64,000 nt of DNA from Thioclava sp. ES.031 (GTDB lineage Bacteria > Pseudomonadota > Alphaproteobacteria > Rhodobacterales > Rhodobacteraceae): the NCBI RefSeq assembly GCF_002563775.1, contig NZ_PDJO01000001.1, positions 1,808,001-1,872,000 of the forward strand, written 5' to 3'. Numbering within the stretch: position 1 is the first letter of the stretch; every line of letters starts with the position of its first letter. Positions 1-64,000 of this stretch are shown in pieces. The translations under genes were made by a program, and so were the position numbers. The notes below the pieces were generated by a model. The model was not told where the DNA came from. It searched no databases and saw only the letters and a program-made list of their open reading frames with translations.

Positions 1-16
1 TCCCGAACCAAGTCCG

Positions 17-985
17 TCACCCGCGCGTCATGCGCACCGCCATCTGGCACAGGATCTCGAACATCACCGAGACGCCGAGGAAGGCGGTCGCACCGGACGG
101 GTCGAAGGGCGGGGAGACCTCGACCAGATCGGCGCCGACGATTTCCACCCCGTCGAGCAGGCGGATCACCTGCAGCGCCTGATAGGAATTCGGGCCGCCC
201 ACTTCGGGCGTGCCGGTGCCGGGGGCGAAGGCCGGGTCGATGAAGTCGATATCGTAGGAGAGATAGGTGGGCTTGGTGCCGACGATCTCGCGCGCCTCGG
301 CCATCACATCCTCGACGCCGCGAGCGTGGAATTCCTCGATCGGGATCACGCGCACGCCCACGCTATCGGCGAAATCGCGGTCCTCGCTGTCATAGGTCGA
401 GCCGCGAATGCCGATCTGCACCACGCGTTTCGGGTCCAGGAGACCCTCTTCGATGGCGCGGCGGAACGGCGTGCCGTGGGTATACATATTGCCGCCGAAA
501 TAGCTGTGGAACAGGTCGGTATGGCTGTCGAAATGCACCATGCCGAGCGGCTCGGGCGTGCCCAGCGCGCGCAGGATCGGCAGCGAGTTGAGGTGGTCGC
601 CGCCTGCGGTGATCGGGCGGATTCCTTGGGCGCGGACGGTCTCGAAGAATCGGGTGATCCGGTCCATCGCATCCTGAATGTCGGCGGGGTTGGGGGCCAC
701 GTCGCCGAGATCGGCACAATTGACCATCTCGAAGGGGCGCACGCCGGTCGCACCGTTCTGCGCCCGGATCATCGTCGAGAGATCGCGCAGCTGGCGCGGC
801 CCGTGGCGCGGGCCGGGACGGTTGGTGGTGCCGGAATCCCAGGGGCTGCCGATGAACCCGACCTGCACATCCTTCAGGCGCGGGTCGTCGAGTTCGACAT
901 GCGGCAGGCGCATGAAGGTCGGCACGCCTGCGAAGCGCGGCAGATCGAAGCCGGAAACCGGGTGGAAAAGGGGATCGCTGGACAT
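17..985 (-). CDS. Ureohydrolase (agmatinase/guanidinobutyrase-like amidinohydrolase)
   Basis: 322 residues, the usual length for the arginase/agmatinase family, which hydrolyses guanidino groups to urea at a dinuclear Mn site. The metal-binding blocks are visible: GGDHLNSLP near residue 128, HFDSHTD near 151 and SYDIDFIDPAFAPGTGTPE near 244. Two differ slightly from the common GGDHS and DAHxD forms, so the substrate may not be agmatine; a more typical agmatinase lies at 27996-28985. The ATG is preceded by AGGAGCGACCCC. It is the last gene of a minus-strand operon, 13 bases after an SDR gene and downstream of a TauABC-like transporter, which suggests hydrolysis of an imported guanidino compound. 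Family is secure; substrate is not. Confidence 0.88.
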   Translation of the reverse strand: MSSDPLFHPVSGFDLPRFAGVPTFMRLPHVELDDPRLKDVQVGFIGSPWDSGTTNRPGPRHGPRQLRDLSTMIRAQNGATGVRPFEMVNCADLGDVAPNPADIQDAMDRITRFFETVRAQGIRPITAGGDHLNSLPILRALGTPEPLGMVHFDSHTDLFHSYFGGNMYTHGTPFRRAIEEGLLDPKRVVQIGIRGSTYDSEDRDFADSVGVRVIPIEEFHARGVEDVMAEAREIVGTKPTYLSYDIDFIDPAFAPGTGTPEVGGPNSYQALQVIRLLDGVEIVGADLVEVSPPFDPSGATAFLGVSVMFEILCQMAVRMTRG

Positions 986-998
986 GGGGTCGCTCCTG

Positions 999-1730
999 TC
1001 AGGTCATGACACTGCCACCGTTCACGCCGAAGCATTGACCGGTGATGAAATTGCTCTGCGGGCCCGCGAGATAGCAGGCCATCGCGGCGATATCCTCGGG
1101 CTGGCCGAACCGGGCGAGCGGCGTCGCCATGTCGATTGCCAGCTGTTCGGGGCTCATCGAGGCGGGGCTCGTCATATCGGTCTCGATCGAGCCCGGCGCG
1201 ATGGCGTTGACGAGGATCTTCGGCGCCAGCTCGCGCGCCAGCGTCCGGGTCAGCGCGATGATCGCGCCTTTCGAGGCGGTGTAGGCAGACATTTCCTCGC
1301 GCCCGAGAATGCCCAGATCGCTCGCGATATTGATGATACGGCCTTCCTCGGTACGGCGCACGAAGGCGCGCGACGCAAGGAACGTGCCGCGCAGGTTGAC
1401 CGCGATCACGCGGTCGAATTCGTCGATCTTCGTCTCGGCAATCGGCCCTTCGCGCAGGATGCCCGCGTTGTTCACGAGGATGTCGAGCCGCCCGAACCGG
1501 GACATGACGGCGTCGAACATCCCCTCGATCTGCGCCTCGTCGGAGACATCGGCGGGCAGGGATTCCGCCTCGGTCAGCTTTTGAAGCTCGGCCAGCGTGT
1601 CGTGCGCCTGCGCGTCGTCGGGATGGCAGAAGGCGACTTTCGCGCCCTGTTCGGCCAGCGCCAGCGCGATGGCGCGCCCGATCCCGCGCGAGCCGCCGGT
1701 GACCAGTGCGACTTTTCCCTGAAGGCTCAT
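999..1730 (-). CDS. SDR-family NAD(P)-dependent oxidoreductase
   Basis: A 243-residue classical short-chain dehydrogenase. The cofactor motif TGGSRGIG lies near residue 11, NNAG near 87 and the catalytic YTASK near 150, with the Ser in NIASD. These enzymes interconvert alcohols and ketones with NAD(P)H. The start is the ATG of MSLQGKVALVTGG, which overlaps the stop of the next SDR as ATGA, so the two are translationally coupled. It is close to FabG in form, but its place between a transporter and an amidinohydrolase argues for a catabolic substrate. Substrate unknown. Confidence 0.9.
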   Translation of the reverse strand: MSLQGKVALVTGGSRGIGRAIALALAEQGAKVAFCHPDDAQAHDTLAELQKLTEAESLPADVSDEAQIEGMFDAVMSRFGRLDILVNNAGILREGPIAETKIDEFDRVIAVNLRGTFLASRAFVRRTEEGRIINIASDLGILGREEMSAYTASKGAIIALTRTLARELAPKILVNAIAPGSIETDMTSPASMSPEQLAIDMATPLARFGQPEDIAAMACYLAGPQSNFITGQCFGVNGGSVMT

Positions 1731-2494
1731 GACATTACCTCGCCGCGGTCGACGTTGAGCGCCTGACCGGTGATATTCGCGCCGGCCTCGGACGCGAGGA
1801 ACATGTAGGGATCGGCCATATCGGCGGGCACCATCAGCCCGTCGATCGCTTGCGCGGCCATGATCTCGGCTTCGACCTCGGCCTCGCTGCGGCCGCTCGA
1901 TTCCGCCAGTTCCCGCAGCGAATTCGCGGCGGGGCCGGTTTTCACCCAGCCCGGGCAGATCGCGTTGACGCGGATGCCGCGAGGGCCCAGTTCCTGCGCC
2001 CATGTCCGGGTCAGGCCCAGAAGCGCGTGTTTGCTTGCGACATAGGCCGAGAAGCCCGGCACGGCGGTGCGCGCCCAGATTGAGGCCGTGTTCAGGATGC
2101 GCCCGCCTTCGGGGATGCGCGAGATCAGCGCGTCGGTCACGTTCTGCGTGCCGGTGATGTTGATCGCCACGATCCGCTCGAAGGTCGTGTTTCCCAAAGG
2201 GTTCGCACCGTTGAGCGGGGTGGGGCGTTCGAGGCCTGCATTGTTCACCAGCACATCGACGCGTTCGATATCGGCCAGCGCCTCGGTCACCATCGCGGCG
2301 TCTGCGATATCACAGCGGATTGCGCGGACCTTGCCGGGCAGGCTTTCGGCAGCCTCATAGATAGTCTCGGTCTCGGACAGGATGATCAGGTCGGCGCCCG
2401 CGCGCGCGAAGCCTTCGGCAATGCCATAGCCGATCCCGCTCGAAGCGCCGGTGACCAGAACGGTCTTGCCGGTGAAGTCGAATGTCACGCTCAT
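1727..2494 (-). CDS. SDR-family NAD(P)-dependent oxidoreductase
   Basis: A 255-residue classical short-chain dehydrogenase with TGASSGIG near residue 15, NNAG near 84 and catalytic YVASK near 150. It overlaps the ABC ATPase gene upstream and the second SDR downstream by four bases each (ATGA), so all three belong to one transcript. Having two consecutive SDRs suggests two successive alcohol or ketone redox steps, or two stereoisomers of one substrate. The sequence resembles gluconate or 3-hydroxybutyrate dehydrogenase types, but I cannot assign a substrate. Confidence 0.9.
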   Translation of the reverse strand: MSVTFDFTGKTVLVTGASSGIGYGIAEGFARAGADLIILSETETIYEAAESLPGKVRAIRCDIADAAMVTEALADIERVDVLVNNAGLERPTPLNGANPLGNTTFERIVAINITGTQNVTDALISRIPEGGRILNTASIWARTAVPGFSAYVASKHALLGLTRTWAQELGPRGIRVNAICPGWVKTGPAANSLRELAESSGRSEAEVEAEIMAAQAIDGLMVPADMADPYMFLASEAGANITGQALNVDRGEVMS

Positions 2495-3285
2495 TCCTTG
2501 CCGCGTCCTTCCTCTCGCATCAGCCGCATCAGATGGGCCTCCAGATCGGAGTAGCCGTCGAGTTTCACGGCCCTTTCCTTGTCGGCGATGCGTGCGCCTT
2601 GCTTGAATTCGGGCACGATCACCTCTTTCACGCGGCCCGGATGGCTCGAGAGAAAAACGATCTTGTCGGCGAGGAAGATCGCCTCCTCGAGATCGTGGGT
2701 GACGATCACCATCGTCGTGTTGGTCTTCTCGGCGACGTCGATCATCAGTTCCTGCATCAGCCAGCGGGTCTCGGCATCGAGCGCGCCGAAGGGCTCGTCC
2801 ATCAGCAGCACTTCCGGGTCGTTGGCCAGCGTGCGCGCGATCGCCACGCGCTGACGCATCCCGCCCGAGAGCTGCGAAGGGTAGGCCTCGGCAAATTTCC
2901 CGAGCCCCACGAGATTGATGAAGCGTTCCGCGCGTTCGCGGCGCTCGGCGGCCGGGACGCCGTTGATCTGCATCCCGAACTCGACATTCTTGCGCACCGT
3001 CAGCCAGTCGAAGGAGGTATAGGCCTGAAAGACCATGCCCCGGTCGCGGCCCGGTCCCTCGACGCGGCGGCCGCCGATGACGATCTCGCCGCCGCTCGGG
3101 GTCTCGAGCCCTGCGATCATGCGCAGGATCGTTGACTTCCCGCAGCCCGACGGGCCGAGCAGGACACAGATGGAGTTGCGTTCGACGGTGAATCCCGCGC
3201 CTTCGACGGCGACCAGCTTGCGCCCGCCCGAGAGCTCGAATTCCTTCGAGATCTCGCGGATTTCCAATGCGGTTTCGGCACTCAT
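2491..3285 (-). CDS. ABC transporter ATP-binding protein (Tau/Ssu/Nrt type)
   Basis: The ATPase subunit of an importer in the nitrate/sulfonate/taurine class. Walker A GPSGCGKST is near residue 45, the signature LSGGMRQRVAIAR near 139, Walker B VLLMDEPFGALD follows, and the H-loop His is in VTHDLEEA. I place the start at the ATG of MSAETALEI, which has AAAGGCG eight bases upstream. A GTG two codons earlier overlaps the permease stop and is an alternative. It works with the permease at 3288 and the binding protein at 4147. Length, about 264 residues, is normal. Confidence 0.92.
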   Translation of the reverse strand: MSAETALEIREISKEFELSGGRKLVAVEGAGFTVERNSICVLLGPSGCGKSTILRMIAGLETPSGGEIVIGGRRVEGPGRDRGMVFQAYTSFDWLTVRKNVEFGMQINGVPAAERRERAERFINLVGLGKFAEAYPSQLSGGMRQRVAIARTLANDPEVLLMDEPFGALDAETRWLMQELMIDVAEKTNTTMVIVTHDLEEAIFLADKIVFLSSHPGRVKEVIVPEFKQGARIADKERAVKLDGYSDLEAHLMRLMREEGRGKE

Positions 3286-3287
3286 GG

Positions 3288-4088
3288 TCACGCCTTTCTC
3301 AGATAGGGGAAGGCCCAGCGGTGCAGGGCGGAGAAAGTGAGGTCGAAGAGCAGCCCCAGCACCCCGATCACGACGATCCCCGACAGGATCTCATCGGTGT
3401 TCAGGAAGCGCCGCGCGCGCATCATCATCGCACCGATACCGGTGGTGGAGGCGACGATCTCGGCAATCACCAGATAGGTCCAGGTCATCGCCAGCATCTG
3501 GCGCATCGCGGTCACGATATCGGGCAGCACGGCGGGGAAGATCACCCGGGCCACGACCTTGTGGCGCGGTGCGCCCAGCGTCAGGGCGGTCTCGACCAGT
3601 TCCTCGCGCACATTCTTGGTGTGATCCATGATCAGGGTGATCAGGAAGAAGATCACGCCGAGGAACAGCAGCGCCAGTTTCGGCGCCTCGCCGGTCCCGA
3701 ACCACATCAGCAGGATCGGGATGAAAGACGGCGCGGGGAGGTAGCGCCAGGCCGAGACGAAGGGGGCGAAGAAGGCCTCGATCGCAGGGAATGACCCCAT
3801 CATCACGCCCAGCGGCACCGCCACGGCGCTGGCCAGCGCGAAGGCGATCAACACGCGGCTGATGGAGATCAGGACGTCTCCGCCGAAGGCACGGCTGAAG
3901 AACAGATCGAACGTGGTCGCGAAGACCTGCTGCGGGGCAGGGACGAGAAGCGGGTTCACCAAGCCGCTGGCCGAGGCGACGATCCAGATGCCGAAGAACA
4001 GCACCCAGATGGCGAGCGCGGAAAGCAGCTTTTGACGGCGGCTCACGGGCTTGCGCAGCTGGAGAAAGGGGGTGGGTCGGGCGCTCAA
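3288..4088 (-). CDS. ABC transporter permease (Tau/Ssu type)
   Basis: A 266-residue inner-membrane permease with about six hydrophobic segments and the cytoplasmic coupling motif ELVETALTLGAPRHKVVARVIFPAVLP (the EAA loop, near residues 165-190). There is no ATG in front of the conserved N-terminus. The frame opens with TTG at 4088, which has GGAG eight bases upstream, so a TTG start is likely. It lies between the binding protein and the ATPase, overlapping the latter. Substrates of this class are small anionic or zwitterionic molecules. Confidence 0.9.
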   Translation of the reverse strand: MSARPTPFLQLRKPVSRRQKLLSALAIWVLFFGIWIVASASGLVNPLLVPAPQQVFATTFDLFFSRAFGGDVLISISRVLIAFALASAVAVPLGVMMGSFPAIEAFFAPFVSAWRYLPAPSFIPILLMWFGTGEAPKLALLFLGVIFFLITLIMDHTKNVREELVETALTLGAPRHKVVARVIFPAVLPDIVTAMRQMLAMTWTYLVIAEIVASTTGIGAMMMRARRFLNTDEILSGIVVIGVLGLLFDLTFSALHRWAFPYLRKA

Positions 4089-4146
4089 GGTAGATGCTCC
4101 GGCTTGGGGGAAGGGAAGCGCCGGGGATCGGCGCTTCCCGAGGGGT

Positions 4147-5208
4147 TTAGTGAGCGCTCAGGCTCTGACGGTAACCGGCTTCGACCAGATCGCCCATCAG
4201 CGAGCAGTCGATGCCTTTCGACGCGTCGATCTTGTTTTCCATCAGACCGAGCTTGATCCACCAGTCATTGGTCATCGCGATCGAGTCGACCATCGAACCG
4301 TTCGCCATCCCGAGCGGGCCTTCGCCGTCGAGCACGCCGCACAGGCGGGCGGATTCGTCGAAGTCCATCATGTAGATGCCGCCCTCGAAGGACTTGCCGT
4401 TGGTCCCGATGACGTAGCCGATGTCTTCCTCGGGCCACTGCAGGAAGGAGGCGAGCAACTTGTTGGTCTCCTCGGTGTGCTGGTTCCAGTAGGCCAGCCC
4501 TTCCCAACGCGCTTTCAGCACGGCCAGCGCCGCCTCGCGGTCATTGGCGATGAAGTTCTTGTTCATGTAAAGCGCGTCCATGAAGATCCCGGTCTTCAGC
4601 ATCTCCGGATCGGCGGTGTTCACGATGGACCGCGCGCCGGGCTTGGCTTCGAGGACCTTGGAGATCCACGGCTCGTACATGTAGGCAGCCGACAGATCGC
4701 CCGACATCATCGGACCGACGGCTTCATCGGCATTCAGGTTCACCCACTCGACCTGATCGGGGGTGATGCCCTCGGAATCGAGCCAGATCCCCATCAGCAG
4801 CTGACCAATATAGGCCTGCGGGGCCGAGACCTTCTTGCCGGGCAGGTCGGCGGGCTCGGTGTCGGGCGCGAGAATGACGTGATCGACCCCGTAGGAGGGG
4901 TTGAGCTGGGCCACGTTCACCACATCGGTGCCGCGATCCACGACCAGCGGCGTGTAATCGGCGGTGCAGCCATAGACGTCGAGCTGACCCGCGGCGAGGG
5001 CGGCATGACCGCCCAGCGGATCCTCGAAGATCGTGATGTTCAGGTCGTAATCGGGGATCAGGTTCTTTTCCTTGGCGACTTCGAGCATGGCATAGCCCGG
5101 CCAGGAGACGCAGACCCCGACATTGACGGTTTCAGCGGCGGCAGCGGAGAGGCTGCCCGCGGAGAGGGCGACCGCGGAGGCGGCGGCGAGTTTGAGTACG
5201 GAGCGCAT
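4147..5208 (-). CDS. ABC transporter substrate-binding protein (NMT1/TauA-like)
   Basis: A periplasmic binding protein of about 353 residues. The start is the ATG of MRSVLKLAAAS, which gives a clean signal peptide ending near AAAAE and has GAGGTCC upstream; the longer upstream reading is AT-rich promoter DNA. The mature protein has the NMT1/ThiY-like fold pattern (VGVCVSWPGYAMLEVAKEKNL, then DLPGKKVSAP) and several Trp, Tyr and Asp residues suited to a charged organic ligand. It is first in a minus-strand operon with permease, ATPase, two SDRs and an amidinohydrolase, so a guanidino or amino compound is the best inference. Confidence 0.9.
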   Translation of the reverse strand: MRSVLKLAAASAVALSAGSLSAAAAETVNVGVCVSWPGYAMLEVAKEKNLIPDYDLNITIFEDPLGGHAALAAGQLDVYGCTADYTPLVVDRGTDVVNVAQLNPSYGVDHVILAPDTEPADLPGKKVSAPQAYIGQLLMGIWLDSEGITPDQVEWVNLNADEAVGPMMSGDLSAAYMYEPWISKVLEAKPGARSIVNTADPEMLKTGIFMDALYMNKNFIANDREAALAVLKARWEGLAYWNQHTEETNKLLASFLQWPEEDIGYVIGTNGKSFEGGIYMMDFDESARLCGVLDGEGPLGMANGSMVDSIAMTNDWWIKLGLMENKIDASKGIDCSLMGDLVEAGYRQSLSAH

Positions 5209-5346
5209 ATGCGGACCTCGCTGTTGGTATGGATTCTTGATCTTGTACAAAAACTTTATTCGATAAAAACTTTTATGCAATAAAAAATTTGTCTTGACCA
5301 AAAACGACCCATCGCCGAAAACTGTTCGCAACCCTAGGAGGACTCA
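5209..5346. promoter_or_regulatory. AT-rich divergent promoter region between transporter operon and TetR gene
   Basis: A 138-base gap between divergent genes that is much more AT-rich than its surroundings. It holds repeated aaaaacttt-like blocks and an imperfect inverted repeat with ACAAA at one end (near 5247) and TTTGT at the other (near 5290). On the minus strand TTGCAT and TAAAGT are 16 bases apart and could serve as -35 and -10. AGGAGG at 5336-5341 is the ribosome site of the TetR gene. This is the natural place for the TetR protein to repress both directions; the exact operator is not certain. Confidence 0.5.
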
Positions 5347-5979
5347 GTGAGCAACCTGCGCGCCCAACAAAAACAAGACCGTCGCAACCGCATCGTCACA
5401 TCGGCCAAAGAGCTTTTTCGCGAGAAGGGCTATGACAAGACGACGATCGAGGCGATCGCGGTGGCGGCCGGCGTCTCGGGCGTAACGGTCCATAACTACT
5501 ACGGAACCAAGGCCGGGGTGCTGCTCGCGCTGGTGATCGAAAGCGACAAACAGCTGCTGGAACGGCTCGATTCGACGCTGCCCGGGCCGGAGGCCGAGCT
5601 CGTCGAGCTGACGGTGGCCTTCGCGCACGAGATCATGGTTCACGCGATGCAGACGCTGGAGAAAGACATCTGGCGTCAGGTCATCGCGGCAGTGACGATC
5701 GAGGCGGGAACACAGCTTTCCAAGGCCTATTTCAAGCTCGACGAACAGCTTGCCTCGGTGCTGGTGCGCCGGATCGAGGCGATGCAGCGGGACGGGCGGC
5801 TCAGTGCCGATCTGAACCCGCTCCATCTGGGCCGGGCGCTGTTCCAGCTGCAAAACGCCCGTTTCATCCAGTTCATTTCCACCGACGCCGCGCGCCGGGA
5901 CGAGATCGAGACCTGGCTGCGCAACGATCTCGTGGCGCTGTTCTCGGTGATGCTCCCGGTGCCCGCCGATCCTTCCTGA
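5347..5979 (+). CDS. TetR/AcrR-family transcriptional regulator
   Basis: A 210-residue regulator with an N-terminal helix-turn-helix (ELFREKGYDKTTIEAIAVAAGVS, then VHNYYGTKAGVL; residues 20-58) and a variable helical ligand-binding domain. It starts with GTG five bases after a perfect AGGAGG. It is divergent from the transporter operon and 12 bases upstream of the deacetylase-fold gene, so it probably controls both, with its ligand being the imported substrate or a derivative. Confidence 0.9.
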   Translation: MSNLRAQQKQDRRNRIVTSAKELFREKGYDKTTIEAIAVAAGVSGVTVHNYYGTKAGVLLALVIESDKQLLERLDSTLPGPEAELVELTVAFAHEIMVHAMQTLEKDIWRQVIAAVTIEAGTQLSKAYFKLDEQLASVLVRRIEAMQRDGRLSADLNPLHLGRALFQLQNARFIQFISTDAARRDEIETWLRNDLVALFSVMLPVPADPS

Positions 5980-5991
5980 GCGGAGAGTGAC

Positions 5992-6852
5992 ATGTTTCTC
6001 AACCCGATCACCTGGCCCGAGGGCAAGCGCAGCGCCGCCTGCGTGACCTTCGATATCGACGCGGATTCGCTGATCCGCACGGCGCGGCCCGAGGACGCCG
6101 AATTGCGCCTGCAGCCGATCTCGATGGGCCGTTACGGGCCGACGGTCGCCGTGCCGCGCATCCTCGAGACTTATCGCCGTCTGGGGCTGACCCAGACCTT
6201 CTTCATGCCCGCCTGGGTGATGCAGAACTACCCCGAGACGGTCGAGACGATCCTGAAGGCGGGGCACGAGATCGGGCACCATTCGTGGATGCACGAAGAC
6301 CCGATGGAGCATTCCGACGACCGCGAGGCGGAGCTGTTCGAACGCGCGCTTGAGGTCCATGTCACGATGACGGGCCGCAAGCCGCGCGGCTATCGCGCCC
6401 CGGTCTATTCCTTCACGCCTGCGATGCTTAACCGGTTGATCGAGCACGGGTTTCTCTATGACAGCTCGATGATGGCCGACGAGTTGCCCTATCTGGTCGA
6501 GACGCCGAAAGGCAGCCTGATCGAGGTCCCGCCGCATTGGGGCACCGACGACTGGCCGCCCTTCGCGCATTTCGGCGAGATCGACTACCTGATGCCGATC
6601 CGCGCGCCTTCCGACGGGATCCGTGCCTTCGCCGAGGAATTCGACGCGATGCACGAGGCGGGCGGGTTCTGGATGCCGGTGCTGCACCCGTTCCTGACGG
6701 GCCGTCTGGCGCGCTGGCGCGAGATGGAGCGTCTGCTGGAGCGCGCCGTGGAGGCGGGCGACGTCTGGTTCGCGCCGATGGAAGAGATCGCCAGCCATGC
6801 GAAATCCGGGGCGTCGACATTGCGCCGGGAACGGATCGGGATGGAGGGGTAA
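5992..6852 (+). CDS. Polysaccharide deacetylase-fold hydrolase (PgdA/cyclic imidase-like)
   Basis: A 286-residue NodB-homology protein. The metal-site motifs are CVTFDIDADS near residue 18, GHEIGHHSWMHED near 91 and GYRAPVYSFT near 130. The FDIDA form is typical of the branch containing Helicobacter PgdA and cyclic-imide hydrolases, rather than secreted chitin deacetylases. There is no signal peptide, which fits a cytoplasmic amidohydrolase acting on a small molecule. It is co-transcribed with the TetR gene and faces the transporter/SDR/amidinohydrolase operon, so it may open or deacylate an intermediate of that pathway. Confidence 0.85.
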   Translation: MFLNPITWPEGKRSAACVTFDIDADSLIRTARPEDAELRLQPISMGRYGPTVAVPRILETYRRLGLTQTFFMPAWVMQNYPETVETILKAGHEIGHHSWMHEDPMEHSDDREAELFERALEVHVTMTGRKPRGYRAPVYSFTPAMLNRLIEHGFLYDSSMMADELPYLVETPKGSLIEVPPHWGTDDWPPFAHFGEIDYLMPIRAPSDGIRAFAEEFDAMHEAGGFWMPVLHPFLTGRLARWREMERLLERAVEAGDVWFAPMEEIASHAKSGASTLRRERIGMEG

Positions 6853-6900
6853 CGCCCGCTCGGTGCGGGATATCCGTTATCGACCTGCGAATATAAATGC

Positions 6901-6936
6901 ACCGCGGCGCTGAAAAGCGCCGCGGTGTCTTCTTTT
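6901..6936 (+). terminator. Rho-independent terminator
   Basis: A perfect 11-base-pair stem with a GAAA loop (arms 6901-6911 and 6916-6926) followed by a T-rich tail, tcttctttt. It ends the TetR/deacetylase transcript and faces the convergent autotransporter gene. Confidence 0.9.
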
Positions 6937-6950
6937 AGGCCTGTGAGCGC

Positions 6951-9170
6951 TCAGAACTTCGCGTTGAAGGATACCTGCAGCGCGTGGCTCTCATAGTTGT
7001 TCGAGAAGGTCCCCGAGATCCCGGCATGCAGGCTGGAGGAGAATTTCCCGGTCTGGCCGAGCGGCACATCGATCCCGAGGTCCGCCGTCACCCAGTTCAT
7101 GTTGAAGCCGTCGACCGGGGTTGCGCTGGAAGGCAGCCCGACGAAGGCGGTCTGAACGAGCTGATCGTCACCGCTGACCTTGTTGTACTTGATCGCGCCG
7201 GACAGGGTCGGGGCCTGTGCGCTCGACGACAGCGCATATTGGCCACGCATCCCGGCGGAAGCGACGATCACGGTCCCCGATTGATCCCCGACGGACAGGT
7301 TCCACGCGCCCGCGCCGGTCTCATCGAAGCCGTCCACCGAGAGGTGATACAGTTCAAACGAACCGGTCGGACCGTAGCGGAAGCGGTCTTGGCCGAACAT
7401 GTACTCGGCATCGACTGCGCCGAAGAACTGATGGCCATTCGTGCTCGCCTGTGCGGTCGATCCCATGACATTGCGTTTCATGTCGTAGGAAAGATCCTGA
7501 TAGCCGATCATGAACTGCGCCGCGCCGCCATTGCCGAAGGCCGTCCGCGCGAAGCCACCGACGAAGCCACCGGAGCCATCGACGCTGCCACGGTTTTGAT
7601 CGGCGTCGGACGTGCCGTCCGAGTAGCCGCCGAAGACGCCGACCGAGACTTGATTGTCGACGAACTTCTCGCCGCCGACCATCATGTAATGCGAGTTGAC
7701 GTCATAGCCGATCGCATTGGTGGTGCGGTCGTAATTGGCCTTCTGCGCACCCGCCGAGACGAAGGCATAGGTGTCGTCCCCGATCTTCCACGAGGTCGGC
7801 CCGCCCATCGTCGAAAGCGTGACCGATCCGTTTTGCTTCTGCGCAACCGGACGACCGATCCCATTCGTGATGTTCTGTCCGAACTCGAAGCCGACAGCGC
7901 TGAAGGCGGGCAGGAAGCTGTAGCCCGTCGTCTCAAGCATGTCGTTGCGCGCGACCGGATCCTCGATCGCCATGATGTCGCTGATCGCGGTCTGATAGGT
8001 CTCCGCATTCCCGATATCGAGATAGGGGATGTTGGCTGCCGCATCGAGGCGACCGGCGGTTGCGAACTGGTAGCGGGTCGCGGTCTGCTCGACGATCGGC
8101 GCGAAGATTGGCGCGATGCGCATCGTGACGTTGTTGCCCGCGACATCGCCGAGATCGATGATGTAGTTCAGGTTGAGGTTGCGAAGATCCTCGACCACGT
8201 CCTGCGTGTAGAGGCCATTGGCCTGCATCGCCGCGACGATATCGGCAGGCACGGCGCCGCCGCCGGTATAGCCGAGATCCGCGACCGTCACGCCCAGCGA
8301 GTCGGCCATCGCCTGCAGCTTGTCATCCAGATAGGTCGAGCTGTCGACGCCCAGATTGCCGTACTGCCACTGGCCGGCGCTCAGGTTGTACCACGCGATG
8401 AGCTGGGCCTCGTCCGAGGCGACGGGCGTACCGGTCGCGTCCCAGAAGAAGGCTTTCGGCAGCATGCTGTTGTCGATCAGCGAGTTGCCGAAATAGTTGG
8501 CCAGAACGCTGTTCGACAGGTCGGTCGCGTCGAGCGTGTTGGCGTTGTTCACAATGCTCATCTCGGCGGAGGTGCTGTCGAAGAAGCCGATGCCTGCCTC
8601 TTCCTGACCGCCATCCCCGAAGAGCCCGTCGGGCAGATTGAATTTCGAGTTGTAATCGGGATCGAAAAGCGCTGCGGTCGCGGGATCGGCCGTATCGAAG
8701 GGGGTGAAGCTGTCACCCGAGCCGGTGCCGAGCTGGACCTTGAAGGCCAGAATACGGGCGCCGGTGAGGTTCGAGGTCTTGCCGTAGGTGTAGTATTCCG
8801 TGATGCCGCTGCTCGATTGCGTCGAGAGCATGATATCCATCGGCGTCGGGCCGGTCAGCTGCGTCTTCACCCGTTTCCCCGAGCCGGGAGGGGCCGTGCA
8901 GGTGAAGTCCGGGTTGTTCGACATCAGGCAGTTGGTGATGTCCTTCGGATTGTCCGTGTTGGGAAAGTCGGCGTTGACCTCGCCCGTGACGGCTTTGAGC
9001 CCGGGAGGCAGGACGCCTTCCGTCGGATCGGAGAAGATAAGCCCGTCGCCGGTCACGCTGATGACGGGCGCGTCATCAAATGTGCCCGACCAGGCAGGAT
9101 TCCCGAGGCACAGCAGCAAAGCCGCCGGCGCTACGGTTCTTTTCAAATTGGTGAGCAGAGTATTTGTCAT
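6951..9170 (-). CDS. Autotransporter outer-membrane beta-barrel protein
   Basis: About 739 residues. The start is the ATG of MTNTLLTNLKRT, giving a signal peptide with a hydrophobic core (APAALLLCLG) cleaved near AWSG; an upstream GTG gives a ten-residue longer version. The passenger, residues about 30-450, looks like the choice-of-anchor F type of secreted domain. The C-terminal 280 residues have alternating aromatic beta-strands (FVSAGAQKANY, GVFGGYSDG, FMIGYQDLSY) and end in Phe, as expected for a BamA-inserted barrel. The passenger function is unknown. The gene stands alone, with an FNR-type box 170 bases upstream. Confidence 0.85.
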   Translation of the reverse strand: MTNTLLTNLKRTVAPAALLLCLGNPAWSGTFDDAPVISVTGDGLIFSDPTEGVLPPGLKAVTGEVNADFPNTDNPKDITNCLMSNNPDFTCTAPPGSGKRVKTQLTGPTPMDIMLSTQSSSGITEYYTYGKTSNLTGARILAFKVQLGTGSGDSFTPFDTADPATAALFDPDYNSKFNLPDGLFGDGGQEEAGIGFFDSTSAEMSIVNNANTLDATDLSNSVLANYFGNSLIDNSMLPKAFFWDATGTPVASDEAQLIAWYNLSAGQWQYGNLGVDSSTYLDDKLQAMADSLGVTVADLGYTGGGAVPADIVAAMQANGLYTQDVVEDLRNLNLNYIIDLGDVAGNNVTMRIAPIFAPIVEQTATRYQFATAGRLDAAANIPYLDIGNAETYQTAISDIMAIEDPVARNDMLETTGYSFLPAFSAVGFEFGQNITNGIGRPVAQKQNGSVTLSTMGGPTSWKIGDDTYAFVSAGAQKANYDRTTNAIGYDVNSHYMMVGGEKFVDNQVSVGVFGGYSDGTSDADQNRGSVDGSGGFVGGFARTAFGNGGAAQFMIGYQDLSYDMKRNVMGSTAQASTNGHQFFGAVDAEYMFGQDRFRYGPTGSFELYHLSVDGFDETGAGAWNLSVGDQSGTVIVASAGMRGQYALSSSAQAPTLSGAIKYNKVSGDDQLVQTAFVGLPSSATPVDGFNMNWVTADLGIDVPLGQTGKFSSSLHAGISGTFSNNYESHALQVSFNAKF

Positions 9171-9524
9171 TTTTTGTCCCATTCCCAAGGCGATCGCCAC
9201 GATAAATTTCGCACGCGAAACAAGCGACTCTTCACTCGATCGTACTGACGATATGTCCGTGCGTTTGCCTCGGCGCGTTTCAGAAGTTCCCTCGCACGGA
9301 CTTCAGCTCCCGCGCTAAACGTCTGCCCGGTTGCTTTCTTTGATTTGCATCAATGAGTTGGTGGTGTGTTTGGGGTGTTGCGCAAAAGCTACGGAGTAGA
9401 TGTCGCTTTTGCTTTGCCGCCTTTGCACGTCTTCGCGCGCGAGCGGTGGGTTTCGGGGGCGAAACCGGCCTTAAAAGCACAGGGCGGCGCGGAGATTTCC
9501 GCCCGCCCTGAGCGCGATTTCGTG
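9171..9524. other. Intergenic region upstream of the autotransporter
   Basis: 354 bases without a convincing gene. It contains the FNR-type box described separately and should carry the autotransporter promoter on the minus strand. On the right it borders the 3' end of the amide/peptide ABC operon. No other structure seen. Confidence 0.6.
9340..9353. promoter_or_regulatory. FNR/FnrL-type binding site
   Basis: TTGAT-TTGC-ATCAA is an exact match to the FNR/FnrL consensus inverted repeat (TTGAT-N4-ATCAA). It lies 170 bases upstream of the autotransporter start and only past the 3' end of the neighbouring ABC operon, so the autotransporter is the only gene positioned for control. The spacing would fit activation if the leader is about 100-130 bases. 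Confidence 0.65.
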
Positions 9525-11348
9525 TTATTCGGCCGCCGTCTCGGTCGGTATCGCGGGCAGGTCGCTATCTGCCACGAGATGCCCGTCTCCGAGATTGCGC
9601 AGCATCAGGCGCTGCGGTCCGGTGCCCAGCTTGTAGACCGGGCTCGGGACCTCGCCGGACAGGCGCGGCGTGGGCTCGCGCACCTTGTCGGGGTCGGGAA
9701 CCGGCACGGCGGCCATCAGGCGCTTGGTGTAGGGATGTTGCGGCGCGCCGAAAATCTGCGCGCGCGTGCCCATCTCCACGATCTGGCCCATATACATCAC
9801 CGCGATCCGGTCCGAGATATTCTCGACCACCGCCATGTCGTGGCTGATGAACAGATAGGCGATGCCGAACTCGCGTTTGAGCGCTTCGAGCAGGTCCAGC
9901 ACCCGCGCCTGCACCGACACATCCAGCGCCGAGACGCTTTCATCCGCGACGATCAGCTTGGGTTGCAGCGCCAGCGCGCGGGCGATGCAGATCCGTTGAC
10001 GCTGACCGCCCGAGAATTCGTGCGGATAGCGGTCGAGCTGATCGCGGGTGAGGCCCACCCGCTCGAACAGGCCTGCTACCTTCTCGCGCTGTTCCTCGGG
10101 CGTGCCGATCTCGTGAATCACCAGCGGCTCGGCCACCAGATCGCCCACGCGCATCCTCGGATCGAGCGCGGCCATCGGGTCCTGAAACACGATCTGAACG
10201 TCGCGGCGCATCTCTTTCATCTTCGCGCCGCTCAGCCCGCCCATCGTGTGGCCCGCGACCTCGATGCGGCCCTGATGCGGCACGAGGCCGGTCAGTGCTT
10301 TCGCGATGGTGGATTTGCCGCAGCCGCTTTCACCCACCAGCGAGAAGGTCTCGCCCTCCATGATGTCGAAGCTGACGCCCTCGACCGCATGAACCCGGTG
10401 TGTGACCTGCGACAGGATCCCGCCGCGAATGTCGAAATGAACCTTCACGTCGCGCAGCCGCGCCACGGGTTTCGCATCCGGGGACGCGCCCGCAGCACCG
10501 CTGCCATCGCCCATGCGCGGCACCGCGGCCAGAAGGTCCTGCGTATAGGCCTCGCGCGGGGCGGTGAAAATCTGCGAGACAGCGCCGGTCTCGACCGCCT
10601 GACCCTGTTTCATGACGATGACGCGCTCGGCCATCTCGGCCACCACGCCCATGTCGTGGGTGATCAGGATGATCGCCGTGCCCATCTCGCTTTGCAGATC
10701 GCGCAGCAGATCGAGCACCTCGCGCTGCACCGTCACATCGAGCGCGGTGGTCGGCTCGTCGGCGATCAGCACGTCGGGGCGCAGCGCCAGCGCCATCGCG
10801 ATCATCACGCGCTGCCGCATGCCGCCGGACAGCTCGTGCGGATATTGGGTCATCCGGCGTTCGGGTTCGGAGATGCGCACGCGGCGCAGCGCCTCGAGTG
10901 CGCGGGCGCGGGCCTCGCGTTTCGAGACCGGCTCATGCGCGCGGATCGCCTCGGAAAGTTGCAGGCCGATCGTCAGCACCGGGTTGAGCGACGTCATCGG
11001 CTCCTGGAAAATCATCGCGATCCGGTTGCCGCGAATGGCGCGCATCCGGCTTTCGGGCAGGCGGGTGAGGTCTTCGTCATGGAAGCGGATCGCGCCGGAG
11101 CTGACCCGCAGGGCAGGGGGCGGCAACAGCCCCATGATCGCCAGAGAGGTCAGCGACTTGCCCGAGCCGCTCTCGCCCGCGATGGCGATGGTCTCGCCGC
11201 GCGCGAGCGTGAAGCTCAGATCGCTGACCAGCGCCCGCTCGTGCCCCTCGGAGCGCACCGAGATCGTGAGACCCTCGACGGACAGCACCGGCTGGGCGGG
11301 CTCCGGGGCCATGACGGCCCCGGCTTGCGTTTGTTGCATTTCGATCAT
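9525..11348 (-). CDS. Dipeptide/amide ABC transporter, fused double ATP-binding protein (DppD-DppF)
   Basis: About 607 residues carrying two complete ATPase domains. Domain one (residues 20-265) has GESGSGKSLTS, LSGGMRQRVMIAMAL and LIADEPTTALD. Domain two (310-570) has GESGCGKSTIAKAL, FSGGQRQRICIARAL and IVADESVSALD. The oligopeptide-family C-terminal segment (PTPRLSGEVPSP) follows. Start is the ATG of MIEMQQTQ, which overlaps the amidase stop as ATGA. It powers the permeases at 14024 and 14944 with the binding protein at 12311. Confidence 0.92.
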   Translation of the reverse strand: MIEMQQTQAGAVMAPEPAQPVLSVEGLTISVRSEGHERALVSDLSFTLARGETIAIAGESGSGKSLTSLAIMGLLPPPALRVSSGAIRFHDEDLTRLPESRMRAIRGNRIAMIFQEPMTSLNPVLTIGLQLSEAIRAHEPVSKREARARALEALRRVRISEPERRMTQYPHELSGGMRQRVMIAMALALRPDVLIADEPTTALDVTVQREVLDLLRDLQSEMGTAIILITHDMGVVAEMAERVIVMKQGQAVETGAVSQIFTAPREAYTQDLLAAVPRMGDGSGAAGASPDAKPVARLRDVKVHFDIRGGILSQVTHRVHAVEGVSFDIMEGETFSLVGESGCGKSTIAKALTGLVPHQGRIEVAGHTMGGLSGAKMKEMRRDVQIVFQDPMAALDPRMRVGDLVAEPLVIHEIGTPEEQREKVAGLFERVGLTRDQLDRYPHEFSGGQRQRICIARALALQPKLIVADESVSALDVSVQARVLDLLEALKREFGIAYLFISHDMAVVENISDRIAVMYMGQIVEMGTRAQIFGAPQHPYTKRLMAAVPVPDPDKVREPTPRLSGEVPSPVYKLGTGPQRLMLRNLGDGHLVADSDLPAIPTETAAE

Positions 11349-12304
11349 TCGAACACGTTTCTCGGGAAATAGAAGCTGACAACCCAGTTGGGCATATCGA
11401 CGATCTCGGAAATGCGCAGATCGCCACAGGTCGAGACCAGCATATAGGCGTCGACCGCCGACATGCCGCGCTGTGCGCACAGAAGGTCGATCATGCCCGA
11501 GACAGCATCGCGCGCGCCCGACATCAGGTCGGGGCCGATGCCCGTCGTGACCTCGTAGCCCGCCGTGTCGAGATGGCGCGTGACCGGCCCCGGCGTGGTG
11601 AAGCGCGGGAATTTCAGCGTCTCGTTCTTGATCAGATCGAAGCTGAGCACGCAGTTCATCGGGCTCTCGATCGCGGTGCCGCAGACCTCGCCATCGCCTT
11701 GGGCGGCATGGGTGTCGCCTACGGAGAACAGCGCGCCATCGACCTCGACCGGCAGATAGAGCGTGGTGCCCGCCGCCAGATCGCGGATATCGAGATTGCC
11801 GCCCACGCGGCGCGGGGGCACGATCGAATGCAGGCCTTTTTCGGCCGGGGCGACGCCGATAGTGCCGCAGAACGGCTTGAGGCCGACCTTGCCCTCGCTG
11901 CCCCAAAGAGCCTTGTCGGGCGAGGCCGCGTCGTATTTCCAGATCGTCAGCGCCGGATCTTCGAACTGATCCGCCAGCAGGCCGAAGCCCGGGATATTCG
12001 CGGTCCAGCCCCATGCGGAGCCTTCCTGCTCGCGCGGGGTGAAGCTGTCGATGGTGACCTTGAGCACGTCACCGGGTTTCGCCCCTTCGACATAGATCGG
12101 GCCGGAGACCGGATTGATCTTGCCGAAATCGAGCGTCTTGACGTCTTCCACCGTCGAGGACGGCCCGAGCTGTCCGGCCGAGCTGTCGTGGCAGTGGAAT
12201 TCGATGGTCGATCCCGGGGCCACCGTCTCGGCCGGGACAAACGAGTTGTCCCAGCCGAAATGGTGCTGTGCGCCATGGATCGTATAGTCACAGGCTTTGC
12301 ACAT
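11345..12304 (-). CDS. fmdA: Acetamidase/formamidase family protein
   Basis: 319 residues of the FmdA/AmdA family, cytoplasmic amidases that hydrolyse formamide or short aliphatic amides to the acid and ammonia. Recognisable features are the N-terminal HFGWDNSFVPAETVAPGSTIEFHC, PIYVEGAKPGDVL near residue 70 and DTHAAQGDGEVCGTAIE near 195. It is embedded in a seven-gene operon with a Dpp-type importer and AmiC/AmiR-like regulators, which strongly supports amide utilisation. It is shorter than the roughly 400-residue formamidases, matching the acetamidase-like short subgroup. Exact substrate unknown. Confidence 0.88.
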   Translation of the reverse strand: MCKACDYTIHGAQHHFGWDNSFVPAETVAPGSTIEFHCHDSSAGQLGPSSTVEDVKTLDFGKINPVSGPIYVEGAKPGDVLKVTIDSFTPREQEGSAWGWTANIPGFGLLADQFEDPALTIWKYDAASPDKALWGSEGKVGLKPFCGTIGVAPAEKGLHSIVPPRRVGGNLDIRDLAAGTTLYLPVEVDGALFSVGDTHAAQGDGEVCGTAIESPMNCVLSFDLIKNETLKFPRFTTPGPVTRHLDTAGYEVTTGIGPDLMSGARDAVSGMIDLLCAQRGMSAVDAYMLVSTCGDLRISEIVDMPNWVVSFYFPRNVFE

Positions 12305-12310
12305 GCGCGC

Positions 12311-13951
12311 TTACTCCGTCACGTACACGTAGTCGTAGTTCACGGGGATCGAGACCGGGTCGACATAGAGCGCATCTTCGCCGCCCATACGGCCCGACTT
12401 CATGGTGTAGCGGTTCTCGTTGAAGACCGGGACCCACGGGGCGTCTTCCATGACCTTCATGTAGACGTCGGACCATTTCTGCAGGCGCTCGTCCTGCATG
12501 GCCGGATCGGTGATCGAATCCGCCTCGGTGGCCATCGCGTCGAGTTCCTCGTTGCAATACCACGACCAGTTCCAGCCGCCCTCGACCGCGCCCGCGCAGC
12601 CCAGGATCGGACCGTAGAAGTTGGACGGATCGGGGAAGTCGGCGATCCACGCCATGCCGCCCGACCAGATCATCGGCGCGGTCTTCGGCGTGCCGCCCGC
12701 CTCGATGACGTTGGCCTGCGCCAGCGCCTTGATGTCGACCTTCACGCCGATCTGCGACAGGTCCTGCTGGATCGCCTGCGCGATACGCGGGTTCGGGTCG
12801 GTGTTCATCACGTAGAGCTCGGTTTCGAACCCGTCGGGCAGACCGGCCTCGGCAAGCATTTCCTTGGCTTTCGCGGGATCGAAGGGATAGCCCTCGTAGC
12901 CCTCGGTATAGCCCGGCATCGACGGCGGCAGCGGCTGGGTCGCGGGCGTCGCGCGGCCGTTGATCATCTGCACGATGCGATCCTTGTTGATCGCCATGTT
13001 GACCGCCTGACGCACCTCGACCTTGTCGAAGGGCTCCATCTGGACGTTCAGCGTGATGTAGCCGGTATGCAGCTGGCCGCCCACGACGACCTGCTTGGCC
13101 TCGTCGGGATTGCCCATCACTTCGTTGAACTTCGCGGGCGGAATGCCGTCGCCGGGCACGTCCACCTCACCGTTCTGCAGGCGCAGCAGCGCCACGATCG
13201 GTTCCTGACCGACTTCGAAGGTGATGCTATCGAGATAGGGCACGCCCGAGCGCCAGTAATCGGCGTTCTTCTCCAGCACGAGTTGCTGACCGATGGTCCA
13301 GTCGGCGAGCTTGAATGCGCCGGTGCCCACGGGGTGCTTGCCGAAATCGGTGCCGTATTCGTCGACCGCTTCCTTCGGCACAACCGAGGCGAAGTTCAGC
13401 GCCATCACGTGCAGGAAGGTCGCGTCGGGGCGCGAAAGCTCGATCTTGATGGTGTAGGGATCGACGACGGTGACGCCTTCGAGGCTGCTGGCCGAGCCGT
13501 CCGCCATCGCGTCATAGCCCTTGATCGAGCCGAAGAAACCGGCACCCGGCGACTGGGTCGCGGGGGTGGTGACGCGGTCGAGCGAGTATTTCACGTCCTC
13601 GGCCGTCATCTCGCGACCGTTGTGGAATTTCACGCCCTCGCGCAGCTTGAAGGTGAAGGTCGTGCCGTCGTCCGAAATCTCGTAGCTCTCGGCAAGACCG
13701 GGGCGCAGCTCGGTGGTGCCAGGGACGTAATCCATCAGACCGTCGAAGACGGATTTGATCATCGACCAGTTCTGCCAGTCATAGCCGATCGCCGGGTCGA
13801 GCGTGGCTACATCGTCCTTGTAGGTCACGATGATATTGCCGCCGGGCTTGGCGTTCGGATCGGGCTGATAGTCCTGCGCCGAGGCGAAGCTGGCAAGACC
13901 CAGCGAGAGCGACAGCGCGCTGGTGGCAAGGATGTTTTTCATCAGGCTCAT
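12311..13951 (-). CDS. Dipeptide/nickel-type ABC transporter substrate-binding protein
   Basis: A 546-residue periplasmic binding protein of the SBP_bac_5 family with a signal peptide cleaved near ASA/QDYQ. Family landmarks are YDWQNWSMIKSVFDGLM, FKLREGVKFHNGREMTAEDV near residue 110 and PYLDSITFEV. GGAG lies upstream of the ATG. It is six bases from the amidase gene. In this context the cargo is more likely an amide or short amidated peptide than an ordinary dipeptide. Confidence 0.92.
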   Translation of the reverse strand: MSLMKNILATSALSLSLGLASFASAQDYQPDPNAKPGGNIIVTYKDDVATLDPAIGYDWQNWSMIKSVFDGLMDYVPGTTELRPGLAESYEISDDGTTFTFKLREGVKFHNGREMTAEDVKYSLDRVTTPATQSPGAGFFGSIKGYDAMADGSASSLEGVTVVDPYTIKIELSRPDATFLHVMALNFASVVPKEAVDEYGTDFGKHPVGTGAFKLADWTIGQQLVLEKNADYWRSGVPYLDSITFEVGQEPIVALLRLQNGEVDVPGDGIPPAKFNEVMGNPDEAKQVVVGGQLHTGYITLNVQMEPFDKVEVRQAVNMAINKDRIVQMINGRATPATQPLPPSMPGYTEGYEGYPFDPAKAKEMLAEAGLPDGFETELYVMNTDPNPRIAQAIQQDLSQIGVKVDIKALAQANVIEAGGTPKTAPMIWSGGMAWIADFPDPSNFYGPILGCAGAVEGGWNWSWYCNEELDAMATEADSITDPAMQDERLQKWSDVYMKVMEDAPWVPVFNENRYTMKSGRMGGEDALYVDPVSIPVNYDYVYVTE

Positions 13952-14023
13952 TTGAGGTGTTCTCCGTCAGTTGGACTTTTCTTTTGGTTCGCTCCCCGGT
14001 TGGCCCGAGGTATCTGATTGCGA

Positions 14024-14944
14024 TCAGCGCAGCTTGATGCGCGGATCGATGAAAGGGGTGATCAGGTCGGCCAGCAGGTTGCCCAGCACGATGGCGCAGG
14101 CGGATACCAGCGTGACGCCCATGATGATCGGAATGTCGACGCGCTGGATCGCCTGCCAGGCGAGCTGCCCGATACCGGGCCAGCCGAAGACGCTTTCCAC
14201 GACGACGATCCCGGACATGAAGATGCCGATATCGATCCCGATCATCGCGATGATCGGCAGGATGGCGTTGGGCATCGCGTGCAGCGCCAGCACCCGGAAG
14301 CGGCGCAGACCCTTGGCGCGCGCGGTGCGGATATAGTCCGAGCGCAGCACGTCGATCATCGAGGAACGCATCATCCGGCTATACCAGCCCGAGCCCATGA
14401 TCCCGAGCGTCAGAGCAGGCAGCACGAGGTTCGAGAAGCTGCCGTAGCCGCCGATCGGGAACCAGCTCAGCTTGACCGCGAAGACGTAAAGCAGGAGCAG
14501 GCCGACCACGAATTGAGGTGCCGAGACCGCGACGAAAGAGGTGATCATCAGCGACTGATCGAGCGCGCCCCCGCGCCGGATCGCGGCCACGATCCCCAGC
14601 GTGAGCCCCATGATCAGCTCGGCCACGATCGCGCCCAGCATCAAGAGAAGCGTCGCGGGCAGCCGCGCGGCGATCAGCGTCGCGACTTCGGTCTTCTGCA
14701 GGTAGCTGCGCCCCATATCACCTTGGACCAGCCCGGTCAGATAGTGCCAGTATTGCACGATGAAGGGCTGATCGAGGCCCAGCTGGTGGCGGATATTGGC
14801 CACCGTCTCGGGCGTGGCCGAGCGGCCAGCGATCTGGCGCACCGGGTCGGCCGGCAGCACGAAGAGCAGGAAGAAGGTGATGAAGGACACGCCCAGCAGG
14901 ATCAGGGCGGCCTGGATCAGGCGGCGGATCAGATAGGCCAGCAT
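14024..14944 (-). CDS. Dipeptide-type ABC transporter permease (DppB-like)
   Basis: About 306 residues with the DppB/OppB N-terminus (LAYLIRRLIQAALILLGVSFITFFLL), six hydrophobic segments and the EAA loop DYIRTARAKGLRRFRVLALHAMPNAILP near residue 210. The ATG overlaps the DppC-like stop (TGATG); a GTG one codon earlier is possible. It forms the channel heterodimer with the next permease. Confidence 0.92.
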   Translation of the reverse strand: MLAYLIRRLIQAALILLGVSFITFFLLFVLPADPVRQIAGRSATPETVANIRHQLGLDQPFIVQYWHYLTGLVQGDMGRSYLQKTEVATLIAARLPATLLLMLGAIVAELIMGLTLGIVAAIRRGGALDQSLMITSFVAVSAPQFVVGLLLLYVFAVKLSWFPIGGYGSFSNLVLPALTLGIMGSGWYSRMMRSSMIDVLRSDYIRTARAKGLRRFRVLALHAMPNAILPIIAMIGIDIGIFMSGIVVVESVFGWPGIGQLAWQAIQRVDIPIIMGVTLVSACAIVLGNLLADLITPFIDPRIKLR

Positions 14945-15831
14945 CACTCACGCCCTCTCTGCGTCGGGTCGAGCACGTCGCGCAGTGCGTCGCCCACGAG
15001 GTTGAAGGACAGCGCCAGCAGCAGGATCGCAGCGCCCGGGATGAAGACGAGCCACGGGGCCGCCTGGAAATAGGTCTGGTTCTCGAAGATGATGTTGCCC
15101 CAGCTTGGCGTCGGCGGCTGAACACCCACGCCGAGATAGGACAGCGTCGCCTCCAGCAGCACGGTGGTCGAAATCCCAAGCGTGCCCCAGACGATGATCA
15201 TCGGCACCAGATGCGGCAGGATATGGCGGAACAGGATGCGGACCGTGCCTGCGCCCAGCGTGCGCTCGGCGGCGACGAATTCGCGCTCGGCCAGCGCGGA
15301 GGTCTCGGTGAAGACCACGCGGGCCGTCTGCACCCAGTTCACCAGCGCGATCACCATCGCGACGATCCACAGCGACGGCGTGAAGATCGCCGCAAGACAG
15401 ATCGCCAGCAGAAGCGCCGGGAAAGCCATCATCAGATCGGTGAAGCGCATCAGCACCGCGCCGATCCAGCCGCGGAAATAGCCCGCAGTGACGCCGATCA
15501 GCGTGCCGATGATCAGCGCCAGACCGTTCGCGACGACGCCGATGATCAGCGAGGTCCGCGCCCCATAGAGGATACGCGAGAACAGGTCGCGGCCCAGCAG
15601 GTCGGTACCCAGCCAGAACTTCTCGCCCGGCGGCATCGGCGCACCCAGCAGCGACAGCCCGTCGAACATCTGCTCCTGCGGCTCGAATGGCGCGATCCAC
15701 GGCGCGAAGATCGCACCGAGCGTCACGATCGCGATGATCGCAAAGCCCAGAAGCGCGAGCTTGCGGCGCATCAGGCGGCGCAAGGCGCTTTGCGGTCGGG
15801 CCGGTCCCTCAGCCAAGGTCGCGTCGGTCAT
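14944..15831 (-). CDS. Dipeptide-type ABC transporter permease (DppC-like)
   Basis: About 295 residues with the OppC N-terminal segment, the conserved FWLGTDLLGRDLFSRILYGARTSL near residue 75 and an EAA loop near 195-215. Start is placed at MTDATLAEG because AGGAAG precedes it. That start still overlaps the ANTAR regulator gene by 23 bases, so expression is probably coupled. Confidence 0.92.
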   Translation of the reverse strand: MTDATLAEGPARPQSALRRLMRRKLALLGFAIIAIVTLGAIFAPWIAPFEPQEQMFDGLSLLGAPMPPGEKFWLGTDLLGRDLFSRILYGARTSLIIGVVANGLALIIGTLIGVTAGYFRGWIGAVLMRFTDLMMAFPALLLAICLAAIFTPSLWIVAMVIALVNWVQTARVVFTETSALAEREFVAAERTLGAGTVRILFRHILPHLVPMIIVWGTLGISTTVLLEATLSYLGVGVQPPTPSWGNIIFENQTYFQAAPWLVFIPGAAILLLALSFNLVGDALRDVLDPTQRGRE

Positions 15832-16417
15832 CGGTCTTCCTTTGTTCGTCATGGTTGGCGACGATGCGGCGCGCGGCATCTTCGAAATTCACGCGCCAGG
15901 CCATCGCCATCTGGCGCAGCTGGTCATAGGCCTCGGCCTCGCTCTTGCCGCGTGCGGCAAGCAGCGTGACCGCCCGCACCACCGTTTGGCGCTCATCGAG
16001 CCTGCGACGCAGATCCGCGATCTCGCCCGAGAGCTGCGCCCGCGCCTCGAAGGCGATCCGCGCGATCAGCAGCGCCGAATAGACCCCGCCATCGCCGACG
16101 GGTTTGAGGAGCTGCGCATGCGCGCCGGCCTCCAGCGACCATTCGATCCGGCCCGGCGCTTCGGTGCCGATCAAGGCGATCATCGGCATCGGGCTTTCGC
16201 CCGGTTTCCACGGGAATTGCTCGTCATAGCCCTGATCGGCGTCGAAGAAGACGAAATCGCCCGACAGGGCCTCCGCCGGTAGCTCGGGCCAGCAATGCAC
16301 AACCGTCAGGCCGATTGCGCGCAACTGCCGCTCGAGCGCCTGCACGGTCGCATGGGGGCGATGCAGGATATAGGCGCGCGCGCCGCCGAGATCGGGGATG
16401 CGGATCTTGCGCTTCAT
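15809..16417 (-). CDS. amiR: ANTAR-domain response regulator (AmiR/NasT-like antiterminator)
   Basis: 202 residues: an N-terminal pseudo-receiver domain (about 1-130), a short coiled segment (SGEIADLRRRLDER), and a C-terminal ANTAR RNA-binding helical bundle (VVRAVTLLAARGKSEAEAYDQLRQMAM, residues about 145-190). ANTAR proteins bind paired hexaloop hairpins in leader RNA and prevent termination. It overlaps the AmiC-like gene (ATGA) and the permease gene. The pairing with an AmiC-like sensor and an amidase closely parallels the Pseudomonas amidase operon. Confidence 0.88.
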   Translation of the reverse strand: MKRKIRIPDLGGARAYILHRPHATVQALERQLRAIGLTVVHCWPELPAEALSGDFVFFDADQGYDEQFPWKPGESPMPMIALIGTEAPGRIEWSLEAGAHAQLLKPVGDGGVYSALLIARIAFEARAQLSGEIADLRRRLDERQTVVRAVTLLAARGKSEAEAYDQLRQMAMAWRVNFEDAARRIVANHDEQRKTDDRRDLG

Positions 16418-17517
16418 GAGACCACCTTCAGCCGGGGCGCTCCGGGCGCGATCGGGTTGCGGCCGCGTGCGAGATAGGGATCGCCCGCGACGGCCTCGAA
16501 CCGCTCGCGGACCGCGAAAGCGCCGTTCTCGACCTGCGCGATCAGGACGGGCAGGGCGGTGTGATGGGTCGACAGGTCGATCCCTTCCGAGCCCTGCGGC
16601 GCATCGTGCAACAGCTGTGCGAGGCTCTGCTCGGCGGCGTCGTCATGCCCAGAGAGCAGAATTGCGAGGCGATAGACCGACGACCATGCGGCCGCTTCAT
16701 GCGACGAGCCGAAATTGCGCTCCGCCTGTGGCCAGCCGGTCGCGCCCCGGAAATAGGGCCCTGCAGCGACTAGCCCCTCGACCGCGTCCGGGTGAATGGC
16801 GGGCAACTCGCATTCGGTCAGATTGCACGACAGGATCGGGCAGGTCTCGGGGCGGAAATGCGCGTCTTCCTGTCCGAGCTTGTGATAGGCCTCAAGGAAG
16901 GCGTATTGCGACGGGCCGATCAGATTGTTGAGGATGAAATCGGGCCGGGTCGCGCGGATCTCATTGATCATCCGCTCGACATCCAGCGAACCGAGCGGCA
17001 GGTAACGCTCGCCCAGAACCTCGCCGCTGGCGCTCAGGATCACGTCCCGCGCAAGCCGGTTCATCTCCCAGCCCCAGATGTAATTCGAGCCGGTCAGGAA
17101 GCCCCGCCGCCCGAGCCGCGCAAAGGCCCAGCCAAGCAGCGGCAGCAGATGCTGGTTCGGGCAGGCATGGGTGTAGACGACATGATCGGACGCCTCGAAC
17201 CCCTCATAGGGCACCGCATACCAAAGCGTCCCGCCCGCTTTCTCGAGCGTCGGGATCACCTCCTTGCGGCTCCACGAGGTGACGCAGCCGACGACATGGC
17301 GCGCATCGCTGTCGCGCAGGATCTCCTCGCAGAGCGGGCCATAGGCGTCGATATTGCCCTGCGGGTCGCGCTCGATCGGGGCGAAGGTGATCGGGAGATC
17401 GGGCATCGAATTGATCTCGGCAATCGCGCTGAGCGCCCCGGTCCGGCAGGCTTCGGAGATCAGCGAGTAGCTTCCCGAGCGGGAATACAGCAGGCCAAGT
17501 TCGATCCGTTTCTTCAT
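16414..17517 (-). CDS. amiC: AmiC-like amide-sensing protein (periplasmic-binding fold)
   Basis: About 367 residues with the type I periplasmic-binding fold of AmiC/FmdD/UrtA proteins (IELGLLYSRSGSYSLISEACRTGALSAIAEINS at the N-terminus). Start is the ATG of MKKRIEL; the upstream extension is not conserved-looking. It has no signal peptide, unlike a transport binding protein, which supports a cytoplasmic sensor that holds the ANTAR partner inactive until an amide binds. It is first in the operon, so the system controls its own transport and hydrolysis genes. Confidence 0.85.
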   Translation of the reverse strand: MKKRIELGLLYSRSGSYSLISEACRTGALSAIAEINSMPDLPITFAPIERDPQGNIDAYGPLCEEILRDSDARHVVGCVTSWSRKEVIPTLEKAGGTLWYAVPYEGFEASDHVVYTHACPNQHLLPLLGWAFARLGRRGFLTGSNYIWGWEMNRLARDVILSASGEVLGERYLPLGSLDVERMINEIRATRPDFILNNLIGPSQYAFLEAYHKLGQEDAHFRPETCPILSCNLTECELPAIHPDAVEGLVAAGPYFRGATGWPQAERNFGSSHEAAAWSSVYRLAILLSGHDDAAEQSLAQLLHDAPQGSEGIDLSTHHTALPVLIAQVENGAFAVRERFEAVAGDPYLARGRNPIAPGAPRLKVVS

Positions 17518-18100
17518 TTCCACTCTTGCAGACCCTTTGAGCCAAAACGCAAAACGCCCCGCTGACTTGCCGCGGATGTGCGGTGTCAAAGCGAGGCGCG
17601 AATGCCGTTCGGGTTATTCCGATGTGTCTTAAGGTTTGCAGCGCGCCCGTCAGCCGACAAGCGCAAATTGCGAAACCGCGCCGGGATCGGGAGTCAGAAC
17701 GGGATTTTCGGGGTGGCGTGCATAAAATTTAAGCACAAATGCGTCATTGAGAAGCGTGTTTGTCTCACGGCGTGGTGAGAATCGTCCGTGATGAACCGGG
17801 CGGTTTCTTTGGAAATGGCGGCGCGTTTGGGCCGGTGATGAGGCATCCACTGACGGGGGCAGGTTGCCCGGTCCGAGTGCGTCACGGTCGCGACGGCGCC
17901 GTTCTGCGTTTGGGCGCTCTTCGTCCAGCGGTCCGGGAAAGGGCGCTCTCCCGCCAGGGCGTGACGGCCCGGAGGCCTGTTTCCGCGCCTAAAGTCGAAG
18001 ACGCAGAAAACCGGCGCGAAAGGACGGCTCACGATCCGCATCAAGCTAAGCGATACTGATTTCTTTGGAGATTTTGCCCACGCCCCACGCAAGGGGGAAG
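17518..18100. other. Leader/promoter region of the amide operon
   Basis: 583 bases with no convincing gene. On the minus strand an AT-rich block around 17725-17745 may be the promoter. The transcript would contain a strong hairpin (arms 17643-17651 and 17656-17664, nine pairs including two G-U, tetraloop). Next to it on the promoter side, at 17662-17672, is the self-complementary CGCAAATTGCG. This is the natural location for an ANTAR-controlled leader, but I cannot fit the canonical paired hexaloops. Confidence 0.4.
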
Positions 18101-18190
18101 TGGCGGAGAGACAGGGATTCGAACCCTGGGTCGGCTCTCACCGACAACGGTTTTCGAGACCGCCGCATTCGACCACTCTGCCACCTCTCC
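18101..18190 (-). tRNA. tRNA-Ser(CGA)
   Basis: 90 bases with a seven-pair acceptor stem (GGAGAGG with TCTCTCC), discriminator G and a genome-encoded CCA at 18103-18101. The anticodon loop is CTCGAAA, giving anticodon CGA for UCG codons. It has a long variable arm (TTGTCGGTGAGAGCCGAC), as required for a class II serine tRNA, and a T-loop GGTTCGAATCC. Confidence 0.97.
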
Positions 18191-18299
18191 GCATCAGGGG
18201 TCGTCTTGTAGGGCGGGATTTAGCCGCCCTCGCGCGCCCTTGCAACCCGTTTTTCGCGGATTTTTTCAGATCCTTCGCAAAGCCTTCATAAACGTGAGG

Positions 18300-19046
18300 T
18301 CAACGCATCCGCAGCGCCCCGTCGAGGCGGATCACTTCGCCGTTCAGATAGCCGCTCTGGACGATGAAACCGGCGAGTTTCGCGTATTCCGACGGATCGC
18401 CGAGCCGTTTCGGGAAAGTCACTTCCTCGGCGAGGCTGTCTTGCACCTCTTGCGGCAGGCCCTTCATCATCGGCGTCGCGAAGATGCCCGGCGCGATGGC
18501 GCAGCAGCGCACGCCTTGGCTCGCGAGATCGCGGGCCAGCGGCAGGGTCATCGCGACGATTCCGCCTTTCGAGGCCGCATAGGCTGCCTGCCCCTTTTGC
18601 CCGTCGAAAGCGGCGATGGAGGCGGTGTTGACGATCACGCCGCGCTCGGGGCCGGGGTTGCGGGCCATTTCGGCGGCGGCGAGGCGGGCGACGTTGAAGC
18701 TGCCCACGAGGTTGATGTCGATCGTGCGCGCGAAGCTCTCGAGCCGGTGCGGCCCTTCGCGGCCCACGACGCGCTCTCCGGTGGCGATGCCCGCGCAATT
18801 GACGGTGACATTGATCCCGCCCATCGCTTCGACGGCGGCGGCGATCCCGGCGGCGACGCTGTCCTCGGAGGTCACGTCGACCTCGGCGAAGGTCGCGCCG
18901 ATCTCGGCGGCAAAGGCCTCGCCGCCCGCGCGGTCGCGGTCGAAGAGCGTCACCTGCGCCCCCGACTCGACGAAGTGACGGGCGGTCGCAGCCCCGAGAC
19001 CCGAGGCGCCGCCGGTGATGACGGCACGAATTTCACTCAACTCCAT
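18300..19046 (-). CDS. SDR oxidoreductase (3-hydroxyacyl-CoA dehydrogenase type II-like)
   Basis: About 248 residues of classical SDR: TGGASGLG near residue 11, NCAG near 90, and catalytic YAASKGG near 160 with Ser in NTASIAAFDGQKGQAAYAAS. The FDGQKGQ segment and the C-terminal FPKRLGDPSEYAKL are typical of HSD10-like 3-hydroxyacyl-CoA or 3-hydroxy-2-methylbutyryl-CoA dehydrogenases, which act in fatty-acid and isoleucine degradation. AGGGAGGAT precedes the chosen ATG. A perfect palindrome sits just upstream, so a repressor probably controls it. Confidence 0.88.
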   Translation of the reverse strand: MELSEIRAVITGGASGLGAATARHFVESGAQVTLFDRDRAGGEAFAAEIGATFAEVDVTSEDSVAAGIAAAVEAMGGINVTVNCAGIATGERVVGREGPHRLESFARTIDINLVGSFNVARLAAAEMARNPGPERGVIVNTASIAAFDGQKGQAAYAASKGGIVAMTLPLARDLASQGVRCCAIAPGIFATPMMKGLPQEVQDSLAEEVTFPKRLGDPSEYAKLAGFIVQSGYLNGEVIRLDGALRMR

Positions 19047-19061
19047 GTGATCCTCCCTGGA

Positions 19062-19079
19062 AATGAACGTGTGTTCATT
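19062..19079. promoter_or_regulatory. Palindromic operator upstream of the SDR gene
   Basis: AATGAAC-GTGT-GTTCATT is a perfect 7-4-7 inverted repeat, ending 16 bases before the SDR start codon. Its size and symmetry suit a TetR-family dimer. A TetR gene lies at 19991-20599, but nothing in the sequence ties it to this site. Confidence 0.55.
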
Positions 19080-19295
19080 AACCAAAGGAACCCCCGCTTT
19101 GTCTAGTCTTGCCAATGCATTTTGCGCCTGCAGCATTTGTCGCTTCGATCACGTCTTGTGACACGTTCGGCAAAGCGCCGCTTATGCTTGGAACCAACCG
19201 GATTGATTTCGCATTCAGGGGGCATAGGTCCGGGCAACGGATCTGATCCAAAACGTCTCAACGGGGGATGAACCCCCAAGACAGGAGAGAGAAAC

Positions 19296-19889
19296 ATGAA
19301 ACGTATCATCGTTACGTCGAGCATTCTGGCACTCGCTGGCTCCGCCGCAATGGCGGGCGGTTACACCACCCCGGCACCGGCCCCCGAGGTCACCCCGGCT
19401 CCGGTCGCAGTGGCGCCGGCGCAGTTCAGCTGGGACGGCTTCTACGCCGGTGTTCAGCTCGGCTACGGCAAAGCGAACGAGTCGATCGACGGTGACGGCG
19501 TCGTCGGTGGTGCCCACGCTGGCTACCTCTATGACTTCGGCAACTATGTCCTCGGTGGCGAGCTGGCCTATAACGCTGCGAATATCGACGACAGCAACTC
19601 CGGCGCGAAGGTCAACTCGATGACCGACCTCAAGATGATCGCCGGTGCGCCCTACAACAACATGCTGTTCTACGGCACGCTCGGTGCGTCCTATGTCGAC
19701 GCCGAAGACGGTGCGGGCAACGGCTATTCCGACACCGTTCCGCTGGTTGGTATCGGCATGAAATATGCCATCAACCCGAAGTGGACCGTCGGGACCGAGC
19801 TCGACTATCGTGACGGCAACAACTTCGACGGCACCACCAACAATCTGAACACCACGACGCTGAACCTCACCGCGTCCTACAAGTTCTGA
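19296..19889 (+). CDS. Outer-membrane beta-barrel (opacity/OmpA-like porin family)
   Basis: 197 residues with a signal peptide cleaved near AMA/GGYTTP, a Pro/Ala-rich linker, and an eight-strand barrel pattern from FSWDGFYAGVQLGYGKANES onward, ending YKF with a terminal Phe. This matches small alphaproteobacterial outer-membrane proteins with the beta-barrel OMP_b-brl domain. AGGAGAG precedes the ATG, and a strong terminator follows, so it is monocistronic and probably abundant. No specific ligand can be inferred. Confidence 0.88.
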   Translation: MKRIIVTSSILALAGSAAMAGGYTTPAPAPEVTPAPVAVAPAQFSWDGFYAGVQLGYGKANESIDGDGVVGGAHAGYLYDFGNYVLGGELAYNAANIDDSNSGAKVNSMTDLKMIAGAPYNNMLFYGTLGASYVDAEDGAGNGYSDTVPLVGIGMKYAINPKWTVGTELDYRDGNNFDGTTNNLNTTTLNLTASYKF

Positions 19890-19914
19890 TCTCAGGCGGA
19901 TCGTCTGATCTACG

Positions 19915-19944
19915 CGGGCGGGGGGAAACCTCCGCCCGTTTTTC
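19915..19944 (+). terminator. Rho-independent terminator
   Basis: A GC stem (CGGGCGG at 19915-19921 with CCGCCCG at 19932-19938) followed by TTTTT, 25 bases after the beta-barrel stop codon. Confidence 0.88.
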
Positions 19945-19990
19945 TATGCACGGGCAATGCCGCGGCGCGGCAAAATCGGGGCAGGGCGGC

Positions 19991-20599
19991 TCAATCCGGA
20001 GCGATCAGGCCGAGGCCCCGCAGATAGACGCCGATGCCGCTTTCCAAGAGATCCTCGGGGGCATAGGGCGAGCGATTTCCCTCGCGCGCATAGAGCTCCA
20101 CCACACCGTGGCTCATCGCCCAGACATGCGCTGCGACCATCGCGACGGGCGGGCGTTTTTCCGGTGGCACATGTTCCATAAGGGCGCGCGTCGCGCGTTC
20201 CATCGCGGTGCTCGATTTGCTCGCCACCGCGGCAAGGTCGGGCGAACGGTTGGGCGAGATGCCGCTTTCGAACATCGCCATGTAGTGCCCCGGATATTTC
20301 CGGGCGAAGGCGAGATAGGCCCGGCCCACCGCCGAAAACGCCGCCAACGCTGAAGGCTTCCCACCGTTCCACGCATGATCCAAAAGATCGCCGAAAATCA
20401 GATAACCCTGACGCGCGCATTCCGCGATCAGGTCCTCGCGCCCCTCGAAATGGCGATAGACCGCAGCCGGGGTCACGCCTGCGCGTTTCGCCGCCTCCGA
20501 GAGCGTGAACCCGGTCGGGCCCTTCTCCTCGATCAGCTCCAGCGCGGAGGCGACAAGCGCCTGACGCAGATTGCCGTGATGATAGCCTTGCTTAGACAT
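19991..20599 (-). CDS. TetR/AcrR-family transcriptional regulator
   Basis: 202 residues with the N-terminal helix-turn-helix ([29 protein letters not shown], residues 30-58) and a TetR_C-type ligand domain. The opening [11 protein letters not shown] is common in this subgroup. It overlaps the end of the PPK2 gene by eight bases, so the two are probably co-transcribed. Ligand and targets unknown. Confidence 0.9.
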
Positions 20600-21488
20600 T
20601 CAGAACGTCGATGCCGCCGCAGATTTTACCGTCGATTTCGCCAATCGCCTCGGGGTCCTTATGCGCGTAATCGACCGCGTTCAGCACCGTCTGGATCGCG
20701 GCGATCCGGGCCCGTTTCTTGTCGTCCGAGCGGATCACCGTCCAGGGCGCATGATCGGTGTCAGAGCGCTCGAGCGTCTCCTGAATCGCCTCGGAATAGG
20801 CGTCCCAGCGCTTGAGCCCTTCGACGTCGATCCAGCTCAGTTTCCATTGCTTGAGCGGGTCCTTCTCGCGCTTGAGGAAGCGGCGCAGCTGCTCGGCGCG
20901 GTCCACGTTCAGCCAGAGCTTCACGAGGATGACCCCGTCATCCACCAGCATCTTCTCGAAATCGGGAAGCTGGTAGAAGAAATGCTCGCGCTGCTGGGGC
21001 GTGCAGAAATCGAAGACATGCTCGACCACGCCCCGGTTATACCAGCTCCGGTCGAACATCGCGATCTGGCCCGCCGCGGGCAGCCAGTCGATATAGCGCT
21101 GGAAATACCATTGCGTGGCTTCGGTCTCGGTGGGTTTGGGCAGCGCCACGACATAGGCCGAGCGCGGGTTCAGGTTCTGCCGCATCCGCCCGATCGTGCC
21201 GCCTTTGCCCGCCGCGTCGCGCCCCTCGAAGATCACCGCGATCCGCTTGCCGGTTTCCTTGGCGTCCCAGAACATTTTGACCAGTTCGACCTGAAGCGCC
21301 TCCATCTGGCGGTCGTATTTCTTGCGCTTCATCTCCTCGTCATAGGGATAGGAGGGCGAGAGCATGTCATCCTTGCCCGCCTCCTCGATCGCCTCGCGCA
21401 CGGCATCGGGCGCTTCGGTCTCAAGGTAGCGGGTGATGTCGCCCACGAAGGGGATGTCAAACGGCGGGTCGCTCTTATCCTTGGCCAT
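20592..21488 (-). CDS. ppk2: Polyphosphate kinase 2 family protein
   Basis: 298 residues of the PPK2 fold. These enzymes transfer phosphate between inorganic polyphosphate and nucleotides in the cytoplasm. Walker A is GRDAAGKGG near residue 90; the PPK2 core [38 protein letters not shown] and the lid-region [13 protein letters not shown] are complete. The one-domain size matches class I enzymes, which mainly use nucleoside diphosphates; nucleotide preference is not predictable here. A TetR regulator gene overlaps its 3' end. Confidence 0.93.
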
Positions 21489-21624
21489 GATCTGCCTTTT
21501 GTCGTTTCACGGCAGTATGCTGCGCGGGCAGGGGCGGTGCAAGCGGCGCCGCATGCGCAAGGGGCGGCGAACGCGCGTCTGTGATTTGTGTGCAAAGCCG
21601 GAGGGCCGGGCGCTCAGGCGGCCC

Positions 21625-22608
21625 TCACTCCGCAGCCGCGCGCATCGGGATCGAATAGCCCGCGCGCTTGGCCACGCGATCGACCGCAGCGACCGTCTGC
21701 TGCAACGCGACATGCGGGACCATATGGCCGATCCCGTCGAGCGAGATCAGCTCTGCCCCCGGCACCTCGTTCGTGAACGGCACCGCGTGGATCTGCTCGC
21801 CCACGATGGTGTCGGCCGTGCCGTGGACCGAGACCACCGGCAGATCGAGATCGGGGTAATGCGGGATCATCGCCTGAATTTCCGGCTTCAGGCTGGCGCG
21901 CTGACGGGCATTCACCCGCATCGTCTGCACCCGCAGCGTCATGCCGGGGCCGAACCAGTGCAGATAGCCGATCGGCATCTCCTGCGGCGTGAAGACGCTC
22001 TCGACCTCGGAGCGGATGATCGCGGGCGGGGTCCAGGCCGAAATCAGCGGCACGACGACCGCCTGACCCAGCGGCGGCGAGGTGATCTCATAGAGCAGCG
22101 GCAGCCCGCTATCCCAGCTATGCGAAGGCGCGGAGACCGGCACCAGACCCGAGAGCGTTCCGGGCTGATACACCGCCCAGGCAATCGCCACCGCGCCCCC
22201 ATAGGAATGGCCAAGCACGATGGGAACGTCCGCGCCCGCGAGCTTGGTCGCCTCCTGCAGCAGCTTGGCCTGATTTTCGATCGTATCCTGATCCGCCGGC
22301 AGCGGGTCGGAATAGCCGAACCCCGGACGGTCGGGCACGAAGACGCGATAGCGTTTCGCCAGTTCCGGAGCGAGATCGAAGGTCAGGTCGCGGGCCGAGC
22401 CCGACGCGCCGTGGATCAATACCACTGCCGGGCCGTGATCGCCCTTGATGACCATATGAACGCGCTGGTCGCCGACATCGACGAAGATGCCGTTGGGGGG
22501 ATAGCGCTGCTCCGCCATGCGGGCCCGCCAGCTCTCCAACCCCCATGTCGCGCCGCCCAAGATGAGCAGCAGCACGACAAGGCTAGTTACCAATCTCGGC
22601 CAGATCAT
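21625..22608 (-). CDS. Alpha/beta hydrolase, membrane-anchored
   Basis: 327 residues. An N-terminal hydrophobic anchor (about residues 6-22) is followed by an alpha/beta-hydrolase fold with oxyanion motif HGASGS near 66, nucleophile elbow GHSYGGA with Ser135, Asp in HGTADTIV near 260 and His in DGIGHMVPH near 285. It overlaps the metA 3' end by 26 bases. Probably an esterase-like enzyme facing the periplasm; substrate unknown. Confidence 0.88.
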
Positions 22609-23503
22609 ACGGCGTTTCCTGATAAATCTCGTTTATCCAGTTGCCGTAAAGCAGGTGGGCGTGGCTTTTCCACCTGTTGGTCGGCACCCGGCTAGGGTCG
22701 TCCTCAGGATAGTAATTCGCGGGGACGTTGATTGGTTTCCCCGACGCGACGTCACGATCGTATTCTTCCTTTAGCGTGCCGCTGTCATATTCGAGATGAT
22801 TGAAGATATAGAGCGCGCGATGGGCGCGATCTTCGACCAGACAGGGCCCGGTTTCATCGGAATGGATCAGCGTGGTCATGCCCGCCGCTTCCAGCTCGTC
22901 GCGCCGCATCTCGGTCCAGCGGCTGACCGGGATCAGCAGATCGTCCGAGAAGCCCCGCAGATAGGGCGAGGCGGGCGCGCAATTGCGGTGCCGGAAGCAG
23001 CCGAAGGCCTTGTGATCGAGCATATGCTTGTTCACGCCGTGGAAGTAATAGGCCATCGCCATGCCGCCCCAGCACACGCCGAAGGTCGAGAAGACATGGG
23101 TCTGGGTCCACTCGAAGATCCGCTTGAGCTCCTCCCAGTAAGTCACTTCCTCGAAAGGTAAATGTTCGATCGGGGCGCCGGTGATGATCAGACCGTCGAA
23201 CTTCTCGCCGGTGGCCTCGACCTCCTCGAATGGACGATAGAACTCTTCCATATGCGCGGCGGCGGTGTTCTTCGTCTGGTGCTCGCTCATGCGGATCAGC
23301 TGGAAGTCGATCTGCAGCGGCGTCGCACCGATCAGCCGGGCGAACTGGTTCTCGGTCTGGATTTTCTTCGGCATGAGATTGAGAAGACCGATCCGAATGG
23401 GGCGGATTTCCTGCCGGGATGCGCGCTCGGGCGACATCACCATCACGCCTTCCCGCGACAGGATGTCGAAGGCGGGGAGGTTCTCAGGAAGCTTGATCGG
23501 CAT
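22583..23503 (-). CDS. metA: Homoserine O-acetyltransferase/succinyltransferase
   Basis: 306 residues of the MetA family, which acylates homoserine in the first committed step of methionine synthesis. Catalytic Cys144 lies in FGVCWGG, with the His-Glu relay residues in HLEYDS further on. Residue 113 ([11 protein letters not shown]) is Glu, the residue that marks acetyl-CoA use in the Bacillus enzyme, whereas E. coli has Gly there. The intergenic space upstream is only 54 bases, after an unknown ATPase gene. I predict acetyl-CoA as donor. Confidence 0.93.
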
Positions 23504-23557
23504 TGTTTCTCAATCTCTTACAAGGCGAAGTTAAAGTGATGCGCGAAGTGTCTTGGC

Positions 23558-24412
23558 TCACGCGGGCAAAGCATCAGCGATCAGCGATGTAAAATCTTTC
23601 GCGTCGCGGACAAGGTAGAGATCCTCGGCACGGATCGTCACGCCCCAGTTTTTCGCCATCGCCGCATAGCGCGGCTGACGATGCGCCAGCGCCTGCGCAT
23701 AGGTCCAGCGCACGAAATCGTCGGGGTCGACCTGCGCCTCCGCCACGCCGTTCAACTCGCGATACTCGGCCCATTTCGCGGCCAGAAACTCGGGCTGATA
23801 ATACATCGGTTTTGGCGCGCGCGAGAAGCGGTTGATCAGCTCCTCGGTATGGGCCTCGGAGCCCTCGATCCAGACCATCAGCAGGTTCTGCGACAGCGAG
23901 GTCAGGATAGGATCCTCGGGGTCGTCGGGGTCCACCACCTCGCAGATCGAGCCGCCGGAATCGCACAGGAAATTCTCGATCCCGTAAATCTGCTTCGCGC
24001 GGTCGATGAAATGCGCCGTATCCAGCAGCGCCGCCATCTCCGCCGTGCGGTGCTGGCTCTGCCGTTCCAGATATTCCTCGAAGGGCAGCCCGCCCTTGGC
24101 CGGATCGCCGGGCTTGCCGAGATAGGTCGAGAGCGGCGCGAGGTTCTCGAACGTGATGTTCGACGCGATATAGACCGAGTCCGACAGCAGAAGTTCCGCC
24201 AGGAACGGGTTCTTCATCGCCTCGCGCTTGAAGTTGTCGGCGATATATTCGCCCATGTAGCGCGTGCCGATCCGGTAATCGACGGAGTAGTGGAACCAGC
24301 CCTCGTCGCGCAGGAGGTTCGCAGCCCAGGTCTTGCCGAGGCCGGACATGCCGAACAGCGCTACCTTCCTCGATTTGGCGGCCAGCCACTCGGCGCGATT
24401 GGAATAGATCAT
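23558..24412 (-). CDS. P-loop ATPase of unknown function
   Basis: About 284 residues. A Walker A motif GMSGLGKTW lies near residue 21, next to a kinase-like N-terminus (KVALFGMSGLGKTWAANLLRDEGWFHYSVDYRIGTRYM). A DSGGSICEVV segment near 165 could coordinate nucleotide or substrate. The organisation looks like a small-molecule kinase or shikimate-kinase-like NTPase, but I do not recognise it. It is 54 bases upstream of metA on the same strand and may share its transcript. GGGGACGAC precedes the ATG. Confidence 0.8.
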   Translation of the reverse strand: MIYSNRAEWLAAKSRKVALFGMSGLGKTWAANLLRDEGWFHYSVDYRIGTRYMGEYIADNFKREAMKNPFLAELLLSDSVYIASNITFENLAPLSTYLGKPGDPAKGGLPFEEYLERQSQHRTAEMAALLDTAHFIDRAKQIYGIENFLCDSGGSICEVVDPDDPEDPILTSLSQNLLMVWIEGSEAHTEELINRFSRAPKPMYYQPEFLAAKWAEYRELNGVAEAQVDPDDFVRWTYAQALAHRQPRYAAMAKNWGVTIRAEDLYLVRDAKDFTSLIADALPA

Positions 24413-24462
24413 GTCGTCCCCATTGGTCTTTCGCCCCGGTGTAGCCCGGCAAGGCGCGCGCG

Positions 24463-25368
24463 TCACGGGGTTTTGGGACGGCGGTTCAGGATCATCAGGC
24501 CAAGCGCGAGGATCGCGAAGCCCAAGGCCTCCGCCCAGCCCAGACGTTCGCCATAGACCGCCCAACCCGCGAGGATCGCGACGGGCGGGATTAGAAGCGT
24601 CACAAGCGCGAGGTTGGCCGCCCCCGCCAGCGCGAGAATGCGGTAATAGAGAAGGTAGGCCAGCGCCGAACAGCCGAAGCCGAGCCAGAGCATCGCGATC
24701 CAGACCGAGGGCGCGTAATCGAAGCTCGGCACGCCGTCGGTGACAAGCAGGATCGGCAGGGTCCAGATCGCGCCGCCGGTGAGCATCCCGGCCGCGGCAA
24801 CTTCGGGCCGTAACCCTCTGATTGCAAAGCGCGCATAGGCTCCGGCGAAGCCATAGCTCAGCGCCGCGCCCAGCACGGCGAGCTGGCCCGCCGAGGTCAG
24901 GTCGAACCCTTTCAGCGCATCCGGTCCGATCGCCACCACGACGCCTGCAAAGCCGACCGCGATGCCGGTGGCCTTGCGTGCGCTCAGCCGCTCGTCGGTA
25001 AAGACAACGGCCGCGACCAGCGCCCCGAAAATCGCGGTAGAGGCGTTCAGGATCGAGGCCAGCCCGCTATCGATATGCTTCTGCCCCCAGACGATGAGCG
25101 AGAAGGGAATGGCGTTGTTCAACAGCCCCATGATCAGGAAATGCCCGAGATAGATCGGATGCCGCGGCACCGGCAGGCGGCGCAGCGCGACATAGGCCCA
25201 GATCAGCACCGCGCCCGAGGCCACACGCAGGAAGACCACGGTAAAGACGCCCGCGCCTTCCAACGCTGCGCGGTTCGACAGGAAGGACGAGCCCCAGATC
25301 AGCGCCAGCGCCGCGAGGAGCGCCCAGGCGAGCGGGGTGAGGGATAAAGGGGCGGGTGCGTGTTTCAT
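24463..25368 (-). CDS. DMT-superfamily EamA transporter
   Basis: 301 residues, almost entirely hydrophobic, with two tandem EamA repeats of about five segments each (N repeat WALLAALALIWGSSFLSNRAAL; C repeat around residues 155-290). Members export amino acids or metabolites from the cytoplasm. It lies 50 bases upstream of the unknown ATPase gene. No substrate can be inferred. Confidence 0.9.
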   Translation of the reverse strand: MKHAPAPLSLTPLAWALLAALALIWGSSFLSNRAALEGAGVFTVVFLRVASGAVLIWAYVALRRLPVPRHPIYLGHFLIMGLLNNAIPFSLIVWGQKHIDSGLASILNASTAIFGALVAAVVFTDERLSARKATGIAVGFAGVVVAIGPDALKGFDLTSAGQLAVLGAALSYGFAGAYARFAIRGLRPEVAAAGMLTGGAIWTLPILLVTDGVPSFDYAPSVWIAMLWLGFGCSALAYLLYYRILALAGAANLALVTLLIPPVAILAGWAVYGERLGWAEALGFAILALGLMILNRRPKTP

Positions 25369-25435
25369 CGCTTCGATCTAGCGGGCGGCAGCGACGCGCA
25401 CCACCCGGAACTTGCGGCATTGCCGAGGCCCCAAG

Positions 25436-25462
25436 AAAAAGCCCCGCACGAAGCGGGGCTTT
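25436..25462. terminator. Bidirectional Rho-independent terminator
   Basis: AAAAAGCCCCGC and GCGGGGCTTTT pair around a five-base loop, giving T-tracts on both strands. It lies just past the stop of the FadL-like gene and mainly ends that minus-strand transcript. Confidence 0.9.
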
Positions 25463-25486
25463 TCCTGAAATATCAGAGGCTTGCGA

Positions 25487-26584
25487 TCAGAAGCTAACGC
25501 CAACGCGCAGACCCGCGCCCCAACCGTCATTGCCGGAGAAGTCGGTTTGGACGCCCGGCGGAAGCGTGGTTTTCGCGTCGCCGATATCGACGTAGCGCAG
25601 ACCGCCAGTGATCTTGATGTTGTCGGTCGCCTGATAGCTCGCAGCGAAGGACACCGATTTGTAACCATCGGTCGGGCCCAAGTTGCCGACGGTGCCGCCC
25701 TGGTGCTTCTCGTAGCCGAACATGATCGCGCCCGACCATTGGTCGGTAAAGCGGCGGCCCAGGCCGATGTTGTAGGTGATCGTGTTGTTCGCGTAGTCGA
25801 CGAGCGAGTCACCCGAGGTCGCCATCTGGTAGCCCAGCGGGGTGATGTCGAATTGCTTCCAATGCACCCAGCGGACGGAGCCCATAACCAGAGTATCTTT
25901 CGCGATACCGGTTTGGAACTCGAGGTTCACCGATTCCGGAACCGTCGTCGAGAAGGGGGCGCTCGGCGAGCCATTCTCGGTCACGGAGAACTCGTGCTCG
26001 ATCTTCGAATTGTAGGTCAGCGCCACGCGGGCGGCGATCTCGGGCTTCTCCCAAGCCGCACCGACCACATACCCGAAATCGGTCTCGTCCGACGTGGACA
26101 TGGAGTAGCCGAGAGCCGGCAAGGTCACGTGCCCTTGGACGCTTTCGCTGCGCAGACCGCCATAAACCGAGACGTTGTTCGGCATTTTATAGCGTACGAG
26201 GGCGGTGACTGCGGACGATTTGATCGAGGCCTTCGAGCCTGCGATCGGGTAATCTGCAAGCGGATTGCCGGTGGCGCCTGCGGGGTAGTTCACTTTCGCG
26301 CCGACGGGCTGGTCGAAGATGACTGCGAGATCCCACTGGTCGTTGAGCTGCTGCTTGTAACCAAGGCTCACCGTGCCGTAGCCCGGAGCCATGTCGCCCG
26401 AGTTCGAGTTGTTGAGCGGGTAGGTGCCCGACACATCCGGGTTGAAACCGCCTACGCTGAATTCAGCGTAATTGCCCTGCTCGAACAGGATGCCGACCGA
26501 TTGCGTCGAGCGCTCCACCCCGCCCGCATGGGCCGCGCCTGCCCCAATCGCGAGTGCGGCCATCGAAGTCATCACACGTTTCAT
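25487..26584 (-). CDS. OmpP1/FadL-family outer-membrane transporter
   Basis: About 365 residues, somewhat short for FadL. The signal peptide (MKRVMTSMAALAIGAGAAHA) is followed by the N-terminal hatch sequence GVERSTQSVGILFEQGNYAEFSVG and long amphipathic strands ending in SF. FadL proteins admit long-chain fatty acids or hydrophobic aromatics. AGAGGAAC precedes the ATG. A MerR-type palindrome about 170 bases upstream suggests control with acyl-CoA degradation. Confidence 0.87.
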   Translation of the reverse strand: MKRVMTSMAALAIGAGAAHAGGVERSTQSVGILFEQGNYAEFSVGGFNPDVSGTYPLNNSNSGDMAPGYGTVSLGYKQQLNDQWDLAVIFDQPVGAKVNYPAGATGNPLADYPIAGSKASIKSSAVTALVRYKMPNNVSVYGGLRSESVQGHVTLPALGYSMSTSDETDFGYVVGAAWEKPEIAARVALTYNSKIEHEFSVTENGSPSAPFSTTVPESVNLEFQTGIAKDTLVMGSVRWVHWKQFDITPLGYQMATSGDSLVDYANNTITYNIGLGRRFTDQWSGAIMFGYEKHQGGTVGNLGPTDGYKSVSFAASYQATDNIKITGGLRYVDIGDAKTTLPPGVQTDFSGNDGWGAGLRVGVSF

Positions 26585-26690
26585 AATGTTCCTCTTCCCT
26601 AACGTGTCCCGAAGGAGATCCAAACGTCCCGACGGAATTCCTTTTGGCGACGCTATCACCCGGAAGGTGTAAATCAATCTGCGCATCACG

Positions 26691-26765
26691 GTGACGTCAC
26701 GTTCTGTTGCCGGCTTGCCATCAAAAACGTGTCTTCGGGGCCACTCGAAGGTGACGTTTACGTCA
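26691..26765. promoter_or_regulatory. Two TGACGT-type palindromes upstream of the FadL gene
   Basis: GTGACGTCAC at 26691-26700 and TGACGT-TT-ACGTCA at 26752-26765 are perfect palindromes about 61 bases apart centre to centre, about 110-180 bases upstream of the FadL start. The second resembles the ACGT-N2-ACGT layout of MerR-family LiuR operators that control branched-chain and fatty-acid degradation genes. Assignment to LiuR is inference. Confidence 0.5.
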
Positions 26766-26783
26766 AGTTCTGAACTGAAAAGT

Positions 26784-26990
26784 TTAGAAACTCTTGGAAA
26801 GCTTGAGAATCGCGAGCAGGCCGAGCCAGAGAGCCGCGCCGAAAAGCGCGACCAAAAACGCACTCCAAAGCGTGGCGCGTGGAGCTGGCAGATGTGGCGG
26901 CCCGTCGGTCTTGCGCGCTTGCAACGATTTCCCGGGAGGCGGAGGCTGTCTGCGCTTTGCACGCGGGGGATCTTCAGGAGCGCGGGCCAT
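26784..26990 (-). CDS. Small single-span membrane protein, hypothetical
   Basis: 68 residues: a Pro/Arg/Lys-rich cytoplasmic-looking N-terminus (about 1-38) and one transmembrane helix (SAFLVALFGAALWLGLLAIL, residues 43-62) ending in KLSKSF. The ATG has GAGG six bases upstream. It sits between the FadL promoter and a divergent FemAB-like gene. Charge pattern and ribosome site support a real gene; function unknown. Confidence 0.6.
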   Translation of the reverse strand: MARAPEDPPRAKRRQPPPPGKSLQARKTDGPPHLPAPRATLWSAFLVALFGAALWLGLLAILKLSKSF

Positions 26991-27054
26991 TTTCGCCTCA
27001 GGGTTGTCATGTTTCGCGTCGTCATTAACCCCAGCTTAGGTAAAGCAAGCCTTA

Positions 27055-27957
27055 ATGGCGGCGATGAAACCTATCCGTCTCACGCAATTGTCAGGCCCCG
27101 ATGCGGGCTGGGATCGGGCGTTGCGCGCGCTTGCGCCCGGGCACCCGCCAGCCTTTCAGCAAGCGGCACTCTATGGGACGCTTGCTGCCGCGCGGGGGCG
27201 GCGCGTCCTGCGGCTCGAGATCACGCATGAGGGCAGTCGGATCGCACTGGCCCAGATGATCGGGCGCGGTGGGCTTTGGCTCTTGTCGCGCGGGCCGGTT
27301 TTCGCTCCGGGCCTAGATCGCTCTCTCCAAATCGCGGTGCTGCGCCGGATCGCGCGCCGATGGGGGATCACCCTTGCGACGCCGGACGCGCCGCTGGCCG
27401 GGGTCGGGCTGGTCCCGCTGATCACGTCCCGCCACCACGCGCTTTGGTCCTTGCACCCCGAGACGGAGGCACTGCGCGCCGGACTGGCCGGAAAATGGCG
27501 CAATCGCTTGGCGGCGGCGGAGCGCGCGGGGCTTCAGGTGAGGTTAGAGCCCGAGATCGACTGGCTTCTCTCCGCCGATGCCGCGCAGCAACGGGCGCGT
27601 GGCTACCGCGCCTTGCCGCCCGGCTTCACCCGCGCCTGGGCGGATCACGGTCCGGCGGATCTCCTCGCGCTGCGCATCGAGGATGCCACGGGGCAGCGCC
27701 TCGCGGGTGGCATCTTCCTGCTCCATGGCGACGGGGCGAGCTATCACATCGGCTGGACCGGGCCGCAGGGGCGCGCGTCGGGCGCGCATAATCTGATGCT
27801 CTGGCACGCGGCGCTGCGGCTGAAAGCGCGCGGCATCCGACAGCTCGATCTGGGCGCGGTGGATAGCGAGGACGGGGCAGGGCGGATGCACTTCAAACTG
27901 GGCACCGGCGCGCAGCCTCACAGCCTTGGGGCGACCCTGTGGGTGCTGCCCGGTTAA
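27055..27957 (+). CDS. FemAB/GNAT-fold aminoacyl- or acetyltransferase-like protein
   Basis: 300 residues with the tandem GNAT arrangement of the FemX/lipid II:glycine glycyltransferase-like group (WRNRLAAAERAGLQVRLE near residue 145, then YHIGWTGPQGRASGAHNLMLWHAALRLKARGIRQLDLGAVD near 225-265). Such proteins transfer aminoacyl or acyl groups, but in Gram-negatives their roles are mostly undefined. The ATG pair MAAM gives two possible starts three codons apart. It stands alone; substrate unknown. Confidence 0.75.
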   Translation: MAAMKPIRLTQLSGPDAGWDRALRALAPGHPPAFQQAALYGTLAAARGRRVLRLEITHEGSRIALAQMIGRGGLWLLSRGPVFAPGLDRSLQIAVLRRIARRWGITLATPDAPLAGVGLVPLITSRHHALWSLHPETEALRAGLAGKWRNRLAAAERAGLQVRLEPEIDWLLSADAAQQRARGYRALPPGFTRAWADHGPADLLALRIEDATGQRLAGGIFLLHGDGASYHIGWTGPQGRASGAHNLMLWHAALRLKARGIRQLDLGAVDSEDGAGRMHFKLGTGAQPHSLGATLWVLPG

Positions 27958-27995
27958 CCCTTCTCCTTGAGGAAAATATCCCCGCCGGAGGCTCC

Positions 27996-28985
27996 TCAGC
28001 CCGCCGCAGGCGCACCGCCGGACTGTCGCGCATGGAAGATGAAGCCGAGGAAATTCAGCAGCACTTGCGCAGCAAGGATCGGGGTGGAGCCGGTGGGGTC
28101 GTAATCGGGGGCGACCTCGACCAGATCGATGCCCACGACCTCGTGCCGCTTCGCCACGCCCTGCAGGATCTCCAGCACCTCGTAATAGAGAAACCCGCCA
28201 TGGCTCGGCGTCCCGGTGCCGGGCGCGATCGAGGGATCGAACCCGTCGATATCGATCGTGACATAGATCCGCGCGCCGTCCGGGATACGGGCCAGCACGC
28301 CCTCGGCCCCCAGCTTGCGGACCTGCCGCACGCTCAGGAAATCGTCGCCCATCGCGCGGGCGGCGTCATAGCCCTCCTTCGAGGTCGAGGAGACGTTGCG
28401 AATGCCGAGCGCGGTGATCCCCGAGACATACCCTTTCTCGGCGGCGCGGCGCATCGGGTTGCCGTGCCCTTGGGTGACGCCGTGCCGCTCGTCCACGAAA
28501 TCGAGATGGGCGTCGATCTGCAGGATATGGATCGGGCCCTTCTCAGCGCAATCGGCCTCGAAGGCGCGGATGCAGGGGATATTGATCGAGTGATCGCCGC
28601 CGATCACCACCGGCAGCGCTCCCGCCTTCAGCATCGCCCGCACGCCGGTCTCGATATTGGCATGGCTCTTTACCGTGTCGGTATGGACGATGTCGGCATC
28701 GCCGATATCGACGATCGTGACCTCCGGCCCGAGATAGGTCGCGTCATCCTCGTGATCGTAAGCCCCGGCATGGCCGAAGGAGAACAGGGTCGAGGCCTCG
28801 CGCACCGCCCGCGGCCCGAACCGCGCGCCGGGGCGGAACTGCGTGCCGAAATCGAAGGGCGCGCCCATCACCGCCACATCGGCCTCGATCGCATCCCAAT
28901 CGGCCACGTAAGCGCGCTTGCCGAAAGTGGAAATCCCCACGAAGGGCAGGTTCAGCCGCCCCGATTCATATCCATGTCCCGCCAT
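27996..28985 (-). CDS. speB: Agmatinase
   Basis: About 329 residues with intact ureohydrolase metal motifs: IGGDHSINIP near residue 140, QIDAHLDFVDERHG near 164 and TIDIDGFDPSIAPGTGTPSHGG near 248. Agmatinases convert agmatine to putrescine and urea. The N-terminal GAPFDFGTQFRPGARFGPRAVREAS block is canonical. Start MAGHGY is chosen because AGGAGG lies four bases upstream. It is a better fit to true agmatinase than the gene at 17-985. Confidence 0.88.
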   Translation of the reverse strand: MAGHGYESGRLNLPFVGISTFGKRAYVADWDAIEADVAVMGAPFDFGTQFRPGARFGPRAVREASTLFSFGHAGAYDHEDDATYLGPEVTIVDIGDADIVHTDTVKSHANIETGVRAMLKAGALPVVIGGDHSINIPCIRAFEADCAEKGPIHILQIDAHLDFVDERHGVTQGHGNPMRRAAEKGYVSGITALGIRNVSSTSKEGYDAARAMGDDFLSVRQVRKLGAEGVLARIPDGARIYVTIDIDGFDPSIAPGTGTPSHGGFLYYEVLEILQGVAKRHEVVGIDLVEVAPDYDPTGSTPILAAQVLLNFLGFIFHARQSGGAPAAG

Positions 28986-29092
28986 CTTGCCTCCTGACAC
29001 CCTGTCGCACCTCGGACAGCTTTTCGCCGCGCGCGAAATATTGCAAGCTTCTGCGCGACCGAAACGATTTTCCGATTGCCCGAGGAGAGCGC

Positions 29093-30055
29093 ATGTCCTT
29101 CGCCCCGCCCAAGATGACGCCCAAGGGCCTGTTTCGCCGCACCCCGCCCGCGATGTTCCCGCCCGTGCTGGGGCTGATGGGCCTCGGGATCGCGTGGCGG
29201 CGCGGCGTCGGGCAATTCGCGCTGCCGCCCGATCTGGCGGAGCTGTTTCTGGGCGCGGTGACGCTGCTCGCGCTGTTCACGCTGATAGCCTATGGCGCGA
29301 AGGTGGTGCGGCGTCCGGGCGTGGTGTTCGAGGATCTGCGCGTGCTGCCCGGGCGCGCGGGGCTCGCCGCGGGAACGCTGACGATCTACCTGATTGCGGC
29401 TTCGCTTGCGCCTTATGGCGGGCTGGCAGCGATCGTCTTCTGGCTGGGCGTGGTCGTCCATCTGGGGCTGATTGCGGCGGTGATTTACACGCTCGCAACC
29501 GGCCCGGCGGAGCAGCGCCGCGTCAATCCGACATGGCAGCTGACCTTCTCGGGCTGGATCGTCGGCGCAGTGGCGGGGGTGATCCTCGGGCTCGATACGG
29601 TGGCGCTGGTGATGTTCTGGGTCGCGATGCTGTCGGCGGTCGTGATCTGGATGATCTCGCTGCAGCAATTCTCGCGCGAGCGCGTGCCTGCGCCGCTGCG
29701 CCCGCTGCTCGCCATTCACCTTGCGCCGGCCGCTCTGATCGGCACCGTGGCGAGCGCGTTCGGCGCGATGGGGATCGCGCAGGCGATGGCGATCCTCGCG
29801 GCGGCTTTCCTTCTGGCGCTGGTCGTGTCGATACGCTGGCTGCTCGCGGGGGGCTTCTCGCCGCTCTGGGGGGCGTTCACATTCCCGGCAGCGGCGACGG
29901 CGGGGTGCTGGCTTGCGCTTGGCGGAGTCTGGGCGCTGCCCGGCGCGCTGATGCTGACGGCGGCGACGCTGATCGTGGTGCCGATCGCGCTGAAAGTGCT
30001 GCAGCTTTGGGCGAAGGGTCAGCTTGCGATGAAGACCAACGCCGCGATTGCGTGA
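29093..30055 (+). CDS. TehA/SLAC1-like membrane transporter
   Basis: 320 residues with about ten hydrophobic segments. The N-terminal TPPAMFPPVLGLMGLGIAWR and the following pattern match the TehA/SLAC1 (voltage-dependent anion channel) family, linked to tellurite tolerance and dicarboxylate or anion flux. GAGGAGAG precedes the ATG. It is divergent from the agmatinase gene, with 107 bases between starts. Transported ion unknown. Confidence 0.82.
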   Translation: MSFAPPKMTPKGLFRRTPPAMFPPVLGLMGLGIAWRRGVGQFALPPDLAELFLGAVTLLALFTLIAYGAKVVRRPGVVFEDLRVLPGRAGLAAGTLTIYLIAASLAPYGGLAAIVFWLGVVVHLGLIAAVIYTLATGPAEQRRVNPTWQLTFSGWIVGAVAGVILGLDTVALVMFWVAMLSAVVIWMISLQQFSRERVPAPLRPLLAIHLAPAALIGTVASAFGAMGIAQAMAILAAAFLLALVVSIRWLLAGGFSPLWGAFTFPAAATAGCWLALGGVWALPGALMLTAATLIVVPIALKVLQLWAKGQLAMKTNAAIA

Positions 30056-31804
<1,749 letters not shown>

Positions 31805-31998
31805 GGGGTCGATCGCGCACGGTTAAGATCCTCTCGGGGCGTCGGTTTCGGCTGTCGCCTTGAAGAGGGAGATGCTCGGAACAGGACAGCAGTCACTGAA
31901 GCAAGCTGATGCGGGGTTACGGCGTCTGCATCAGTTTTGCGAAATGCGATGTCTCAGCGAAGGAGGGCGGTGTGGATGCGACGCCCTCTACACAGCCA

Positions 31999-32904
31999 TC
32001 ACCAAACGCTCGAAAGCTGTTCGAAGAGGGCGGCAATTACCGGGTGATCTTTTCGGTCTTCCAGCGTCTGGATGACAAGGCATGCCGGGACGCGCAGTTC
32101 CTCACATACGGCGAGCCCGAAAGTTTGCCGTTGATGCAAGGCGACCGACTCTCGGCACAGGCTCAGTCCGACGCCCGAGCGGACCATCTCGAGCATCGAG
32201 GCTTCCTGATCGACCATCGCCACCGAATTCTGCACGCAGCCATGCGCGTCGAAAATTCGTTTCAGCAGCCGATTATGCACCGACGTCGGGGAGGTGCCGA
32301 TCCAAGGCAGGCTGGCCAGCTGAGCCCAGTCTGCACCGGCGACGCGCGCGTCCCATCCGACCGGCGCAATGACGCGGTAGTCGAAGTCAGCGAGTTTCCT
32401 GCTATGCAGCGGTCGCTCTGCGGGGATGCTGTCCACCGCGTCGGGCGAGGTCAGGTAGAAGCCGACATCGATCTGCTGGCGCGTCAGTTTCTCGAGGATC
32501 TCGCCGCTGACGCCATGTATCAGTTCCGTGCTGATATTGGGGTGCTCTGCGCCAAGACGGCTCAGCAGGCGACCGAGGCGAATGAATTCCGGATCGACGA
32601 TGGTGCCGATCTTCAGCTTTCCCGACACCTGACCGCACTGCTTGCTGGCGCAGCGGCGGAACTCGGCCATTGCGTTGAGCACCTGCTCGGCCTTTGGCAG
32701 CATCGCGATTCCGTCCGGAGTGAGGTCCAGACCGCGTGGCGTGCGCTTGAACAGCGTGATGCCGGTCTCTTCGCTCAGTCGCTTGATCTGATGACTGATC
32801 GCTGGCTGCGTGAGGTTGAGCACCTCCGCCGCGCGAGAGACGCTGCCCTCGCGGGCCACCGTCGCGAAGGCCAGAATACTGTTTAGGTTCGAGAATCTTT
32901 CCAT
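31999..32904 (-). CDS. LysR-family regulator, divergent from the DMSP-like cluster
   Basis: 301 residues with the N-terminal winged helix-turn-helix (ILAFATVAREGSVSRAAEVLNLTQPAISHQIKRLSEETGITLFKR) and a LysR substrate domain. It is divergent from the GMC dehydrogenase, CaiB and BCCT genes and is their likely regulator. By context it would correspond to DddR, the LysR regulator of DMSP clusters. An 8-3-8 palindrome covers the bases up to and into its start codon, so self-repression or mRNA hairpin control is plausible. Confidence 0.9.
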   Translation of the reverse strand: MERFSNLNSILAFATVAREGSVSRAAEVLNLTQPAISHQIKRLSEETGITLFKRTPRGLDLTPDGIAMLPKAEQVLNAMAEFRRCASKQCGQVSGKLKIGTIVDPEFIRLGRLLSRLGAEHPNISTELIHGVSGEILEKLTRQQIDVGFYLTSPDAVDSIPAERPLHSRKLADFDYRVIAPVGWDARVAGADWAQLASLPWIGTSPTSVHNRLLKRIFDAHGCVQNSVAMVDQEASMLEMVRSGVGLSLCRESVALHQRQTFGLAVCEELRVPACLVIQTLEDRKDHPVIAALFEQLSSVW

Positions 32905-32921
32905 ATTAGGAAACCTAATAT
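32903..32921. promoter_or_regulatory. Perfect palindrome at the LysR start codon
   Basis: ATATTAGG-AAA-CCTAATAT, 8-3-8 inverted repeat, whose last bases overlap the ATG of the LysR gene on the minus strand. It includes the only AGG that could act as its ribosome site. It fits a LysR T-N11-A box and would also form an mRNA hairpin. Confidence 0.65.
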
Positions 32922-32939
32922 CACGCTGAAAAATTTGTC

Positions 32940-32949
32940 ATTAGCTAAT
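32940..32949. promoter_or_regulatory. Second palindrome ATTAGCTAAT
   Basis: A 10-base perfect palindrome sharing ATTAG/CTAAT with the site at 32903-32921, centred about 32 bases away (three helical turns). A LysR tetramer could bind both, bending the divergent promoter. Confidence 0.45.
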
Positions 32950-33000
32950 TCCACATAAGCTTCTTAGGCCTTTGCGAAGTTGCTGCGCTGGGAGGAGCGT

Positions 33001-33087
33001 ATGGCACTCGAAAGGCCCCTGCGTGCGGGGCGTTTTTCCGGGTGTCCTGTCATCTCTGGTGCTGCGGGACAGACCAGGAGGACATAG
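33001..33087 (+). CDS. Putative 28-residue leader peptide upstream of the GMC dehydrogenase
   Basis: An ATG at 33001 follows GGGAGGAG with good spacing. The frame runs 28 codons ([12 protein letters not shown] through QTRRT) to a TAG at 33085-33087, two bases before the dehydrogenase ATG. Its own AGGAGG-containing 3' end is the ribosome site of the next gene, so translation would be coupled. A terminator-like hairpin lies inside it. It may be a chance frame; the strong ribosome site is the main support. Confidence 0.4.
33014..33037 (+). terminator. Terminator-like hairpin in the dehydrogenase leader
   Basis: GCCCC (33015-33019) pairs with GGGGC (33027-33031) around a seven-base loop, followed by GTTTTT at 33032-33037. 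It stands between a divergent promoter and the dehydrogenase, where an ordinary end-of-gene terminator is not expected, so it may be an attenuator or a relic. Confidence 0.55.
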
Positions 33088-33089
33088 CC

Positions 33090-34754
33090 ATGCCGAATAC
33101 TCAGACGGAGTTTGACTACATCGTGATCGGTGGGGGCTCTGCGGGATGTCTTCTGGCCAACCGGCTGAGCGCGGATCCGGCCAACCGGGTGTTGCTGCTC
33201 GAAGCGGGGAAGGCGGATACCTATCCGTGGATCCATATCCCGGTCGGCTATCTCTATTGCATCGGCAATCCGCGCACCGACTGGATGTATAACACCGAGC
33301 CCGACAAGGGGCTCAACGGGCGTATCCTGCGGTATCCGCGCGGCAAGACGCTGGGCGGGTGCTCGTCGATCAACGGCATGATCTACATGCGCGGCCAGTC
33401 GCGTGACTATGACAACTGGGCGCGGCTGAGCGGTGAGGAGGAATGGGGCTGGGAGGCCTCCCTGCGCGACTTCAAGGCCCATGAAGATCATTGCAAGCTC
33501 GATGACGGCGCCGATCCGGCGACCGGAGAGAATGGCCGGTTTTCCGATATGCACGGCCATGGCGGGGAATGGCGCGTCGAGAAGCAGCGCCTGCGTTGGG
33601 ACGTGCTGGACAGTTTCGCGGATGCGGCGGTTGAGGCCGGGATCGAGAAGACGGACGATTTCAACAGCGGCGACAATGCGGGCGTTGGCTATTTCGATGT
33701 GAACCAGCGCTCTGGCTGGCGGTGGAATAGCTCGAAAGCCTTTCTGAGACCTGCGAAAGCCCGCGCCAATCTGACGGTCTGGACCGAGGCGCAGGTCGAA
33801 AAGCTCACCTTTGAGAAAGACGCGAACGGCACGCCGCGCTGCACGGGTGCCCGCGTCAATCGGAACGGGCAGAGCACGACCGTCAGCGCGAAGACTGAAA
33901 CGCTGCTGTCGGCAGGCGCGATCAATTCGCCGAAGATCCTGCAGCTGTCGGGCATCGGGCCTGCGGAGCTGCTGCAATCGCATGGGATCGAGGTGCTGCG
34001 GGATGCGCCTGTGGGGGAGAACCTGCAGGACCACCTGCAGATCCGTGCCGTCTACAAGGTCAAAGGCACGCGCACGCTCAACACCCTGGCCGGAAACCTT
34101 TGGGGCAAGGCGATGATCGGCGCGGAATATCTGCTGAAACGCTCTGGCCCGATGAGCATGTCGCCCAGCCAGCTTGGCGCCTTCACGCGGTCCGATGCCG
34201 GGCGCAGCTACGCCAATCTCGAATATCACGTGCAGCCCCTCAGCCTCGAAGCTTTCGGCGAGGATCTGCATGACTTCCCGGCGATGACGGTCAGCGTCTG
34301 CAACCTCAACCCGACGAGCCGGGGCCATGTGCGCATCCGGTCGGCGAATTTCCGGGATGCGCCGATGATTTCGCCCAATTACCTCGCCACCGAGGATGAC
34401 CGGAAGGTTGCCGCAGACAGCCTGCGGCAGGTGCGCGAGATCATGTCGCAGCCCGCGATGAAGGCCTACGAGCCCGAGGAATTCAAACCCGGGCCGCAAT
34501 ATCAAAGCGATGAAGAACTCGCCAAACTGGCCGGCGACATCGCGAACACGATCTTCCACCCTGTCGGTACGGTGAAGATGGGGCGCGCGGATGACGAAAC
34601 CGCCGTGCTCGACCCGCATCTGCGCGTCAAAGGCGTCACCGGTCTGCGCGTCGTCGACGCCAGCGTCATGCCCGAGATCACCAGCGGCAACACCAATTCC
34701 CCGACCTTGATGATCGCCGAAAAAGCGGCCCGCTGGGTTCTTGCCGGCCGATAG
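33090..34754 (+). CDS. dddA: GMC-family FAD-dependent alcohol dehydrogenase (DddA-like)
   Basis: 554 residues with the FAD-binding [17 protein letters not shown] at the N-terminus, the GMC signature [19 protein letters not shown] near residue 90 and the catalytic His in [11 protein letters not shown] near 490. Relatives include choline dehydrogenase. Followed directly by a DddD-like gene, it matches DddA of Halomonas DMSP clusters, a flavin dehydrogenase that oxidises 3-hydroxypropionate to malonate semialdehyde. AGGAGG lies upstream of the ATG. Choline or another alcohol remains possible; the symbol rests on context. Confidence 0.72.
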
Positions 34755-34791
34755 GCCGTTGCCTTGCGTCTTTTTGCCCTCTGGAGAGAAC

Positions 34792-37302
34792 ATGCGTAAA
34801 TCGTTTTCCAATCTGCCCCTGACCGGTGTCAAAGTCATCGATTTCGGGCAGTATATCGCCGGGCCCGCAGTCGCGATGCTGCTGGGCGATCTGGGGGCCA
34901 CGGTCGTGCATATCGACCCGCCCGACGGCCCGATGTGGGACAGCCCGGCCAATGCCGCGCTGATGCGCAACAAGCTGATCGTGAATCTGGATCTGAAATC
35001 CGAAGACGGTCTGGCCAAGGCGCGCGCGCTTTGTGACGAGGCCGATATCATCGTCGAGAACTTCCGCCCCGGGAAGCTTGCGAAACTCGGGATCGATTTC
35101 GCCGCGATGCGCGAAGAGCGGCCCGAACTGATCACGATTTCCATTCCCGGCTTTGCCTCGAATGACGAACTCCGCCGCGAGCAGCGCGCCTTCGAGAGCG
35201 TCGTGGCGGCCAGCTCGGGCGTGTTCACCGACATGGGGCTCAACCGAGTTCTGATGGGGTTGAACCCGTCCTTCTCGCCGCTGCCGCTGTCGTCGTCCTA
35301 TGCGGCGCAGATCGCCGCCTCCGCGACGGTTCTCGCGTTGCAGTCGCGCCAGTTGACGGGGCTTGGAGATCAGATCGAGGTGCCGCTCGCGGCGGCCGTG
35401 ATGGAGGGTCTGTGCTACAACTCCATTCAGGTCTCCGACATGCCCAAACGCTACCTCACCCAGCGCGAGAACGAGATCGAGCGGCGCCGGATCGAAGGCC
35501 TGCCGATGAACGTGTCTTACGAGGACCTTCAGGAACTGCTCGACCCGTTCTTCCGCAGCTACATGTGCAAGGACGGGCGCATGTTCTACGTCGTCTGCCC
35601 CAGCCACAAGAACCACGCGCGCCGCTGCCTCGAGGTTCTGGGCATCTACGAGGAGATGATCGCGGAAGGCCTGCAGGAAGAGGAAAACACCTACAAGCCG
35701 CAGGCGGAGTGGAAGACCGATACCTCGCTTGGCGTCTATCCAATGCCGAAGTTCTGGGCCGACAAGCTCGCCGCGCGCATGAAGGAGGTGTTCATGACCC
35801 GCACCTCGCATGAGTGGAAGCGCATGTTCGGGCGGGCCGGGGTGCCGGGCGCGCCGCAGCGTTGGCTGCAGGAGTGGATCAACGACGAATTCGCGGAGGC
35901 CTCCGGGCTGATGATCGACGTCTGGGATCCCGAATATGGCGAGATGACCCAGCCCGGCCCGGTGGTCTGGATGGAGGAGAGCGGCGAGGAAGCCCTGACC
36001 CCCGAGCCGCGCCGGTGGGTGGAGTTCAACGAGGCGCTGAAGGTGCTGCGCAAGCTGCGCACCGACATTCCCGACCCCGAGGACGGCATCGCTCAGGAGG
36101 GCTGGCTGTCGGGCGTGCGCGTGCTGGATATGTGCAACGTGATCGCAGGGCCGCATGCGGCCAGCTATCTTGCGCGCTTCGGGGCGGAGGTGATCAAGAT
36201 CGATCCGGCCCATCCGCTCTATGACAGCTGGAACACCGTGGTCTATGGCCTGAGCCAGGGGCGCGGCAAACGGTCGATCCTGGCCGATGTGAAATCCGAG
36301 CATGGACGGAAGGCTTTCGAAGATCTGGTGAAATCCGTCGACGTCATTTTCTGGAACGCGCCCGACAGCCAGATCAAGCGGATGGGGCTGGATGCCGACA
36401 GTCTGCGCAAGCTGAACCCGGAGGCGATCTTCTGCAAGCTCGACTGCTTCAGTGGCGTGCGGCGCGGGGTGCGCAGCGACTACATCGGCTATGACGATCT
36501 GGTGCAGGCGACCACCGGTATCATGCTGCGCTTCGGCGGGGCTATGGACCGGCCCGAAGAGCACGCGCATGTCGGTACGATCGACGTGATGTGCGGCTTT
36601 GGCGGGGCGCTGGCCGTGGCCGCGGCGCTTTACCAGAAACACCGGTTTGGCCGGATCGGGCGGGGGCGCACGTCGCTCAGCTCGAATAGCGGGCTGCTGC
36701 AGATCCCGTTCGCCTATGATTTCCGGGGGCGGGGGCTGTTCGACGAACCCTCGGGCCCCGAGGTCAACGGTTACGATCCGCTCAGCCGGTTCTACAGCAC
36801 GGCATCGGGTATCTATATCCTGCTCAGCGCCTACGAGACGGACCTGCCGCGTTTTCGCAATGTCGAAGGGCTCGAGGACTTCCCGGATGTCCCCGAGGAA
36901 GAGCGCGCTGCGTTCCTTGCGGGCGCCTTCCAGTCGCTTCCGGCGACGGAGTGGATCGAGCGTCTGCGCGCGGCGGATATCGGCTGCGCGATCTGCCAGA
37001 ATATCGACGCGCTTCGCGCCGAGAACCTGCGCGAACCCGATGGGACGCCGGGCACCGACCGGGGCAGCTATTCCTTCTCGCTCTATCACGATCACCCGAG
37101 CGGACATCAGGTCATCCAACTCGATCCCTACGCGGTAAGACCCACGCGCGGCCGGGTCTTCGCCTTGGCGCCGACGGAGAAATTCGGGTCGTCCACGCGG
37201 CAGATCTTGAATGAATTGGGCTATTCGGATTCCGCCGTGGAGAGGATGCTGAAATCCGGTCAGCTCAGCGAAAGCTGGAGTGAGGAATACCTGCCCAGCT
37301 AA
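34792..37302 (+). CDS. dddD: Tandem CaiB-domain CoA-transferase/lyase (DddD-like DMSP lyase)
   Basis: 836 residues made of two consecutive class III CoA-transferase domains (about 1-410 and 435-836). Both begin with the family pattern: GVKVIDFGQYIAGPAVAMLLGDLGA, then GVRVLDMCNVIAGPHAASYLARFGA. This length and duplication are characteristic of DddD, which forms DMS and 3-hydroxypropionyl-CoA from DMSP. The N-domain lacks the usual catalytic Asp (IEVPLAAAVME where VxVSMQDAV is typical). Asp598 in GTIDVMCGFGG is the best conserved C-domain candidate. It is flanked by DddA- and DddT-like genes. Carnitine or betaine CoA chemistry is the alternative. Confidence 0.78.
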   Translation: MRKSFSNLPLTGVKVIDFGQYIAGPAVAMLLGDLGATVVHIDPPDGPMWDSPANAALMRNKLIVNLDLKSEDGLAKARALCDEADIIVENFRPGKLAKLGIDFAAMREERPELITISIPGFASNDELRREQRAFESVVAASSGVFTDMGLNRVLMGLNPSFSPLPLSSSYAAQIAASATVLALQSRQLTGLGDQIEVPLAAAVMEGLCYNSIQVSDMPKRYLTQRENEIERRRIEGLPMNVSYEDLQELLDPFFRSYMCKDGRMFYVVCPSHKNHARRCLEVLGIYEEMIAEGLQEEENTYKPQAEWKTDTSLGVYPMPKFWADKLAARMKEVFMTRTSHEWKRMFGRAGVPGAPQRWLQEWINDEFAEASGLMIDVWDPEYGEMTQPGPVVWMEESGEEALTPEPRRWVEFNEALKVLRKLRTDIPDPEDGIAQEGWLSGVRVLDMCNVIAGPHAASYLARFGAEVIKIDPAHPLYDSWNTVVYGLSQGRGKRSILADVKSEHGRKAFEDLVKSVDVIFWNAPDSQIKRMGLDADSLRKLNPEAIFCKLDCFSGVRRGVRSDYIGYDDLVQATTGIMLRFGGAMDRPEEHAHVGTIDVMCGFGGALAVAAALYQKHRFGRIGRGRTSLSSNSGLLQIPFAYDFRGRGLFDEPSGPEVNGYDPLSRFYSTASGIYILLSAYETDLPRFRNVEGLEDFPDVPEEERAAFLAGAFQSLPATEWIERLRAADIGCAICQNIDALRAENLREPDGTPGTDRGSYSFSLYHDHPSGHQVIQLDPYAVRPTRGRVFALAPTEKFGSSTRQILNELGYSDSAVERMLKSGQLSESWSEEYLPS

Positions 37303-37311
37303 GGGCAGCTC

Positions 37312-37343
37312 AGAGGCGTCCGCTCGAAGGGCGCCTCTTTTTT
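37312..37343 (+). terminator. Rho-independent terminator after the DddD-like gene
   Basis: A ten-pair stem (AGAGGCGTCC with GGGCGCCTCT, one G-U pair) and a run of six T. It separates the dehydrogenase/CaiB transcript from the BCCT gene, so the transporter probably has its own promoter. Confidence 0.9.
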
Positions 37344-37462
37344 GCGCTCTAAGAAGCTGATCGCAAAGGAAAGTTTCACAATTGTTCGGGTTGGTCATGT
37401 TGAACGCAGGTTCAGCAAACGGAGGAGGCTGCCCGAACCTCAAGTGCCAGAACGGAGGAAAC

Positions 37463-39109
37463 ATGGCCAAGACACCCCCATTGATGGATTTGCATATCCC
37501 AACCGCGAGCAGCGGGTTCTATTCGGGCTTTTCCAAAAGCGTCGCGATCCCGTCGAAGATTCTTGTCAGCGCGTTGATCGTCTGGGCGCTCGCAGTGCCG
37601 CAAACCGCCGACACGGTTCTCAATGCGCTCAACGGGGCTATCCTGAAGAGTTTCGCGACCTGGTATATCTATGTCGCGGCCTCTTTCCTGATCCTATGCG
37701 TCGGTCTGGCGCTGATGCCATCCACCGGCAAGCTCAAGCTCGGACGGCCGGGCGATGAGCCGGAATTCTCGCGGTTTTCGTGGTTCTCGATGATGTTCGG
37801 GGCGGGCATCGGGATCGGGATGCTCACCTTCGCCACCGCCGAGCCGATGTATCATTTCGCGAACAACCCCAATGTCATCATGGGCCAGACCACCGGCTCG
37901 GGTGCGGATAACGTGACGGCCGCCTATGTCTGGTCTTTCCTGCATTGGGGCTTTTCCGCATGGGCCTGTTATGCGCTCGTCGGTCTGTGTCTGGCCTATT
38001 TTTCCTATCGTCGGAACCTGCCGCTGACCGTGCGCTCCGCGCTGACGCCGCTCTTCGGGTCGCGGCTGTCCGGGTTCGGCGGCCATTTCGTCGATGTCGT
38101 CGCGGTGGTCGCAACGATCCTTGGGGTCGCGCAGACGCTGGGCTTCGGCGTCGAGCAATTCGTCGCCGGTCTCGATCGCGTGGGCTTTGGCAGCTGGATC
38201 CTCAAGGCGGATGGGAGCCCTAGCACCGCCGGCATTGTCGTCGCGCTCGTCATCATTCTCGGGGCCTCGACGCTCTCCGCACTCTCGGGTGTCGGCAAGG
38301 GCATCAAATGGCTGTCGAACCTGAACATGGGCCTCAGCTTCTTCCTGTTGGCCTTCTTCATCCTCTTCGGGTCGACCTTCTTCGGTCTGCATGCGCTGTT
38401 CTCCGGCTTGCTTGCCTATGTGGAACAGCTTCCGCGCTTGCTCTTCACCGTCTGGCATCCCGACGGCACCAAGACTGGCGATGCGTTGGCCGCGTGGCAG
38501 GGCAGCTGGTCGGTCTTCTACTGGGCGTGGTGGATCGCCTTCGCGCCCTTCGTCGGTGTCTTCCTCGCACGGATCTCGCGCGGCAGAAGCATTCGGGAAT
38601 ACGTCATGGGCGCGGTCATCGTGCCGTCCCTGATGTGCTTCGTCTGGTTCACGCTGGTGGGCGGCACGGCGATCGACATGACGCTGAACGGCACCGCGGG
38701 CGACGCGATCTCCAGCGCGGGTCAGGAAAGCCAGCTTTTCGTGATGCTCGACCTGATCTTGCATGGCGGCGTGGCCTGGGCGATGGCGCTGATCGTCGTG
38801 GTCCTGCTGTTGACCTATCTCGTGACGACCGCGGACTCGGCGATCCTGATCGTCAACACGATCAATGCCGCGGGTGAGGAAAGCCCGAAAGGCCGTGGTC
38901 ATATCGTCTTCTGGGGCGTCGCGCTCAGCTTCGTCGTGGGCGCCATGCTCCTTGTCGGAGGGCTCGAAGCGATCAAAACGGCCATGGTGATCGGCGCATT
39001 GCCATTCAGCTTCGTGATGTTCCTGATGTGCATCGCGCTCGTCAAAGCGGTGATCCGGGACGGGATCCGCGAAAGAAACGGGGTGCAGAGCATCCACGTA
39101 GCGAGCTGA
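37463..39109 (+). CDS. dddT: BCCT-family betaine/choline/DMSP transporter (DddT-like)
   Basis: 548 residues with about twelve transmembrane helices and the BCCT landmarks: MFGAGIGIGMLTFATAEPMYHF (TM3 region, near residue 115), HWGFSAWACYALVGLCLAYF, and FYWAWWIAFAPFVGVFLARISRGRSIREY near 350, where the Trp-rich box binds the trimethylammonium or dimethylsulfonium group. The TM3 motif GAGIGIGM resembles the GxGxGx forms of Na+- or H+-coupled carriers. GGAGGAAAC precedes the ATG. Location after a DddD-like gene suggests DMSP import; betaine or carnitine also possible. Confidence 0.85.
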   Translation: MAKTPPLMDLHIPTASSGFYSGFSKSVAIPSKILVSALIVWALAVPQTADTVLNALNGAILKSFATWYIYVAASFLILCVGLALMPSTGKLKLGRPGDEPEFSRFSWFSMMFGAGIGIGMLTFATAEPMYHFANNPNVIMGQTTGSGADNVTAAYVWSFLHWGFSAWACYALVGLCLAYFSYRRNLPLTVRSALTPLFGSRLSGFGGHFVDVVAVVATILGVAQTLGFGVEQFVAGLDRVGFGSWILKADGSPSTAGIVVALVIILGASTLSALSGVGKGIKWLSNLNMGLSFFLLAFFILFGSTFFGLHALFSGLLAYVEQLPRLLFTVWHPDGTKTGDALAAWQGSWSVFYWAWWIAFAPFVGVFLARISRGRSIREYVMGAVIVPSLMCFVWFTLVGGTAIDMTLNGTAGDAISSAGQESQLFVMLDLILHGGVAWAMALIVVVLLLTYLVTTADSAILIVNTINAAGEESPKGRGHIVFWGVALSFVVGAMLLVGGLEAIKTAMVIGALPFSFVMFLMCIALVKAVIRDGIRERNGVQSIHVAS

Positions 39110-39362
39110 GCACCGCAATCGCCCGCCGCACCACGCCAGACCAGACATCGGCGCGGCGGACGATTGGCAAAAGGGGCCGGGTGTTGCGACGAAGACCTTC
39201 TCGGGCGACCATCGCATCGATGTCGCATCGAGGCATTGGAGCGACGTATGTGCTCGATTGGAGGGCGAAAAATCGTCGTAGGGGCGGGGCACCTTCAATC
39301 CGGGTTTGCGCCCGGACGCCACGCGGTTCATTCTCCGCCTCGAATTTTCCCCGGAGGCCATC

Positions 39363-39779
39363 ATGGCACGCCAGACAAAGCTCATCCTCTGCCCGATCAA
39401 CCTGCGCCACGCTCAGGTCGAGCATCATGCCTATATGGAAGCCGTCGAGATGGCGCGGCGGCGCCGTGCGAAGCTGATCGTGGCGACGATCGCGCCCGAG
39501 ATCGAGCGTAACCTCAACATTTACAACTCGGATACCTATTGGGGCCAGCAGCTGCGCAAATTCCTCAACGACAATCCCGCCAGCGGGGTGACCGAGGTCG
39601 AGATGGTCGTGCGCAAGGGCGCGGTGCATCGCCAGATCGTCAAGCTGGCGGATGAGCGCAAGGTGGACCTGATCGTGATGGAAGCGGCCAACCCGAAGGT
39701 GCAGGATTACCTTCTGGGCACCACAGCGTCTCATGTGGTGACCCATGCGGAGTGCTCGGTCTACGTCGTGCGGAGCTAA
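39363..39779 (+). CDS. Universal stress protein family (UspA-like)
   Basis: 138 residues of the Usp fold: the strand KLILCPINL at the start, an alpha/beta core, VDLIVMEAA, and the C-terminal nucleotide-binding stretch GTTASHVVTHAECSVYVVRS, slightly altered from the ATP-binding GxSxxxxV consensus. GGAGG precedes the ATG. It follows the BCCT gene by 253 bases on the same strand and may be tied to osmolyte or stress uptake; stand-alone Usp proteins often regulate transporters. Confidence 0.85.
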   Translation: MARQTKLILCPINLRHAQVEHHAYMEAVEMARRRRAKLIVATIAPEIERNLNIYNSDTYWGQQLRKFLNDNPASGVTEVEMVVRKGAVHRQIVKLADERKVDLIVMEAANPKVQDYLLGTTASHVVTHAECSVYVVRS

Positions 39780-40084
39780 GGGCTGGCCCGGGGTACAGCT
39801 ATTCCGGTCTGGCCTCTGCAGCGGCGCCCGGTACGCGGCGAAGCCGCAGGGCGCGCGCCGGCCCGTCCCGGCGGGCTGGCGCATTGGCCAACCGCGCAAG
39901 ACGTTCATTCGGGAGAGGGGTTTGGCGGCCATAAAGCGCTACCGCTCACAGCTCATGATGCGCCATCCCACGGACCGGTGCGCGCCCTGCTTCCAAGGCA
40001 ACCCAAGCTGATATTCGGGAAAAGTCCGCGCCTGTCGCGCGGCGGGTCGGACCCGCCCCAATGCAGGGGCGGATCCCTTTCTTC
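39780..40084. other. Convergent intergenic region between usp and proV-like genes
   Basis: 305 bases of GC-rich sequence without a supportable gene. It ends in the hairpin listed at 40050. No promoter is expected here because both flanking genes end in it. Confidence 0.6.
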
Positions 40085-40088
40085 TTAC
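40050..40088. terminator. Terminator hairpin between convergent genes
   Basis: GGACCCGCCCC (40050-40060) pairs with GGGGCGGATCC (40067-40077), ten of eleven positions, followed by CTTTCTTCTT. It ends the usp transcript and probably also the proV-like one. Confidence 0.7.
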
Positions 40089-41134
40089 CTCTTGGCGGTC
40101 TCGCCCGAGGATTGCGCGGGCACCAGCGCGCGCATGATCGAGGGCATGGTGAGGCTGCCGACCGGCTCGCCCCCCATCACCACGCGGTAGCGGCGGTCGA
40201 GCGCCCCTTCGGCCTTGGCGATGACGCTTTCGAGGTTGTCGTTGCCGTCGATATCGCCCGACATTTCGCCTTCCGGCGCGCCGCGCTCCATCACCGAGCG
40301 CACGCGCAACACGCGGGCGCGGTTGATGTCGGCCACGAAGTCCTCGATGTAGGGATCCGCCGGGTTGAGCAGGATCTCCTGCGGCTCGCCCTGCTGGACC
40401 ACCCGACCATCGTTCAGGATCACCAGGTGATCGGCGAGCTTGAGCGCTTCGTCCAGATCGTGGGTGATGAAGATGATGGTCTTGTGCAGCTCGGCCTGAA
40501 GCTCGAGCAGCAGGTCCTGCATGTCGGTTCGGATCAGCGGATCGAGCGCCGAGAAAGCTTCGTCCATCAGCATGATGTCCGAGTTCGACGCCAGCGCCCG
40601 GGCGATGCCCACACGCTGCTGCATCCCGCCCGAGAGCTGGTGCGGGTGGTGATCCCCGTAGCCCCCGAGCCCGACGCGGTCGAGCCATTTCTCGGCCTCC
40701 GCGACATAGTCGGAGGCCGGGAAGCCGCGGGTGGCCAGCGCCATCGCCGTGTTCTCCGCCACCGTGCGGTGGGGCAGAAGGGCGAATTTCTGGAACACCA
40801 TCGACATCCGCTCGCGCCGCAACGTGCGCAGCTGCGCCTCGTTATAGTCGAGGATGTTCTCGCCATTGACGAGAACCTCCCCCGCGGTCGGCTCGATGAG
40901 CCGGTTGAGGTGCCGGATCAGCGTGGATTTACCCGAGCCCGAAAGCCCCATGATGACGGTGATCTCACCCTCGTTCATGTCCACGTTGATGTCGTTGAGC
41001 CCGAGCACGTGATTGCGCTTCTCGAGCAGCTCCGGCTTGCCCATGCCCGCTTTGACGTCTTCGAGCGCCGCTTGCGGATCCGACCCGAAGATCTTGTAGA
41101 GGTGTCGGATCGAGACCTTGATATCTTTCGTCAT
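40085..41134 (-). CDS. proV: Glycine betaine/proline-type ABC transporter ATP-binding protein
   Basis: About 349 residues. Walker A is GLSGSGKST near residue 62, the signature LSGGMQQRVGIARAL near 168 and Walker B IMLMDEAFSALD follows. The N-terminal HLYKIFG and the length beyond the core are typical of ProV/OpuAA. The C-terminal region is short for a double CBS module and looks degenerate. GAGGAG precedes the ATG. It is the last gene of a proX-proW-proV operon facing the DMSP-like cluster. Confidence 0.92.
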   Translation of the reverse strand: MTKDIKVSIRHLYKIFGSDPQAALEDVKAGMGKPELLEKRNHVLGLNDINVDMNEGEITVIMGLSGSGKSTLIRHLNRLIEPTAGEVLVNGENILDYNEAQLRTLRRERMSMVFQKFALLPHRTVAENTAMALATRGFPASDYVAEAEKWLDRVGLGGYGDHHPHQLSGGMQQRVGIARALASNSDIMLMDEAFSALDPLIRTDMQDLLLELQAELHKTIIFITHDLDEALKLADHLVILNDGRVVQQGEPQEILLNPADPYIEDFVADINRARVLRVRSVMERGAPEGEMSGDIDGNDNLESVIAKAEGALDRRYRVVMGGEPVGSLTMPSIMRALVPAQSSGETAKR

Positions 41135-41144
41135 GCCTGTCTCC

Positions 41145-42188
41145 TCACTTCCGGCTCTTGCTGGTGTCGATGCGTGCAAGCGACGCTTTCGTCACACGGT
41201 CGAGCAGGATCGCGATGATCACGATCCCGAAGCCAGCCACGAGACCCGTGCCCAGTTCGAGCGACCGGATGCCGCGCAGCACGAGCACGCCCAGACCCGG
41301 AGCCGAGACGAGCGAAGCGATCACCACCATGGCGAGGCTCATCATGATCGTCTGGTTCACGCCAGCCATGATGTTGGGCAGCGCGAGCGGGATCTGCACC
41401 CCGAACAGCTTCTGGCGCTTGGTCATGCCGAAGGCGTCGGCCGCCTCGATCACGTCGGGATCGACCAGACGGATGCCGAGATCGGTCAGGCGCACCACGG
41501 GTACGATCGCATAGAGGATGATCGCGATGCCGTAGAGCTTCGGCTCGGTGACCGAGAACAGGAAGATCAGCGGGATCAGGTAAACAAAGGGCGGCAGCGT
41601 CTGCAGCATGTCGAGGATCGGGATCACGGTGCGCTGGAGCCGGTCGCTCCGCGACATCGCAATGCCTATGGGCACCCCGAAGAGGACGCATATGAAGGCA
41701 CAGACGAAGATGATCGCCAGCGTCTGCATGGCCGCCTCATAGTGATTGATGAAGGCGAGGAAGGCGATCGAGACCAGCACGAAGACCACCAGTCTCCAGG
41801 AGCGCGTCACGAGCCAGGTGATCAGCATCAGGATCGGCACCATCAGCCACCACGGCGTGTTGGTCATGATCCAGAGCATGTCGCGCAGGGCCCAGCTCAG
41901 CGGCTGGGTCAGCGGGTCCACGACGGCGCGCAGCCCGCCGCGGATCGCGAGGAACCCGTCCTCGAGGCCTTGCGTCACGTCGCGCGAGGGCGGGATCGCC
42001 CCGCAGGCCTTGTTGAGTGCGTCGAGCGAGGGGAAGGGCCAGTTCCAGAGGCTGGGGCCCTGCGTCGTGGTGCCGTCGGTCTGCGCGATCAGGTCGGCCA
42101 TCGACGTCATGCCGCCGCCGCCGTCGCCGCCGGCCGAACACCAGTCCTTCAGCCCCACCGCGTTGAAGAAATTCTCGTAAGCTGCCAT
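41145..42188 (-). CDS. proW: Glycine betaine/proline-type ABC transporter permease
   Basis: About 347 residues with a long hydrophilic N-terminus (about 1-85), six or seven membrane helices and the coupling loop VIEAADAFGMTKRQKLFGVQIPLALPNIMAG near residue 255. This matches ProW/OpuAB. The start at MAAYENFF has no strong ribosome site, so the N-terminus is uncertain by some residues. It lies ten bases before proV. Confidence 0.92.
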   Translation of the reverse strand: MAAYENFFNAVGLKDWCSAGGDGGGGMTSMADLIAQTDGTTTQGPSLWNWPFPSLDALNKACGAIPPSRDVTQGLEDGFLAIRGGLRAVVDPLTQPLSWALRDMLWIMTNTPWWLMVPILMLITWLVTRSWRLVVFVLVSIAFLAFINHYEAAMQTLAIIFVCAFICVLFGVPIGIAMSRSDRLQRTVIPILDMLQTLPPFVYLIPLIFLFSVTEPKLYGIAIILYAIVPVVRLTDLGIRLVDPDVIEAADAFGMTKRQKLFGVQIPLALPNIMAGVNQTIMMSLAMVVIASLVSAPGLGVLVLRGIRSLELGTGLVAGFGIVIIAILLDRVTKASLARIDTSKSRK

Positions 42189-42302
42189 TGGTTTTCCGGG
42201 TCGCCGAAGGAGACCCGTCCCATATTGTTGCGTGATTGATCGAAAAAGGACGGGGCCTGTCCCGGCCCCGTCCATGTGTTGCGCGTCAGGCGCGCGTCAC
42301 GA

Positions 42303-43298
42303 TCATCCGCCGATCAGCTTCGAAAGCTTCTTCTGGGCATCGGCATCGAGCCAGTTCTTCCAGGTGTCCTGATAGTTCTTGATGAAGTAGACAGCCGTCT
42401 CTTCACCCGAGGCTTTGTTCTCGTCCTGCCAGGCGAGCAGCTTCGACATGGTGTCGGTCTTGAAGCTCATCTTCGAGAAGAACTCGGTCTCGGCCGGGTG
42501 GGTCTTCGCGAAGTCGCTCGTCACCGAGGTCAGCACCGGAGCGGCCGGGAAGTCCGAAACCTGCGGGTTCGACGCGTCCTTGTTCTGCAGATTGTCGAAC
42601 TTGGCCTTGTCGTAATCGCCAAGTTTCACGCGGGTCATGTCGTAGTTGCCCATGACCACGGTCGGACCCCAGTAGTAGCCGAACCACGGCTTCTTGTCGG
42701 CGAAGGCCGAACCGATCGACGAGGCGAGCGTCTGGCCGGAGCCGTGGTTGAACACCTTGATGCCCGAGCTCTCGAGGTCGAGCGCCTTGATCAGATTGTC
42801 GCTCACGACGCGGCAGCCCCAGCCGTCGGGGCAGTTGTTGAACGTGCCGCCGACCCATTCGGGGTGCGCCATGACGCCCTCGATGGTCTTCAGCTCGGGG
42901 TGCTCTTTGGCGAGGTAGGTGGGGATCCACCAGCCTTCGACGCCACCCGGCTGAAGCGTCTTGGCGACGCGCTTGATCTTGCCTTCGCTCTCGAGCTTCT
43001 TGTAGGCATCGCCGGCCGAGTTCAGCCACAGGTTGGTGACGACGTCGGGGCGGCCGTTTTCGGCGATCGAGGTAATCGCGGGAATCGTGTCGGATTTGAC
43101 GAGGCTGGTGTTGCAGCCATAGCCCTGATCCAGCATGAACTTCGCGATGTTGGTGGTGACCTCGGCGGCAGCCCAGTTCATCTGGGCGATCGAGATGTCA
43201 CCGCATTGCTCGGCAGCGCGGGCGGTGCCCGTCTGTGCCGCAAAGCCAGTCACCATAGCCGTCGCACCGGCGACCGCGAGAAGTGTCGTCTTCCGCAT
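42303..43298 (-). CDS. proX: Glycine betaine/choline-type ABC substrate-binding protein
   Basis: About 331 residues with a signal peptide cleaved near ARA/AEQCGD. The OpuAC domain shows the aromatic ligand residues expected for a quaternary ammonium or sulfonium cage (MNWAAAEV, GGVEGWWIPTYL, KPWFGYYWGPTVVMG) and Cys pairs (FNNCPDGWGC) likely to form a disulfide. GAGGAAAA precedes the ATG. It is first in the operon. Betaine, choline or DMSP are all possible ligands. Confidence 0.92.
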   Translation of the reverse strand: MRKTTLLAVAGATAMVTGFAAQTGTARAAEQCGDISIAQMNWAAAEVTTNIAKFMLDQGYGCNTSLVKSDTIPAITSIAENGRPDVVTNLWLNSAGDAYKKLESEGKIKRVAKTLQPGGVEGWWIPTYLAKEHPELKTIEGVMAHPEWVGGTFNNCPDGWGCRVVSDNLIKALDLESSGIKVFNHGSGQTLASSIGSAFADKKPWFGYYWGPTVVMGNYDMTRVKLGDYDKAKFDNLQNKDASNPQVSDFPAAPVLTSVTSDFAKTHPAETEFFSKMSFKTDTMSKLLAWQDENKASGEETAVYFIKNYQDTWKNWLDADAQKKLSKLIGG

Positions 43299-44058
43299 AT
43301 GTTTTCCTCTCATCCGTTGGATTGTTTACGATCGTGCTCGGATCGCATTCGCGTTGCGCGTGATAAGACCGTCAGACCTCCCCGCGCGGGCGTGCATCCA
43401 CCCGGGGGAGCGTCGCGGCTCATCGTCGACATTCAGGTTGCGCAGTGCACGCGAATGCGCCCTCTCGACGATTGCCGCAAACGGTATCGTCCGCATCCCC
43501 GATCAGCAATCGTCCGCCAGTCACATTAATTTGAGAAAAGCGTCATGGAACCCAATGATTACTTGAGGAAAACCTGTTAATCGCGGCGTGACGTCGGCCA
43601 TCGGGCGGCGCGACGGGCTACCCTCCGAGACGGTGTCTGACTGGGGGTTCGGGCGCATCATCCGGCGAGGTTTTTGCGACGGGCTACATCGCTTCGATCT
43701 GCGGCTTTGCGACAGGTCACCAGCCCTCAAGTTCCTCCAATGCGGCCATTTTCGAGAACTCAGCTTCGGCGCGGCGGCAGGGGAGTGAGGCGCGAAAAAC
43801 CGGCCCTGTTTTCGACGTCTCGCCGCGCCACTGTTTTCGCGGAAATCAGGCTTTGCGGATGTCACGCGGATAGTAGTAGATCGGCAAAGTTCTCTCCGGG
43901 GGTGGCAATCCTTGCTCTCGGGCGCGGCGGATTGGGGGCGCGTGGGTCGGTTTTGTCGCACGTTACGCAACGTCATCTTTTCATAGTTTCGCCGTAATCC
44001 GGCGTTAACCAGAGGGGATCACCCTCAGCCCTCGACGGTTTCGAGATGGAGGCCCGGC
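43299..44058. other. Long intergenic region between proX and trgA
   Basis: 760 bases between divergent genes with no gene I can support. An AT-richer block at about 43515-43580 could hold the proX promoter, which would give a leader of about 200 bases. A 5-4-5 inverted repeat ACGTT-ACGC-AACGT lies at 43960-43973, about 85 bases upstream of trgA. The rest shows nothing distinctive and may hide a small RNA. Confidence 0.5.
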
Positions 44059-44544
44059 ATGATGCAACGAATCGCGGTGCGCAATTCTCAGGCGCAAATC
44101 CCAACTCTCGCGAAGCTTTTCGCGGCGCTGGCGCTTGGGGCGACCGGGGTCTTCGCCGCGCAACAGATCACGCCTGCGATCCCGGCCGGTGTCGACGGGG
44201 CGAAAGAGCTCTGGCTGATCATGGGCTCCTTCGGGCTTCTTGTCGGCTGGCGCGTCGTGGGCCTGTCGGCGGGACGGCGCTGGGTCGATGCGATCAATGA
44301 CGGGCTGCGCGGCGGGATCTACGTCTTGCTGTGGACCTTCTCCTTCCTCGGCGCGATGCAGATGCTGAAACTGGCGCTGCGGATGCGCTATGACGATGTG
44401 CTCTCCGCCGTGACCGACGTCATCGGGCAGGGCGCGGCGATCGGGGTCGCGTCGCTCGGGATCATGCCGGTCGTGACGCTGGGCCTGGGCGCAGTGGGGG
44501 CGGGGCTCCTGTCGGAGTTCGCGCATCGCCGCTTCGGCCGCTGA
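44059..44544 (+). CDS. trgA: TrgA-family membrane protein (tellurite resistance)
   Basis: 161 residues with four hydrophobic segments. The pattern IPTLAKLFAALALGA, GLLVGWRVVGLSAGRRWVDAINDGLRGG, then LRMRYDDVLSAV matches TrgA, described with trgB and cysK at a tellurite-resistance locus of Rhodobacter sphaeroides. The same three genes follow here in order. Biochemical role is unknown. Two adjacent ATG codons open the frame. Confidence 0.85.
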   Translation: MMQRIAVRNSQAQIPTLAKLFAALALGATGVFAAQQITPAIPAGVDGAKELWLIMGSFGLLVGWRVVGLSAGRRWVDAINDGLRGGIYVLLWTFSFLGAMQMLKLALRMRYDDVLSAVTDVIGQGAAIGVASLGIMPVVTLGLGAVGAGLLSEFAHRRFGR

Positions 44545-44631
44545 TCGCCGATCACACCATTCCCTCCGCTTGACATCGCGCGCCTGCCTTGCAGGTTGAG
44601 GCGCATGATGCGCCAAGCTGCGGGGACGGTC

Positions 44632-45765
44632 ATGCAACCACATTTCTTTTACGGCACGCTGTGTCATCCGCCTCTGTTGGAGGCGGTCATCGGACGTGTG
44701 CCGCAGCTCGTTCCGGCGCGGCTGGAGGGCTTTGCCCCGCATGAGGCCTGTCGCGAGGGGCAGGGCTTGGGCTTTCCGATCCTGATCGCGACACCCGGCG
44801 CAGTGACGCGCGGCGTTGTGGCCGATTTGACCGAGGCCGAGGCCGAGCGCATCGCATGGTACGAGGATGGCTACGACGCCGATTTCCGCGAACTCGAGAC
44901 CGGATCGGGGCCGCGCGAGGCGAAGCTGTGGCTGCCGAAAGCGGGTCGCTGGGATGTGGGCGACGCGTGGACCCTTGGAGACTGGGCGCCGAAATGGGCC
45001 GCTCTGAAGACCGAGGCCGCGCGGCTCTTCATCGCCGAGGCGCAGGCCATGGGGCCCGACGCCGCCAATGCGCGCTATCACGCGATCCTCGTGCGCGCGG
45101 CTTCTACTTTACGCGCGCGCGCGACCCCGATGGCGCAGCATTTGCGCCGGGATCTGCATGAGGGCGACATCAAGATCGACGCGCAACAGACTGCTTACGC
45201 GAAGTTTTTCGCGGTCGAGGACTACAAGCTGGAACATCGGCTGTTCGCCGGCGGGATGAGCGCCAAGCTCGATCGGGCGGCTTTCGTCTCGGGCGATGCG
45301 AGCGTCGTTCTGCCTTACGATCCGGTGCGCGACCGGGTGATGCTGATCGAACAGATCCGCACCGGACCGCTGGCGCGGGGCGAGCCGAACCCGTGGATGA
45401 TCGAGGCGATCGCGGGCCGGGTCGATCCCGGCGAGACACCCGAGGAGGCGGCGCTGCGCGAGGCCGGTGAGGAGGCCGGGATCACGATTGCGCGCCTGAT
45501 CGAGGCGCCGCGCTACTACCCGTCGCCCGGTGCGAAAAGCGAATTCGTCTATTCCTATATCGGGATCGCTGATCTGCCCGACGAGGCTGCACAGCTTGGC
45601 GGCAAGGCCGATGAGCACGAAGATATCCGCGCGCATCTGGTGCCCTTCGAGCGCTTGATGACGCTGGTTGCGACCGGCGAGGCGGGCAATGCGCCGCTGG
45701 TCGTGCTCGCGCTCTGGCTTGCCGGGCAGCGCGCCGCACTGCAGCGGATGGCTGGCGTCGCGTAA
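44632..45765 (+). CDS. trgB: TrgB: gamma-glutamylcyclotransferase-like plus NUDIX ADP-ribose pyrophosphatase
   Basis: About 377 residues. An N-terminal AIG2/GGCT-like domain (HFFYGTLCHPPLLEAVIG, residues 1-120) precedes a NUDIX hydrolase domain (about 185-365). The Nudix box GRVDPGETPEEAALREAGEEAGI is intact. The C-terminal half is like ADP-ribose pyrophosphatases. Start is the ATG directly before QPHFFYGTL; an ATG 12 codons upstream is the alternative. It lies between trgA and cysK, as in the Rhodobacter locus. Confidence 0.87.
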   Translation: MQPHFFYGTLCHPPLLEAVIGRVPQLVPARLEGFAPHEACREGQGLGFPILIATPGAVTRGVVADLTEAEAERIAWYEDGYDADFRELETGSGPREAKLWLPKAGRWDVGDAWTLGDWAPKWAALKTEAARLFIAEAQAMGPDAANARYHAILVRAASTLRARATPMAQHLRRDLHEGDIKIDAQQTAYAKFFAVEDYKLEHRLFAGGMSAKLDRAAFVSGDASVVLPYDPVRDRVMLIEQIRTGPLARGEPNPWMIEAIAGRVDPGETPEEAALREAGEEAGITIARLIEAPRYYPSPGAKSEFVYSYIGIADLPDEAAQLGGKADEHEDIRAHLVPFERLMTLVATGEAGNAPLVVLALWLAGQRAALQRMAGVA

Positions 45766-45851
45766 TCACGGGGTTGAGGTGGCGCGCGCCGCGTCCTAAG
45801 TCTGATTTCAACGGCCCCGTTGGGGGTTACTCGATACGGGAGGAATGCGCG

Positions 45852-46883
45852 ATGCGTATCTGCAGCGATCTGGCGTCGGCGGTGGGAAATACCCCGCTCA
45901 TCAAGCTCAGGAAGGCATCGGAAGAGACCGGCTGCACGATCCTCGGCAAGGCGGAATTCCTCAATCCCGGCCAATCAGTGAAAGACCGTGCGGCGCTCTA
46001 CATCATCCGTGACGCGATTCAGCGCGGTGAGCTTGCGCCCGGCGGCACGATCGTCGAAGGCACGGCGGGCAATACCGGCATCGGTCTCGCGCTCGTGGGC
46101 GCCTCGATGGGCTTCCGCGCGGTGATCGTGATCCCCGAGACGCAGAGCCAGGAAAAGAAGGACATGCTGCGGCTGGCGGGGGCCGAACTGGTGCAGGTTC
46201 CGGCCGCGCCCTATCGCAACCCCAACAACTACGTGCGCTATTCCGAGCGGCTCGCGAAAGAACTGGCCAAGACCGATCCGCATGGCGCGATCTGGGCCAA
46301 CCAGTTCGACAATACCGCGAACCGGCAGGCCCATATCGAGACGACCGGCCCCGAAATCTGGGATCAGACCGGCGGCAAGGTCGACGGTTTCATCTGCGCG
46401 GTGGGCTCGGGCGGCACGCTCGCGGGCACCGGCATGGCGCTGCAGCCCAAGGGCGTGAAGATCGGCCTCGCCGATCCCGACGGCGCGGCGCTGCACAGCT
46501 ATTACACCACGGGCGAGTTCAAATCCGAGGGCTCCTCGATCACCGAAGGCATCGGGCAGGGGCGGATCACCGCCAATCTCGAGGGCTTCACCCCGGATAT
46601 GAGCTTCAACATCCCCGATAGCGAGGCGCTGCCGGTGGTGTTCGACCTGCTGCAGGAAGAAGGCCTCTGCCTTGGCGGCTCCTCGGGGATCAATATCGCG
46701 GGCGCGATGCATATGGCGCGCGAGCTGGGCCCGGGCCACACGATCGTGACGGTGCTGTGCGATTACGGCAACCGCTACCAGTCGAAACTGTTCAACCCCG
46801 ACTTCCTCAAGGGCAAGGGCTTGCCGGTGCCGGAATGGCTCGACCGGGCTCCGCGTGAGATGCCGGAGGTCTTTGAGGGATGA
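45852..46883 (+). CDS. cysK: Cysteine synthase (PLP-dependent)
   Basis: 343 residues of the fold-type II PLP family that makes cysteine from O-acetylserine and sulfide. The PLP Lys is in NPGQSVKDRAA near residue 42, the substrate loop is GTAGNTG (the usual form is TSGNT), and GSGGTLAGTG plus SSGINI bind the phosphate. GGGAGG lies eight bases before the ATG. It overlaps the mechanosensitive channel start (ATGA). Its place after trgAB matches the tellurite locus. Confidence 0.92.
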   Translation: MRICSDLASAVGNTPLIKLRKASEETGCTILGKAEFLNPGQSVKDRAALYIIRDAIQRGELAPGGTIVEGTAGNTGIGLALVGASMGFRAVIVIPETQSQEKKDMLRLAGAELVQVPAAPYRNPNNYVRYSERLAKELAKTDPHGAIWANQFDNTANRQAHIETTGPEIWDQTGGKVDGFICAVGSGGTLAGTGMALQPKGVKIGLADPDGAALHSYYTTGEFKSEGSSITEGIGQGRITANLEGFTPDMSFNIPDSEALPVVFDLLQEEGLCLGGSSGINIAGAMHMARELGPGHTIVTVLCDYGNRYQSKLFNPDFLKGKGLPVPEWLDRAPREMPEVFEG

Positions 46884-49429
46884 TCCTGCGTCTGGCGCGT
46901 CTGCTCTTGCTGGCCGTCGCGCTGGCGCTCCCCGGGATTGGTTTCGCGCAAAGCCCCGAAGTGCCCGATTACAAGGCCTGGGAAAAGACCGCGAGCGAAG
47001 CCGAAAAGATGGTGCAGGCCGATCAGGCCCAACGCCCGGCCTTCGACAAGATCCGGCAGGAGGTCGTCAACTGGCGCGAGAAGTTCAAGGCGGCCGAGGA
47101 TATCAACGCCAGCCAGATTTCGACCGTCAAAGCGCAGATCGAAGCGCTCGGGCCCCCGCCTAAGGAGGGCGAGAGCGAGGATCAGGCGATTGCCGACCGG
47201 CGCAAGAAGCTCAACGATGAGCTGGCGCAGTTGCAGTCACCGGGGTTGCGCGCGACCGAGGCCGCCAGCCGCGCGGATTCCATCGTCGCCAATATCGACC
47301 AGCTTTTGCGCGCGCGGCAGACCGACAAGCTGTTGCGGCTGACACCCTCACCGCTCAATCCGATAAACTGGCCTGAAGGCGTAAAGGTGCTCACCGGGCT
47401 GACCTCCGAGCTTGCCTCCGAGATGGGGCAGCAGCTCGATCAGCCGGACCCCTACGCCAATGCGCGCAACAACGCCCCCGCGATCGTGGGCTTGCTGCTG
47501 GTGGCGCTTCTGCTGGTGCTGCGCGGGCGGGTCTGGATCGACCGGCTGGCCGATGCGATGGAAGCGCGGCTTGCGCGCAACGCGCAGCGGGTGATCGATT
47601 TCATCGTCTCGCTCGGCCAGCTTTTGCTGCCGATTGCCGGGATTGCGCTGCTCGAGGCCGCGCTGGTGCAGACGGAGCTGTTCGGCTCGCGCTGGATAGA
47701 ATTGCTCATCGCCATAGGCGTGGTGCTGAGCGCGGCGTTCGCGGCCTTCTGGCTCTCGGGCCGCATCTTCCCGCGCAATGACCGGCAGGCCGCCCCCTTC
47801 ACACTGCAAAGCGAGCGGCGCCGCGAAGGACGGGTGCTGACGATCTCGCTGGCGGTGTTCGCAGCGATCCAGGGCCCGTTCGGCGACTGGCTTGTGGCTC
47901 GCGGGCAGGACGTGTTCGAGGCCAGCGCGAAAACCGCCAAGGAGATCGACGCGGCGGGGCACACGCTCGATGCCGGTTTCGGCGTTCTGGTCTTCCCGCT
48001 GCAGGTTCTCGCCGCGATCGCGCTGTTCCGCTTCGGCCAATTGCTGCGCCGTCACCTGCGCAACGAGACCAACGGGAGCGAGGAAGGCGCGTTTCGCGAC
48101 CGGCTCGTGGGCGCGCTCGGCAATGCGCTGATCGGCGTCGCGGTGATCGCGCCGGTTCTGGGCGGGATCGGCTATATCAACGCCGCCAACGCGCTGATCT
48201 TTCCGACTATCGCGACGCTTGGGCTCATCGCGCTGGTTCTGGTGCTCCATCAGTTTTTCACCGATGTCTATGTTCTGGTCGCCCGGCGCGAGGATGACGG
48301 CCGCGACTCCCTGATCCCGGCGCTGATCGGCTTCCTGCTGGGCCTGCTCGCCATGCCGCCCGCGGCGCTGATCTGGGGCGCGCGCCCGGCGGATCTGGCC
48401 GAGATGTGGACGCGGTTCCAGAATGGCGTCTCGATCAGCGGGGTCACGATTTCGCCCGGCATCTTCTTGACCTTCGCGATCGTCTTCGTGATCGGCCTGA
48501 TGGTGACGCGGCTCCTGCAAGGCGCGCTGAAGACCTCGCTGTTGCCGAAGACCAAGATCGACAAGGGCGGGCAGAATGCCATCGTCTCGGGGCTGGGCTA
48601 TCTCGGGATCTTCCTCGCCGCGATCATCGCGATCTCCTCGGCAGGGATCGATCTGAGCTCGCTCGCCATTGTCGCCGGTGCGCTCTCGGTCGGTGTCGGT
48701 TTCGGTCTGCAGACCATCGTGCAGAACTTCGTCTCGGGCATCATCCTGCTGATCGAGCGCCCGATCTCCGAAGGCGACTGGATCGAAGTCAACGGCCAGA
48801 TGGGGATCGTGAAGGCGATCTCCGTGCGCTCCACCCGGATCGAGACCTTCGACCGCACCGAAGTCATCGTGCCCAATGCGGACCTGATTTCGGGGCAGGT
48901 GACGAATTGGACGCGCGGCAATGTCACGGGCCGCCTGATCGTGCCGGTGGGCGTGGCCTATGGCACCGACACCCGCAAGGTCGAGAAGATCCTGCACGAG
49001 GTCGCCGCGAACCAGTCGCTGGTGATGATGAATCCCGAGCCGGTGGTGATGTTCAAAGGCTTCGGCGCGGACAGCCTCGATTTCGAGGTCCGCGTGATCC
49101 TTTCGGACGTGAACTTCATCCTCCGCGTCCAGAGCGAGATGAACCACGAGATCAATCAACGCTTCGCCGAGGCCGGGATCGAGATTCCCTTCGCACAGCG
49201 CGACGTCTGGCTGCGCAACCCCGAGGTTCTGCGCCCCAAGGAGGACGAGGCCAGAGAGGACGCAGCCGAGGCGGAGACCTCCGAGGACGAAAGCGAAGAC
49301 GACAGCGACGCCAAGCGCCCCGTCACCCGCGCCGATTACGGCAAGCCCCAGCCCGGTGAAGGGCCCGAGGGGATGGAAGAGCAGCGCCACGACACTTCAG
49401 ACGGAGAGGCCGATGCCGGAGACCGCTAA
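46880..49429 (+). CDS. DUF3772-containing MscS-family mechanosensitive channel
   Basis: 849 residues. A signal peptide (cleaved near GFAQSPE) leads to a periplasmic coiled-coil DUF3772 region (residues about 25-190). About ten membrane helices follow, then the MscS pore helix and beta domain (VGVGFGLQTIVQNFVSGIILLIERPISEGDWIEV near residue 610). The C-terminal 60 residues are strongly acidic and probably disordered. It relieves hypo-osmotic stress, which is fitting near betaine transport genes. The start overlaps cysK. Confidence 0.9.
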   Translation: MILRLARLLLLAVALALPGIGFAQSPEVPDYKAWEKTASEAEKMVQADQAQRPAFDKIRQEVVNWREKFKAAEDINASQISTVKAQIEALGPPPKEGESEDQAIADRRKKLNDELAQLQSPGLRATEAASRADSIVANIDQLLRARQTDKLLRLTPSPLNPINWPEGVKVLTGLTSELASEMGQQLDQPDPYANARNNAPAIVGLLLVALLLVLRGRVWIDRLADAMEARLARNAQRVIDFIVSLGQLLLPIAGIALLEAALVQTELFGSRWIELLIAIGVVLSAAFAAFWLSGRIFPRNDRQAAPFTLQSERRREGRVLTISLAVFAAIQGPFGDWLVARGQDVFEASAKTAKEIDAAGHTLDAGFGVLVFPLQVLAAIALFRFGQLLRRHLRNETNGSEEGAFRDRLVGALGNALIGVAVIAPVLGGIGYINAANALIFPTIATLGLIALVLVLHQFFTDVYVLVARREDDGRDSLIPALIGFLLGLLAMPPAALIWGARPADLAEMWTRFQNGVSISGVTISPGIFLTFAIVFVIGLMVTRLLQGALKTSLLPKTKIDKGGQNAIVSGLGYLGIFLAAIIAISSAGIDLSSLAIVAGALSVGVGFGLQTIVQNFVSGIILLIERPISEGDWIEVNGQMGIVKAISVRSTRIETFDRTEVIVPNADLISGQVTNWTRGNVTGRLIVPVGVAYGTDTRKVEKILHEVAANQSLVMMNPEPVVMFKGFGADSLDFEVRVILSDVNFILRVQSEMNHEINQRFAEAGIEIPFAQRDVWLRNPEVLRPKEDEAREDAAEAETSEDESEDDSDAKRPVTRADYGKPQPGEGPEGMEEQRHDTSDGEADAGDR

Positions 49430-50159
49430 ACAGCCGCAGCAGCAAAGCTACCGCATTCACCCCTATGCGCGCGATCTCGAGGTCCGGGTGACCGGGCTGA
49501 CCGATGAGGGCGGTGTCTATTGCGCGGATTCGATCTTCTACCCGACCGGCGGTGGTCAGCCCGGCGACAGTGGCAAACTGGTCTGGGATGGCGGCGAGAT
49601 CGAGATCGCAACGGCGGTGAAGGCCGAACCCGGTGCGCCCGGCGCGGTGATCCTCGTGCCCGCGGAGCCGCAGCCGCTGCCGCCCGTCGGCGCACAGGTC
49701 CAGCAGCATCTCGACTGGGAGCGGCGTCACCGTCACATGCGCGTCCATACCGCGCTGCACCTGCTGTCGGTCGCGATCCCGCTGCCGGTGACGGGTGGGC
49801 AGATCGGCTCAGAAAAGGGACGGCTCGATTTCGATATGCCCGAGCGGCCCGAGGATCTGGAGGCAATCGAGCGGCAGCTGAACGACTGGATCGCGCAGGA
49901 CCTCAAGGTGGTCGAGCATTGGATTACCGATGCCGAACTCGACGCGCAGCCCGATCTGGTCAAGACTCTCTCGGTCGCGCCGCCCAAAGGTCAGGGCTGG
50001 GTGCGGCTGGTCGCGATCGGCGACGAGGCGGACCGGATCGACCTGCAGCCCTGCGGCGGCACGCATGTCGCCTCGACCGGCGAGATCGGTGGCCTCAGGA
50101 TCGGCAAGATCGAGAAGAAGGGCAAGATGAACCGCCGCGTGCATCTTCATCTGGCCTGA
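49413..50159 (+). CDS. AlaX-like alanyl-tRNA editing protein
   Basis: About 248 residues homologous to the editing domain of alanyl-tRNA synthetase, which hydrolyses Ser-tRNA(Ala) or Gly-tRNA(Ala). FYPTGGGQPGDSG near residue 45, the zinc ligands HTALH near 112, and CGGTHVAS near 210 are all present. GGAGAGG precedes the ATG. It overlaps the channel gene by 17 bases, so the two are co-transcribed. Confidence 0.92.
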   Translation: MPETAKQPQQQSYRIHPYARDLEVRVTGLTDEGGVYCADSIFYPTGGGQPGDSGKLVWDGGEIEIATAVKAEPGAPGAVILVPAEPQPLPPVGAQVQQHLDWERRHRHMRVHTALHLLSVAIPLPVTGGQIGSEKGRLDFDMPERPEDLEAIERQLNDWIAQDLKVVEHWITDAELDAQPDLVKTLSVAPPKGQGWVRLVAIGDEADRIDLQPCGGTHVASTGEIGGLRIGKIEKKGKMNRRVHLHLA

Positions 50160-50255
50160 GAGCTGCGGGCCGGGCAGGGGCGCTGCCCCTCTGCCTGCGG
50201 CATTCACCCCGGGATATTTGAGCAAGACGAAGGGGGTAGAGCCCCCAAAACGCAA

Positions 50256-50280
50256 AAGGGCGGCCACCGGGGCCGCCCTT
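50256..50280 (-). terminator. Rho-independent terminator of fumC
   Basis: AAGGGCGGCC pairs with GGCCGCCCTT around a five-base loop. On the minus strand it is followed by TTTTGCGTTTT, about 20 bases beyond the fumC stop. Confidence 0.85.
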
Positions 50281-50300
50281 CGTCATTCATGGGAGCTGGA

Positions 50301-51695
50301 TCAGGCTTTCGGGCCGATCATCTGCTCGGGACGCACGACCTTGTCGAAGGTTTCCTCGTCGACGAAGCCAAGCTTGATCGCTTCTTCCTTCAGCGTGGTG
50401 CCGTTCTTATGCGCGGTCTTCGCGACCTTGGTCGCGTTGTCGTAGCCGATGGTCGGCGCGAGCGCGGTGACCAGCATCAGCGACTCGTGCAGCAGCTTCT
50501 CGATGCGCGGTTCGTTGGCCTCGATGCCCGCGACCATGTTGTCGGTAAAGGCCGAGGCGCTGTCGCCCAGAAGCTGCATCGATTGCAGCACGTTGTAGCT
50601 CATCATCGGGTTGTAGACGTTGAGCTCGAAATGACCCTGCGAGCCGGCGAAACCGACGGCAGCGTCATTGCCCATGACATGCGCGCAGACCATGGTCAGC
50701 GCTTCGGCCTGCGTCGGGTTCACCTTGCCCGGCATGATCGAGGAGCCCGGCTCGTTTTCCGGCAGGATCAGCTCGCCCAGACCGCAGCGCGGGCCCGAGC
50801 CCAGCAGGCGGATGTCATTGGCGATCTTGAAGAGCGAGGCGGCCACGGTCTTCAGCGCGCCCGAGAACATCACCATCGCGTCATGCGCGGCCAGCGCTTC
50901 GAACTTGTTCGGCGCGGTGACGAAGGGCAGGTCGGTGATCTCGGCCATGTTCGCCGCGACCGTCTCGGCCCAGCCCACTTGCGTGTTCAGACCGGTGCCG
51001 ACGGCGGTGCCGCCCTGGGCCAGTTCGTAGATGTCGCCGAGCGAGGCTTCGACGCGCTCGATCCCCTTTTGCACCTGATGGGCGTAGCCGGAGAATTCCT
51101 GACCAAGGGTCAGCGGCGTCGCGTCCTGCGTGTGCGTGCGGCCGATCTTGATGATGTCCTTGAAATCCTCGGACTTGGCTTCCAGCGCCGCGTGCAGCTT
51201 GCGCAGACCGGGCAACAGCACGTCGCGCGTCTGCATCGCGATCCCGACATGCATCGCGGTCGGGAACGTGTCGTTCGAGGACTGCCCCATATTGCAGTGA
51301 TCGTTCGGGTGGACCGGGTCTTTCGAGCCCATCTCGCCGCCGAGGATTTCGATCGCGCGGTTCGAGATCACCTCGTTCGCGTTCATGTTCGACTGCGTGC
51401 CCGAGCCGGTCTGCCAGACCACCAGCGGGAAGTTGTCGTCGAACTTGCCTTCGATCACTTCGCCCGCGGCCTCGATGATCGCATCGGCGATCTTCGCGTC
51501 CATCTTGCCCTGCGCCTTGTTGGCCATCGCGCAGGCTTTCTTGATCACGCCGAGGGCGCGGATGATCGGGACGGGCTGGCGCTCCCAGCCGATCGGGAAG
51601 TTCATGATCGAGCGCTGCGTCTGCGCGCCCCAATATTTGTCGGCGGGAACTTCAAGCGGGCCGAAGCTGTCGGTCTCGGTGCGGGTCGCGGTCAT
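50301..51695 (-). CDS. fumC: Class II fumarate hydratase
   Basis: 464 residues of the fumarase/aspartase superfamily, converting fumarate to malate in the TCA cycle without an iron-sulfur cluster. [12 protein letters not shown] near residue 100, [15 protein letters not shown] near 140 and the signature [15 protein letters not shown] near 320 are intact, as is THTQDATP. Start is the ATG with GGAGG five bases upstream. Confidence 0.97.
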
Positions 51696-51791
51696 CTGGG
51701 CCTCCATGATTGCGCGCAATCTTTCGCTCGCACTGATAGGGCGCGCGGAGGGATTTTGCAACGGTATACGGAGGTATACTTGGGGTGGCTC

Positions 51792-52193
51792 TCAGATCTG
51801 TGCGGCGATCGCATCTCGGTCGATCAGGGAATGCACCTCGCGGATGCGGCCATCGGTGATGCGATAGAAGACATGTTCGTCGAAGGTCACGCGGCGGCCG
51901 TTCACCGGCAGGTCGAAGAGTGTTCCCGCGGGCGTGCAGTCGAAATGCAGCCGGGCGGCGATCACCGGCGGATCGGCCACGAGCGTTTCTGCGCGGAAGT
52001 GCAGGTCGGGGATCGCACGATGGTCGTCCTCGAGCATCGCTTGATACCCTGCGAGGCCGAGCGGGCGCGCGTTATGCGTGACCTCCGGATGCACGAACTC
52101 ACAAAGACGCGCCCAGTCTTGAGCGTTCAAGCAGTCAAGATAGCCGTGATAGAGCGAGAGGAGCGTGTCGCGGTCCAGAGGCTCCGAAGCCAC
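51792..52193 (-). CDS. SnoaL-like ester cyclase family protein (NTF2 fold)
   Basis: About 133 residues from a GTG start (VASEPLDRDTLLSLYHGYL). The frame extends further upstream, but there it runs through the sspB 3' end out of register, so the GTG is preferred. HPEVTHNARPLGLAGYQAMLEDDHRAIPDL and HVFYRITDGRIREVHSLID are typical of SnoaL-like polyketide cyclase/ester cyclase relatives. The ribosome site is weak, which suggests coupling to sspB just upstream. Function unknown. Confidence 0.75.
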   Translation of the reverse strand: MASEPLDRDTLLSLYHGYLDCLNAQDWARLCEFVHPEVTHNARPLGLAGYQAMLEDDHRAIPDLHFRAETLVADPPVIAARLHFDCTPAGTLFDLPVNGRRVTFDEHVFYRITDGRIREVHSLIDRDAIAAQI

Positions 52194-52197
52194 CGGG

Positions 52198-52662
52198 TTA
52201 CTTGCGGAATTGATCGAGGCTGACGACCTCGGCCTCGCCACGCTCGGCGGGGGCGGCCTCTTCCTCCTCGGCCACCTCATCCTCTTCGATTTCGTCGTCT
52301 TCGTCATATTCCTGCGTCTCGAAACGCAGGCCGAATTCGACGGAAGGATCGACGAAAGTGGTAATCGCGTCGAGCGGCACGTAGAGCGGCTCGGGCGAAT
52401 TGCCGAAATTCAGCGTGATCGAGAACCCGTCCTCGCCCACTTCGAAATTGTCATACCAGTTCTGGATGACGATGGTCATTTCCTCGGGGTAGCGCTCGCG
52501 CAGCCAATCGGCCAGCTCGGCATCGGGATGACGGGTGTCGAAGGTGATGAAGAAGTGGTGCTCGCCGGGCAGACCATTGGCTGCGATGTCGCTCAGCACT
52601 GTCTGGATCAGCCCGCGCATCGCGTGATGCATCAGGTTGCCGTAATCAATGGATTGCGTCAT
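52198..52662 (-). CDS. sspB: SspB, ClpXP protease adaptor for ssrA-tagged proteins
   Basis: 154 residues. The folded N-terminal two-thirds (IDYGNLMHHAMRGLIQTVLSDIAANGLPGEHHFFITFDT through FGLRFE) matches alphaproteobacterial SspB. A long acidic linker (DEDDEIEEDEVAEEEEA) and the C-terminal ClpX-binding tail VVSLDQFRK follow. It tethers ssrA-tagged substrates to ClpXP. The tmRNA gene that encodes the tag lies only 0.7 kb away. Confidence 0.92.
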   Translation of the reverse strand: MTQSIDYGNLMHHAMRGLIQTVLSDIAANGLPGEHHFFITFDTRHPDAELADWLRERYPEEMTIVIQNWYDNFEVGEDGFSITLNFGNSPEPLYVPLDAITTFVDPSVEFGLRFETQEYDEDDEIEEDEVAEEEEAAPAERGEAEVVSLDQFRK

Positions 52663-52816
52663 GGCCGGGTCCCTTTCTTCTCGGGCTAAGCATAGGGGAT
52701 TCGTAGCGGGCCGCAAGGCGGGCAGAGCCGCGCGAAGGCTGACGTCGAGGGCATGTACCGGGTGCAGCGGCCTCGGATCCCGCGCAACCTTGGGGAGAAC
52801 CTCACGGGGGCGGCGC

Positions 52817-53242
52817 TTATCCCAGCACTTCGCCCGACAGGCACAGCGCGACGGTGTCGCGCGGCATCATCTCCAACGCCTCGAAGAGCGCGATCACATC
52901 GTAATTATTATACGCCTCCACGATCCTGTCGCCGCGAAACCGCATCGTCAGTTGCCCGGTGAATTCCACCGCGCGCGCCGAGTGTGCCGATTTTCCAGCG
53001 ATTTTGAGAAGTGTCCAAAGCCAGTCCTCCGTCTCGACATGGCGCAGCACGGTGATCTTGATATCCTGCAGATGCGCCCGCAACGCCGGCACCAGATCGC
53101 GAAACTCCTGCGGTCGCAATTCGAGCCCCGGCATCAGCCCATTGGTCTGCGCCTCGGCGTCGAACAGCCCGTCGACCTCGTCCAGCCGCCCCTCGCCCCA
53201 TACGGCATGGAGCCACGTTTCGATCCTCGCAAGCCGGGACAT
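52817..53242 (-). CDS. SnoaL/NTF2-like domain protein
   Basis: 141 residues with an NTF2-like pattern: WLHAVWGEGRLDEVDGLFDAEAQ, PQEFRDLVPALRAHLQDIKITVLRHVETEDW, and FTGQLTMRFRGDRIVEAYNNYDVIALFEAL. It resembles SnoaL-like ligand-binding or isomerase-like proteins. It stands alone between sspB and ssrA. Function unknown. Confidence 0.78.
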   Translation of the reverse strand: MSRLARIETWLHAVWGEGRLDEVDGLFDAEAQTNGLMPGLELRPQEFRDLVPALRAHLQDIKITVLRHVETEDWLWTLLKIAGKSAHSARAVEFTGQLTMRFRGDRIVEAYNNYDVIALFEALEMMPRDTVALCLSGEVLG

Positions 53243-53322
53243 CGCGCTCCTCCGTTTCCCGTCGGTCCTGGGGGCACCATGGCAGGCACGGATTTCAAAC
53301 CGGTTAACGCCGGTCGCATCGC

Positions 53323-53655
53323 AAAAAAGAGGGGGGAAAGTGCAGGATTCTGTTGCAAGGCTCCTGCGGGCCCCGCCTTACGCGGCTAAGCGCAAGGAGT
53401 TAAGTTTCGGTTACCCGAGCTGCTTACGCAGCCAGAGCGACCGGAGCACGGTTGTCGTTGGCAACTGTACAAATCGCACCGATAACGGTGGTAGCTCACC
53501 GGGACAAAGCAAACATCTTTACACGTTCGTCGATCCTATTTCGGCCCCATTCTCCCCCAACGAGGGTTGATTGGTGGAGCCGCCGGGTACCGCCCCCGGG
53601 TCCGATCCGCTTATTACATGCGCGTTTATGCCCATAGTCCCCGTTGCCGGGAACG
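53323..53655 (-). ncRNA. ssrA: Permuted (two-piece) transfer-messenger RNA
   Basis: The minus strand encodes the tag ANDNRAPVALAA followed by TAA (53462-53424). The acceptor piece comes first and ends CGGCTCC-A-CCA at 53573. After about 23 bases, removed on maturation, the coding piece begins GGGGCCG at 53549. GGGGCCG and CGGCTCC form a seven-pair acceptor stem, and GATCGACG fits the D-loop. This order is the permuted tmRNA of alphaproteobacteria. The 3' end is set at a hairpin (GCAGGA/TCCTGC) followed by CTTTTTT near 53323; mature ends are approximate. Confidence 0.95.
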
Positions 53656-53661
53656 TCTTGG

Positions 53662-53690
53662 AATATAGGGGGAAGATCGGGGCGCTTCAA
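53662..53690 (-). promoter_or_regulatory. Sigma-70 promoter of ssrA
   Basis: On the minus strand TTGAAG (53690-53685) and TATATT (53667-53662) are 17 bases apart, a near-consensus promoter placing the RNA start around 53655. Confidence 0.75.
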
Positions 53691-53783
53691 GGCGTCGGAT
53701 GGGATGGATGCGCATTAACCGGACGTGAACTTGCCGTGCGCTATAGCTCGAGTCGGGTCAAGAACTGGCCACGGAGGGGCGCG

Positions 53784-55353
53784 ATGCGCGACAAGTCGAT
53801 CCTGATCGATCTCAGCACCAGCTATCAGTTCCGCCATTGGCGGCCGATGGGTATCTTGCGGGTGGAGCATGAGGTCTGGCGGGCGTTTGCGGCCCGGTTC
53901 GGGGCGCGCGCGGTGCCGGTGATCTATGACGCGGCGCGCGGCGGGTTTTACCGCATCCCGCAGGCGATCTTCGAGGAGGTCATCTTTCGGAACGGCTGTC
54001 AGCCGGAGGTCCCTTCACGCGCGCTCACCGCGCCGCGGCGCTGGCGCTCCTGGGCGCGGATCGGCCGGTTTTTCTGGCGCGCCCGGCGTCGGATGCGGGC
54101 TGTCGGGCAGGGCGGGCGATACGACGAGGCCGAAACCCGTGTGCGCCGCGAGAGTACCGTGGCGGAGGAATTGCTGCGGCTGAGCGGTGAGGAATTTGCC
54201 CTGATGCGCCGTGGGCTCGTGGCTCTGGAACGGGTCGCCCCGGGGATTGCGCCACGCATCCGGGCGCTCGATGCGCTCAATCACCGGGCGCATTACGGGC
54301 TGGTGCATACGGTCCACGACCAGATCTGCGCGGAGCGAAATCGGATCGCACCGGAAGAGGTGGGCGAGTATGTCTCTGCCGGCGGGTTCTGGGGCGATGC
54401 GCGCTACCGGGCCGCCTATGAGATGCGGGCGGCTCATGGGTGGCGGCTGAGCTATTACATTCATGACCTTATCCCGATCCTTTGGGGGCATGTCGCCGAA
54501 CCCACGACGCGCAAGACCTTTCCGCCCGCGCTGCATTGGATGCTTTGGGGGGTAGATCGGGTCTGGACGAATTCAGAGGTGACGCGGCGGGATCTGCTCG
54601 CCCATGCCGCCCGCTGCGGCTATCCCGAGTTGCCACCGGAGAAAGTGCGCGTCGTGACGCTTGGCGCGGACGCGCTGCGCGAGACCGCGCCCGCCAGCGA
54701 TCTCGCGGGGCTCTTCGCACATCGTGATCTGGAGCCTGGGGGCTACGTTTTGATGGTCGGCACGCAGGAGCCACGCAAGAACCATGATTTCGCTTATCGG
54801 CTCTGGCGCGAACTGGCTGCGCGCCGCGACCATATCATGCCGCTGGTCTGGGTCGGGCAGCCCGGCTGGTCGATCGGCCCGCTGCTTGACATGGTGCGCG
54901 CGGATCCCGGCCTGCCGCATGGCGCGATCCGCATCCTCGATGATGTCGACGACGCCGAGCTGCAGGCGCTCTATGCGCATTGCCGCTACACGATCTACCC
55001 GTCCCATTACGAGGGTTGGGGGCTCCCGGTCGTCGAGTCGCTTCTGCATGGCAAACCCTGTCTGACATCTGACGCGCCCGCCTTGATCGAAGCGGCGGAG
55101 GGCTGCGCGGAGGCGATCGGGTTTTTTTGAGGGCGAGCGCTGGCTTGCCCGGGCTGAGGCGCTGATGGAAGACGCGGCGGCCTATCGCGCGGCCTGTGCG
55201 CGAGCGGAGCGGTTCACGCCGCAAAGATGGGCCGATTTCCGAGCGGCGCTCACCGCCGGGTTCGACGCGGCCGGCGATGACACCTCCACGCGCGACCCTA
55301 CATGGCCGCACCAGAAGCGCCAGCCGATCCCCTATCGCGAGGATGCCGCATGA
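53784..55353 (+). pseudogene. GT4-family glycosyltransferase, frameshifted at a T7 run
   Basis: The frame from 53784 encodes 448 residues of a GT-B glycosyltransferase: YVLMVGTQEPRKNH near residue 315, IYPSHYEGWGLPVVESLLHGKPCL near 405. It stops at TGA (55128-55130) right after seven T. Removing one T lets the frame continue 74 residues (EGERWLARAEALMED through PYREDAA) to 55353. That stretch reads as the normal C-terminal end of this family (RFTPQRWADFRAAL), and its stop overlaps the next ATG. The intact protein would be about 522 residues. Mutation, sequencing error or slippage are possible. The truncated product keeps the UDP-sugar site. Confidence 0.82.
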
Positions 55354-56495
55354 AGATCGCAGCTTTGGGTCATTACCCGATCCACCGCCCGCTGCATGGC
55401 GGCCAACGCCGGGTCGCGGCCATCGCCCGGCAGGCGCGCGCGGCGGGCCACATCTTCCGCTACGTCCCGATCTACTCGACCCGCGGCTATCCCGACGGCT
55501 CGCCTGATGAGCGCCGCACGGCAGTGCCGGAGGCGCTGCTGCCGCGTCTTCACGATCCGCAGCGCCGCGAGGATCTCCATTTCTCCGACACGCTCAAAGA
55601 TCATCCGCTGATCGAAGGCCTGATCAGGGAGCTGCGCGATTTTTCCCCCGATGCGGTGCAGTTCGAACATCCCTGGCTCTATCCGCTTTTTGCCGAGGCG
55701 TTGGACCGCGATCCGGTCCTGCGCCGCGCCCGGCTGGTCTATTCCGCGCACAACGTCGAGGCCGCGTTGATCGATCCGCATTGGCGGGCGGAGGCTGAGG
55801 CGCTCGAGGCCGCGCTCGTCGCGAGGGCCGATCTCACCGTCGCGGTCTGTGAGGCCGATGCCCGCCATTTTGCCGGTCTGCCGGGCGCGACAGAGGTGGT
55901 CGTGGCGCCAAACGGTTGCTGGGCGCCCGATCCCGAAACGGTCCCGTCCGCGCCACTCGATGGACCCTACGCGCTTGTCGCGGGCTCCGCCCATCCGCCG
56001 AACGCGCGTGGCTATTGGGCGTCTTTCGGTGAAATTCCCGGTTTCCTGCCACCGCGCAGCCGCCTCGCCGTGGCGGGCGGAATGACCCATCTGATCACCG
56101 CCGACGACCGCTTCCGCCGGTATGCGCAGATGAACGCGGAATTCGTCGCGCCGCTTGGCGTGGTGGCGGAAGAAACCTTGAGCGGCCTTCTGCATCACGC
56201 CCGCGCCATCTGCCTGCCGATCACCGAGGGCGGCGGCACCAATCTCAAAACCGCCGAGGCGCTTTTGTCGTGCAAACCGGTGGTCGCGATGCGCCCCGCA
56301 ATGCGCGGGTTCGAAGAGGCGGAACGCCTCAGTGGCGTGCATGTCGCAGACGACCCGGAGCAGTTCCGCCGCCTGCTGCGCGATGCCATGACCGGCGCGA
56401 TAGGTTCGCAGCGCCGCCCGGAAGAAGTGGCGCAATATGGCTGGCCCGCGCAGCTCGCGCCGTTGATCTCCCGTTACGAAAGTCTCGCCGCATGA
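55350..56495 (+). CDS. Glycosyltransferase (GT-B fold)
   Basis: About 381 residues. The N-domain opens MKIAALGHYPIHRPLHGGQRR and contains YSAHNVEAALIDPHWRAE near residue 132; the C-domain has APNGCWAPD, YALVAGSAHPPNARGYW and the donor-sugar segment ICLPITEGGGTNLKTAEALLSCKPVVAM near 290. Both ends overlap neighbours as ATGA, so it is translationally coupled to the first glycosyltransferase and to the sulfotransferase. It probably builds a surface polysaccharide; sugar unknown. Confidence 0.87.
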   Translation: MKIAALGHYPIHRPLHGGQRRVAAIARQARAAGHIFRYVPIYSTRGYPDGSPDERRTAVPEALLPRLHDPQRREDLHFSDTLKDHPLIEGLIRELRDFSPDAVQFEHPWLYPLFAEALDRDPVLRRARLVYSAHNVEAALIDPHWRAEAEALEAALVARADLTVAVCEADARHFAGLPGATEVVVAPNGCWAPDPETVPSAPLDGPYALVAGSAHPPNARGYWASFGEIPGFLPPRSRLAVAGGMTHLITADDRFRRYAQMNAEFVAPLGVVAEETLSGLLHHARAICLPITEGGGTNLKTAEALLSCKPVVAMRPAMRGFEEAERLSGVHVADDPEQFRRLLRDAMTGAIGSQRRPEEVAQYGWPAQLAPLISRYESLAA

Positions 56496-57502
56496 AAGAT
56501 TTACCTCCGCACACCGTCGCCTTTGCCGATCCCGATCTCGCCGCGCAGATGCAGGCCACGCCCGCCGCGATCGACACCTTGTTTCAGGCCTATCTCGGGC
56601 GGCCCGCGAAAGAAGCGGCGCAGAACGCGTTGAAGGAGCGGCGCGCGAGCGTCGCCGATGTCGAACGAGAGTTGCGGGGATCGGAGGAATATCGCCGCAA
56701 GGCGCGGCTGCTGCGCGATCACGATCGCAGCCAATATGATGGCGCGATGCTATATATTGCGCCCGCGAAGGCTGTGTTTTGCCCGATTGCAAAGGTCGCC
56801 AATACCTCGGTCAAGGATTGGGCGCTCCGACTGGTCGGCGACGGGCGGCCCGAACCCGGCATGTCGCATTACTGGCTCGATTCCGGGCAAAGCCGGATGC
56901 AGGCGCGCCATTGGGCTTTCGCCGCGCGCGACCGCGTCGATCACGCGCCGGACTGGGTCTCGGTCGCGCTGCTGCGCGATCCCGTCGACCGGTTGGTGAG
57001 CTGTTATTGCGACAAGTTCGGGCGCAACCGAATGCAGGACTCGGTGCTGCATCATACGCGCCCGGTCTACGCGTTCTTCGCGGGCGGGGGCGATCCGGAC
57101 CGCGAGATGATCGAACGCGGATTGAGTTTTCGTCAGCTCTGTTTCTACATCAACGCCACCGCGCGCGAGGTGCAGGACAGCCATTGGGCCGCACAGTGGA
57201 GCTATTTGCAAAATCGCCGCTGGGACCGGCTGTTCGCGCTGGAGAAGATCGAGAGTTTCGAGAGCTTCCTGCGGGGTCGCCTGCCCGAAGAGCTTCGCGA
57301 CATCCGGTTGGGGCTGACCAATGCCGCGCAAAAGGCGCGCGGGGGGGCGATCCATGATCTCTCCGATGCTCTTCCGGGAGAGTGGATGGGCGCGCGCACG
57401 CCACCCTACGAGGCGTTCCTGGCCGACGATATTCGCGGCTTTATCGGCGATTACTACGCGCTCGATGCACGGCTGCATGCGCAGGCGCTTTCCGAAAGTT
57501 AA
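56492..57502 (+). CDS. Sulfotransferase-family protein with N-terminal DUF4214-like segment
   Basis: 336 residues. Residues about 25-70 (IDTLFQAYLGRPAKEAAQNALKERRASVADVERELRGSEEYRRK) resemble a DUF4214 repeat. The rest is a PAPS-dependent carbohydrate sulfotransferase: FCPIAKVANTSVKDW near residue 95 is the 5'-phosphosulfate loop and VALLRDPVDRLVSCY near 155 the 3'-phosphate motif. No signal peptide is seen. Overlap with the glycosyltransferase suggests sulfation of the same glycan. Confidence 0.82.
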   Translation: MKDLPPHTVAFADPDLAAQMQATPAAIDTLFQAYLGRPAKEAAQNALKERRASVADVERELRGSEEYRRKARLLRDHDRSQYDGAMLYIAPAKAVFCPIAKVANTSVKDWALRLVGDGRPEPGMSHYWLDSGQSRMQARHWAFAARDRVDHAPDWVSVALLRDPVDRLVSCYCDKFGRNRMQDSVLHHTRPVYAFFAGGGDPDREMIERGLSFRQLCFYINATAREVQDSHWAAQWSYLQNRRWDRLFALEKIESFESFLRGRLPEELRDIRLGLTNAAQKARGGAIHDLSDALPGEWMGARTPPYEAFLADDIRGFIGDYYALDARLHAQALSES

Positions 57503-57521
57503 GGAGCGGCGTCCCTGCGTA

Positions 57522-58703
57522 TCAGTCGCCTTCCGCCGGAATGCCGAGAAGCGTGATCGCCACCCCCAAAGCGGCGAGCGCCCAGAACGCGTAGCGCTTC
57601 GTGCCCTCGGTCTGCAGCGCGGCGAGCACCGCCTGCAGCGTGTAATAGCCCGCGAAGGCGCGCGACGCGTAGGAGATGATCTGGAACAGATCGGTCGTCC
57701 AGGTCAGCGCGATCCCTGCGCCGATCAACACCGGATAGGCCGCTTTTTGCGGGATTTTCCCGCGCGAGAACTCCGCGATCAGTCCGCCCGCGCCCCCGGT
57801 ATCGGCCACGGCGGCCGAGAATTGCGCCGCCAGCGCCGCAGCCACCAGCATCGCGGGCAGGATCGGAGCGACGACGCGCATCATGTCGATGATCGCGGTC
57901 TCGGTCAGGTTATGGGCGTTGGGCGTGAAGATGTAAGCCAGCAGCGCGATATAGACCATGTAGATCGCGGTCGCGAGCATCTGCGCCCATTTCATCGCGG
58001 CGACCCGGGTGTCGGCGTCATAGCTCTTGCCCAGATAGCGCGCGGTCTCGAACCCCTGCACGGTCACGATCAGGCCGAAGAGCAGCCGCAGCGAGTCCCA
58101 GGGCCCCAGCGTCGGCGCATCGATCACCAGATCGCCGGCGACGGCGACCTTTCCGAAATAGACCGCGAGCCCGAGGATCAACCCGGCGATGATCGCGAGT
58201 TTAAGCGCGACCGAGGCATATTCCATCTGTTCGAGCCGTTTGAACCCGCCAGAGAACCCGGCGATCGCGACCACGGCGAGCACGGTCGTCGTCACCGCGC
58301 GGGCGGCGAAATCCGTGTTCCACGGCGTGAGCGAAACGGCGAAAGCCCCGAACAGGTTCAGATAATAGGCGACCGAGATGACATAGGCGAAGGCGAGCGC
58401 CAGCTGCGCAACCTCTTCGATGCGCTTGATGACGGGCGTGTCGGGCACGTCCTCGGCGCGGATATTGGCGCGCACCGCCGCGCCGAAAAACCACCCCAGA
58501 CCACACAAAGCCGCCATCGCGAGCGGGGCGAAACTGCCGTAGCGCACCTCGAGGATCGGTCCCAGCACCAGAAACCCCGAGCCGATGATCGACGCCAGCG
58601 GCGTCACCATCGCGCGCCATTTCGGGCGGTCGCGCAGCTGGGGCAGGAACATCGCGGCAAGGACGATCAGGGCGAGAAAGATAATGGCTGCGTTAAGGAT
58701 CAT
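57522..58703 (-). CDS. APC/LeuT-fold permease-like membrane protein
   Basis: About 393 residues with roughly eleven hydrophobic segments. Unwound-helix glycines typical of the LeuT fold are visible (MVTPLASIIGSGFLVLGPILE near residue 38; GLIVTVQGFETARYLG near 210). It resembles amino-acid permease relatives. Start is the ATG of MILNAAI with only a weak GAGA upstream. It points against the polysaccharide genes and shows no link to them. Substrate unknown. Confidence 0.78.
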   Translation of the reverse strand: MILNAAIIFLALIVLAAMFLPQLRDRPKWRAMVTPLASIIGSGFLVLGPILEVRYGSFAPLAMAALCGLGWFFGAAVRANIRAEDVPDTPVIKRIEEVAQLALAFAYVISVAYYLNLFGAFAVSLTPWNTDFAARAVTTTVLAVVAIAGFSGGFKRLEQMEYASVALKLAIIAGLILGLAVYFGKVAVAGDLVIDAPTLGPWDSLRLLFGLIVTVQGFETARYLGKSYDADTRVAAMKWAQMLATAIYMVYIALLAYIFTPNAHNLTETAIIDMMRVVAPILPAMLVAAALAAQFSAAVADTGGAGGLIAEFSRGKIPQKAAYPVLIGAGIALTWTTDLFQIISYASRAFAGYYTLQAVLAALQTEGTKRYAFWALAALGVAITLLGIPAEGD

Positions 58704-58756
58704 AACTTGTCTCAAATGGTCGGTTGCACGCAGCTAGGGCGAGGGGGGCAATTAAA

Positions 58757-58781
58757 AAGGGCCGCGTCAGACGCGGCCCTT
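58757..58781 (-). terminator. Rho-independent terminator of the PotD-like gene
   Basis: A perfect eleven-pair stem (AAGGGCCGCGT with ACGCGGCCCTT) and a CTG loop, followed on the minus strand by TTTAATT. Confidence 0.9.
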
Positions 58782-58806
58782 CGCTGTGATGTATTCGGCG
58801 CAGGGA

Positions 58807-59859
58807 TCAGAAGCCAGCCTTGATTTTCTCGAACTCGGCGAGCTGCTTTTCGCGCAGCTCCGGCGAGTTCGGCGTCTGCGCGAGGACCGGCGCGCTGATC
58901 GGGGTCAGGCCCGCGGTCTCGAGCTGGTCTTCCGGCACCAGCTTCATCGCTTCGGTGTTGGTGTGACCGTAGCCGATCTCGTCGACCAGAACCGGACCCG
59001 CATCGGGGCGCAGCCAAGCGTTCATGAAATCATAGAGCTTTTCTTCCGAGCCGGGGCCGTCCTTGAGGTTCACGAAACCGCAGAACCAGGTCGACGAGCC
59101 CTCTTTCGCCTCGCGCTGGAAGGCGACCGGGTAGTTGTCGTCCTGCAGATAGGCGACGCCGTCATTCCACGACCACGCGACCAGTACCTCGCCCGAGGCC
59201 ATCAGCTGGGCCTGCTGCGAGGGGTCGGTCCAGTAACTTTGGACGTTTTTGTTAGCCTCGCGCAGCCAGTCGGCGGCGGCCTGGAACTGCTCGTCGGTGA
59301 CATTGGTCCAGTCGGTCACGCCGGTCGCGAGATAGGCCAGCGCCCAGACATCGTCCGAGCTGTCGGGCAGCGAGGTGCGGCCCGCATATTTCGGATTGAT
59401 GAAGACATTGAGGCTCGCCACATCTTCGGCCGGGACCTTGTCGGGGTTATAGGCGATCGCGGTCGCGCCCCAGTCGGTCGGCAGATACCAGACGTTCTTG
59501 TCGTCATCGACGAAGATTTTCGAATTCAGATACTTGGGGTCGATATTCTTGAATTCCGGGATCTTCGAGACGTCCCAGGGTTCGATCAGCCCGGCATCCT
59601 TGTATTTCGAGATCATCTGCGAACAGGGATGCGCCGCGTCTGCTTTGAAGCCCGAGGCGAGTTTCTGATAGGCCTCGTCGTCATCGCCGAAGAAAGCGTA
59701 GGTAGGGCTGTCGCCGTATTTGTCGATATAGGGCTGGAAAAGCCCCGGAATCTCGAAACCGGCCCAATCGAAGATCGTCAGGTCCGGATCGGCGGCGCGG
59801 GCCGGGGCGCTCAGTGCAGCCACGGCGATCCCCGCCAGAAGGAGAGCAGAAGTCTTCAT
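58807..59859 (-). CDS. Spermidine/putrescine-type (PotD-like) substrate-binding protein
   Basis: About 350 residues with a signal peptide cleaved near ARA/ADPDL. The mature start LTIFDWAGFEIPGLFQPYIDKYG and later WYLPTDWGATAIAYNPDKV are typical of PotD-like binding proteins. The Asp and Trp residues suit a cationic ligand, possibly a polyamine. No permease or ATPase lies next to it, so the rest of its transporter must be elsewhere. GGGAAAA precedes the ATG; a terminator follows. Confidence 0.87.
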   Translation of the reverse strand: MKTSALLLAGIAVAALSAPARAADPDLTIFDWAGFEIPGLFQPYIDKYGDSPTYAFFGDDDEAYQKLASGFKADAAHPCSQMISKYKDAGLIEPWDVSKIPEFKNIDPKYLNSKIFVDDDKNVWYLPTDWGATAIAYNPDKVPAEDVASLNVFINPKYAGRTSLPDSSDDVWALAYLATGVTDWTNVTDEQFQAAADWLREANKNVQSYWTDPSQQAQLMASGEVLVAWSWNDGVAYLQDDNYPVAFQREAKEGSSTWFCGFVNLKDGPGSEEKLYDFMNAWLRPDAGPVLVDEIGYGHTNTEAMKLVPEDQLETAGLTPISAPVLAQTPNSPELREKQLAEFEKIKAGF

Positions 59860-60065
59860 TGTATTTTCCCTGTTTTGTGTTCGTTTTGTGAAAACGCTAG
59901 AGCGGCTTTTTCGCCCTCGCAAGAGGCATTTGCACGGCAGATAGGCAGACGTGCCGGGTTTGAAGGTGCGACGCTATGGTCAGGCGGGGCAGATGCGGAA
60001 AATTTAGGCGCGACTGAACCGGATCGGGCGCTGCGCGTAGGGAGAGGGAGGCAAAGGAGACGAGC

Positions 60066-61478
60066 ATGAGTGACACCCCCGTCCTGTTATGGCTGCGGCG
60101 CGACTTCCGATTCCACGATCACGAGGCGATGGCGGCGGCCGCGAAGACCGGTGCCCCGGTGATCCCGGTCTTCATCCATGACGACCAGGTCGAAGCCTTA
60201 GGGGCGGCGGCGAAATGGCGGCTCGGCCTTGCCGTGGAGGCCTTCGCGGAGAGCCTCGCGGAGAAAGGCTCGCAGCTGATCCTGCGCAAAGGCGCGCCGC
60301 TGAAGGTCCTGCGCGGCTTGATCGAGGAGACGGGGGCGGGCGCGGTTTACTGGTCGCGCCGCTACGACAAGCCGGGCCGGGAGACCGATACGGAGGTGAA
60401 ATCCACGCTCTCCGAGGATGGAATCGAGGCAAAGAGCTTCACCGGGCATCTCTTGTTTGAGCCGTGGACCGTGGAGACGAAAACGGGCGGGCCCTACAAG
60501 GTCTACACGCCCTATTGGAACGCGGTGAAGGGCACGAACATCCCGCCGGAAGTTAAGACGGTGTCTGAACTTCGTGCTCCAAACGCTTGGCCTGACAGTG
60601 AAAAGCTGGACGACTGGAAGATGGGCGCGGCGATGCGGCGCGGTGCGGCAATCGTGGCGAAACACGTCAATGTCGGCGAGCGCGCCGCCCAGTCGCGGCT
60701 GTCGAATTTCCTGCGCGATCGCCTCTCCGACTACAAGACGCAGCGCGATGTTCCCGCCTCGGGCGGCACCTCGGGCCTGTCTGAGAACCTGACCTATGGC
60801 GAGATTTCTCCGCGCACGATCTGGCACGCCGGCTATCGCGAGATGGCGGAGGGCAATCAAGGCACCGAGACCTTCCTGAAAGAGCTCGTCTGGCGCGAAT
60901 TCGCGTGGCACCTGTTCTTCCACTGGCCCGATATGGCCGAGCGTAACTGGCGCGAGGAGTGGAACGGTTTCGACTGGCGGCGCGACAATAACGACGCCGA
61001 GGCATGGAGGCGCGGCATGACCGGCGAGCCCTTCGTTGATGCCGCGATGCGCGAGATGTATGTCACCGGCACGATGCATAACCGCGCGCGCATGATCGTG
61101 GCTTCCTATCTCAGCAAGCACCTGATGACCGATTGGCGGGTGGGGCTGCGCTGGTTTCAGGATTGCCTGATCGATTGGGACCCGGCGAGCAACGCGATGG
61201 GCTGGCAATGGGTGGCCGGGCCGGGGCCGGATGCGACGCCCTATTTCCGCGTGTTCAACCCCGAGACGCAGCTCGAGAAATTCGACAAGGACGGGCGTTA
61301 CCGGAAGGATTTCATCGCCGAGGGTCAGGCCAACCCGCCCGAGACGGCGACGGATTATTTCGAAGCGATCCCAGAGAGTTGGCATCTGTCGCCGGATCAG
61401 GATTACCCCGAACGGCTGATCGATTTGAAAGAGGGACGCGCGCGCGCCTTGGCCGCCTATGAGCAGCACAAAGGCTAA
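60066..61478 (+). CDS. phrB: Deoxyribodipyrimidine photolyase (cryptochrome/photolyase family)
   Basis: 470 residues with the N-terminal antenna domain (LLWLRRDFRFHDHEAM) and the C-terminal FAD domain. The FAD signature TGMHNRARM appears as TGTMHNRARMIVASYLSKHLMTDWRVG near residue 340, and WREFAWHLFFHWP plus NAMGWQWVAGPGPDATPYFRVFNP are intact. The Trp electron-transfer residues appear present. Repairs cyclobutane pyrimidine dimers using blue light. Confidence 0.93.
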   Translation: MSDTPVLLWLRRDFRFHDHEAMAAAAKTGAPVIPVFIHDDQVEALGAAAKWRLGLAVEAFAESLAEKGSQLILRKGAPLKVLRGLIEETGAGAVYWSRRYDKPGRETDTEVKSTLSEDGIEAKSFTGHLLFEPWTVETKTGGPYKVYTPYWNAVKGTNIPPEVKTVSELRAPNAWPDSEKLDDWKMGAAMRRGAAIVAKHVNVGERAAQSRLSNFLRDRLSDYKTQRDVPASGGTSGLSENLTYGEISPRTIWHAGYREMAEGNQGTETFLKELVWREFAWHLFFHWPDMAERNWREEWNGFDWRRDNNDAEAWRRGMTGEPFVDAAMREMYVTGTMHNRARMIVASYLSKHLMTDWRVGLRWFQDCLIDWDPASNAMGWQWVAGPGPDATPYFRVFNPETQLEKFDKDGRYRKDFIAEGQANPPETATDYFEAIPESWHLSPDQDYPERLIDLKEGRARALAAYEQHKG

Positions 61479-61501
61479 GCTGTCGCGCTGGCTTGCGGGC
61501 C

Positions 61502-62008
61502 TCAGATCAAAGCGTCGGATGTCGCCTTGATCCGGGTCTCGCGGCCCATGAAGTCCAGCAGCAGCCAGACCCGTTTCTCGGCATCGACCCTTTCGACCGT
61601 CGCCACGAAATCCGCGAAGGGACCGGTCGCCAGCGTGACCTCGTCGCCGGGTGCGTAATCCGGCAGCGGCTGCAGCTGATCTTGCGTATCGCAGCGCGCG
61701 CGCAGCGCCTCGATCATCGCATTGGGGACCGGCGTCGGGCGGCCCGCGAGCGCCACGAGCCGCGTGATCCCCTGCGTGCCGTTCACCGCACCCAGACGCG
61801 CCGATTTCTCTTGTTCGCGCACGAAGAGATAGCCCGGAAACAGAGGTGCGCTGCGGGTCACGAATTTGCCCGACTGGCGACGCGTCGTCTCGACCATCGG
61901 CAGGAATATCTCGAACCGCTGCCGCTCCAGATTACGCCGGGCGATCGCGGCGCTGTTGGGCTTGAACTGGGCCACATGCCACGCGCGGGCCGGGCTTTGA
62001 TCGGTCAT
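61502..62008 (-). CDS. NusG-paralogue transcription antiterminator (RfaH/UpxY-like)
   Basis: 168 residues with the NusG N-terminal domain (WHVAQFKPNSAAIARRNLERQRFEIFLPM, then LFPGYLFVR near residue 57) and a KOW-type C-terminal domain (APGDEVTLATGPFADFVATVERV). RfaH-like paralogues promote long surface-polysaccharide operons. It is divergent from the guanylyltransferase gene by about 200 bases, consistent with that role. Confidence 0.87.
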   Translation of the reverse strand: MTDQSPARAWHVAQFKPNSAAIARRNLERQRFEIFLPMVETTRRQSGKFVTRSAPLFPGYLFVREQEKSARLGAVNGTQGITRLVALAGRPTPVPNAMIEALRARCDTQDQLQPLPDYAPGDEVTLATGPFADFVATVERVDAEKRVWLLLDFMGRETRIKATSDALI

Positions 62009-62204
62009 GAAAGGGCTTTCTGTTCAATCGGATTGCGCCCGTATTGGCTGAGGGATCGGGCGCGAAAAGTCAATCAAACAAGGCGAACCTGCGCGAAAAC
62101 GTGCGCGCTTAGGTTGTTCGAGCCGAAGTTAACCTCGCGTTAGGGATGCCTGTGCCAGGCTCGCGGAGGGCAGAAAATCTGCCGCTGATTTGGGGAGGAT
62201 GCAC

Positions 62205-63635
62205 ATGATCACTCCGGTTCTTCTCGCGGGCGGATCGGGCACGCGGCTCTAGCCACTGTCCCGGCGTAGCTACCCGAAGCAATTCGCAGAACTGACTGGC
62301 CCAAAGACGCTGTTTCAGGCCACGGCCGAACGGCTGTCAGGCGAGGGGTTCGCGGCCCCCGTGGTCCTGACACAGTCCGATTTTCGCTTTATTGCGACGG
62401 AGCAGCTTGCCGATACCGGGATCGACCCGGGCGCGGTGATGCTCGAGCCGGAGGGGCGCAATACCGCGCCGGCCATACTCTCGGCCGCGCTTTGGGTCGC
62501 GCAAAAGGCCGGGGAGCAGGCGCTGATGCTGGTTGCTCCGTCGGATCATGTCATCGCCGATCCAGACGGGTTTCGGCACGCGATCGCGGCGGCGGAGCCA
62601 GCGGCGCGGGCAGGGCGGCTGGTGACTTTCGGCATCACGCCCGACCGCGCGGAAACGGGGTATGGCTATCTAGAACCCGGTCGGGAAGCAGATGCGCAGG
62701 GCGTCGTGCCTTTGGTCCGGTTCATCGAGAAACCCGACATCGCGCAGGCCTGCGCGATGTATGAGAGCGGAGATTACCTATGGAATGCCGGGGTGTTCCT
62801 GTTTTCGGCGGGCGCAATCCTCGCGGCAGCCCGAACCCATGCGCCAACGGTTCTCGCTCCGGTTGAAAAAGCCTTTGCCGCGGCGCGCGCCGATCTGGGA
62901 TTTCTGCGCCTCGATCCGGAGGCATGGAGCGACGCCCCCGACATCTCCATCGATTACGCGATCATGGAGCGGGCAGAGACCGTCTCGGTCATGCCGGTGC
63001 AGGCGGGCTGGTCCGATCTTGGCGATTGGGAAGCGGTGCGCCGCGCTCATGCCTCCTCGCGCCCCGATGGGGTGACGCTCTCTGGACCCGCGACGGCCAT
63101 CGACTGCCGCGACAGCCTGCTGCGTTCCGAAGATCCGCGCATCGAGATGGTCGGGATCGGGGTCGAGGACGTGATCGCGGTGGCGATGCCCGATGCGGTG
63201 CTTGTCGCGCATCGCTCGCGGGCGCAGGACGTGAAGGCGGCGGTGAGTGCGCTCAAGGCGCGAAACGCCGCGCAAGCCACGGATTTGCCACGCGATCACA
63301 GACCCTGGGGTTGGTTCGAGAGCCTCGTGACCGGCGACCGATTTCAGGTCAAACGGATCACGGTAAAGCCGGGCGCGGCGCTGAGCCTGCAAAGCCATCA
63401 CCACCGGGCGGAGCATTGGATCGTCGTGCAAGGCACCGCGCTGGTGACGCTGGGAAACGAGACCCGCCTCGTGACGGAAAACGAATCCGTCTACATTCCG
63501 ATCGGCGAGACGCATCGGCTCGAGAACCCCGGCAAGCTGCCGATGGTGCTGATCGAGGTGCAGACCGGCGCCTATCTGGGCGAGGATGACATCATCCGAT
63601 ACGAAGACGTCTACATGCGCTTGGCCGGCGAATAG
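62205..63635 (+). pseudogene. manC: Mannose-1-phosphate guanylyltransferase/mannose-6-phosphate isomerase with an amber codon
   Basis: The ATG at 62205 follows GGGGAGGA. The frame reads MITPVLLAGGSGTRL, then TAG at 62250-62252, then PLSRRSYPKQFAELTGPKTLFQ without shift. The conserved motif is GGSGTRLWPLSR, so TAG replaces the Trp (TGG) at codon 16. The remaining 460 codons are intact: LEPEGRNTAPAI near residue 83, the nucleotidyltransferase domain, and a C-terminal cupin isomerase domain (VTGDRFQVKRITVKPG, SLQSHHHRAEHW). It makes GDP-mannose for exopolysaccharide. A restart at GTG 62361 would lack the GTP-binding loop. Confidence 0.88.
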
Positions 63636-63775
63636 CGGACCGCTCGGCGATGCGTCGCCGCCCAACTGTGCAAATCTGCGACATCTCCTTACGAAAGCAT
63701 GAATTCGCGTTTCGGAGGAGTGCGACTCTCTGCTAGGTCTCCAACTGATTGTGACCGAGCCGGATTTCTACACAC

Positions 63776-64000
63776 ATGTTGGTGCGCCCCTACCGCTCCC
63801 GTTTCCTCTTCCTCGCGATGGCGAGCAGCGCGCTCGCAGGGGTCGGGTTTGGCCCCGTCTGCGCGCAATCGGCTGACCGCGCGTGGGGCTATAACAGCTA
63901 TGGCATCCCCGGCCTGATCGACATGCCTGTCGCCGGTAGCCGCGAGGATGCGGAGCTGGGCTTCAACGTCTTCACCTTCGCAGGACAAACCCGCGTCTCG
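63776..64000 (+). CDS. YjbH-like exopolysaccharide protein, N-terminal part
   Basis: The frame opens at 63776 and runs off the window; 75 codons are visible. A signal peptide (RFLFLAMASSALAGVGFG, cleaved near CAQS) is followed by WGYNSYGIPGLIDMPVAGSREDAELGFNVFTFAG. The GxPGLIDMPxA pattern is the start of the YjbH family of outer-membrane exopolysaccharide proteins. No clear ribosome site is seen, so the start could be elsewhere. It follows manC by 140 bases. Confidence 0.72.
   Translation, partial: MLVRPYRSRFLFLAMASSALAGVGFGPVCAQSADRAWGYNSYGIPGLIDMPVAGSREDAELGFNVFTFAGQTRVS

Follow-up and report, generated by a model that had tools for sequence, protein, structure and literature searches.

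A very probable DddD-type DMSP catabolic cluster beside a probable DMSP importer in Thioclava sp. ES.031

Does the gene set at 31999..39109 encode a DddD-type route of DMSP catabolism, and how did it come to stand where it does? DMSP is an algal osmolyte and DMS is climate-active; the cleavage of DMSP feeds one of the main biogenic sulfur gases of the ocean. We examined the window, i.e. the whole stretch of 64,000 nucleotides of Thioclava sp. ES.031 DNA analysed here, together with the remainder of the genome and related loci. Very probably the locus is a cluster for DMSP catabolism of the DddD type, next to which lie the genes of a probable DMSP importer. This reading is built on what was observed of the genes present, their families, the catalytic and binding residues that they keep, gene order, a conserved box and a site comparison, from which we infer every catalytic, transport and regulatory step of the pathway. 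The gene set is of a known kind. More interesting is its site, apparently an insert that it shares with a second, probable DMSP importer.

The four genes and the identity of the CoA-transferase

The preliminary description had placed an 836-residue protein between a GMC gene and a BCCT gene, with a LysR gene divergent, and the open reading frames and Pfam matches bear out all four genes. The LysR-type regulator (DddR/AcuZ-like; 31999..32904, reverse strand, 301 aa) carries PF00126 (HTH_1) and PF03466 (LysR_substrate). On the forward strand follow a DddA-like GMC oxidoreductase (33090..34754; GMC_oxred_N, 2.2e-45, and GMC_oxred_C), the two-domain class III CoA-transferase read as the DMSP lyase DddD (34792..37302; 836 aa, ATG start), and a BCCT carrier (37463..39109; PF02028, 2.1e-147); the matches of all four proteins are far beyond chance. 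Two starts are available for the GMC gene, 33042 (GTG) and 33090 (ATG, 554 aa, with a good ribosome site), and two for the BCCT gene, 37382 (TTG) and 37463 (ATG, 548 aa). The arrangement recurs elsewhere: in the 80 named loci, a selection from 407 encoding a relative, so that the tally leans to close relatives, the LysR-GMC-DddD order was present in 52 and the full LysR-GMC-DddD-BCCT order in 24 (seven loci being short upstream and five short downstream), and a GMC gene lay directly 5' of dddD in 59.

In the 836-residue protein CoA_transf_3 (PF02515) is matched in two stretches (Pfam, 8.3e-113), which agrees with the layout of DddD, about 830 aa with two CoA-transferase III domains. By tblastn against plasmids, the protein is 81% identical to DddD of a Phaeobacter piscinae plasmid and 66% identical to that of Sinorhizobium fredii NGR234, which is listed among functionally ratified enzymes in a table of PMC8520302. 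The NGR234 locus (pNGR234b) has the same order of a divergent LysR (49% identity), a DddA-like GMC enzyme (74%) and DddD. It differs in having an ABC importer downstream, whose binding protein is 37% identical to that of the window, and no BCCT match in the 18.5-kb stretch read. Plasmid pP13_b of P. piscinae P13 shares the full LysR-GMC-DddD-BCCT order; however, it is typed as conjugative, carries after the carrier a second LysR and then an annotated CoA-acylating MmsA (a DddC candidate), and has no DmpXWV in the stretch read. DddD of HTCC2083, with LysR and GMC before dddD, is 81% identical, and a DddD of Sagittula marina 91%; neither locus has a BCCT match directly after dddD.

Identification as a carnitine CoA-transferase (CaiB) or a formyl CoA-transferase (Frc) was rejected: the protein scored 108.8 bits against an NCBIfam cut-off of 413 for the former and 180.9 against 442 for the latter, and a tree speaks against both as well. 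For this tree, 11 two-domain proteins were split into halves and combined with six single-domain proteins, namely CaiB, Frc and YfdE of E. coli and three of this genome. The seven DddD N halves formed one clade and the seven C halves another (100/99 each), both apart from the E. coli proteins. The branches of the latter are long and the deep nodes weak, and we take from this tree no more than that the DddD halves group together. The check set out in the preliminary description, whether the protein clusters with carnitine-type CoA-transferases, came out negative: its halves group with the DddD halves, and the cut-offs are missed widely. When 53 of the 119 sequences were compared at full length, in a tree made by a quick method with SH-aLRT support only, the protein grouped with DddDs of Thioclava, Salipiger, Sagittula marina, Roseovarius and Poseidonocella (seven rows, support 99), inside a 20-row clade that also holds HTCC2083. 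NGR234 is the sole ratified sequence in these trees, the other DddDs being proxies.

The catalytic residue points in the same direction. The counterpart of Asp169 in Frc and CaiB is D598 of the C half, a column that reads D in all 119 aligned sequences (109 distinct), a set from which eight duplicates or own copies by name, the partial loci L120, L136 and L137 and two own single-domain proteins were excluded. The corresponding column of the N half reads P in 101/101 rows at 50% identity or more, indicating that the catalytic Asp is found only in the C half; it reads G, T or A in 14 rows at 36-50% identity and P in the four rows below. DddD works through one such Asp, Asp602 in the Marinomonas enzyme. 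With the identity to a ratified enzyme, the clades of the DddD halves and the Asp kept in the C half, the proposal that the 836-residue protein is DddD is well supported by its sequence.

Could the CoA-transferase nevertheless act on carnitine, crotonobetaine, glycine betaine, dimethylsulfonioacetate or the like, as part of a betaine-catabolism operon? It stands among carriers of the betaine type and beside a GMC enzyme that resembles choline dehydrogenases, and a related clade at 41-44% identity occurs in other surroundings, so the layout may serve other tasks. Yet the protein falls far below the carnitine and formyl CoA-transferase cut-offs, both of its halves lie outside CaiB, Frc and YfdE, it is 66% identical to the ratified NGR234 DddD, and the divergent LysR keeps most of a 3-hydroxypropionate (3-HP) pocket, as described below. 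We consider such an operon very improbable indeed.

Two probable routes of DMSP entry

The BCCT protein matched a trimethylamine carrier at 300 bits and BetP at 269; its score was 185 with the chain named DddT, which is taken to be that of Psychrobacter D2. At the positions of the BetP Na1 residues T246 and T250 it reads T and V, and at the Na2-equivalent places T and T. In the accessible text of PMC13270143, a class with one hydrophilic residue is described among dddD-linked carriers, and what characterises a BetP-branch DddT there is found here: linkage to dddD, a single hydrophilic residue at Na1 and a conserved Na2 site. A Psychrobacter D2-type DddT, which requires hydrophobic residues at both Na1-equivalent places, was rejected. 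Among related carriers at 60% identity or more with all six places aligned, 36/36 matches (34 distinct, with two genomes counted twice) read T,V,T,T,D,S; these include carriers at 65% or more from Psychrobacter, Leucothrix and roseobacters. A further 10, cut matches read T,V. The DddT assignment made in the preliminary description needs one qualification: the residues are those of the BetP branch and not, with T/V at Na1, those of the D2 type. The carrier may thus be called DddT by linkage, of the BetP branch, and would transport DMSP. The BCCT protein of Vreelandella venusta, our proxy for Halomonas, is 32% identical to it.

Beyond the carrier lie a universal stress protein gene (39306..39779, forward strand; PF00582) and, on the reverse strand, three genes (40085-43313) that resemble DmpXWV and probably encode a DMSP importer. 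The DmpV-like ATPase (40085..41179) passes the cut-off of the betaine/proline/choline ATPase subfamily (337.3 against 326.6 bits), and the DmpW-like permease (41145..42275; PF00528) has ChoW/ProW-type NCBIfam matches under their cut-offs. The DmpX-like putative DMSP-binding protein (42303..43313) gives 351 bits with PDB 7yle. By the printed alignment to 7yle it keeps seven of the eight RnDmpX pocket residues listed in the available part of PMC10030565, namely W35, T64, W84, E113, W152, Y200 and W202; A153 is G. The record of 7yle itself does not say that it is RnDmpX, and we take it as such because its numbering fits all eight printed residues. A universal stress protein gene also stands beside DmpVWX in G682, G688, G686 and G691, four of the related genomes.

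The likeness is thus to DmpXWV of Ruegeria pomeroyi and to RnDmpX (PMC10030565); unlike these, as far as they are described in the text available, the importer genes here are physically beside dddD. Such linkage alone is weak evidence for a DMSP importer, because SPOA0231, about 70% identical to a dddD-linked binding protein of strain KLH11, showed no DMSP binding according to the same source. The KLH11 protein is of another kind than DmpX. In our literature search, nothing that joins dmpXWV with dddD was found beyond the accessible portion of the DmpXWV paper itself (PMC10030565). The importer genes, together with the insertion (31807-43962) and the DddL-type protein of this genome treated below, go beyond the preliminary description.

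Predicted regulation and the proposed steps after cleavage

According to the available part of PMC13104084, AcuZ, a LysR protein of Halomonas D47, binds 3-HP and acrylate, not DMSP, and its pocket residues are printed there, those for 3-HP being T129, S130, Y174, S206, H208, Q231 and E232. The LysR of the Vreelandella venusta dddD locus could serve as a bridge, because all 11 printed AcuZ residues occur in it at the same numbers. Mapped in this way, the LysR of the window keeps six of the seven 3-HP-site residues (T129 to V) and three of the four acrylate-site residues (V201 to G). S130, Y174, S206, H208 and E232 are identical in 70/70 rows, comprising the window and 69 LysRs at 44% identity or more, and an unrelated LysR of the Phaeobacter plasmid has none of the seven 3-HP-site residues. 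We predict that the LysR protein is a 3-HP sensor.

A candidate LysR operator with two boxes occupies 32905..32944. Box 1 is the palindrome ATTA-N7-TAATAT (32905-32921), which abuts the LysR start and recurs, with no more than one mismatch and an unchanged offset, in 46 of 60 divergent intergenic regions, that of the window included and the duplicate loci L164, L165 and L166 removed beforehand. In mononucleotide shuffles it appeared at that offset 0 times and anywhere in the region in about 0.7%, a figure that overstates the significance, the regions being related sequences and the shuffles mononucleotide ones. Box 2 (TTTGTCATTAG, 32934-32944), which comes next, was recognised by visual inspection. 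Box 1, conserved and adjoining the LysR start, is a concrete candidate operator; it is not new in kind, since LysR-like motifs before DMSP genes of other strains are already noted in the accessible part of PMC13104084.

The GMC protein stays below both cut-offs for choline dehydrogenase, with 548 against 605 bits and 469 against 732, which is consistent with a DddA-like enzyme that would oxidise 3-hydroxypropionate, and not with a choline dehydrogenase. The absence of a DddC from the window, claimed earlier, was confirmed by a search of the whole genome with the methylmalonate-semialdehyde dehydrogenase (MMSDH) model: 0/22 matches lie within the range of the window. One protein over the cut-off (650 against 448.5 bits) is encoded elsewhere, at 1436130-1437566, and would have to serve as DddC. 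An MmsA gene is found within the locus in 20 of the 80 named loci kept of 407. A LysR-type gene adjoins the MMSDH gene at 1436130-1437566, and an AcuI/YhdH-type reductase over its cut-off is also present in the genome. Halomonas dddD clusters, as described in the parts of the papers available for D47, with AcuZ (PMC13104084), and HTNK1 (PMC3338564), have a LysR that senses 3-HP and DddA rather than DddB, as is predicted here, but include acuN, acuK and DddC.

In the pathway that we propose, DMSP would enter via the BCCT carrier and presumably also via the DmpXWV-like ABC importer. DddD would load CoA on DMSP through Asp598 of its C half and cleave it to DMS and 3-hydroxypropionate, or the CoA ester of the latter. 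The GMC enzyme, as DddA, would convert 3-HP to malonate semialdehyde, from which the unlinked methylmalonate-semialdehyde dehydrogenase may form acetyl-CoA, and the divergent LysR would sense 3-HP and act from the conserved operator beside its own start codon. Counted against the reading as a DddD cluster were the unlinked DddC, a carrier that is not a D2-type DddT, and the changes T129 to V and V201 to G in LysR and A153 to G in DmpX.

Distribution, a possible second lyase and the site after guaB

The suggestion that a DddD route is less common in Rhodobacterales agrees with the genomes of the family that were sampled: DddD-type genes were found in 16 of 394, the present one included (15 full-length at 64% identity or more, one partial at 83%). 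Matches at 1e-60 were obtained in 23 of the 394, the other seven having solely the 41-44% type, while two genomes carry both types. Within the genus, DddD is present in 5/16 genomes, in one of them split over two contigs, and DmpX at 85% identity or more in 7/16. DddDs of roseobacters have been published before, namely those of Sagittula stellata E-37, Citreicella SE45 and HTCC2083 (PMC3338564), and Thioclava electrotropha ElOx9 has been credited with a genomic potential for DMSP use with DMS release, in a passage of PMC9226611 that does not name the genes.

About 40 kb left of the window, the genome encodes a DddL-type protein that passes the PF16867 cut-off. Over residues 118-339 (65% of the frame) it is 69% identical to an annotated DddL, and it shows a weak similarity to DddQ structures (27 bits); the open frame, 339 aa long, probably extends too far at the N end. 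This raises an alternative compatible with our preferred explanation, namely that DddD is real but minor or dispensable, DMSP being cleaved mainly by DddL and DddD counting only for carbon supply when DMSP is high. Besides the PF16867 protein itself, DddL-type matches in 11/16 genus genomes (of which some are incomplete or interrupted by stops in the matched frame), compared with 5/16 for DddD, argue for it, as does Thioclava pacifica DddL, listed as ratified in the available table of PMC8520302. On the other hand, it is compatible with a DddD function, since the four genes all have open frames and the LysR box is kept, and relative flux is not readable from sequence. We regard a subordinate DddD as less likely than not. 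A Thioclava that combines DddL and DddD with two probable importers and a regulator of the 3-HP type makes a testable exception.

The cluster and the importer genes lie in a 12.2-kb segment (31807..43962) between guaB (30356-31804), on the left flank, and a gene at 44059, and this segment looks like an insertion after guaB. Eight of 15 relatives were examined, and in five of these (G691, G682, G688, G687 and G540) guaB and the 44059 gene are adjacent, leaving an empty site. In G691, G682 and G688, whose flanks are 94-95% identical to those of the window, window 31806, after guaB, is separated by about 70 bases from what corresponds to window 43963; the spacing between the two flanking genes in G687 and G540 is about 300 bases. 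The stretch taken from G686, G690 and G684 gave no match to the right flank, and G686 has other DNA after guaB. Scans for mobile genes at the insertion ends, covering the frame 43521-43976 and the gene at 44059, gave no Pfam family. In 31700-45000, no repeat pair spans both ends beyond short ones of chance size (for example a 15-nt pair at 31716 and 43487), the base composition of the insert is unremarkable, and the stretch 43573-43962 had no match outside this genome among the fetched loci.

DNA identity to relatives divides the segment into two modules. Module A (LysR-GMC-DddD-BCCT, 31994..39166) is matched at 91.6% identity by contig C67 of G691 and at 87.0% by G690, the limits of either alignment being 31994 and 39165/39166; in G681 it is matched in two pieces (85.0% and 81.3%). 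Module B (USP-DmpVWX, 39215..43571) matches, at 96.8% identity, DNA at 2.56 Mb in G682 and, at 95.5%, contig C60 of G691, where the two modules are on separate contigs, both off the contig of guaB. The 7.4 kb beside module B in G682 and G691 correspond to 1672615-1680044 of the present genome (95.7-95.8% identity), and the match ends here where module B would begin, module B being absent there. Since this neighbour is present without module B, module B appears to have moved from that place, about 167 kb away, to the guaB site.

Gene clusters are often lost, both modules are found elsewhere in the genus, and three of the eight relatives examined have no plain empty site; the segment might then be ancestral and have been lost from sister species. 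Such an origin would need re-siting in several sisters, however, and it sits badly with G691, where guaB and the 44059 gene are adjacent and both modules are on other contigs, and with the 7.4-kb neighbour that lacks module B here. We judge it improbable, and the island appears to be a young chromosomal insert. On balance, we favour with some reserve the view that a DddR-DddA-DddD-DddT cassette, patchy in the genus, landed after guaB and was joined by a relocated resident DmpXWV module. If this is true, a high-affinity ABC importer and a Na+-coupled carrier have been set beside a 3-HP-controlled lyase. The sister genomes, with their empty site and in one case with the modules apart, form a natural series in which to ask whether the clustering of importer and lyase changes DMSP use.

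Possible mosaic structure and relatives of the DddD cassette

Comparison of the LysR-GMC-DddD-BCCT cassette (window 31994-39166) with its counterpart on contig C67 of the relative G691 gave 95-98% identity, then 79-91% beyond ~35.6 kb. This step, which falls within dddD, suggests that the cassette is a mosaic. In the 53-row tree of full-length DddDs, built by a quick method, the DddDs of the Gammaproteobacteria Leucothrix and Paraglaciecola (L063 and L065; 77-78% identical to the window DddD) were placed inside a 20-row clade that is alphaproteobacterial apart from them, a placement to be expected under lateral transfer.

A sister clade of two-domain CoA-transferases

Two-domain CoA-transferases with 41-44% identity to the window DddD form a sister clade, comprising those of Dinoroseobacter shibae pDSHI01 (L015) and Ruegeria sp. 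AD91A (L016) and nine matches from a survey of 394 family genomes (threshold 1e-60). In the residue alignment, the C-half Asp was kept and the N-half P was absent in all 14 rows at 36-50% identity. No GMC or BCCT gene was annotated beside the CoA-transferase in either of the two loci read (L015 and L016), where the annotated neighbours were a dimethylformamidase-like gene, or an aminotransferase and others. Screens operating at ~40% identity could mislabel this clade as DddD.

Probable insertion site and flanking DNA

The relative G686 also carries different DNA 3' of guaB (window 31805-31806; L188), and the place may therefore be an insertion hotspot. In G682, another relative, a tRNA-Ser(GCT) gene (L160 13939-14028) adjoins the USP-DmpVWX importer module, with type I restriction genes farther out, past the tRNA gene. 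In Thioclava sp. JE_KL1, the DNA immediately left of the cluster, which lies at the contig end (L020/L164 1-150), resembles by eye an insertion-sequence terminus.
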